From Cyanobacteriota bacterium (GTDB lineage: Bacteria; Cyanobacteriota; Vampirovibrionia; Gastranaerophilales; UBA9971), in contig JAKLDH010000013.1 in NCBI GenBank assembly GCA_022703625.1, positions 1-35,125 on the forward strand: a stretch of 35,125 nucleotides of DNA. The letters are read 5' to 3'. The notes under the pieces were generated by a model. That model saw only the letters and a list, made by a program, of their open reading frames with translations. It was not told the DNA's origin and did no database searches. Both the position numbers and the translations under genes were made by a program. The first letter of the stretch is position 1. Every line of letters begins with the position of its first letter. This document shows positions 1 through 35,125 of the stretch, piece by piece.

Positions 1-105
1 TTAAAAAAAATGAAAGAATTTAATATAAAATTATTTGGTTTAAATAAACCCAAAATTGAAAATATATATAAACAAAGCAATACAAAAAGTTTGTGAATAG
101 TGTTT

Positions 106-240
106 TATACCAATCGAAATAAGTTTTCGTTAATTGGTTAAAAAGTTGATATTTACAGCCCGAGCCGCCCGTAGGGCGGCTCGGGCTGAGTAATGGCATT
201 TGCGGGAGTTTCGGCTTCGCCGAAACTCCCGCAAATGAGA
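106..240 (+). repeat. R1-A: R1-family element, right end lost
   Basis: The left end matches the R1 consensus (TATACCAATCGAAATAAG), followed by two perfect hairpins. Hairpin 1 has 14-bp arms at 157-170 and 174-187 (agcccgagccgccc, loop gta). Hairpin 2 has arms at 202-215 and 219-232 (gcgggagtttcggc, loop ttc). The usual right arm (gccgatttctttttaa) is not recognisable after about 240. Bases 1-105 are AT-rich and I see no feature in them. Confidence 0.85.
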
Positions 241-290
241 TAGGGTTTAAGATTGTTCTTGAGGCAGTTTTTCCTTAATTATTTTTTTTA

Positions 291-371
291 ATCGTCATTC
301 TGAGGGCTTTAGCCCGAAGAATCTTGTTGTATATAAGCCATTAGATGTTTCGCTTTGCTCAGGATGACGAT
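291..371. repeat. R7: short inverted-repeat element
   Basis: The ends are near-perfect inverted repeats: atcgtcattctgag at the left and ctcaggatgacgat at the right, with one mismatch. The pattern gtcattctgag...cgaagaatct is a common type of dispersed intergenic repeat in bacteria. It ends 5 nt before the etfA stop codon. Confidence 0.6.
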
Positions 372-376
372 TTCTG

Positions 377-1396
377 TTAACAACAGCAGGTTAATTGAGA
401 GTTTTTGATTGCTTTTGTTAATTCAGGAACGATCTCAAAAAGATCGCCTACTATTCCGTATGTAGCAAATTGGAAAATAGGCGCTTCAGGGTCTTTGTTA
501 ATTGCAATAATGATATCGCTTGAGCTCATACCCGCTAAATGCTGAATAGCTCCTGAAATTCCACATGCAATATAAACTTTAGGACAAACAGTTTTTCCGG
601 TTTGTCCAACCTGATCACAATGTCCTCTCCAGCCGGCATCAACGCATGCCCGACTTGCGGCTACCGCTCCGCCTAAAGTGGAAGCAAGCTCTTCAAGAAT
701 TTTAAAACCCTCGGCATTTTTAATTCCACGACCGCCGGAAACGATAATTTCAGCGTCTTCAATTTTACAGGCGGCTTTACAGGAATTTAAACATTCAAGT
801 ATTTTTACTTTAATTTCTGAAGGATCAAGCTCTACGTCAATTCTTTCTACCTGAGCAACGTTTGAATGATCCGGTTCTGGTTTCGGCAGTACTTTTGCTC
901 TTACTGTAGCCATTTGAGGTCTGCATACTTTACAAAGAATTGTTGCCATCAGATTGCCGCCGAAAGTTGGTCTTGTTGCGGCAAGTAATCCCTGCTCGTT
1001 GATATCAAGCTCGGTACAGTCTGCTGTTAATCCTGTATTAAGTCTTGCAGAGATTCTAGGCGCAATATCTCTGCCGGTTGTTGTTGCTCCAATAAGAACT
1101 ATTGAAGGATTTTTCTGTTTTATTGCTTCGCAAGCCGCTTTTACATAAAGTTCCGTTGAATATTGTTCAAGATTTTCATTCTGAACAAGGTAAATTTTTT
1201 GCGCGCCGGCTTCTGAAAGTTCTTTTACAAGAGATTCAATATTATTATTTCCTGCAAGAAGAAGCGCGCCTACTTCTTCATTATTTAATTTTTCTGAAAG
1301 TCTTCTCGCAGCGTTTATAAGCTCCAACGTTACTCCGGTGATTGTATTTTCAGACGTTTTTTCGGCTATTACCCAAATACCTTTATGTTCACTCAT
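377..1396 (-). CDS. etfA: electron transfer flavoprotein, alpha subunit
   Basis: The 339-residue product is the normal length for EtfA. The C-terminal third carries the FAD-binding EtfA signature, with GGRGIKN, then ASRACVDAGW, VGQTGKTV, ACGISGAIQH and INKDPEAPIF. The N-terminal half is the alpha/beta ETF domain. With EtfB it forms the cytoplasmic FAD-containing dimer that moves electrons between acyl-CoA or other dehydrogenases and an acceptor; some anaerobe ETFs bifurcate electrons, which cannot be decided here. It lies 78 nt downstream of etfB on the same strand. The ATG start is preceded by AGGAGAAAATAA. No dehydrogenase or ETF-quinone oxidoreductase gene is nearby. The protein ends in an unusual CCC. 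Confidence 0.95.
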   Translation of the reverse strand: MSEHKGIWVIAEKTSENTITGVTLELINAARRLSEKLNNEEVGALLLAGNNNIESLVKELSEAGAQKIYLVQNENLEQYSTELYVKAACEAIKQKNPSIVLIGATTTGRDIAPRISARLNTGLTADCTELDINEQGLLAATRPTFGGNLMATILCKVCRPQMATVRAKVLPKPEPDHSNVAQVERIDVELDPSEIKVKILECLNSCKAACKIEDAEIIVSGGRGIKNAEGFKILEELASTLGGAVAASRACVDAGWRGHCDQVGQTGKTVCPKVYIACGISGAIQHLAGMSSSDIIIAINKDPEAPIFQFATYGIVGDLFEIVPELTKAIKNSQLTCCC

Positions 1397-1474
1397 TTAT
1401 TTTCTCCTAAGCTATTATTTTACTTGTTTTATATTTTATTAAATACCCTGAAACCTTCTCGGGGTAACAATTAT

Positions 1475-2269
1475 TTATGCAAGAATTTTATCTTTTTTAA
1501 GTTTTTCAACGAGTTTTGCGACGGCATCTCTCGCATTATCCGCTTGTATTAGTTCTCCCGGCTCTCTTTGTTCAGGTCTGAACGCTTTTGACACATAAGT
1601 CGGCGAACCTTTTATTCCTACTTCTTCAGGGTTAAGACCAATATCTTCCAGTCCATATTCGCCAATTTGGGTTTTATTAGCTTTCATTGTTCCTTTAATA
1701 GATGGTTTTCTGGGTTCATAATCGCATTTAAGCATACAAACAACTCCGGGAAGCGTCATTTCAACTTTTTGAATTCCTTCGTCAACTTCACGTTTTACGA
1801 TCAAGCTTGATCCGCCTGAATATTGGACTTCCTTCGCAAAAGTCGCCTGAGCAACGCCAAGATGTTCGGCAATGCTTGGACCTGTTTGAGCTGTATCTCC
1901 GTCTATGGCAAACATTCCACAGAGAATCAAATCAAAATCGCCGATTTTATTTTTAATTGCCGCCGCAAGAGTACGGCTTGTCGCCTGTGTATCGGCTCCG
2001 GCAAATTTTTTGTCTGAAATTAATATCGCTTCATCAGCTCCCATTGCAATTGCTCTTTTGAGAACATCTTTTGCCTGGGCAGGTCCCATTGTTATCGCTG
2101 TTATTGTTGTGTCAGGATTAGCTTCTTTGATTCTAACCGCTGTTTCTACAGCATATTCGTCAAAAGGATTCATTATACTTTCAATGCCTTCTCTGACCAT
2201 TGTATTATTCTCTGTCCATTTAATATCAGCTGTATCAGGCACTTGTTTTACGCAAACTACAATTTTCAC
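1475..2269 (-). CDS. etfB: electron transfer flavoprotein, beta subunit
   Basis: The 264-residue EtfB opens with the family start MKIVVCVKQVPDT and contains the nucleotide-binding segment AIDGDTAQTGPSIAEHLG and the conserved LPGVVCMLK and EPRKPSIKG motifs. It pairs with EtfA to make the heterodimeric electron carrier; EtfB usually holds AMP or a second FAD. The start is GTG (2267-2269 on the complement), chosen because GGAGAA lies 8 nt upstream and the conserved N-terminus begins there. The order etfB-etfA is the common one, and the two are likely co-transcribed. Confidence 0.95.
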   Translation of the reverse strand: MKIVVCVKQVPDTADIKWTENNTMVREGIESIMNPFDEYAVETAVRIKEANPDTTITAITMGPAQAKDVLKRAIAMGADEAILISDKKFAGADTQATSRTLAAAIKNKIGDFDLILCGMFAIDGDTAQTGPSIAEHLGVAQATFAKEVQYSGGSSLIVKREVDEGIQKVEMTLPGVVCMLKCDYEPRKPSIKGTMKANKTQIGEYGLEDIGLNPEEVGIKGSPTYVSKAFRPEQREPGELIQADNARDAVAKLVEKLKKDKILA

Positions 2270-2450
2270 AGGGTTATTCTCCTTTTTATTATTATTAAAA
2301 CCAATAATTTATTTAAATATTAATTATTTATATTTTGATATATATTTTAACACAAGAAAAAATACCGTTAAAAAAGATACCTTTTCATATATATAAAAAA
2401 AATATAATAAACACAAAAATTCTGCAATTATAAGCTTGAATTACTGGCGT

Positions 2451-2792
2451 TTAGCCAGGCGGCCATTGCATGGATCTTCCTCCAAGAACATGGATATGTA
2501 TATGGAAAACCGCCTGACCTGCTTTTTCTCCGGTATTTATAACAAGTCTGTAATTATCAGCCACGCCAAGTTTTGCAGCGGTTTCTTTTGCGCCTTTTAA
2601 AAGTTTTCCCATTAATTCAACATCTTCTATTTCATTTAAAGAAGCAAAATGTTTTTTAGGGATTACCAGGGCATGTATAGGAGCGCGGGGGGTAATATCA
2701 TTAAAGGAAACATAATCCTGCGTTTCAACTATAAAATCTGTTTTAAATTCACGATTAACGATTTTACAGAAAATACAATTTTCTTGTGTCAT
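2451..2792 (-). CDS. HIT-family nucleotide-binding protein (HinT-like)
   Basis: This 113-residue protein has the histidine-triad signature HIHIHV at residues 97-102 (H97, H99, H101), with the typical N-terminal CIFCKIVNRE and central HALVIPKKHFAS. HIT proteins of this branch hydrolyse nucleoside phosphoramidates and AMP-lysine conjugates as homodimers in the cytoplasm. In HinT the middle His of the last pair is the nucleophile. It ends in the family's WPPG tail, so it is full length. An AGGGAAATAAAA stretch precedes the ATG. It is a single gene on the minus strand and its link to etfBA is unclear. Confidence 0.93.
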   Translation of the reverse strand: MTQENCIFCKIVNREFKTDFIVETQDYVSFNDITPRAPIHALVIPKKHFASLNEIEDVELMGKLLKGAKETAAKLGVADNYRLVINTGEKAGQAVFHIHIHVLGGRSMQWPPG

Positions 2793-2886
2793 TTTTATTT
2801 CCCTATAAATTATTTTTCATAAAAAACTTTATCATAAATAAACTTATTTTAATTAGTATAGCCTACATTCAAGCAGGAGTGGATAA

Positions 2887-3031
2887 TACCAAGTTGCAAT
2901 CAAAGAGTATTATTTTTTTGATAAGGGTTTTGCCGGCTACGCCGGCAAAACCCTTATCAATTCTTCTTCCCCTCCCTTGGGGAGGGGGCAGGGGGAGGGA
3001 GATTTAATACTACATTGATTGCAACTTGGTA
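2887..3031 (+). repeat. R2-a: complete 145-bp R2 element
   Basis: Perfect terminal inverted repeats run TACCAAGTTGCAATCAA at the left and TTGATTGCAACTTGGTA at the right. The same 3-bp TAA occurs on both sides (2884-2886 and 3032-3034), as expected of a target-site duplication. Inside are a long hairpin (gataagggttttgccggc, loop tac) and a C-rich/G-rich hairpin (cctcccttggggaggg). No coding capacity is visible. Confidence 0.92.
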
Positions 3032-3034
3032 TAA

Positions 3035-3407
3035 GCAAAAATTCGAACTCATTTTATATGTTAAGTTTTGTTAACTTGAGTTATTTATTATAGTTTATAA
3101 AACAAATGTTTTTTTAAGGAACCATATATAGTGTATTAAAGAAATTTTAATCAGCGTTAACGGCAAAAAAAACGTCTTTAAAGCTTTATAAGCTTAATAT
3201 TAATAATAAACAGGGTTTTAAAAGGATAAAATACAGAATTTCAGTGTGATTTAATTAATTTAAAAAAGAATTTACAAGACACTACATATAGAGGCTGGTT
3301 TTTTAACCTTTTTAAAAAATTAATCGGGTTTTAATCAATACTGGTCAACCTGGCTAACTTATAATACTGATTTTTTGTTAATTTAATAGAAAATTTCAAA
3401 AATAGTA
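3035..3407. other. AT-rich gap with a degenerate inverted repeat
   Basis: No gene is visible. A loose inverted repeat is present: tatatagtgt near 3125-3136 faces acactacata near 3281-3292, each flanked by T- or A-rich tracts. It could be a decayed inverted-repeat element or an extended hairpin. I found no second copy in the window. Confidence 0.3.
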
Positions 3408-3435
3408 TTGCGTAAATTCTTAAAAAATGTATAAT
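3408..3435 (+). promoter_or_regulatory. sigma-70-type promoter for the HU gene
   Basis: TTGCGT at 3408-3413 and TATAAT at 3430-3435 are separated by 16 nt and lie about 30 nt upstream of the HU start codon. Confidence 0.65.
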
Positions 3436-3463
3436 TAAGATGTTTAAATAAAGGAGGTTATCC

Positions 3464-3739
3464 ATGAACAAAGAAGAATTGGTAAAAGAAATCGCTAAGA
3501 AAACAAGAATGCCACAAAAACAGGTAGCTGAAATCATTTCATTAATGATTGATTCTATCGAAAAAACAGTTTCAAAAGGTAAAAGAGTAACTTTAGTTGG
3601 CTTTGGAACTTTTGAAGCTCGCAAAAGAGCTGCTAGAACTGGCAGAAACCCACAAACAGGCGCAGAAATTAAAATCCCTGCTAAAACAGTTCCAGCTTTC
3701 TCCGCAGGCAAAAAATTCAAAGAAATTGTTAGCAAGTAA
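3464..3739 (+). CDS. hup: HU-family DNA-binding protein
   Basis: The 91-residue product is the standard length for a bacterial HU/IHF-type nucleoid protein. It begins with the helical dimerisation region (MNKEELVKEIAKKT) and contains the family signature GFGTFEARKRAARTGRNPQT, including the RNPQTG turn at the tip of the DNA-binding beta arm. HU binds and bends DNA with little sequence specificity. A strong AAAGGAGG site lies 8 nt before the ATG. The gene has its own promoter upstream and a rho-independent terminator downstream, so it is monocistronic. Confidence 0.96.
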   Translation: MNKEELVKEIAKKTRMPQKQVAEIISLMIDSIEKTVSKGKRVTLVGFGTFEARKRAARTGRNPQTGAEIKIPAKTVPAFSAGKKFKEIVSK

Positions 3740-3761
3740 TTTTTGTTAACCAGTTTTACGC

Positions 3762-3797
3762 AAAAGACTTCTGTAAATTACAGAAGTCTTTTGTTTT
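3762..3797 (+). terminator. rho-independent terminator after hup
   Basis: Arms aaaagacttctgtaa (3762-3776) and ttacagaagtctttt (3778-3792) pair perfectly and are followed by gtttt. The A/T ends make it potentially usable on both strands, but no gene on the minus strand ends here; the 88-residue gene ends at 3817 and reads toward it. Confidence 0.85.
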
Positions 3798-3816
3798 GAA
3801 TTTAAGCCTAAAAAGA

Positions 3817-4083
3817 TTACGCTTTAAGATTTAAAGGCATTATATTTCTTGCGGCTTTAAAATTATCCTGATTTATATAATCAGACGCTACTTTAACCGC
3901 TGGTAAACCTGTTTGAGGCTTTGTCGCCACTGCGGGATTAGAAGGCATGCTTTTTAAGACATTAAAAGATTGTTTTTGAGGAGGGTTAAATCTTCCCAAT
4001 AAATAACGCCCTTGTTGTATTTGTTGAAGTTCTTTGGCATGTGGACGAGCTGTAACGGATGTTGGTAATGTAATCGACACCAT
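3817..4083 (-). CDS. small hypothetical protein, 88 residues
   Basis: I do not recognise this protein. It is supported by an AAAGGAG site 8 nt before its ATG and by isolation from other reading frames. It is basic and rich in Pro, Gln and Ala, with no signal peptide, membrane segment or Cys residues; a central stretch reads GRYLLGRFNPPQKQ. The ending LPAVKVASDYINQDNFKAAR looks helical and the N-terminus looks disordered. It converges with hup and may share the bidirectional terminator. Its function is unknown. Confidence 0.6.
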   Translation of the reverse strand: MVSITLPTSVTARPHAKELQQIQQGRYLLGRFNPPQKQSFNVLKSMPSNPAVATKPQTGLPAVKVASDYINQDNFKAARNIMPLNLKA

Positions 4084-4162
4084 TAGGTTTTCTCCTTTAT
4101 AACAAAAATTATCTATACAAAATATAATAAAACTCCAAAAAAAAAAAATTAACCTTAGGTTA

Positions 4163-4232
4163 TATACTAATAAAATTAAGGCTTTACAAAATCCATCTTT
4201 TTTATTTGCCGATTTCTTTTTATATCACTGTA
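4163..4232 (+). repeat. R1-mini: R1 element lacking both hairpins
   Basis: The left end tatactaata joins directly to the R1 right arm (attaaggctttacaaaatcc, then tttgccgatttcttttta and atcactgta). It therefore looks like an R1 copy reduced to about 70 bp by loss of the central hairpins. It sits 16 nt beyond the trpD stop codon. Confidence 0.6.
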
Positions 4233-4248
4233 ACTTATTTTTGTTTTT

Positions 4249-5256
4249 TTATAATTTTAAACTCATAAGCTTTTCATAGGCTTTGCCAGATTCTATAATC
4301 TGCTTTGCAATCTCAATCCCCTCTTCCAGCGTTTCAGCTTTTTCCCCAGCCCATAAAACCGCCGCTGAATTGAGCAAGAGAATTTCCAGCTTAGCCCCTT
4401 TTATTTTGCGTGAAAAAATATCTTCAATTATTTTAGCGTTAAAATCAGGATTCCCGCCTTCAATTTCTTGTATTGAAGCCGTTTTAAAACCAAAAACCTC
4501 TGGAGTGATTTCAAAATTTCTGATTTTTCCGTCATTAAGCTCAAATATTAACGTTTTTCCGCAAATGCTGATTTCATCCATTAATGGATTAACGCCGCAT
4601 ACTGTTAAAGCTCTTTTACAACCGAAATTATTAAGAACTTCCGTGATTTTATAAAGCATGTCAGGATTTGATACCCCTATTACCTGTCCTGTAGGGCATG
4701 TGGGATTCGTCAGAGGACCAAGAAAATTAAATATCGTTCTTATGCCAAGTTCTTTTCTTACAGAATTCACATGAAATGCGCTTTTATGGAAATAAGGGGC
4801 ATGTATAAAGGCTATTGAATTCTTTTTTAAAGAAATTTCAACGTCCTGAGGTTCTTTGAGGAGTGGAATTCCAAGGGCTTCAAGAACATTGCTGCTTCCG
4901 CACTTGCTTGTTATGCCGGCATTAGAATGTTTTGCGACAGTTATGCCTGATGCGGCGGCGATTATTGCTGAAGCGGTGGAAATATTATAGCTATTTATCC
5001 CATCGCCTCCGGTTCCGCAGGAATCAACAATTATATCAAGCCCTATAGTATTAATTTTTAAGGCTTTTTCTCTCATTGCGGAAGCAAAACCTGTTATTTC
5101 TTCGACAGTTTCGCCTTTTGTTTTTATAGAAGCCAAAAAAGCCGCAATTTGAGCAGGTTTTACATCGCCGGAGCTTATATTGAATATTAAATCCCTGGCT
5201 TCCTGCTCGGTTAAATGCTGATTTTGGGTTATTTTATTTAAAAAATCTGTTAGCAT
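4249..5256 (-). CDS. trpD: anthranilate phosphoribosyltransferase
   Basis: The 335-residue product matches TrpD length. It has the helical N-terminal domain (LTEQEARDLI), the PRPP loop DSCGTGGDGINSYNIST, and the C-terminal LGIRTIFNFLGPLTNP signature. The usual KHGNR(S/A)xSS motif reads KHSNAGITSKCGSSNVLE here, so the Gly and Arg are replaced, a departure seen to varying degrees in the family. It transfers a phosphoribosyl group from PRPP to anthranilate in tryptophan synthesis. No other trp gene is nearby, so the exact substrate is less certain than the fold. The ATG start lacks a clear Shine-Dalgarno sequence. Confidence 0.88.
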   Translation of the reverse strand: MLTDFLNKITQNQHLTEQEARDLIFNISSGDVKPAQIAAFLASIKTKGETVEEITGFASAMREKALKINTIGLDIIVDSCGTGGDGINSYNISTASAIIAAASGITVAKHSNAGITSKCGSSNVLEALGIPLLKEPQDVEISLKKNSIAFIHAPYFHKSAFHVNSVRKELGIRTIFNFLGPLTNPTCPTGQVIGVSNPDMLYKITEVLNNFGCKRALTVCGVNPLMDEISICGKTLIFELNDGKIRNFEITPEVFGFKTASIQEIEGGNPDFNAKIIEDIFSRKIKGAKLEILLLNSAAVLWAGEKAETLEEGIEIAKQIIESGKAYEKLMSLKL

Positions 5257-5393
5257 AATTTGAAAAATTCACTTTAAATATTATTTTAATTTATTTTAAC
5301 TAAAAAATCCTGATATTTAAATAAAAGTGTGTATATCCTTGTTTAACCAGTTTTTTATAAGTATACTCAAAATAACTTCAGGAGTTTTAAAAA

Positions 5394-6935
5394 TTGATTT
5401 TAAGAGTAATTTGCTTATATTTATTGTTGATATTTTATTGCCAACCTGTTTTTTCAGAGCAGAACGGACAAATTAAAAATGTAATTCTATTTATCGGTGA
5501 TGGAATGCATCTTGAGCATGAAATTGCGGCAAGTTTATATTTAACAGGGGAAAATACCTCTCTTGCATGGCATAAATTCCCTTATGTAGCGTTTGTTTCA
5601 ACTTGGGATGTTGACACTTATAATGAATATGCAAAAAAATTAAATCAAAAACCGTTTAATTACAATAAATTCTATGCTACAACCGGATATGATCCTGATG
5701 AAGGCGGCTTTATGCCTTCTCCGCTCCAAAAAAATATTAATAAAGAATATTTTTTACCTGATTCAAAAAACGCAAAAAAAGGCGAACGTATTGAGTTGGC
5801 GACAGATTCCGCAGCTGCTGCGACGGCAATGGCTACCGGACTGAAAACAACAAAGGGAAATATTTCCTGGCTTGCTGATGATATGCCTAAGGGGAATATT
5901 AAAACGATCATGGAGCTTGTTAGAGAGAAAAAAGGAGCTTCTATTGGAGTAATAACCACAGCGCCATTCAATCATGCAACACCTGCCGCATTTGTTGCCC
6001 ATAATAAAGATAGAAACAACTATTATACAGGATTAAATGACAATAATGAACTGGGAATTGCTGATGAAATTATCAAAATAACCAAACCTGACGTAGTAAT
6101 AGGCGGTGGACATCCTAAATTCACAAGCAAACTCTTTTATAAACAGGAAAAATATCTGAATAAAGAGTTATATAAGCAATTAAAGTCTTCTAATGAATAT
6201 GTATTCGTTGAAAGAAAACCATGGAAACAGGCTAAGGAAAGCCTTTTAAACGCGTCAAAACTAGCTTCTGATAAAAATTTAAAGCTTTTCGGGCTATATG
6301 GAGGACCATTTGGATATTATGAATTCCCTAAACCCTTAAACAAACCCGCAAACCCAAAAATAATCCAAAATAAAGAAAATCCTTCTCTTGCAGATTCTGT
6401 AATTGCGGGATTAAATGCGCTTTCGCAGAATGATAAAGGCTTTTTCCTTATGGCAGAGCAAGGAACTATTGATATCGCAAACCATTTAAACAATTATAAA
6501 GCTATGATTGGAACTGTTGCTGATCTTAATGAAGCTGTCAAAGCGGCAATATACTTTGTTGATAAGCCAAATGACAATATTAACTGGGATAATACGCTTT
6601 TAATAGTAACTTCTGACCATGCTAACAGTTATATGAGGATTAAAAAGCCGGAAAAGCTATGCAAAGGCTGTTTGCCTAAACAGCGTAATTTTATAAAAAA
6701 ATCTGTTTATCCTGGTGAAGAAATAGAATACGGCTCTGATTGGCATACAAATGAGCTTGTTTGTATTTATGTTAAGGGAAATAAACTCGATTATTTCAAA
6801 GAAGCGGAAGTTTTATGGTATCCAGGCGCTAAAATTATTGATAATACAATGATATTTGACGTTTTAAACAGAGCTTTAGGTCTTGAATATAATAAAAGAG
6901 AAGTTTTAGACGCTATAAACTACATTCCACAATAA
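5394..6935 (+). CDS. secreted alkaline phosphatase family protein
   Basis: This 513-residue protein has an N-terminal signal peptide (about residues 1-21, hydrophobic core VICLYLLLIFY, ending VFSEQ). The metal-binding start NVILFIGDGM follows. The nucleophile motif TDSAAAATAMATG has its Ser at about residue 139, matching the alkaline phosphatase consensus. C-terminal metal-ligand motifs are LLIVTSDHANS and GSDWHTNE. PhoA-type enzymes hydrolyse phosphomonoesters in the periplasm or outside the cell with two Zn and one Mg. The start is TTG, preceded by CAGGAG about 9 nt upstream, and the signal peptide begins there. purU follows after 26 nt. No pho-box was identified. Confidence 0.92.
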   Translation: MILRVICLYLLLIFYCQPVFSEQNGQIKNVILFIGDGMHLEHEIAASLYLTGENTSLAWHKFPYVAFVSTWDVDTYNEYAKKLNQKPFNYNKFYATTGYDPDEGGFMPSPLQKNINKEYFLPDSKNAKKGERIELATDSAAAATAMATGLKTTKGNISWLADDMPKGNIKTIMELVREKKGASIGVITTAPFNHATPAAFVAHNKDRNNYYTGLNDNNELGIADEIIKITKPDVVIGGGHPKFTSKLFYKQEKYLNKELYKQLKSSNEYVFVERKPWKQAKESLLNASKLASDKNLKLFGLYGGPFGYYEFPKPLNKPANPKIIQNKENPSLADSVIAGLNALSQNDKGFFLMAEQGTIDIANHLNNYKAMIGTVADLNEAVKAAIYFVDKPNDNINWDNTLLIVTSDHANSYMRIKKPEKLCKGCLPKQRNFIKKSVYPGEEIEYGSDWHTNELVCIYVKGNKLDYFKEAEVLWYPGAKIIDNTMIFDVLNRALGLEYNKREVLDAINYIPQ

Positions 6936-6961
6936 TTTAAGCAAAGTAAAAAGGATTAAAT

Positions 6962-7828
6962 ATGTATAATAACGAAATAAAATACTTGTTAACCGTCAGA
7001 TGTCCTGACACAACCGGAATTTCTGCCGCTATTTTCAATTATATCTATAATAATGACGGTTTTATAACCTCTTCATACAATTATGGCGATCCTTCAACCA
7101 ATACATTTTTTGTAAGAATTGTATTCACAGCCATAACTTCCAAAATGGGGACTCTCGAGGATATAAGGCAAAAATTCCGGCCCGTTGCCGACAAATTCTC
7201 TATGCAATGGGAAATAAACGATTATAATTACAAACCACGAGTAATGATAGCCGTTTCCAAGTATGGTCATTGCCTGAATGATCTTCTGCATAAAACTCAG
7301 TCCGGTCAAATTCCGATAAATATTGTGGCTGTTGTTTCTAACCATTCTGACATGAAGGAAATGACGCAATGGCATGGGGTTAACTATTTCCATTTTCCTG
7401 TAACACCGGAAACAAAGATTGAAGAAGAGAAAAAAATTATAAATTTGATTGATGAACTTGAAGTTGATCTGATTGTGCTGGCAAGATATATGCAAATACT
7501 GTCTTCTGATATGTGCAAAGCGTTGGAAGGCAGATGTATAAATATACATCATTCATTTTTGCCTAGTTTTAAGGGCGCTATGCCTTATTCTCAAGCGTAT
7601 TCAAGAGGGGTAAAGATTGTAGGAGCAACTGCTCACTATGTAACCTCCGATCTTGACGAAGGACCCATTATAGAACAGGCGGTGGAAAGGGTTGATCACA
7701 CTTACAGCGTTGAAGATATAGGCGCAACAGTAAGGGACCTTGAAACGCTGACTCTTTCAAGAGCTGTGAAATGGCATGCAGAACGCCGAATATTGCTGAA
7801 CGGCAATAAAACCGTTGTTTTTAGATAA
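6962..7828 (+). CDS. purU: formyltetrahydrofolate deformylase
   Basis: The 288-residue protein has an N-terminal ACT domain (about residues 8-85) and a C-terminal formyltransferase-type catalytic domain. The hallmark stretches INIHHSFLPSFKGAMPY and GATAHYVTSDLDEGPIIEQ are present. PurU hydrolyses 10-formyl-THF to formate and THF, balancing the one-carbon pool and supplying formate for purine synthesis. AAGGA precedes the ATG. It is probably co-transcribed with the upstream phosphatase. An R1 element begins about 3 nt after its stop codon. purH, which consumes 10-formyl-THF, lies about 6 kb away on the other strand. Confidence 0.95.
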   Translation: MYNNEIKYLLTVRCPDTTGISAAIFNYIYNNDGFITSSYNYGDPSTNTFFVRIVFTAITSKMGTLEDIRQKFRPVADKFSMQWEINDYNYKPRVMIAVSKYGHCLNDLLHKTQSGQIPINIVAVVSNHSDMKEMTQWHGVNYFHFPVTPETKIEEEKKIINLIDELEVDLIVLARYMQILSSDMCKALEGRCINIHHSFLPSFKGAMPYSQAYSRGVKIVGATAHYVTSDLDEGPIIEQAVERVDHTYSVEDIGATVRDLETLTLSRAVKWHAERRILLNGNKTVVFR

Positions 7829-7830
7829 AT

Positions 7831-8018
7831 ATATTGATCTGAAAAAGAAATCGGTAATTTGCTAAAAAGCTGATATCTACAGCCCGAAACGCCCGCAGGG
7901 CGTCTCGGGCTGAGTAAGGGTATAGCTGGTGTTGCGGCTTTGCCGCAACACCAGCAAATTAAAGCTTTACAAAAACAACCTTTTTTATTTAACGATTTCT
8001 TTTTAATATCACACTGAC
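7831..8018 (+). repeat. R1-B: full-length R1 element
   Basis: It has the R1 layout: a GC-rich first hairpin (agcccgaaacgccc / gggcgtctcgggct, one mismatch, loop gca) and a second hairpin with a different but perfectly paired sequence (gctggtgttgcggc, loop ttt). The typical right arm ends in atcacactga. The left end (tattgatctgaaaaagaaatcgg) resembles the R1 right end inverted. It begins right after the purU stop codon. Confidence 0.88.
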
Positions 8019-8114
8019 TATTACTAAAAATTTTATATCGACTCGATTAATTTTAAAAATCAAGATACAATTATAATTTAATAAATAGTTATATAATCTT
8101 GAAAGTGTTGGAAT

Positions 8115-9452
8115 ATGGAAAAATTAATTGATAATAACAGCTGTATTATTGATAAATTTCAGCTTGTGAACTTCTTTTTGCAAGGATTTAAGCCTAAAAC
8201 GGAATTTAAAATTGGCGTTGAATACGAAAAACTTGGCGTTCACTCTAAAAATTGTCAAGCGGTCTGTTATTCAGGGCAAAACAGCATTTCACGTCTTCTA
8301 AAAGAGCTTGAAGACAAAGGAAAGCTTAGAAAAATTACTGAAAATAATAATCTTATAGGACTTCATGGGGAATCAGGCGATATTACGCTTGAGCCTGGAA
8401 GTCAATTTGAATACAGCGCTCAGCCGTTTAAAACCCTAAAAGAGTTAGAGCAGGAGTATTTAGAGTTCAATAAAAAGACAGGAATAATTGCAGAACAACT
8501 TGGAATAACTTTTATAGGCTCAGGAATCCAACCGTTATCAACATTTAACGATATTTGCATGATTCCAAAAGCCAGATATGAAATAATGAGAAACTATCTT
8601 CCCCAAAAAGGAAGCAATGCCCTTGTTATGATGATGGAAACCGCTGGCACACAGGTGTCTGTTGACTTTGAGTCAGAAGAAGATGCAATGAGAAAATTAA
8701 GAATTACGCTCGGACTTTCGCCTTTATTAACCGCAATGTTTTCAAATTCTCCAATAAGAGCAGGGAAATTAAGCGGTTATAAGTCCTATAGAGCTTATGC
8801 ATGGCTCAATACAGATAATGATCGGTGTGGACTTGTCAGCAAAAAGGTTTTTGACAATAATTTCAGTTTTTCTGATTACGTTGATGTTCTTCTGGATGTG
8901 CCCATGTTTTTTATACAACGGGAAAATAGGCTGATTGACACAACCGGTATGACTTTTAGAGAATATATGAAAAAGGGTTTTAACGGACATAAAGCGATTA
9001 TGGAGGACTGGTTTTTGCATATGACAACGTTTTTTCCTGATGTCAGAATTAAAAATTATCTTGAAATAAGAAATTGCGATTGCCAGCGCGCAGATATGGC
9101 TATGGCGTTTCCAGCCTTAATCAAGGGCATTATATATAATAACGACGCAATGGAAGAGGCATGGAAATTTGTTAAAGACTTGAGCTGGGAAGAAATGAAC
9201 GAATTAAGAGATCAAATACCCATGCGCGGGCTAAATTTAAAATTGAAGAAATACAAATTGGCGGAAATTGCGGCGGAATTGGTTTTTATTGCGGAATTTT
9301 CCTTAAAATCCTCTCATGAATCAATTTATCTTGAAAAATTAAACGAGTTAACCTTGGAAGGAAAAACTCCGGCTGATATAATTATCCAAAACTGGGATTC
9401 TATTTGGAATAAAGATGTTAAAAAACTTGTAGAGTATGCCAGACTTGATTAA
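8115..9452 (+). CDS. gshA: glutamate-cysteine ligase, plant-type
   Basis: The 445-residue protein matches the plant/alphaproteobacterial GshA class (carboxylate-amine ligase fold), not the E. coli class. Visible family segments are KIGVEYEKLGV, GLHGESGDITLEPGSQFEYS, METAGTQVSVDFES, and MTTFFPDVRIKNYLEIRNCD. It joins glutamate to cysteine with ATP, the first step of glutathione synthesis. No gshB is in the window. A TATAAT at 8092-8097 could be its -10 box; the Shine-Dalgarno sequence is weak. The next gene starts 12 nt downstream, so the two form an operon, pointing to low-molecular-weight thiol chemistry. Confidence 0.93.
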   Translation: MEKLIDNNSCIIDKFQLVNFFLQGFKPKTEFKIGVEYEKLGVHSKNCQAVCYSGQNSISRLLKELEDKGKLRKITENNNLIGLHGESGDITLEPGSQFEYSAQPFKTLKELEQEYLEFNKKTGIIAEQLGITFIGSGIQPLSTFNDICMIPKARYEIMRNYLPQKGSNALVMMMETAGTQVSVDFESEEDAMRKLRITLGLSPLLTAMFSNSPIRAGKLSGYKSYRAYAWLNTDNDRCGLVSKKVFDNNFSFSDYVDVLLDVPMFFIQRENRLIDTTGMTFREYMKKGFNGHKAIMEDWFLHMTTFFPDVRIKNYLEIRNCDCQRADMAMAFPALIKGIIYNNDAMEEAWKFVKDLSWEEMNELRDQIPMRGLNLKLKKYKLAEIAAELVFIAEFSLKSSHESIYLEKLNELTLEGKTPADIIIQNWDSIWNKDVKKLVEYARLD

Positions 9453-9464
9453 AAGGAGAAAATA

Positions 9465-11132
9465 ATGCAGGAACATTTAATAATAATCGGAGGAGTTGCC
9501 GCAGGGACAAAAGCGGCTTCAAAAGCCCGCAGAGAAAATTCTGATCTAAAAATTTCCCTTTATACAGATGAAAAATACGTTTCATATTCCGCATGCGGAA
9601 TGCCCTATTATATTCAAGGGCTTATTCCAACTGAACAAAAACTTCTTGTAAGATCGCCTGAAGCCTTTAAAACAAAGGAAAACATTGATATCTACCTTTT
9701 GCATAAAGTTATAAAAATAATTCCTGACGAAAATAAAGTTTTAGTCAAAAATCAACAAACGCAAGAGGAATTTGAGGATAAATACACGAATCTTCTTATT
9801 GCAACAGGCTCAAGCTCTTTTATTCCGCCAATAGAAGGAACTGACCTTAAAAATGTTTTTAAATTAAAAAGTATAGAAGACGCAATTAAAATTAAAGAAG
9901 CGGTTAAATCAGCGAAAAAAGCGGTTATTATCGGGGCTGGCTATATAGGATTGGAACTGGCAGAGGCTTTTCATGAACTTGGACTTCAAACTACAATTAT
10001 AGAAAGACTCTCGCAGATCCTTGGCGTTTTTGACCTTGATCTGGCTTTTCAAATTCAAACTTATATGGAAAAGGAAAAAAAGATAAAAATTATTTTGAAT
10101 GATAGCGTAATAAGCCTTAAAGGAGATAATAAAGGCAGTATAAGTTCTATCGCAACCCAAAACGGGGAAATAATTGACGCTGATATTGCTATAATTGCGG
10201 TTGGAGTAAAACCAAACGTTGAAATTGCAAAAAACGCCGGAATTGAGCTTGGAGAAACCGGTGCAATTAAGGTGGATTCAAGAATGCAAACTAATTTTTC
10301 TAACATTTACGCCGCCGGAGATTGCGCCGAATCAATAAACAGAATAACCGGAAAACCCGTCTGGATTCCTTTAGGCTCTACCGCAAACAAGCATGGCAGA
10401 GTCGCCGCAATAAATATTACCGGAGGATATGCCGAATTCAAAGGAATATTAGGCTCTATGGTCGTAAAAATCTTTGAATATACGGCTTCTAAAACGGGAT
10501 TAAGCGAAAAAGAAGCGAAAAATTTAGGAATTGACTATGAAATTGCAATTGTATCTCACAAGGATAAATCCGGCTATATGCCTGATGCAGAAGAAATAAC
10601 GCTTAAAGTTATCGCTGAAAAAAATACAGGTAAGCTTCTTGGGATTCAAGCCATAGGAAAAGGCGACGCTGATAAAAGAGTAAACGTAGTTGCCGCCGCT
10701 ATAACAGCAGGAATGACGGTTGAAAATTTGTCAGAAATAGACCTTACTTATGCGCCGCCCTATTCTTCTGCTATTGATACGCTTCTTGTGGCGGCTCAGA
10801 TACTTGAAGACAAAATAAAAAAAGATGTAACCGGTATTTCACCGCAAAATTTACAAAAATTTCTTGAAGAAAAAAAGCCTTGTTGTGTTATTGACATACG
10901 ATCGCCTGAAGAGTTCGAAGCATGGCATCTTAAGCAGGCAAAAAATATTTCTATGGAAGAACTTGAAGCGAAAATAGAAGAAGAAAAGCCTGAAAGTATG
11001 CTTGTATGTTGTGATGAAGGCATGACGGGATACTTGCAAGCTATGAAGCTCAAGGAAAAAGGATGTAAAAATGTAAGTTTTATAGATGGTGGAATAAATT
11101 ATCTGAAAAAACTTCCTGAATACAATAAATAA
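9465..11132 (+). CDS. CoA-disulfide/persulfide reductase with C-terminal rhodanese domain
   Basis: The 555-residue protein has FAD-binding LIIIGGVAAGTKAASKARR at the N-terminus, with SYSACGMPYYI placing the single redox Cys near residue 44 as in CoA-disulfide reductases. The NAD(P)-binding motif AVIIGAGYIGLELAEAF and FAD motif NIYAAGDCAES follow. A dimerisation domain comes next, then a rhodanese domain (about 465-550) with catalytic loop VCCDEGMTG. Such fusions reduce CoA-, glutathione- or polysulfide-type substrates using NAD(P)H in the cytoplasm. A strong AAAGGAG site lies in the 12-nt gap after gshA, so a glutathione- or glutamylcysteine-persulfide substrate is a reasonable inference. Its stop codon is at the edge of an R6 repeat. 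Confidence 0.9.
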   Translation: MQEHLIIIGGVAAGTKAASKARRENSDLKISLYTDEKYVSYSACGMPYYIQGLIPTEQKLLVRSPEAFKTKENIDIYLLHKVIKIIPDENKVLVKNQQTQEEFEDKYTNLLIATGSSSFIPPIEGTDLKNVFKLKSIEDAIKIKEAVKSAKKAVIIGAGYIGLELAEAFHELGLQTTIIERLSQILGVFDLDLAFQIQTYMEKEKKIKIILNDSVISLKGDNKGSISSIATQNGEIIDADIAIIAVGVKPNVEIAKNAGIELGETGAIKVDSRMQTNFSNIYAAGDCAESINRITGKPVWIPLGSTANKHGRVAAINITGGYAEFKGILGSMVVKIFEYTASKTGLSEKEAKNLGIDYEIAIVSHKDKSGYMPDAEEITLKVIAEKNTGKLLGIQAIGKGDADKRVNVVAAAITAGMTVENLSEIDLTYAPPYSSAIDTLLVAAQILEDKIKKDVTGISPQNLQKFLEEKKPCCVIDIRSPEEFEAWHLKQAKNISMEELEAKIEEEKPESMLVCCDEGMTGYLQAMKLKEKGCKNVSFIDGGINYLKKLPEYNK

Positions 11133-11282
11133 GTAGGTAACAAAAAGTTTTCAGGTTTTTATCTACCCAACCCCAACCCCTTCCCTTCAAAGGGAAGGGG
11201 CTTTTGTTGTTTGTTTGCCTCACTCGCTTCGCTCGTTCGGCAAAATTTAACAAGAGCTGAAAATTTTTTGTCTGTTACTTAA
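11131..11282 (+). repeat. R6: inverted-repeat element
   Basis: The ends are imperfect inverted repeats: aagtaggtaacaaaaagttt at the left, and attttttgtctgttactt at the right. Inside are ccccttcccttcaaagggaa, a small palindrome, and cactcgcttcgctcgttc. The same aaccccttcccttcaaaggg core recurs in R4-a near 13310. It begins within the stop codon of the upstream reductase gene. Confidence 0.65.
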
Positions 11283-11290
11283 TAAGCAAT

Positions 11291-11564
11291 TACAGTGATC
11301 TTAAAAAGAAATCGGCAAATTAAAGACTTGCTTAGCCCGCGCCGCCCGCAGGGCGGCGCGGGCTGTAAATATAAGCTTTTTAACCAATTAATACCAAGTT
11401 GAAATCAATGTATGATTAAATCTCCCTCCCCCTGCCCCCTCCCCAAGGGAGGGGAAGAAGAGTTAATAAGGGTTTTGCCGGCGTAGCCGGCAAAACCCTT
11501 ATCAAAAAATAATACTCTTTTGATTGCAACTTGGTATAACAAAAACTTATTGGTATTGGTGTCT
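11291..11564 (-). repeat. R1-C: R1 element split by R2-b
   Basis: Read on the minus strand it is an R1 element with hairpin 1 only (agcccgcgccgccc) and no hairpin 2. The R1 sequence ...aaccaattaa stops at 11391 and resumes as taacaaaaacttattgg at 11537, with R2-b between. The TAA at the junction is present on both sides, the direct signature of insertion. Confidence 0.85.
11392..11536 (-). repeat. R2-b: 145-bp R2 element inserted in R1-C
   Basis: It has R2 terminal inverted repeats (TACCAAGTTG... and ...CAACTTGGTA), identical in length to R2-a, flanked by TAA at 11389-11391 and 11537-11539. It is oriented opposite to R2-a. It carries the gttttgccggc hairpin and the C-rich hairpin. Confidence 0.92.
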
Positions 11565-11677
11565 TCTATAAATGCCTTCAAACAGTTGATTTTTTTTTAT
11601 GTTGATGTATTAAATTTTATTATTAAAGTTATATAAAACTTTAAAATTTGTTTTTTAAAAAAATATGGAATGAGATC

Positions 11678-11914
11678 ATGAAGCAGGATTTAGTAAAAAA
11701 GAACATAGACAATATTATAATTTCCCAAAAAAATATCTGGAGTGTATTTTTATTGCTATCAGCAATTACAATATTACTGATATTTAACCTGAATAATTCT
11801 TTGACAATTTTCTTTGCGGCAACAGCCGGATTAATTGTATTGATACTTTTGTTTATTTACATAAAAAAAAGTACAGATTTACTTGCGAATATTGATGATT
11901 TATTCAATTTATAA
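11678..11914 (+). CDS. small two-span membrane protein
   Basis: I do not recognise this 78-residue protein. Two hydrophobic spans are clear: SVFLLLSAITILLIFNL and IFFAATAGLIVLILLFIYI, joined by a short NNS loop, with a basic N-terminus and an acidic C-terminal tail ending DDLFNL. This fits a small inner-membrane hairpin protein with both ends in the cytoplasm. I chose ATG at 11678, which has GGAATGAG just upstream, over a TTG 30 nt earlier that lacks a ribosome binding site. It stands alone between repeats. Function unknown. Confidence 0.55.
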   Translation: MKQDLVKKNIDNIIISQKNIWSVFLLLSAITILLIFNLNNSLTIFFAATAGLIVLILLFIYIKKSTDLLANIDDLFNL

Positions 11915-11976
11915 TACCGGTATAAAATTGGAATAAAAATAAGAACATTTTGTAAAATCTTATTTTACGAGAGTTT

Positions 11977-12095
11977 TATACTGATCAAAAGCTGTAGTAA
12001 GGGTAGGGCGGGTGTTTTGACTTCGGCAAAACACCCGCAAATTAAGGTTTTACAAAAATAATCTTTTAAATTTGCAGATTTCTAAGATCAGTATA
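11977..12095 (+). repeat. R1-D: 119-bp R1 element lacking hairpin 1
   Basis: It has perfect 10-bp terminal inverted repeats, TATACTGATC and GATCAGTATA. Only hairpin 2 is present (gcgggtgttttg...caaaacacccgc), followed by the standard right arm. This copy shows the R1 ends most clearly. Confidence 0.88.
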
Positions 12096-12097
12096 AT

Positions 12098-12146
12098 AAA
12101 AAACGCCCGTTAAGGCGTATATAAAAAAGCAGATATAATCTCTGCT
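12098..12146 (-). terminator. tandem terminators for rpsO
   Basis: On the minus strand the first hairpin (agcaga, loop gattata, tctgct) is followed by TTTTTT. A second (acgcc / ggcgt) is also followed by TTTTTT. Both lie 27-75 nt downstream of the rpsO stop codon. The second lies directly beside R1-D. Confidence 0.75.
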
Positions 12147-12172
12147 CGATTCTTTTTTGAAAATTAAAAATA

Positions 12173-12442
12173 TTATTTGCGTAAATCAAGTTTTTGGATT
12201 ATTTCTCTGTATCTTTCAGTGTTTTTATTTTTAAGATACGCAAGTAATCTCTTTCTTTGACCTACCATAATTAAAAGACCACGTTTGCCTTGAAAATCTT
12301 TAGAATTAATTTTTAAATGCTCCGTAAGCTCTCTGATTTTTTGCGTTAAAAGAGCTATCTGAACCTCAGGAGAACCTGTGTCATTTTCACTTCTTTTATG
12401 TTTTTCAATTAAATCTTTTTTATTTGCCAGATTTATTGACAT
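12173..12442 (-). CDS. rpsO: 30S ribosomal protein S15
   Basis: At 89 residues this is the exact family length. It shows the S15 signature: [19 protein letters not shown], then [16 protein letters not shown], then [15 protein letters not shown]15 binds 16S rRNA early in assembly of the 30S platform. AGAGGGAAA precedes the ATG. It stands alone, followed by two terminators; the common partner pnp is not present. Some bacteria autoregulate rpsO through a leader structure, which I cannot identify here. Confidence 0.97.
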
Positions 12443-12569
12443 TAAATTTCCCTCTTTTACTAATTGCTTCCTTTTGTATAAACTTACAGGTTATATTATC
12501 ATTTAAAGAAAATTGATCAAGTGTATAGTTTTTTGGATTGTAAAAAAAAATATAATTATGGGGGAAAAG

Positions 12570-13259
12570 ATGGAAAATATTGTTAAATATCTGGATCAAA
12601 CTCTACTTTTGCAGGATACAAGCGAAAAAGAAGTTTTTGACTTCTGTAAACAAGCTAAAGAATACGGTTTTTATGCTGTATGCGTTCAGCCTTATCGGGT
12701 TTCAGACGCTTTTAAGGTTTTACGGGGCAGCAATACGAAAATTGCCGCTGTAGCCGGATTTCCTTGCGGATCAACATTTACAGATGTTAAATTACTGGAA
12801 GCCAAGATTTGTATTGAGCATGGGGCTGATGAAATTGACATGGTAATGAATATAGGCGCGCTTAAGGATGGAAACACAGATTTTGCAAAAACTGACATTC
12901 AAAAAATGGCTGAGCTTACAAAAAGCAATAACGTTATTTTAAAAGTAATCATTGAAACAGGGCTTTTAACAGATGAAGAAAAGGTTTTAGCATGCAAAAT
13001 ATCCGCTGAAGCAGGAGCTGATTTTGTCAAAACCTCAACCGGCATGACAAAAAACTCCATGCCGGCAACTGTGGAAGATATTAAATTAATGTATGAAACA
13101 GTAAACTTTTTAGGCGTTAAAGTAAAAGCCAGCGGAGGTATAAAGGATTATGCAACCGCAAAAGCAATGATTCAGGCAGGCGCATCAAGAATCGGAACAA
13201 GCTCAGGAGTTCAAATAGCGCAGGAAGCTGTTTTTTATAGCAAGTTGCAATCAATGTAG
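12570..13259 (+). CDS. deoC: deoxyribose-phosphate aldolase with element-derived C-terminus
   Basis: This 229-residue class I aldolase converts 2-deoxyribose-5-phosphate to glyceraldehyde-3-phosphate and acetaldehyde. Its Schiff-base Lys is about K154 in DFVKTSTGM. The second active-site Lys is about K186 in KVKASGGIK, and the Asp lies in DEIDMVMNIGA. The start chosen is ATG at 12570, with GGGGGAAAA upstream and the normal N-terminus (KYLDQTLL) just after; an in-frame ATG at 12513 is less likely. The last seven codons (YSKLQSM) and the TAG stop lie inside the R2-e repeat, so the C-terminus was probably extended by its insertion. It works with PunA and Cdd in nucleoside breakdown. Confidence 0.95.
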   Translation: MENIVKYLDQTLLLQDTSEKEVFDFCKQAKEYGFYAVCVQPYRVSDAFKVLRGSNTKIAAVAGFPCGSTFTDVKLLEAKICIEHGADEIDMVMNIGALKDGNTDFAKTDIQKMAELTKSNNVILKVIIETGLLTDEEKVLACKISAEAGADFVKTSTGMTKNSMPATVEDIKLMYETVNFLGVKVKASGGIKDYATAKAMIQAGASRIGTSSGVQIAQEAVFYSKLQSM

Positions 13260-13398
13260 CGCCCTGTTAAGTTAATTTTAAAGTTTTTTTTATCTACCCA
13301 TCCCCAACCCCTTCCCTTCAAAGGGAAGGGGCTTTTGTTTGTTTTTGGGTTTCGCTCGCTACGCTCGCTCAACCCAATGAATTAACTTAACAGAGCAG
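13260..13398. repeat. R4-a: inverted-repeat element nested in R2-e
   Basis: Ends are gccctgttaagttaatt and aattaacttaacagagc, inverted with one or two mismatches. TAG flanks both sides (13257-13259 and 13399-13401); the left TAG is the deoC stop codon. It holds aaccccttcccttcaaaggg and cgctcgctacgctcgctc palindromes. Confidence 0.75.
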
Positions 13399-13442
13399 TA
13401 GTATTAACTCTTCCTTCCCAAGTGAAGGGAAGAAGAGTTAAT

Positions 13443-13611
13443 AACTTGAATTGCTAAATAAATAATTTTATATTTGGCGTAGCGGCTGGCTTCGCCAGCC
13501 GCTACGCCTTCTTAAGGCATGCGGCTCGCAGGCAAAGCCTGCGAGCCGCATAAAAAATTAAAATAAAATTTCAATCTATTTCAGCGTTTCGACTAATTAG
13601 CAATTCGAGTT
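13443..13611 (+). repeat. R3-a: R3 element nested in R2-e
   Basis: Ends are aacttgaattgctaaa and attagcaattcgagtt. A perfect 4-bp repeat, taat, flanks it (13439-13442 and 13612-13615). Two strong hairpins follow: gcgtagcggctgg with loop cttcg, and atgcggctcgcagg with loop caaag. Confidence 0.9.
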
Positions 13612-13684
13612 TAATAAGGTTTTTGCCAGCGTAGTCGGCAAAAACCTTATTAAAAAATATTGCTCTTTTGATTGAAACTTAATA

Positions 13685-13939
13685 TTAAGCGGGTTCTTCC
13701 TGAATTGCAACTCCGGCTATCTGTGTATCAAAGACAGCCAGCTTTTTTAAAGGTCCTTTGCCTAGTCTTTCTATGATTTTTGGCATTTGCGGCTTTGCGT
13801 TTGCCATAATATTTCTTATTTCAAGGTAGGTTTCATCAGGATTATCAACATAAAAAACCAGCGGAGGCGCAACTACCTTAAGAAAAACCAATAAAGCTTT
13901 CCTTGTCTGTATTTGTTGTCCCTGTATATTAGGATTCAT
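13685..13939 (-). CDS. conserved-looking small protein downstream of purH
   Basis: I do not recognise this 84-residue protein. CAGGAG lies 8 nt before its ATG, and it starts 17 nt after purH on the same strand, so it is probably co-transcribed. It has no signal peptide; the segment LLVFLKVVAPPLVFYVDN is hydrophobic but contains prolines and is more like a buried strand-turn-strand than a membrane span. The middle (MPKIIERLGKGPLKKLAVFD) is basic and helical. Its stop codon is the flanking TTA of R2-e, so its annotated end coincides with the insertion site. Function unknown. Confidence 0.7.
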   Translation of the reverse strand: MNPNIQGQQIQTRKALLVFLKVVAPPLVFYVDNPDETYLEIRNIMANAKPQMPKIIERLGKGPLKKLAVFDTQIAGVAIQEEPA

Positions 13940-13956
13940 GGCGTATCTCCTGTTTT

Positions 13957-15513
13957 TTAATGTTTAAAATGTCTGATTCCGGTCATTATCATAGGAATTG
14001 AATATTTTTGCGACTCTGCTATTACTTCTTCGTCTTTTATGCTTCCTCCGGGCTGGATTATTGCGCCGATTCTCGCATGCGCCGCCGCATGGATGCTGTC
14101 AACAGCCGGAAAGAACCCGTCGCTGGCAATTACCGCATCTTTTGTTTCATCACATGCATGCTTTATAGCAATTTCCATTGAAGCGATCCTGCTTGTCTGA
14201 CCCATTCCAATCCCTAGCGTTTTAAGGTCTTTAGCAATAACTATAGCATTTGAACCTACATACTTTGCCACTTTCCACGCAAAAACCATATCTTCAACCT
14301 GTTCTTTTGTCGGTTTACAGGAAGTTGCAACTTTAAAATTGTCCTCTGAAAGCTGGGCGGTATCCGCTGTTTGTATTAAAGTCCCGAAGGAAAGGTCTTT
14401 GATTGTATATATCTGAGCTTTTTTAAAGTCAGCGGCTTTAAAAGGGAGTTTTACCAGTCTTAAATTCTTCTTTGCGCTCAATATTTCAAGAGCTTCTTCA
14501 GAAAAATCAGGGGCAACTATAACTTCCAGAAATAATTTTACGGCATGGTTTGCTATTTCTTTTGTAACAATGTCATTAAGCCCTATAATTCCGCCGAATG
14601 CGCTTATTGGATCGCAACCGTGAGCTTTAAGGTAAGCATCCGTGATATCTGTCCCTAATGCAACGCCGCAAGGGTTATTATGTTTGATTATGCAGGCGGC
14701 GGGCACGTCGATAAACTCTGTTACAATGTTCACAGCCGCAGTTATATCTACCATATTGTTATACGAAATTTCTTTGCCCTGCAAAACCTCATAGTCCAAA
14801 GTAGAGGATTTTTTGTAAATCGCCGCCGATTGATGCGGGTTTTCGCCGTATCTTAAATTTTTTATTTTTTCAAGATTTAAAACGAATTTATCCGGCAATA
14901 TTTCCAGTTCATCTTCTTCAAAAAGTCTTTTTTCCATTTGTTCAGAAATCACGGCATCATAAGAAGATGTATACCGGAAAGTTTTTACCGCTAATTCTTT
15001 TCTAAGCTCATAAGTGGTATTTCCATTGTTTTCATCGAGTTCTTGAAGGATTTTATCGTATAAACAGCTTGAGTATATACAGGTAACATCGAAAAAGTTT
15101 TTTGCCGCCGCTCTAAGAAGGGTTACGCCTCCAATATCTATGTATTCATAGAGTTCATCAATTTTCATTTTTTCATTTTTTGAAGCTTCTTCAAACGGAT
15201 AAAGGTTTACAACCACCATATCTATAAAATCAATGCTATTTCCTTTCATTTCAGCGACTTCATCCGGCGAAGTTCTTGAAGCGAGTATTCCTGCGTGGAT
15301 TTTAGGATGAAGCGACTTTACCCTGCCGCCTAAAAGTTCTCTAAAGCCGGTTATTTCAGAGATTTCAGTTACTTTTATTCCGTTTTCCTTAAGTTTATCG
15401 TAGGTTCCACCTGTGGAAATTATTTCATATCCGTAAAATTTTTGAATTTTTTGAGCAAATTCAACGATTCCGTCTTTGTTATATACGCTTATAAAAGCTT
15501 TTTTCTCCGCCAT
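13957..15513 (-). CDS. purH: bifunctional AICAR transformylase / IMP cyclohydrolase
   Basis: The 518-residue PurH has an N-terminal MGS-like IMP cyclohydrolase domain (about 1-195: FISVYNKDGI, STGGTYDKL, GRVKSLHPKIHAGIL). A C-terminal AICAR formyltransferase domain follows, with the catalytic CIIKHNNPCGVALG. It catalyses the last two steps of purine synthesis, using 10-formyl-THF. GGGAGG precedes the ATG. The end is intact (MIMTGIRHFKH is the typical C-terminus). It is followed by an 84-residue unknown gene. No purine riboswitch is evident in the leader, which is only partly repeat-free. Confidence 0.97.
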   Translation of the reverse strand: MAEKKAFISVYNKDGIVEFAQKIQKFYGYEIISTGGTYDKLKENGIKVTEISEITGFRELLGGRVKSLHPKIHAGILASRTSPDEVAEMKGNSIDFIDMVVVNLYPFEEASKNEKMKIDELYEYIDIGGVTLLRAAAKNFFDVTCIYSSCLYDKILQELDENNGNTTYELRKELAVKTFRYTSSYDAVISEQMEKRLFEEDELEILPDKFVLNLEKIKNLRYGENPHQSAAIYKKSSTLDYEVLQGKEISYNNMVDITAAVNIVTEFIDVPAACIIKHNNPCGVALGTDITDAYLKAHGCDPISAFGGIIGLNDIVTKEIANHAVKLFLEVIVAPDFSEEALEILSAKKNLRLVKLPFKAADFKKAQIYTIKDLSFGTLIQTADTAQLSEDNFKVATSCKPTKEQVEDMVFAWKVAKYVGSNAIVIAKDLKTLGIGMGQTSRIASMEIAIKHACDETKDAVIASDGFFPAVDSIHAAAHARIGAIIQPGGSIKDEEVIAESQKYSIPMIMTGIRHFKH

Positions 15514-15606
15514 TTTTCATCCTCCCGTCAGCTGTTTCTATTTACAATTGTATTCGCTGATAAGACAAATAAAAGGGCAAGTTTTTTATAACAGCAAAAA
15601 ATTTGC

Positions 15607-15793
15607 TATATCAATACAAATAAGTTTTTGTTAATTGCTAAAAAAGCTAATATCTACAGCCCGCGCCGCCCTTCGGGCGGCGCGGGCTGAGTAAGGATAT
15701 AGCGGGTATTTCGGCTTCGCCGAAATACCCGCAAATTAAGGACTTATAAAAATCATCTTTTTAATTTGCCGATTTCTTTTTAAGATCACTATA
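15607..15793 (+). repeat. R1-E: full-length 187-bp R1 element
   Basis: Ends are TATATCAATA and GATCACTATA. Hairpin 1 is agcccgcgccgccc with loop ttc; hairpin 2 is gcgggtatttcggc with loop ttc, both perfectly paired. The next element, R3-b, begins at the very next base. Confidence 0.92.
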
Positions 15794-15915
15794 AACTCGA
15801 ATTGCTAATTAGTTGAAACGCTGAAATAGATTGAAATTTTATTTTAATTTTTTATGCGGCTGGCTTCGCCAGCCGCTACGCCAAATATAAAATTATTTAT
15901 TTAGCAATTCAAGTT
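15794..15915 (-). repeat. R3-b: 122-bp R3 element with one hairpin
   Basis: R3 ends AACTCGAATTGCTAA and TAGCAATTCAAGTT are present in reverse orientation. The two R3 hairpins are reduced to one that joins the outside of one (atgcggc) to the other, so about 48 bp were lost, probably by recombination between the similar ggc...gcc stems. It abuts R1-E without any gap. Confidence 0.88.
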
Positions 15916-15955
15916 ATAAGTTAACAATGCAATAGTATAGTTTTTAGAGATACTC

Positions 15956-16066
15956 TCAAGTATTTGGTTTTGGAACTTTGGGTATTAAAAGATACACAAT
16001 AAGAAATATCGTTACTCCAATAGAAGCAATAATAAGATAAAAATTGACACTCTCTGTCCAAGCCAT
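15956..16066 (-). CDS. 36-residue single-span membrane microprotein
   Basis: A short gene not long enough for usual ORF calling. GGGGTGG lies 6 nt before ATG (16064-16066 complement). The protein starts MAWTESVNFY, has one hydrophobic span (YLIIASIGVTIFLIVYLLI), and ends with a short basic-proline tail, PKVPKPNT, before TGA. The layout (short outer N-terminus, one helix, basic tail) resembles small accessory subunits of respiratory or transport complexes, but I cannot assign a family. It lies alone between repeat clusters. The good ribosome site and clean helix are the main support. Confidence 0.6.
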   Translation of the reverse strand: MAWTESVNFYLIIASIGVTIFLIVYLLIPKVPKPNT

Positions 16067-16126
16067 TATTCCACCCCTTTTTTATACTTTATTTTCGGTT
16101 TTTCAGAAAAATAAACTCATTCCAGC

Positions 16127-16470
16127 ACTCTGTTAAGTTAATTTTATGGAATAAAAAATTAAAAAAAACAAAAAGTAAGCATTTGAATAAAAGGGGGTTC
16201 GGGGGCTTGCCCCTGACCGATATGTCAGTTTGACATGTTAGTTTTTCTTTCTTTTGCTTCGTTTTCTTTCTTTTTGCGTTCAAAAAGAAAGAAAATGAAG
16301 AAACGGTAAGCCTTCTATTGCATGCTGGAAAGATGCTGAAACAAAGCCTGTCCTGAACTTATTTCAGGGTTCAGCATGACATTTTTAGCGGCGTTAAGCG
16401 GTTAATTAAAAGATTATCGGTCTGTATATTATTTTTTATTCTACAAAATTAACTTAACACAACACCAGTA
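16127..16470. repeat. R4-b: about 340-bp inverted-repeat element
   Basis: Ends are gcactctgttaagttaattt and aaaattaacttaacacaac, matching the R4-a ends. The interior is different from R4-a: it has gttcgggggcttgcccctga, a polypyrimidine hairpin (ttctttctttttgcgttcaa / aaaaagaaagaaaa), and cctgaacttatttcagggtt. A 64-residue reading frame across it is not convincing. Confidence 0.7.
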
Positions 16471-16471
16471 T

Positions 16472-16606
16472 AACAAAAGTTGTTAATTTTTCATTAGACT
16501 TTTTATGAAAGACATGCGGCTTGCAGGCTTTGCCTCCGAGCCGCATAAAAAATTAAAATAAACTTTCAGGCTATTTCAGTGTTTCGACTAATTAGCAATT
16601 TAAGTT
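16472..16606 (+). repeat. R3-c: decayed R3 element
   Basis: The right half is clear (hairpin 2 atgcggcttgcagg, then attaaaataaactttcagg, ending attagcaatttaagtt). Hairpin 1 is absent and the left end is decayed (aacaaaagttgttaatt). Its last two bases lie within the punA stop codon. Confidence 0.7.
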
Positions 16607-17429
16607 AATTAATATTTATAATAATTTCTTTGAGAAATGCGTAAAGTTTATCTTCCACGCTTGCGGCTGTGTCAATTACTTCCTGATGACAAAGATTTTT
16701 ATTGAGTATTCCTGCTGCCATGTTTGTTATAAAAGAAATACCAAGCGTATCTAAGCCTGCATGCCTTGCCGCTATAACTTCAGGAACAGTTGACATGCCT
16801 ATTGCATCAGCTCCAAGCATTCTAAACATTCTGATTTCTGCCGGGGTTTCATAATTTGGACCGGTTACCCCGGCATAAACACCTTTTTTTATATTAATAT
16901 TAAGGGTCTTCGCTGTTTTTTCAGCTAATTTAATTAAATTTTTATTGTAAGGCTCGCTCATATCAGGAAATCTTGGTCCTATTTCATCAGGGTTTACGCC
17001 TAACAAGGGATTATTTCCCGTCAAATTTATATGATCTTCGATAATCATAAAATCACCCGGGGTAAAAGCTGTATTTATTCCTCCGGCGGCGTTAGTTATT
17101 ATAATTTTTTTAATTCCGAGAAATTTCATTACTCTGACAGGATAAATTACATCCTGAAGAGAATATCCTTCATAAAAATGCAGGCGTCCCTGCATTGCGA
17201 GAATTTTTTTTGAATAAAATTCCCCTATAATAAGGTTTCCGGAGTGTCCTTTTATTGTCGAAGGTTTAAAACCCGGAATTTCCGAATAAGGAATCGTTAT
17301 TCCTTTAATTTCAGCGGCAAAATTTCCTAATCCCGATCCCAAAATAATGCCCAACTCAGGTTTTATTCCCGCAGGAACGATTTTTTGTTCTATATACTCG
17401 ACTGAATTTTTAATATTTTCCATCAACAT
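16605..17429 (-). CDS. punA: purine nucleoside phosphorylase
   Basis: The 274-residue protein matches the trimeric inosine/guanosine class. Family segments are GIILGSGLGNFA (phosphate loop), GHSGNLIIGEF, MQGRLHFYEGY, TNAAGGINTAFTPGD and GPNYETPAEIRM. It splits purine (deoxy)nucleosides with phosphate to base and (deoxy)ribose-1-phosphate, which feeds DeoC after isomerisation. The N-terminus MLMENI allows a start two codons later; no clear Shine-Dalgarno sequence is seen. The stop codon TAA uses two bases of the R3-c end. No xanthosine- or deoB-type partner is adjacent. Confidence 0.95.
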   Translation of the reverse strand: MLMENIKNSVEYIEQKIVPAGIKPELGIILGSGLGNFAAEIKGITIPYSEIPGFKPSTIKGHSGNLIIGEFYSKKILAMQGRLHFYEGYSLQDVIYPVRVMKFLGIKKIIITNAAGGINTAFTPGDFMIIEDHINLTGNNPLLGVNPDEIGPRFPDMSEPYNKNLIKLAEKTAKTLNINIKKGVYAGVTGPNYETPAEIRMFRMLGADAIGMSTVPEVIAARHAGLDTLGISFITNMAAGILNKNLCHQEVIDTAASVEDKLYAFLKEIIININ

Positions 17430-17476
17430 AAAATAAATATAACAGTTTTAATAATTTATTTAAAGGCTTTAGCTGT

Positions 17477-17506
17477 TTGTTAAGAAATGTTACAAAAATA
17501 TATAAT
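17477..17506 (+). promoter_or_regulatory. promoter of a putative small RNA
   Basis: TTGTTA at 17477-17482 and TATAAT at 17501-17506 are separated by 18 nt. Transcription would start near 17513, well away from any gene on this strand. Confidence 0.6.
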
Positions 17507-17512
17507 TAATAT

Positions 17513-17735
17513 CGAGAAAATAGCAACTTTTTATATATTAATGTGTTTATATAAGAGTGAGAACAAAACAAATCGAAAAAAAACAAAAAACTAAAATCAC
17601 AAATAATAAAGAATTTTAATTTTTTTTGCTCAAATATATAAATTTTCCTTCCTCTCATAACTCCTCTTTCCCTTACTCACTCTAAAGTATTTTTGCTTGA
17701 TTTTTTAGACAGTTTTAAAACTGTCTTTTTTTTTG
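17513..17735 (+). ncRNA. candidate CU-rich small RNA
   Basis: A sigma-70-like promoter and a strong terminator bracket about 220 nt with no convincing reading frame (the best has 17 codons and no ribosome site). The 5' half is A-rich; the 3' half is CU-rich, with ccttcctctcataactcctc, and contains ctcctc, which could pair with Shine-Dalgarno sequences. An 8-nt segment, agagtgag (about 17553), is complementary to ctcactct (about 17678) and could close a large stem. I cannot match it to 6S or another known family. It lies between punA (opposite strand) and an R3 element. Confidence 0.5.
17707..17735 (+). terminator. rho-independent terminator of the putative small RNA
   Basis: The perfect stem agacagtttt / aaaactgtct is followed by nine T residues. 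No protein-coding gene on the plus strand lies upstream of it. Confidence 0.85.
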
Positions 17736-17745
17736 CTTTTTTTAT

Positions 17746-17915
17746 AACCTTAGTTGCTAAATAAATAATTTTATATTTGGCGTAGCGGCTGGCGAAGCCA
17801 GCCGCTACGCCTTAGAAAAGACATGCGGCTCGCAGGCTTTGCCTGCGAGCCGCATAAAAAATTAAAATAAAATTTCAAGCTATTTAAGCGTTTCGGTTAA
17901 TTAACAACTCAAGTT
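17746..17915 (+). repeat. R3-d: full-length 170-bp R3 element
   Basis: Ends are aaccttagttgctaaa and taattaacaactcaagtt. Hairpin 1 has loop cgaag, the inverse of R3-a; hairpin 2 has loop ctttg, also the inverse of R3-a. The flanking 4-mers (ttat / atat) match at three of four bases. Confidence 0.88.
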
Positions 17916-18008
17916 ATATACTGTTCCAAATTCAATTTGAAACTATAATCACATTTATTATAAAATAATAATATTGTTTATTTTAAATTTTAAAGGAGTA
18001 CAATTATT

Positions 18009-18287
18009 TTGATAACTGTAAAAGAAGTTGAACATGCGGCAAAGCTTGCAAGACTTGAGCTTTGCGAAGAAGAAAAAGAAAAATATACTGAACAGTTTTC
18101 AAAAATTCTGGATTATTTTAATCAATTAAAAGAAGTGAATACAGAAGACGTTGAGCCTATGGCGCACGTGTTTCCGGTAAAAAATGTCTTTAGAGATGAT
18201 AAAGCTGAAGTTAGCTCTATCAGAACAGAAATTTTAAAAAATGCTCCACTTGAAGAAGACGGCTTTTTTAAAGTTCCAAAAATCTAA
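18009..18287 (+). CDS. gatC: Asp/Glu-tRNA amidotransferase subunit C
   Basis: The 92-residue product matches GatC: VKEVEHAAKLARLELCEEE at the N-terminus, the helical KILDYFNQLKEVNTEDVEP, and the C-terminal ending LEEDGFFKVPKI. GatC is the clamp subunit of GatCAB, which converts misacylated Glu-tRNA(Gln) or Asp-tRNA(Asn) to the correct form. The start is TTG, with AAAGGAG 10 nt upstream. gatA and gatB are not adjacent. It is 50 nt upstream of pyrG and likely in the same transcript. Confidence 0.93.
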   Translation: MITVKEVEHAAKLARLELCEEEKEKYTEQFSKILDYFNQLKEVNTEDVEPMAHVFPVKNVFRDDKAEVSSIRTEILKNAPLEEDGFFKVPKI

Positions 18288-18337
18288 TAAATTATTTTTA
18301 AATTTTATATATAATAATGGAAAAAGGATAAAAAATA

Positions 18338-19993
18338 ATGCCTAAAAAAGCTACAAAATATATTTTCGTTACCGGAGGAGTTGTTAGTTCCTTGGGAAAA
18401 GGGATTGTCGGAGCTTCTCTCGGCAAATTACTTAAATTAAGAGGATATTCTGTTACAATTCAGAAATTTGATCCTTATATTAACGTTGACCCAGGTACAA
18501 TGAGCCCGTTTCAACACGGAGAAGTGTTTGTTACAGATGATGGAGCTGAAACCGATCTTGATCTCGGGCATTATGAAAGATTTATCAATACAAATCTCGG
18601 CAAAATAAACAATGTAACAGCAGGAAGCGTTTATCTTAACGTAATAACAAGAGAACGAAGAGGGGATTACCTCGGTGGAACTGTCCAGACTATTCCGCAT
18701 ATTACTGATGAAATTAAAAATAGGCTGAAAGAAGGAGCAAAAGACAATCCGGATTTTCTAATTGCGGAAATCGGCGGAACAGTCGGGGATATAGAAGGTC
18801 TGCCGTTTCTTGAAGCCATCAGGCAGTTTAAAATTGACGCCGGATTTGGAAATGTTGTGTTTATACATGTAACATTACTGCCTTATTTAAGCGTTTCAGG
18901 GGAATTAAAAACAAAACCTTCACAACATAGCGTGAATACGCTTAGAAGTATCGGTATTCAGCCTGATATACTTGTTTGCAGATCGTCAAAATCTATCCCA
19001 AAAACTGAAAGAGATAAACTTGCGCTCTTTACAAACGTTCCAAAGGAAGCTGTCATTGAGTGTAAAGACCTTCAGACAATTTATGAAGTTCCTCTTGCTC
19101 TCGAAAAACAAAGGCTTGCCGCAGAAGTTTTAAAAAGACTTAATATGGAAGACAACACAGAACCTAATCTTGAAGCCTGGAAAGAAATTGTCGGGCAGAT
19201 AAAAAATCCTGAAAAAGCGGTTAAAATTGCAATTGCAGGCAAATATACAAAACTTTCCGACGCTTATATTTCTGTTGTGGAATCCTTAAAGCATGCCGGC
19301 GCGACTCTTGGCGCAAAAGTTGAAATAAAATGGGTTTCTTCTGATGAATGCATGGAAGGAGATAGTTTAAAAGAGCGCCTGGAAGGACTTGACGGCATTA
19401 TAGTGCCGGGCGGATTCGGATATAGAGGTATTGAAGGCAAAATAAACATAGTTAATTACGCAAGAGAGAACAATATTCCGTTTCTAGGACTTTGTTTAGG
19501 ACTTCAATGCGCCGTTATTGAGTTTGCAAGAAACGTGGCGAAATTAAAAGACGCCAACAGCTCTGAATTTAATTCTGAAACCCCTTATCCCGTTGTTGCT
19601 CTTATGAGTGAACAGGAAAATATTACAAATTACGGCGGCACTATGAGGCTTGGCTCTTATGAATGCCGTTTGCAGGAAGAAACGCTTGCTCAAAAGTATT
19701 ACAAAACCAATATAATTCATGAAAGACACCGCCATAGATATGAGTTTAACAACTCTTTCAGAGAAATTTTGCAGGAAAAAGGGCTTGTACTTTCAGGACT
19801 TTCTCCTGATCAGAAGCTTGTTGAAATAATAGAGCTGAAAAATCACCCTTATTTTGTGGCAAGTCAATTCCATCCTGAATTTAAGTCAAGACCGGAGAAC
19901 CCGCATCCTTTATTTGTGGGTTTGGTAGAAACAGCTATAAAGAGAACGGCAAATGCAAATAAATCCGAAGAATCTTCTAAAATTAGCGTCTGA
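18338..19993 (+). CDS. pyrG: CTP synthase
   Basis: The 551-residue PyrG has the N-terminal ATP-dependent amidoligase domain (about 1-270: [43 protein letters not shown]). The C-terminal class I glutaminase domain carries [11 protein letters not shown], the nucleophile in FLGLCLGLQ, and the HPEFKSRP motif. It makes CTP from UTP with glutamine. AAAGGA precedes the ATG. The last 41 nt overlap cdd, suggesting translational coupling of two pyrimidine genes. The tail after the glutaminase domain ([17 protein letters not shown]) is not conserved in kind and is the overlapped part. Confidence 0.97.
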
Positions 19994-20345
19994 AGCGGCT
20001 GAAAAAGCTTATGCGCCGTATTCAAAATTCAAAGTCGGGGCATGCGCTTTATTTGAAGACGGAAGCGTTTATACAGGCTGTAATGTTGAGAATGCAAGTT
20101 ATGGCTTAAGCCTTTGCGCTGAAAGAAATGCTATCGCAAAAGCGGTTGCCGATGGCAAGAATGCGAGACTTGTCGCTATTGCCGTATATAGTCCGAATTG
20201 TGAAAAATGTTTTCCTTGCGGAGCTTGCAGGCAGTGGATCGTTGAATTTGCAAAAGACGCAAAAATTATTTTACAGGATAAAGACAATGAAATTAAGGAA
20301 TTTTCAATACAGGAGCTTCTGCCTTATTCTTTTACGCTTGATTAA
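19953..20345 (+). CDS. cdd: cytidine deaminase
   Basis: The 130-residue product is the normal length for the homotetrameric class. Zinc ligands are C55 (in LCAERNA) and C89 and C92 (in PCGACRQ); E57 is the proton-shuttle residue. [11 protein letters not shown] and [12 protein letters not shown] are family segments. It deaminates cytidine and deoxycytidine in pyrimidine salvage. The ATG lies 41 nt inside the 3' end of pyrG in another frame; the conserved start ([17 protein letters not shown]) needs this position, so the overlap is real. The gene ends 15 nt before the R5 composite element. Confidence 0.96.
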
Positions 20346-20573
20346 GGTTTTTTTGAGCTTAGGGCGCCTCTAAAAACATTTGGTGTAGGGGCGAAGCCCT
20401 TGCTCCCCTACATTTTTATAAATTCAGTCCAAAATCCCCTCACCCCCAACCCCCTCTCCCAATGGGAGAGGGGGCTAAAGATTGTTTTTGGTCGAGCAAA
20501 CCGCTGCTGGCGGTTCGCTCGACCCATTAAATTTACTAAAAAATCTCGCAAAAATAAATTTTGTAGGGGAATA

Positions 20574-20743
20574 AACTCGAATTGCTAATTAGTCGAAACG
20601 CTGAAATAGATTGAAATTTTATTTTAATTTTTTATGCGGCTCGCAGGCAAAGCCTGCGAGCCGCATGCCCTTAAAACGGCGTAGCGGCTGGCGAAGCCAG
20701 CCGCTACGCCAAATATAAAATTATTTATTTAGCAATTCAAGTG
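20574..20743 (-). repeat. R3-e: R3 element nested in R5
   Basis: Ends are AACTCGAATTGCTAA and TAGCAATTCAAGTG, flanked by a perfect aata on both sides (20570-20573 and 20744-20747). Both R3 hairpins are intact. Confidence 0.92.
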
Positions 20744-20816
20744 AATAAGGGACGAAGTCCCAACACCAAACTCCAATCAAAGTTTATAAAAATTTCAAAA
20801 AATTGATACCAAGTTG

Positions 20817-21080
20817 CAATCAATGTATACTAAAATGAGTTTGAATTTAGGAAAACCGGCAAAGCCGGATTTTCCCAACTTCATCACTCCTGCTTCGCCA
20901 TACCGCCCCTAACGTTTTAAGAAAAAATCCGAAATTCATTTTGGGGGCGGTATAGTATGAAATCACCCTCCCCCTACCCCCTCCCTGAAGGGAGGGGGAG
21001 AAGATTTGATGTGGTTTTCGCCGGCAAAGCCGGCGAAAACCACATCAAAGAAATAGTAATTGTTTGATTGCAACTTGGTA
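20817..21080 (-). repeat. R2-c: 264-bp R2 element nested in R5
   Basis: R2 ends TACCAAGTTG and CAACTTGGTA, flanked by TGA on both sides (20814-20816 and 21081-21083). It is about 119 bp longer than R2-a because of an extra block after caatgta that starts tactaaaatgag and ends gggggcggtatagta, with ataccgcccc / gggggcggtat pairing. This block looks like a further nested insertion. Confidence 0.88.
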
Positions 21081-21098
21081 TGAGTTTTTAGAGGCGCC

Positions 21099-21545
21099 CT
21101 ATAAAAGCTTAACAAGTTGTTGGTCAAAAGTATTTGCAAATTTCTGTTTATCCTTATTGCTAAACGGTTTTGGTCCGTTTGTCTGAACTCCGTTATCCCT
21201 TAATTCCTGCATAAAATTTCTTACAGAGAGCCTTTCACCAATATTATCAAGAGTAAACAAGACTCCATAAGTACTTATGACAACAATTCCCCGTGGAACA
21301 AGAATAGCCGCTAAAGGTATGTCCTGCGTTATGACCAAATCTTTATCCTGAGCTTTTTCGGCAATATATTGATCAGCCACATCCATGCCTTGAGCAACTT
21401 TTATTGTTGATATAAAAGGGGACTCAGGAATAGAAATAACTTTGTTTGAAACAAATATTGTTTCTATACCCCTTTTGTGAGCGGCTTTTATAATAATTTC
21501 CTTGATATCTGCCGGACAGGCATCCGCATCAACCCATATTTTCAT
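21099..21545 (-). CDS. YaiI/YqxD family protein (DUF188)
   Basis: This 148-residue protein starts with the family signature MKIWVDADACPADIKEII and has the conserved VITQDIPLAA and AKGIVVI-like segments (RGIVVISTYG), then a C-terminal GPKPFSNKDKQKF. The acidic residues at the N-terminus resemble a PIN-like metal site; the family's biochemical role is not well defined. Its ATG overlaps the stop of the 201-residue gene (ATGA), so the two are coupled. Its stop codon TAG takes its G from the first base of the R5 element; without R5 the codon would read TAA. Confidence 0.85.
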   Translation of the reverse strand: MKIWVDADACPADIKEIIIKAAHKRGIETIFVSNKVISIPESPFISTIKVAQGMDVADQYIAEKAQDKDLVITQDIPLAAILVPRGIVVISTYGVLFTLDNIGERLSVRNFMQELRDNGVQTNGPKPFSNKDKQKFANTFDQQLVKLL

Positions 21546-22147
21546 TTGATTTCACTGTTATAGGTCTTAAAATAAGGATAAAGCCTTATTATTCTTTCAA
21601 TTTCAGGTTTTTTTAACCTGTTTCTCAATGTTACAGAGATCTTTTCAGCAGGAATTTTATGATTATAATACAAATCACATGCCCGATATTCCATTTTTAT
21701 GACATCTTTGGGCTTTTTCTTTTTCTCGCCGAAATGCGCCGCTATCAGTTCATTTATATCAGCTTTGTTTTTTTTTATATCAAATTTATTCCTTTTTAAA
21801 ACAGATAAGTATGTTTTAGGAAAATTTTTCAGCTCTGACGGCGTAAATAAACAATTATTATTGATAATTTCGTAATTTAATTTGTATTTGCCGCCGGATT
21901 CAGGAATATTCTCAAATAAATAATATAATTTCCCTTTTGCTTCCAAAACTTGCCGATAATCCAGTATCGCAACATAAACGCCGTATATCCAGTCTTCAAA
22001 CAACGTTTTGATTTCAGGGTATTTTGATAAAAGAACATTTCTCTTTTCAGAGATTTTTTCAGCTAAAAACTGTTTATATTGGGATTCCAGCTTCGCCATT
22101 TCCAGCTGTTTCCGTTCTTTTTCTTCGGGGGTTTTTCTATAGATCAT
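21542..22147 (-). CDS. hypothetical protein, 201 residues
   Basis: I do not recognise this protein. It is basic, lacks a signal peptide and membrane spans, and its N-terminus (TPEEKERKQLEMAKLESQYK) is charged and likely helical or coiled coil. The middle holds YGVYVAILDYRQVLEAKGK; the C-terminus reads LRNRLKKPEIERIIRLYPYF. A nucleic-acid-binding role is possible from the charge but not shown. AAGGA lies 8 nt before the ATG. It is 31 nt after the Nif3-like gene and overlaps the YaiI gene by 4 nt, so it belongs to that operon. Confidence 0.75.
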   Translation of the reverse strand: MIYRKTPEEKERKQLEMAKLESQYKQFLAEKISEKRNVLLSKYPEIKTLFEDWIYGVYVAILDYRQVLEAKGKLYYLFENIPESGGKYKLNYEIINNNCLFTPSELKNFPKTYLSVLKRNKFDIKKNKADINELIAAHFGEKKKKPKDVIKMEYRACDLYYNHKIPAEKISVTLRNRLKKPEIERIIRLYPYFKTYNSEIK

Positions 22148-22178
22148 ATAAAAATCCTTATGATGTCCTGGTTTTGCT

Positions 22179-22940
22179 TTAAATTAACTCCCACGGAGGG
22201 TTTTCATCCGCAATCAGTATTTCTGTTTCACATTCTTTTAATAAATTTTTTAAAATATTTAAAATAATTTTTTCCGTTTCAAAATGCCCTGCGTCAATAA
22301 CAGCAAACTCTCCAGCTGAAAGCGCGTCATGATATTTAACGTCGCCGGTAATATAAAGGTCAATCCCTTTTATTTCACGAATAAAACTTCCGCCGCTACC
22401 TGGTAAAAGCCCTATGGTTTTAATTTTTTTTAGATTGGCAGGGTTAATAAGCTTTAATTTGTCGATATTTAACGTTTGTTTTATTTTAGCTATTAAAACC
22501 GTTAAGTTTTCCGCCTGTTCTAATTCTCCTTTTCTTCCAAAATCAACTTCTTCAGCCGTTCCAAGAGGCGAAATGTTTTTTAAATCAAGCATTTTCGCTA
22601 AAACATCAGCAATTCCGCCTTGCGTTATGTCTAAATTTGTGTGAGCGCAATAAATCTGCAAATTATTCCGTATTGCCGTTATTAAGGGTAAATCACTGTA
22701 ATTGGCTGTTGAAATCTTTTTAATGCCCGAAAAAATAAGGGGATGATGCGTTATTAACAGATCACAACCCTCTTTAATTGAGCTTTCCACGACATTTAGA
22801 GTGGGAGATAAAGCCAGCATTACTTTTTTTATATTTTTATTACCCAAATAAACCTGCCAGCCTGAATTATCCCATTCTTTCGCAAGATTGAGAAGCGCGA
22901 ACTGTTCAATTTTAGCAATTATTTTATTCAGAATATTCAT
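22179..22940 (-). CDS. Nif3-like dinuclear metal centre protein
   Basis: The 253-residue protein belongs to the Nif3/YbgI family, also known as the GTP cyclohydrolase I type 2 homologue. It shows EWDNSGWQVYLG at the N-terminus, THHPLIF (metal ligands), CAHTNLDITQGG, and the C-terminal ITGDVKYHDALSA and DAGHFETE. These place two metal ions in a toroidal hexamer. The biochemical role is unsettled; roles in metal or NAD metabolism and DNA repair have been suggested. The start overlaps the end of the Clp-N protein by 17 nt, indicating translational coupling. Confidence 0.9.
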   Translation of the reverse strand: MNILNKIIAKIEQFALLNLAKEWDNSGWQVYLGNKNIKKVMLALSPTLNVVESSIKEGCDLLITHHPLIFSGIKKISTANYSDLPLITAIRNNLQIYCAHTNLDITQGGIADVLAKMLDLKNISPLGTAEEVDFGRKGELEQAENLTVLIAKIKQTLNIDKLKLINPANLKKIKTIGLLPGSGGSFIREIKGIDLYITGDVKYHDALSAGEFAVIDAGHFETEKIILNILKNLLKECETEILIADENPPWELI

Positions 22941-24327
22941 TTGCGTCTATGGATAAAGAGCTTTTTTTTAGTTCATTAATTATGCCTTGTCTGATTTCAA
23001 TGGTATCAACCCCAAGTGTTTCAAGGACTTTCATTGCAATAGATTCCTTCTCGCTGGTTATAGCAAGCAAAAGATGTTCAGAGGTGTATTTTTGTTTTTT
23101 CAGCTTCTTGGCTTTCTGCCACGCAAGGGCGATAATTCTCTTTGCTCTTGGAGTAAAAAGAATTTCATTGTTTTCAGAATAGCGCTGACCGATGCCGATA
23201 ATTTTTTGTATTTCTACACGCGCGTCTTTAAGGGTTATTCCAAGATTTCTTAGTACGACAGAAGCTACGCACGTTCCTTCTCCAAGTATTCCAAGAAGGA
23301 TTTGTTCTGTTCCTATTATGTTTTGTTCCATTCTTCCGGCTTCTTCCCTTGCCAGTTTTATGATTGTGAGGATTTCCGGCTTTTCTTTTTCTATTGGAGT
23401 GATAATTTTGGTATAAAGGCTTTCAGTATTAACTCCCAGCTCTTTAAAAACTTTGCAGGCAAGCCCATCGTTCTGTTTCAAGATGCCAAGAAGAACATGC
23501 TCAGGCTTAATATATGTTGAGCCAAGTTCTTTCGCTTTATCCAACGCTGAATTTAAAGCCTTAAAAGCTTTTGGGGTAAATTCAGGCTCGTTTTCCTTAT
23601 ATTCTTCTTTTCTTGAATTAATTTCCTTAAGTTTTTTATTGAAACAGTCAATGTTTATTCCTTCATTTTCAAGAATTTCTGAAATCCAGGAATTTTTGTT
23701 TTCAATCATTGCCTGAACAAGTTGTTCGGTGCCGAATGCTTCATGGCTTGTTTCATCAAGTTTTTCCCGGGCTATCTCCATAAGGTTTTTGAGTTCTTCT
23801 TCCTCATAAAATATGGATTTATCAAAACCTTTTACGGAATTATTCCCCGTTCCCACGGCTTCTTCGGGGTGCGCAAAGGTCTTAACTGATTTATTGCTTA
23901 CTTTTGCGATACTTGTTTTTATTTTTTCAATATTAACATTAAATTCTTTCAACAACTGAATTACAGAAGCGTCTTTTTCTCTTAGCAGGCTTAATAAAAG
24001 GTTTTCGGGGGTTACATAATAATTGCCGGAAGATTGCACCTCATACCAAGCTTCTCTAAGTATTTTTTTTACCGGAGCGCTAAAAGACATTGTTTCTGAG
24101 GAACTTTGAGTGTCATATTGCTTTAACTGTCTTTTATATATAGCTTGTCTAAGGACATCAAGTTCTAAGCCATAAGACTTTAGAAGCTTTGAAGAAAGTC
24201 CTGACGAATCTCTTACTATTCCTAAAAGGATATGTTCAGGGTAAAGCTTGTCGTGTTTTGCGATGAAGGCTTCTTCCTGCGCAAATAGTATTATTTTGAT
24301 TGCTTTTTCAGTATATCTTTCTATCAA
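22924..24327 (-). CDS. six-repeat Clp-N domain protein without an ATPase
   Basis: The 467-residue protein is made of six Clp-N-like helical repeats at about residues 1-64, 80-139, 172-232, 247-307, 314-378 and 387-451. Typical lines are YPEHILLGIVRDSSG, VTPENLLLSLLRE, IKPEHVLLGILKQNDG, IGTEQILLGILGEG and YTSEHLLLAI. No Walker A or B motif or AAA+ domain is present. ClpC and ClpA usually carry two such repeats before their ATPase domains, where they bind adaptors and substrates. A role as adaptor, decoy or regulator of a Clp machine is an inference. Start is TTG, with a weak GGGAAA upstream. It follows murE by 66 nt. Confidence 0.85.
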   Translation of the reverse strand: MIERYTEKAIKIILFAQEEAFIAKHDKLYPEHILLGIVRDSSGLSSKLLKSYGLELDVLRQAIYKRQLKQYDTQSSSETMSFSAPVKKILREAWYEVQSSGNYYVTPENLLLSLLREKDASVIQLLKEFNVNIEKIKTSIAKVSNKSVKTFAHPEEAVGTGNNSVKGFDKSIFYEEEELKNLMEIAREKLDETSHEAFGTEQLVQAMIENKNSWISEILENEGINIDCFNKKLKEINSRKEEYKENEPEFTPKAFKALNSALDKAKELGSTYIKPEHVLLGILKQNDGLACKVFKELGVNTESLYTKIITPIEKEKPEILTIIKLAREEAGRMEQNIIGTEQILLGILGEGTCVASVVLRNLGITLKDARVEIQKIIGIGQRYSENNEILFTPRAKRIIALAWQKAKKLKKQKYTSEHLLLAITSEKESIAMKVLETLGVDTIEIRQGIINELKKSSLSIDANEYSE

Positions 24328-24393
24328 TTTATTGTTTCCCGATATATATCATTCTTTTATCTTTTATTAATTTAAGTTTAAACCAAAAAAAAA

Positions 24394-25902
24394 TTATCTT
24401 TTTATTTTTTTAAGAGCATTTTTAGCTTCTTCTTTGTCATCAAAATGGAATTTTTCGTGGTTAATAATTTGATAATCCTCATGTCCTTTACCCGCAAGTA
24501 TTATTACGTCTTCACTATGAGAATTCATTATTGCTTCTTCTATTGCGATTGATCTATCCGCTTCAACCACTATCTTTTTTGAATTTAGCTCTTTTATGCC
24601 GGTTAAAATGTCTGTTATGATTTGCTGAGGGTCTTCTGTTCTTGGATTATCCGAAGTAATTACGATTTTATCGCATAAATCTTCCGCTATTTTTCCCATT
24701 TGAGGACGTTTTGTAACATCTCTGTCGCCGCCGCAGCCGAATACGCAGATTAAATTCCCTTTAGGCGGCACAAGCTCCCGCGCTGCCTGCAATACATTTT
24801 CAAGTCCATTTGGAGTATGAGCGTAATCAACAATTACAAGCGGTTTTCTGGAAACCACTTCAAATCTTCCCGGGATTGCCTCAACGGATTCTACTGCATT
24901 TATGCATGTTTTAAGAGGAATTCCTTCTGCAATGCCCACGCTTATTGCGGTAAGAACATTATAAACATTAAACATTCCTGTAAGTTGAAGTTTTACTTTT
25001 GAATTTCCCAAAGGGGTTTTGCATAAAAAATTTGCTCCGTCTACTGAAAATTTTATGTTTTCAGCGGTAATATCGGCTTTATTGTCTATTCCATACGTTA
25101 AAATCTTGAAATTATCGATATTAGCGGGAATTAAATCCGGCAATTGTTTAAAATACTTGTCATCAACATTAATAACGGCGTATTTGCTTTTCTCCGGTTC
25201 TTTTTTAATAAAATTTAAAAGCTTTGTTTTTGCTTTAAAGTAATTATCCATTGTAATGTGGAAATCAAGGTGATCCTGTGTAAGGTTAGTGAACACAACG
25301 CCGGAAAATTCGCATCCCGCAACTCTATGCTGTTCCAAAGAGTGTGAACTGACTTCCATTACAACTTTTTTAATATTTTTATCGGCAAAACTTCTAAGAT
25401 TCTGTTGAAGTTCAGTTGCCTGCGGCGTTGTATGATCCGTTGAATCGTACTTATCCGCCGAAGAAAACCTGCTGCCAAGTGTGCCGATAAGAGCGCATGA
25501 CATGCCTGCTTTTTCAAAAACAGTTTCCACAAGATGAGTTACTGTGGTTTTTCCGTTGGTGCCGGTAACTCCAATTAAATCAAGCTCTTTTGAAGGATAA
25601 TTATAAAACAATGCTGATAATCTTGCCATTGCTAATTTTGTGTCTTTTACAACAATATAGGGGCAATTAATTTCTTTTGGCAGTTTTTTTTGGCTTATAA
25701 TTAATGAAGAACCTCTTTCTACAGCCTGTTTAGCAAATTCATGCCCGTTAGAATGTTCTCCTTGAATGCAAACAAAGATATAATCCTTTAATATTTTTCG
25801 AGAATCCTGTGATATACCTGTAAAATTTCTGTTATCAAGGATTACTGAATTAAAGAGTTCAATCGGTTCAAGCGAATCAATTATAGATTTTTCTATTTTC
25901 AC
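24394..25902 (-). CDS. murE: UDP-MurNAc-tripeptide synthetase, meso-DAP type
   Basis: The 502-residue MurE has the P-loop VTGTNGKTTVTHLVE, the SSHSLEQHRVAGCEF segment, and FGCGGDRDVTKRPQMG near the C-terminus. ITSDNPRTEDP carries DNPR, the motif of enzymes that add meso-diaminopimelate rather than lysine. It acts in the cytoplasm in peptidoglycan synthesis. The start is GTG, preceded by AAAGGG 8 nt upstream. No other mur genes are adjacent; the next gene is the Clp-N protein, an unusual neighbour. Confidence 0.95.
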   Translation of the reverse strand: MKIEKSIIDSLEPIELFNSVILDNRNFTGISQDSRKILKDYIFVCIQGEHSNGHEFAKQAVERGSSLIISQKKLPKEINCPYIVVKDTKLAMARLSALFYNYPSKELDLIGVTGTNGKTTVTHLVETVFEKAGMSCALIGTLGSRFSSADKYDSTDHTTPQATELQQNLRSFADKNIKKVVMEVSSHSLEQHRVAGCEFSGVVFTNLTQDHLDFHITMDNYFKAKTKLLNFIKKEPEKSKYAVINVDDKYFKQLPDLIPANIDNFKILTYGIDNKADITAENIKFSVDGANFLCKTPLGNSKVKLQLTGMFNVYNVLTAISVGIAEGIPLKTCINAVESVEAIPGRFEVVSRKPLVIVDYAHTPNGLENVLQAARELVPPKGNLICVFGCGGDRDVTKRPQMGKIAEDLCDKIVITSDNPRTEDPQQIITDILTGIKELNSKKIVVEADRSIAIEEAIMNSHSEDVIILAGKGHEDYQIINHEKFHFDDKEEAKNALKKIKR

Positions 25903-26035
25903 TAAAAAGCCCTTTCTAGCGGCAGTTAAAAATTTTTATTTATTTTAATATTATACCCAATTTTTATTATACTCAAATAAAAATAAATTTCGGCAATGTA
26001 AAGGAAAAATAACTACAGATAATATCAAGTCTGAC

Positions 26036-26064
26036 TTGGCGTAATCTATAAAATTGTATATATA
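26036..26064 (+). promoter_or_regulatory. possible ferredoxin promoter
   Basis: TTGGCG at 26036-26041 and TATATA at 26059-26064 are 17 nt apart, about 70 nt upstream of the ferredoxin start. The rest of the stretch from 25903 is AT-rich with no other feature. Confidence 0.4.
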
Positions 26065-26133
26065 GGGAATGATAAAAAAGAGAAACTTTAAGATAATAAA
26101 TTTGATTTTAATAAATTGAAAGGAAATATTAAT

Positions 26134-26313
26134 ATGAAAGTAGAAATTATACCGGGTTGTATTGCATGCGGAGCTTGTGTAGCTATAAACAGCGACGTTT
26201 TTGAACTTTCAGACACGATTCATGTTCATCAGGATAAGGTTTATGGCAATGAAGAAGATTGCTTAGCCGCAGCAGAAGCTTGTCCTGTAAATGTTATTAA
26301 AATAAAAGAATAA
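26134..26313 (+). CDS. [4Fe-4S] mono-cluster ferredoxin
   Basis: This 59-residue protein has a single cluster motif: C9, C12 and C15 in CIACGACV, and C50 in EACPVNVIK. In mono-cluster ferredoxins a further Cys pair usually forms a disulfide; here the first is replaced by Asn19 (VAINSDVF) while its partner C43 (EDCLAAAEACP) remains, leaving an unpaired Cys. It is a small electron carrier, perhaps for EtfAB or other flavoproteins, though no partner is adjacent. ATG at 26134 has AAAGGAAA 7-8 nt upstream; an in-frame TTG at 26116 is less likely. Confidence 0.92.
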   Translation: MKVEIIPGCIACGACVAINSDVFELSDTIHVHQDKVYGNEEDCLAAAEACPVNVIKIKE

Positions 26314-26317
26314 AAAT

Positions 26318-26445
26318 TATACTTATTTTAAAAAGTTTTCGTTAATTTGCTAAAAAGCTGATATTTATATCCCGAGCGCAGTATTGCTACGCTCGGGATA
26401 TAAAGTTTATAACCGGCGTTTAATTGTACAATCAGTATCATTCAG
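26318..26445 (+). repeat. R1-F: diverged R1 element
   Basis: The R1 left arm (aaaaagttttcgttaatttg, then ctaaaaagctgatattta) leads into a 15-bp hairpin with different arms: tttatatcccgagcg / cgctcgggatataaa, loop cagtattgcta (26364-26404). Hairpin 2 is missing; the right end reads near caatcagtat. It begins a few bases after the ferredoxin stop codon. Confidence 0.7.
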
Positions 26446-26466
26446 AAAAATTGAACTCAGGTGTAT

Positions 26467-26653
26467 TATATCAATCAATTTTAAAAACCGTTAAATAAAA
26501 AAGATGGTTTTTGTAAATCCTTAATTAGCAGGTGTTTTGCCAAAGGCAAAACACCTACCCTGCCCTTACTTAGCCCGCGCCGCCCTGCGGGCGGCACGGG
26601 CTGTAGATATTAGCTTTTTAATAAATTAACGAAAACTTATTTGGATTGGTATA
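26467..26653 (-). repeat. R1-G: full-length 187-bp R1 element
   Basis: In reverse orientation, with ends TATATCAATC and GATTGGTATA. Hairpin 2 (aggtgttttgcc) and hairpin 1 (agcccgcgccgccc, one mismatch) are both present. It lies just after R1-F in the same gap. The remaining 26654-26796 is AT-rich leader of the next gene. Confidence 0.92.
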
Positions 26654-26796
26654 ATTTTATTAAGAATTGTAAATAATATATATCTATTATATACTTTTTA
26701 CGCAATTTTTAAATATTATTTGTTTTTATATTTATGGAAATGTCAGATTATATGTTTAAAAAGTTTTTTACTGCTCTTCTGTAAGGAGGTTTTAAT

Positions 26797-28089
26797 TTGG
26801 GTATTAGTATTTCAAGCCTGCAAAGCGTTCAGGACTTAAATATACAAAACAGGGATAATGAAATAAAAATTGTAGAAAAACTTGAAGCTGAAAAAGTTAC
26901 TGCTGAAGATGAATCCTTGGAATTAACAGCTTCCATTCTTTTATGCAATCAAAAAATTTCAAATACCGAAAATAAAGTTCAAACAATTTTTGCTAAAGCT
27001 GAGTTAAAAGCTTCTGTTGCGGAAAATCAAATTTCTGATTTAGTTGAACAAAAAGTCAAAAGAGCTTTTAATAAAGCGCAAGACGGCGAAGAAAACTTTG
27101 AAACCCTAATTAGTAATGAATTTTCGGGACTTATTGTTTCAAATTATTTTTCAGAGGCAACTTTTACTCTCTCCGAAACTGATATTTATCTGTCGGAAAT
27201 CTCCGGTATGCTTTCTTTTATAGGCGAACTCGGCATTAAAATAACTGACTGCAAGGGGAAATTAAGCTCTATTACCTCGCAGATCGCCACCAGCTTGGGA
27301 AGCATTACAACTTATAATAAAGCTATCGATGATACTCAATTATCAATTAATTCATTAAGAGAACAGGAAAGAGCGGCTCAAATTGTCGCCGGCGCTTCTT
27401 TTGATCCTTATGAAACGCAGATAGACAATGAAAATTATATTTTTATAAAAGATATAAATCAAAATCTTATAGCTGATGATAAAACAGAAATTTTAGGAAT
27501 AAGCGATACTCTGGACAATAGATTTGCTGAAATGAGAAGTCTGGATAGTAATGAAGACAATAAAGTGTCTAAAGATGAATTAGTTTCTGCGGATGTAAAA
27601 TTAATGAAAGTCAATTCTTCGGGTCAATTAACATATAAATCTTTAGATATGAATAAATTTGAAGAAATTGATCTTGATTCCTTCGAGGAAATAAATGCCG
27701 GAGATTATGCAGGCGCTTTTGACGTTAAATTGGCGGATAAAACGACTGCTGACGCAACAGTTTCCTTTAAAGACGACAATTATTTCGACAAATTATTCAG
27801 CGGAAGCGGTGAGGATTTTGATTCGAATAAAATTTGCGAACAAACACTTAAGAGAATTAATGAATTAAGTGTGGAAAAAATTGGAATCAGCCAGGATATA
27901 TTTAAATCTCAGGTAGATAAAAATAATGATGTTACTATAGCGAAGGAAGTCAGCAATAGTGATATAGAAATTAAAGACGAAAAAGTTTTATCAAAAGCCG
28001 AACCGGAAGAAAAAGAGCTTGACTCAGTACAAGCAGAATCCGACTCCTCAATCGGCGCAAGCCCAATGTTAATTAAACAATCCGCATAA
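26797..28089 (+). CDS. hypothetical protein with EF-hand-like loop, 430 residues
   Basis: I do not recognise this acidic protein. The N-terminal half is helical with heptad-like stretches, probably coiled coil (about residues 10-85 and 130-190). Residues 250-261 (DSNEDNKVSKDE) match a 12-residue EF-hand calcium loop, with similar acidic runs nearby (DLDSFEEINAGDYAG). The last 60 residues are charged and likely disordered. There is no signal peptide and no Cys-rich region. The start is TTG with AAGGAGG 7 nt upstream. It sits between repeats, upstream of the SLH protein on the same strand. An export route or cell-surface role is possible but not shown. Confidence 0.75.
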   Translation: MGISISSLQSVQDLNIQNRDNEIKIVEKLEAEKVTAEDESLELTASILLCNQKISNTENKVQTIFAKAELKASVAENQISDLVEQKVKRAFNKAQDGEENFETLISNEFSGLIVSNYFSEATFTLSETDIYLSEISGMLSFIGELGIKITDCKGKLSSITSQIATSLGSITTYNKAIDDTQLSINSLREQERAAQIVAGASFDPYETQIDNENYIFIKDINQNLIADDKTEILGISDTLDNRFAEMRSLDSNEDNKVSKDELVSADVKLMKVNSSGQLTYKSLDMNKFEEIDLDSFEEINAGDYAGAFDVKLADKTTADATVSFKDDNYFDKLFSGSGEDFDSNKICEQTLKRINELSVEKIGISQDIFKSQVDKNNDVTIAKEVSNSDIEIKDEKVLSKAEPEEKELDSVQAESDSSIGASPMLIKQSA

Positions 28090-28131
28090 AAAAAATTAAA
28101 ATTTAATTTACATTCATTGAATAAACATACT

Positions 28132-28318
28132 TATACTAATCATTAAAAGAAACCGATAAATAAAAAAGATGGTTTTTGTAGCTCCTTAATTAGCGGGAGT
28201 TTCGGCTTCGCCGAAACTCCCGCTATACCCTTACCTAGCCCGCGCCGCCCGCAGGGCGGCGCGGGCTATAGATATTAGCTTTTTAATAAATTAACGAAAA
28301 CTTATTTGGATTGGTATA
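28132..28318 (-). repeat. R1-H: full-length 187-bp R1 element
   Basis: In reverse orientation, with ends TATACTAATC and GATTGGTATA. Hairpin 2 is gcgggagtttcggc, with its loop inverted relative to R1-A; hairpin 1 is agcccgcgccgccc. Confidence 0.93.
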
Positions 28319-28714
28319 ATTAAACTTTATGTTATTTAAACTTTAATTTTTATAATTAAAACGGCTATAAAGACTTGCCATATATTACTAACGACTAAAT
28401 TTAAAAAATCATTTATATAATTACCTTAAAGAATAAGATGATTCGGCAATGAATATGTAATGAATAAGGATTAATAATTTAAACAGTAGAAATAATTTTT
28501 TAAATTGGGAAAAATTATTTGCTAATAAATGAAGATCAATATTTAAATAAAGAAATCCTGTGAATTTAATATGTAATTTAGGTGAACTTAAAAACTGCTG
28601 ATTGTAAATAAATGTTGGAGGGAAAAATATAAATCAACAGTTTAAAAAAAACACATATTAAAATTTTGAAGCGGATACTTCTTTAATTTAGTTTTAGATG
28701 TTAAGGAGGTTTTT
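28319..28714 (+). other. AT-rich leader of the SLH gene
   Basis: About 395 nt without a convincing gene. It may hold the SLH promoter and a long leader. A GGAGGGAAAAAT near 28617 precedes only a six-codon frame. I saw no clear -35/-10 pair or riboswitch. Confidence 0.35.
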
Positions 28715-31036
28715 ATGAATTTAAGAAAATTATCTATTGCAGCCACATTGTCAATTGGAATTATGACATTCGGCGGCATTGCAAAAGCTGACCAAACCGG
28801 CGCGGCATGCCCTATTTGTCCGCCGCAAAAACGAATAGTGAAACCGGCTCCTGTCCCGACTCAGGAATTTCTTCCTGAACCAAGCGCAGTATGCCCTGAA
28901 CCATGCCCGCCCACAACAGGCATGGCATGCCCTGTTCCGGTAGTTCCGATCGCTATTCCGCAAACAACAACTTTAAACGAAGTGTTTTCTCCGTTAGTTG
29001 CAGCCCCTGCATGCCCTAACGGCGCAGTTATGTCGCAGGCGCCTATCGGCGGATATCTTCCAAATTGCGCTCCAAACGCTAAAGTAGTTAAAAGACAAGC
29101 TTTCGCATTTCCTGATATTGGAAGCGCAAGCGTAGTAATTCCTATGGGCGAAAGACTTGTTCAAATTGGCGGCGAAGAAGAAGCTCTTGCCATAAATGGA
29201 GCATCGCCTTGCGGAATTGCGCTTGTTCCACAAGGAGGAGCTCTTGGAATTGTTCCTCAATCATTAGGCGGAGCCGCTCCTTTAACTCCAGGATGCTTTA
29301 CACAAGTTACTCAAGGAATGAAAATTGATAGATGCAAAATACCCGGCGCAACAAATATACTTCAATCCGCGCTTTGTAATCCTTGCAATCCGTGCGCTTC
29401 TATGGGAGCCGCCGCTCCAATTATGCCCGTAAATCCGTGCGACCCATGCAATCCTTGCGCGCCTATGGGTGGAGCCGCTCCAATTGTTCCCGTAAATCCA
29501 TGTGATCCGTGCAATCCTTGCTCGCCTTTCTTAACAGGTCCAACAGGCAGCGCATGTCCTGTAAATCCGTGCGATCCATGTAATCCTTGCGCTCCTACAG
29601 GCTTTGCCGCTCCTATGAGCATGTTGCCTACAGGCGCAGCGGCTCAATTAGGCGTATTCCCAAGATCAATCCAAACATCAAGCGGTATTCAAATTCAAAA
29701 AACATCTCTGGTTCCTGTTCTGACTCAGGCGCCTATAGGAGCGGCTTGTCCTGTATCAAGCCAGTTCCCTGACGTAAGCAATAATATGATCGCAGGATGT
29801 GATATCAATAAACTTGCTTCACAAGGTATTCTTGCAGGTTATCCTGACCGTTCTTACAAGCCAAATCTTCCTATTATGCGGGATGAAATGGCAAGCGCGC
29901 TGGTATCAGCTCTTGAACTCGAAAATGTTCCTGATTTTCAGCAACAAATATTCAAGGATGTTCCTAATAAACACTGGGCAAACAGTGATGTTGACAAAGC
30001 TTACAATAGAGGCTTAATGGCAGGCTTCCCAAACAATATGTTTAAACCTGATATGCCTGTTTCAAGAGCTGAAGCTTTAAGCACACTGGCAAAAGCCATT
30101 CCCGGAGAAATTTCCAGCGCTGACGCGCAAAATATTTTAAACAGTTATTCTGACGCTAATGAGCTTGCAGGCTGGGCGGCAATCCCTGTGGCGGAAGCTC
30201 TTAACGCCGGACTTATCTGTAATCTGCCAAATAGCGATCAAATCAGACCTAATGACAGCGCTTCAAGAGCAGAAGTTGCGTCAATGCTTAAACAACTAAG
30301 AGATAAACTTGGTCTTGAGCCTGCTGTACAGCCAACTACCGGAGCAGCTGCCGCAATACAGCCTCAAATCGTTACAACTACTATTCCTACATTGAAATTA
30401 AAATTTGAAGATATAATTTCAGCCAGAACCAGTGAAGTTGGTGACAGATTTGTCGCAAAAACTACAGAAGCAGTAAGCATAGACGGCGCTTTCCATCCGG
30501 CAGGAACTAACGTATACGGCAAAGTTGCAGAAGTCATAAGACCCGGAATCGGACAAGCAGGCGCAATCAGAGTAGATTTCCTTTCAATGGGCAATGACGC
30601 CTGCAAAACAACGCTTCCTAAAGAAGTTCTTTCAGCGACAGTCGTATGCGAAGATAATCCTAATATTGTCGGCAGATTAGCCGCATGGCCATTCAGCTGG
30701 CCCGGAAAAGTTGCCGGTATCGCCGGCAGAACAGTAGGCGGAACAGCTATTGTTGCCGCAAACACTGTGGAATATTTCCTGACTAACATTGGTAACGGAA
30801 ATAATGAACTCTTTAACGGAAAATTAGCCGCGGCTGGCAGAAGCTATTTTATGGCGGGACAAGATGTATTTGTAGGCGTTTTTGACACTGCAAAAACCGC
30901 ATTAAGTGGAACTGTCGGCATACTCAAGGAGTCAGGCGATGAAATCGCTTATGTTATAAAACCTGACGGATCAAGAGTAGCGCAAATTAACCCTAACGAA
31001 GTTCTATCCATCGCATTTGCCACAAATTGTCAGTAA
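28715..31036 (+). CDS. secreted SLH-domain protein with Cys/Pro repeats
   Basis: This 773-residue protein has a Sec signal peptide (residues 1-25, ending GGIAKA). A Pro- and Cys-rich region follows, and about residues 220-300 carry repeats of [11 protein letters not shown] separated by GGAAPIVPV. Three SLH motifs lie at about 349-400, 412-460 and 475-530 ([33 protein letters not shown]), each with the [17 protein letters not shown] or [11 protein letters not shown] ending. The C-terminal domain (about 559-773) has a beta-rich start and a hydrophobic middle. SLH domains bind cell-wall polymers. The Cys pairs are probably oxidised in the cell surface. Strong TTAAGGAGG site before ATG. The rest has no family I recognise. 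Confidence 0.88.
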
Positions 31037-31073
31037 TCAATAAACCAAATAAACTTTTATTTTAAGTTGAAAG

Positions 31074-31104
31074 TAGGGCGGAAAGAAATTTCCGCCCTAT
31101 TTGG
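31074..31104 (+). terminator. terminator after the SLH gene
   Basis: An 11-bp perfect stem, tagggcggaaa / tttccgcccta, with a GAAA loop, followed by a short T-run (tttgg). It lies 38 nt after the stop codon. Confidence 0.75.
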
Positions 31105-31141
31105 TTCATCGTGTTTTTTTGTGAAATTCAATGCCAATAAG

Positions 31142-31215
31142 CGTGGAGTTGTCATTGCGAGGCATAAAATTAGGCGTATAAACGGTTAACCTGTTCCGAA
31201 GCAATCTTCCATTTG
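31142..31215. repeat. R7-like dispersed repeat fragment
   Basis: gtcattgcgaggc and ccgaagcaatcttcc are the usual halves of a common dispersed intergenic repeat; the pairing between them is poor here, so it appears decayed. Confidence 0.4.
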
Positions 31216-31227
31216 TGAATTTTATCT

Positions 31228-31397
31228 AACTCGAATTGCTAAATAAATAATTTTATATTTGACGTAGCGGCTGGCTTCGCCAGCCGCTACGTCTTCTTAA
31301 GGACATGCGGCTCGCAGGCTTTGCCTGCGAGCCGCATAAAAAATTAAAATAGAATTTCAAGCTATTTCAGCGTTTCGGGTAATTAGCAATTCGAGTT
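31228..31397 (+). repeat. R3-f: full-length 170-bp R3 element
   Basis: Ends are aactcgaattgctaaa and attagcaattcgagtt, flanked by a perfect atct on both sides (31224-31227 and 31398-31401). Both hairpins are present; hairpin 1 has gacgtagcggctgg paired with ccagccgctacgtc. Confidence 0.93.
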
Positions 31398-31458
31398 ATC
31401 TAAAATTCATCAATAAAAAAAATTGGTATAAAAAATTTAAAACGAAATTAAATGTTTT

Positions 31459-31846
31459 TATACCAATCAAAATAAGTTTTCGTTAATTTGTTAAAAAGCT
31501 GACATCTACAGCCCGCGCCGCCCTGCGGGCGGCGCGGGCTGAGTAAGGGTATAGCGGGAGTTTTGCCTTTGGCAAAACTCCCGCAAATTAAGGATTTATA
31601 CCAAGTTGCAATCAAAAGAGTATTATTTTTTGATAAGGGTTTTGCCGGCGTAGCCGGCAAAACCCTTATCAACTCTTCTTCCCCTCCCTGAAGGGAGGGG
31701 GTAGGGGGAGGGTGATTTCATACTACATTGATTGCAACTTGGTATAAGGGCATTGCGGGAGTTTTGCCAAAGGCAAAACTCCCGCAAATTAAGGATTTAC
31801 AAAAATCATCTTTTTCATTTGCCGATTTCTTTTTAATCTCACTTTA
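31459..31846 (+). repeat. R1-I: R1 element with nested R2-d and doubled hairpin 2
   Basis: A complete R1 left side and both hairpins lead to 31598. R2-d follows, then a second copy of the hairpin 2 region (taagggcattgcgggagttt, 31745 on) and the normal right arm. The two copies of hairpin 2 have opposite loops (ttt and aaa). The R2-d flanks differ (TTA left, TAA right). Confidence 0.88.
31599..31744 (+). repeat. R2-d: 146-bp R2 element nested in R1-I
   Basis: R2 ends TACCAAGTTG and CAACTTGGTA. Its first hairpin loop reads gta, where R2-a in the same orientation reads tac. Unlike the other R2 copies, its flanking 3-mers are not identical. Confidence 0.92.
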
Positions 31847-31863
31847 AGAAAATTCTTTTATTT

Positions 31864-32823
31864 TTAGAGGAGCGCCGTTGTATAATTTTTCAAAGCGTTG
31901 TTTATTGTATTTATCATGTTGTTTCTTATTTGTTTAGGATAAAGAACTTCACAGTTTTCGCCATATTTAAGAAGCCTCTTTAAAAGCGTTTCGATATCAT
32001 CACAATATGCGGTTACCGTTAATTCATGACTTTTAAGGCTAGGAACAGTAATTTTTTCCCCTTCATAAGGTCTATAGGTTTTTGCCAATTTTCCTTTTAA
32101 CTTAAAAATTACTGAACATAAAACTTGTTTTTCTCCTGAAATAGAAGGAAGCTGTTTTATATAGCTAATATAATCTATTTTTAAACAGTTCATTTGATTT
32201 GAAATAAGATCACAGTAAATTATCGCAACCTCATTTATTTTGTATTTTAATTTTAGAAGTTTAACAATTATAAGCTTTTCTTTTTCTTCTTCAGGGAGTT
32301 TATATTTTATTTCCACGTTTTGGTTTTCATTTAAGTATTGTTCAATTTTTTTAATCAAATCAGATTGATTTTTAAATTTATTTAAAATTTGTTCATCCTT
32401 TTTTTCCTGAATAGTAATTTGTTCATTTAATTTTTCAATCTGTTTTTTACACATATATCTTTTTATTTTTTCAAGAAATGAATAATAATTTTTTATATGC
32501 TTATTTTGCTGGAAACCCTCGGCATAACTTTTTAAAAGAACCAGTGTCCTAATTTCTTCATCAGAAAAATCAATTAAAACAGGAGCTTTGTTTAATTCAT
32601 AACAATAATTATTAGAAGCTGACGGTCTGCTTATGTCATATCCCGCAAGCCTTAGTGTGCTTATATATTTTAAAATCACATCTTTGGAGAAAATTCTCTC
32701 AACATCAGGATCATCTAAAAAAAGTTCATTAAGTTCATCGGCATTTTTGTTCTTCTCATTTAATTTTTGAAGAAGCAAAAGAACCCTATATGCTGTTGAA
32801 CTTATTTTTAGCCGTTTTTCCAT
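31864..32823 (-). CDS. WYL-type transcriptional regulator
   Basis: The 319-residue protein has an N-terminal winged-helix region (about 1-80: TAYRVLLLLQKLNEKN, FSKDVILKYISTLRLAGY), a helical middle rich in Lys and Glu, and a C-terminal beta-rich domain. Its WYL motif is poorly kept: the equivalent stretch reads NEVAIIYCDLISNQMNCLKIDYI. It resembles the upstream gene in size, layout and N-terminus (STLRLAGYDISRP vs NTLRILGCEITRP), so the two are paralogues. Probably a ligand-sensing repressor or activator in the cytoplasm. GGAAACGAG precedes the ATG. It follows its paralogue by 60 nt. Confidence 0.75.
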   Translation of the reverse strand: MEKRLKISSTAYRVLLLLQKLNEKNKNADELNELFLDDPDVERIFSKDVILKYISTLRLAGYDISRPSASNNYCYELNKAPVLIDFSDEEIRTLVLLKSYAEGFQQNKHIKNYYSFLEKIKRYMCKKQIEKLNEQITIQEKKDEQILNKFKNQSDLIKKIEQYLNENQNVEIKYKLPEEEKEKLIIVKLLKLKYKINEVAIIYCDLISNQMNCLKIDYISYIKQLPSISGEKQVLCSVIFKLKGKLAKTYRPYEGEKITVPSLKSHELTVTAYCDDIETLLKRLLKYGENCEVLYPKQIRNNMINTINNALKNYTTALL

Positions 32824-32883
32824 CTCGTTTCCGCTATACGCTATATTCCATAAATATTATTATACATATTATTTTATCAAATA

Positions 32884-33855
32884 CTATACACAGCAATTAT
32901 CATTATATAACCTCTGCATTTTTTCAAGTTTTATCACAATTTCATTTTTAATTTCTTCAGGCGAAATAATAGTACATTTATGCCCATAAGAAAGAATTTT
33001 TTGAAAAAATTTAAATTTATTTGTAACAGCCGCCTCAATAATTAATTCATTTGAGGTCTTTTCAAGAATAGACTCATTTTCAGCAATTCCGCAAGATAAA
33101 GGACAGCAATTAGAAAGTTTATATCTTACTATAACCGCTTTTGGCTTTATAAAATTTTTATGTAAACTTATTGATTTTATATCCAAAATCCTGTCTATTC
33201 TAAGATACATGGTTGTTTCAAGTTCTTCGCTGTATCCCCATAAATAAAATGCGCCATTTTCCATAGTAATTTTCTCTGACACAAGCGTTATGTTCTTTTC
33301 TCCCGCTTCAGGCGAGTTATAAAGCAATGTTATTACTTTATTTTGCTTGCAATAGCTTTCAAGTTGTTTTATTTCATGAAAGAAATTTTCAGAATTTACT
33401 TCTCTTTTAAGCGAGGATTTTTTTGCATTCAGAAAAAAAATTTTTGCGTCATCACAAAGATAATTAAGCAGTGAATGAAGAATTCTGTCGGTTTCCAGAG
33501 CTGTTTTCCATTCATTAAGATCAGAAACAAATTTTCTTATATCCACAAGGGTTTCAATTTCGTTTTTTGAAAGGGTCATTTTGAAAGGGTGAGATTTTAA
33601 AATATATTTATAGTTATTTTTCTTTGTAGGTCTGGTAATTTCGCATCCGAGGATCCTTAAAGTGTTTAAATAAATACAGATTGTATCTTTTGACAGTTCT
33701 CTGGATTCTTCAATGTCTTCTCTGAGTTTTTCGTTTATTTGCGCGTCATTACAAGGTCCTTTTAACAGCATATTTAGAATAGATATTATTCTAAACGCTG
33801 TAACACTTATATTGTCGAGTTTATTAAGTTTTTGTTTTTCAAATCCGCTATGCAT
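32884..33855 (-). CDS. WYL-domain transcriptional regulator
   Basis: The 323-residue protein has an N-terminal winged-helix region (TAFRIISILNMLLK, LSKDTICIYLNTLRILG) and a C-terminal WYL domain whose signature reads GAFYLWGYSEELETTMYLRIDRI, close to the family WYLxGYD...RxFRLDRI. WYL regulators often sense nucleic acids or small ligands and control stress or defence genes; no defence genes are present here. It is the first gene of a two-gene transcript with its paralogue. The protein ends NDNCCV. No clear Shine-Dalgarno sequence is seen before the ATG. Confidence 0.82.
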   Translation of the reverse strand: MHSGFEKQKLNKLDNISVTAFRIISILNMLLKGPCNDAQINEKLREDIEESRELSKDTICIYLNTLRILGCEITRPTKKNNYKYILKSHPFKMTLSKNEIETLVDIRKFVSDLNEWKTALETDRILHSLLNYLCDDAKIFFLNAKKSSLKREVNSENFFHEIKQLESYCKQNKVITLLYNSPEAGEKNITLVSEKITMENGAFYLWGYSEELETTMYLRIDRILDIKSISLHKNFIKPKAVIVRYKLSNCCPLSCGIAENESILEKTSNELIIEAAVTNKFKFFQKILSYGHKCTIISPEEIKNEIVIKLEKMQRLYNDNCCV

Positions 33856-34011
33856 AATAAATTTTAGTAAAACCTTATTTGGAAATTACTATGAAAATAT
33901 AATATATACATATCAAAAGAATAAAAATATTAGTATCCTTAAAGTCTACATATTTTCGGTTTTTAAACTTTTATAAAGAAAAAATTTGATAGTGGTCAAT
34001 TATACCGCTCT

Positions 34012-34231
34012 TATACCAATCTAAATAAGTTTTCGTTAATTGGTAAAAAAGCTGATATCTTCAGCCCGCGCCGCCCTACGGGCGGCGCGGGCTGGGTAAG
34101 GGTATGGCGGGCGTTTCGTTGCGCAAGCGGGAGTTTTAACTCATTCATGTTGCGAAGCCGAAACGCCCGCCAATTAAAAATTTATACAAATCATCTTTTT
34201 TATTTGCCGATTTCTTTTAATTATGGGTATA
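34012..34231 (+). repeat. R1-J: 220-bp R1 element with enlarged hairpin 2
   Basis: Ends are TATACCAATC and TATGGGTATA. Hairpin 1 is agcccgcgccgccc with loop tac. Hairpin 2 (gcgggcgtttcg / cgaaacgcccgc) has about 33 extra bases in its loop region, including gcgggagttttaactcattc, which looks like a piece of another hairpin 2. Bases 33856-34011 are AT-rich with nothing evident. Confidence 0.88.
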
Positions 34232-34330
34232 AAATAAATTTCGGCATAAACAAATTAAATTTTTTAAAAAAAATTCCGATCTATAAAAATAGACGTCATT
34301 AAAAAAATTTATAGACAAGAAAGACGGATT

Positions 34331-34885
34331 TTGAAAAATTTATATAAAACAACTTTAATCTTTATTATGGTTTTATTTTGTATATTACCGACTTATTGCG
34401 AACCAAAACATAAAATGGCTGCGCCTGTGCAAGGTAAAATATCTTCGCCTTTTGGCGCAAGAAGAGATCCATTTACAAATTTATGGGCTTTTCATGCCGG
34501 ACTAGACATTGCCGCTCCTAACAAAACTCCTATTTATGCCATACAGGAAGGAACCGTAATCTTTAGCGGATGGCAGGGAGGTTATGGTCAGTGCATAATA
34601 ATTGATCATGATTATCCTGATCTTCCAAAACTCCCAAGGATTCAAACAAAATATGGTCATAACGCTAAAAACATTGTAAAAAAAGGCGATTATGTGAGAA
34701 GAGGGGATGTCATAGCGTATGTCGGCTCCACAGGAAGGTCTACCGGACCTCACCTGCATTTTGAAGTAATTTATATGGGAAATGTTATAAATCCTATGGA
34801 TTATATAGAAAGACTGCCTGCTTATCTTGATTATGCGGCTTATGCGCGGGAAAAAAGAAATTATACTTCTTATCGCCCAGAATGA
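34331..34885 (+). CDS. secreted M23 family metallopeptidase
   Basis: The 184-residue protein has a signal peptide (about 1-23, core TTLIFIMVLFCILP). The LytM/M23 catalytic domain has its zinc ligands in HAGLD (H55, D59) and GPHLHFEV (H143), with H110 and H141 as catalytic His. M23 enzymes cut peptide cross-links of peptidoglycan. There is no LysM or SH3 domain, and the catalytic domain is close to minimal. The start is TTG with a weak ribosome site (AAGACGGAT), supported by the signal peptide. It is a single gene. Its Cys at the signal end lacks a proper lipobox. Confidence 0.92.
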   Translation: MKNLYKTTLIFIMVLFCILPTYCEPKHKMAAPVQGKISSPFGARRDPFTNLWAFHAGLDIAAPNKTPIYAIQEGTVIFSGWQGGYGQCIIIDHDYPDLPKLPRIQTKYGHNAKNIVKKGDYVRRGDVIAYVGSTGRSTGPHLHFEVIYMGNVINPMDYIERLPAYLDYAAYAREKRNYTSYRPE

Positions 34886-35125
34886 GGGGCTTTCAATTCC
34901 AGAATTATACCAAGTCAAACTGTGTGAGAAATGCTTAATTTTCGGATTTATTAATGCATTTGTTGCCTATATGGGGTGCAGGGGCTTTGCCCCTGCATTA
35001 ACTAATTTTAGCCCCCTCCCCGCTGGGGAGGGGGTTGGGGCTTATTCCCCTACAAAATTTATTTTTGCGAGATTTTTTAGTAAATTCAATGGGTCGAGCG
35101 AACCGCCGTTGGCGGTTCGCTCGAC
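34886..35125 (-). repeat. R5-like element, cut by the window end
   Basis: From about 34978: a tgcaggggctttgcccctgc hairpin, a gccccctccccgctggggag hairpin, then sequence matching the R5 interior in reverse (tcccctacaaaatttatttt, ttgcgagattttttagtaaa). The final hairpin, gtcgagcgaaccgcc / ggcggttcgctcgac with loop gtt (35093-35125), ends exactly at the window border. Bases 34886-34977 hold no clear feature. Confidence 0.75.

Follow-up and report, generated by a model that had tools for sequence, protein, structure and literature searches.

The deoC reading frame ends inside a repeat element

The window analyzed here, that is, the whole stretch of DNA under study, is one entire contig, C35, which is 35,125 bases long and belongs to a 2.5-Mb draft genome assembled into 166 contigs. 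It carries deoC, the gene for deoxyribose-5-phosphate aldolase, and a convergent gene for a conserved 84-residue protein. Between the two lies R2-e, a copy of a repeat family termed R2 that is itself interrupted by two nested elements. The features of the locus are as follows.

12570..13259, plus strand: deoC, deoxyribose-5-phosphate aldolase, as presently read (229 aa; stop TAG at 13257-13259)
13235..13237: left target duplication TTA, matching the R2 rule
13236..13256, plus strand: YSKLQSM, the seven codons apparently added to DeoC; the first codon spans the target copy and the element
13238..13684: R2-e, an R2-family MITE (447 bp with its two nested elements, 132 bp without them)
13257..13259, plus strand: TAG, the present deoC stop, native to the R2 end and also the left target copy of the nested R4
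13260..13398: nested R4 element, with TAG copies at 13257-13259 and 13399-13401
13444..13610: nested element of a 160-bp family (GAATTGCTAA ends), with the 6-bp duplication TTAATA at 13438-13443 and 13611-13616
13685..13687: right target duplication TTA, also the stop (TAA on the minus strand) of the 84-aa gene
13685..13939, minus strand: gene for the conserved 84-aa protein, its C terminus unaltered by the insertion

Read from its ATG at 12570, deoC closes with GTT TTT TAT AGC AAG TTG CAA TCA ATG TAG, which encodes EAVF-YSKLQSM-stop. The tyrosine codon bridges the junction, with TA coming from the target copy and T from R2-e, and translation in the deoC frame takes in the initial 22 bases of R2-e and no more, ending at the element's own stop. 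This TAG is ordinary sub-terminal R2 sequence (CAATCAATGTAGTATTAA) and was not created by R4; it lies 19 bases inside the element end, where the R2 consensus reads CAATCAATG TAG TATTAA. When positions 13238-13687 were removed in silico, the sequence rejoined as GTT TTT TAA GCG, and DeoC then ended at ...EAVF. The site free of R2-e is accordingly one that we predict to have read ...gttttttaagcg / ...gaagctgttttttaagcgggttc.

A sequence-only reading of the window had proposed this arrangement, and its observations held up at base resolution. The TTA triplets that it placed on either side of R2-e are present to the base, the frame bears out read-through into YSKLQSM as far as a TAG, and removal of R2-e with one TTA reproduced the in-frame TAA of the junction. 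The TAG that it named as the flanking repeat of the nested R4-a copy does indeed occur on both sides of that element.

R2 is a high-copy MITE family with a 3-bp TNA target

Matches to the R2 ends (TACCAAGTTGCAATCAA, 3 or fewer mismatches) numbered 221 (112 + 109) across the 2.5-Mb genome, compared to 0 + 1 for a reversed control pattern in the same genome; the matches of the R2-e ends to TACCAAGTTGCAATCAA are not due to chance. At 2 or fewer mismatches, 178 R2 ends were found in this genome, versus 0 to 10 per genome in 29 relatives, which indicates that the R2 expansion took place in this lineage and is specific to this genome. The copy number of R2 is on the order of 100, and the modal length among 50 paired copies is 145 bp.

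Identical 3-bp sequences stood on both sides of 41 of the 50 paired copies, 39 of them conforming to TNA (TAA, 19; TTA, 16; TGA, 3; TCA, 1) and the remaining two being other triplets. Since these copies share flanking triplets, both the boundary of R2 and its target rule, a 3-bp duplication of TNA, are fixed. R2 is therefore short and multi-copy, has inverted TACCAAGTTGCAATCAA sequences at both ends, and makes a duplication of fixed length, as MITEs do; the open frames inside R2-e are all short. That R2 is a real MITE family with 3-bp duplications supports the earlier proposal that an R2 insertion removed the deoC stop.

The R2-e copy starts with TAGCAAGTTGCAATCAA and ends with TTGATTGAAACTTAATA, a slightly decayed pair of R2 ends. 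Once its nested elements are removed, it can be aligned with the R2 consensus over its full length at 79% identity; because most copies exceed 90%, R2-e is probably among the older R2 insertions. R4 copies at two other loci (L043 and L089) also have TAG on either side, and insertions of the 160-bp family (GAATTGCTAA ends) duplicate 6 bp of target. The window is strewn along its whole length with palindromic, MITE-like repeats that belong to several families and are nested in one another (e.g., at 105-210, 7829-8017, 15606-15864, 17730-17938, 20551-20742, and 31212-31402). The R2-e transcript is predicted to fold very strongly (z = -14), so that the deoC mRNA may possibly be affected at its 3' end; a search of the region for known RNA families found none.

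The right flank of R2-e is a conserved gene end

Homologs of the 84-aa protein were found in 57 of 60 relatives. Its C terminus is QEEPA in this genome and QEEPA, QEEPVA, or QEEPCT among same-family genomes, with one relative's homolog ending identically (QEEPA-TAA). Given this conservation and the match of the QEEPA end to the closest homologs, the right flank of R2-e is a native gene end. These data are also in keeping with the suggestion that the ends of deoC and the 84-aa gene had a TTAA in common.

The genome is the sole member of its genus among the genomes compared, and synteny is lost across same-family genomes; for these reasons, a search for an orthologous site without R2-e found none. 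In no same-family genome where both genes could be placed were deoC and the 84-aa gene adjacent, and in one (G008) they share a contig but are separated by ~7 kb that holds other genes. No close relative of this DeoC was found among named public genomes, although many Gastranaerophilales were among the matches.

DeoC retains its core and does not end in Tyr

DeoC matches the Pfam DeoC family (9e-19) and the nearest solved DERAs (E = 1.7e-60), and its gene is present in a single copy in the genome. It keeps the residues that do not vary across 39 relatives, Lys 154 and Lys 186 among them, and has the class I aldolase core of DERA with its Schiff-base lysine. Judged by this conservation, the catalytic core is intact.

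The C-terminal Tyr of E. coli DERA takes part in catalysis, and variants that lack it are active (PMC8403123). The DeoC studied here does not have this residue, as it ends in Met now and in Phe when restored. Since the restored form ended in Phe, the insertion need not have cost the enzyme a catalytic Tyr. DERAs as a group split into long-tailed enzymes, which mostly end in Tyr, and short-tailed enzymes, which never did so in this sample (an exact Tyr end in 21 of 32 long-tailed versus 0 of 19 short-tailed relatives).

These tails bear on whether the present flanks of R2-e were once neighbors. If R2 insertion had been followed by deletion or recombination between R2 copies, the two flanks would never have been adjacent, and the original deoC tail would have been longer, perhaps ending in Tyr like those of the nearest relatives. 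Tails of 14 to 16 residues that end exactly in Tyr are found in five of eight same-family DeoCs, whereas the restored tail has 10 residues and ends in Phe; moreover, 9 of the 50 paired R2 copies have unmatched flanks, some copies having been rearranged. Yet the flanks of R2-e do agree (TTA/TTA), the restored junction carries an in-frame stop, the native end of the 84-aa gene lies exactly there, and short tails such as GIKIITE occur in other same-family DeoCs. By our estimate from the duplication frequencies, chance alone would make a pair of TNA triplets match roughly one-third of the time; a later rearrangement with a chance TTA match is possible, albeit unlikely. Overall, we consider deletion or recombination between R2 copies an improbable origin for this junction.

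A separate question, compatible with simple insertion, is whether the tail was selected because R2 supplied a useful extension that altered DeoC activity. The C-terminal tail of E. coli DERA contributes to catalysis, and an engineered DERA with a foreign nine-residue extension was improved with chloroacetaldehyde (PMC8403123). In an AlphaFold2 model of DeoC (mean pLDDT, 95.5), YSKLQSM extends the last helix (residues 213-228; pLDDT of the last block, 90), although such modeling does not establish that the tail is produced or useful. No signal of selection was detected, however, when the tail-coding part of R2-e was compared with the rest of the element (1 of 22 versus 16 of 110 sites differing from the R2 consensus, P = 0.30). 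Because DERA tails vary across the family and a neutral, tolerated change accounts for everything observed, we give little credence to selection on the tail.

Finally, it is highly improbable that the junction is an assembly artifact between repeat copies, or that it is by coincidence that TTA matches and the stops overlap: despite the 166 contigs and the location of some R2 ends ~200 bases or less from contig ends, R2-e is distinguishable from other copies by its divergence (79% to the consensus) and its own two nested elements, and its sides lead straight into conserved genes.

Proposed course of events

We conclude that deoC very probably lost its stop to an R2 MITE and that R2-e now supplies seven residues and a new stop. 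Starting from the observed anatomy, family, duplications, reading frame, and conserved core, we infer how the empty site read, the sequence in which the events occurred, and the production and tolerance of the tail. A non-autonomous R2 MITE would have inserted at the TTA within a TTAA common to the two convergent gene ends. The 84-aa gene would have regained its TAA through the 3-bp duplication, because its stop is exactly the duplicated triplet; deoC would have lost its own, because that stop used only the TA of the triplet plus the following A. With the deoC stop unrestored, translation would pass through the target copy into the terminal repeat of R2 and end at the TAG carried by the R2 consensus, such that DeoC would retain its catalytic core while its EAVF end was extended by YSKLQSM. 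R4 would later have targeted that TAG and duplicated it, the upstream copy staying in place, and a second MITE would have inserted deeper in R2-e. Neither nested insertion would alter the deoC frame.

Other R2 copies at stop codons

Three apparently genuine genes, which encode a phosphofructokinase (L084), an alpha/beta hydrolase (L101), and a conserved protein of 154 aa (L040), also have an R2 copy exactly on their TAA stop, and in each case the duplication preserves the stop. Thus, 3 of 41 R2 duplications coincide with the exact stop of an open reading frame of at least 100 aa, compared to 1.5% of the TNA sites in non-coding DNA of these regions. This enrichment (P = 0.025) was computed post hoc, after the cases had been seen, and is suggestive only. 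An element that lands exactly on a TAA or TGA gives the stop back through its target duplication, and for this reason we tentatively propose, as a minority possibility, that stops are a favored safe landing place for an element with a TNA target, that copies gather at gene ends, and that offset hits, as at deoC, yield a standard tail like YTKLQSM.

A candidate second tail of this kind, YTKLQSM at L114, was rejected, as its frame is a shadow of the real neuB. This neuB (positions about 904-1470) ends a few bases before the R2 target copy and soon after its NeuB domain; it may be without the usual C-terminal SAF domain.

Transposases and related repeats

Elements of the IS5/IS1031 type use a 3-bp TNA target. 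R2 has a TNA target, and no IS5-type transposase was found for it: DDE_Tnp_1, DDE_Tnp_1_2, and DDE_3 searches yielded no gene bearing R2 ends, and none of the DDE_Tnp_1 or DDE_3 genes of this genome is flanked by them.

Related ends (TACCAATTTGC) followed by a short open reading frame occur at contig ends in an order-level relative (G011), in which no full copy of an element with TACCAATTTGC ends was found. At L214-L218 and L225, in G011 and a second order-level relative, G017, contig-end repeats have related ends (TACCAATTTGCAAACAA) beside TNA triplets, and a short open reading frame, MRPKKQFPKG..., follows the TACCAATTTGCAAACAA-type repeats. These repeats and the MRPKKQFPKG... frame may possibly represent an autonomous cousin of R2. 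Elsewhere, a CRISPR-like repeat array adjoins a split IS630-like (DDE_3) transposase gene (L244, on contig G000:C101); the last repeat of the array is degenerate, and its end (ATTGCAACTTGATATA) is similar to the R2 terminal repeat.

Relation to known systems

In Coxiella burnetii, several functional genes (pntAA, mutT, nagZ, recN, ruvB, and enhC) are overlapped at their 3' ends by QMITE1 or QMITE2 and receive C-terminal amino acids from them, and the preference of the MITEs for gene ends was noted and left unexplained (PMC5896051). R2 resembles them as a high-copy bacterial MITE that gives C-terminal residues, but it belongs to a different sequence family and host; at deoC, moreover, the 3-bp target and the shared TTAA would explain base by base which stop survived.

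The Correia/NEMIS, RPE, ERIC, and YPAL repeats are likewise small and can be fused in frame to genes (reviewed in PMC2229807). Like R2, they are non-autonomous, mostly have TA at their ends together with target duplications, and occur as translated fusions. As points of difference, the R2 target is a 3-bp TNA, and R2-e is translated for its first 22 bases only. RUP of Streptococcus pneumoniae, which is thought to be mobilized by IS630-Spn1 (PMC2229807), is comparable in number and size (~100 copies of 107 bp, versus on the order of 100 copies of ~145 bp for R2); RUP targets contain TA, whereas R2 duplicates TNA.

At the level of the enzyme, the closest parallel is a DERA of E. coli that was engineered to carry nine foreign residues at its C terminus and is still active (Jennewein et al. 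2006, as covered in PMC8403123). As in the DeoC described here, its natural C terminus was replaced by a short foreign extension, but it is a laboratory variant, whereas the DeoC tail would have arisen by transposition.

Since MITE-donated C termini have already been published, the deoC case cleanly illustrates an already known kind of event and introduces no new mechanism. Its value is that the change of a protein end by a MITE can be read per base, and that the site makes plain why, of two overlapping stops, only one would survive an insertion. The TNA rule, which covers both TAA and TGA, offers a simple and testable reason why such elements may be tolerated at gene ends.
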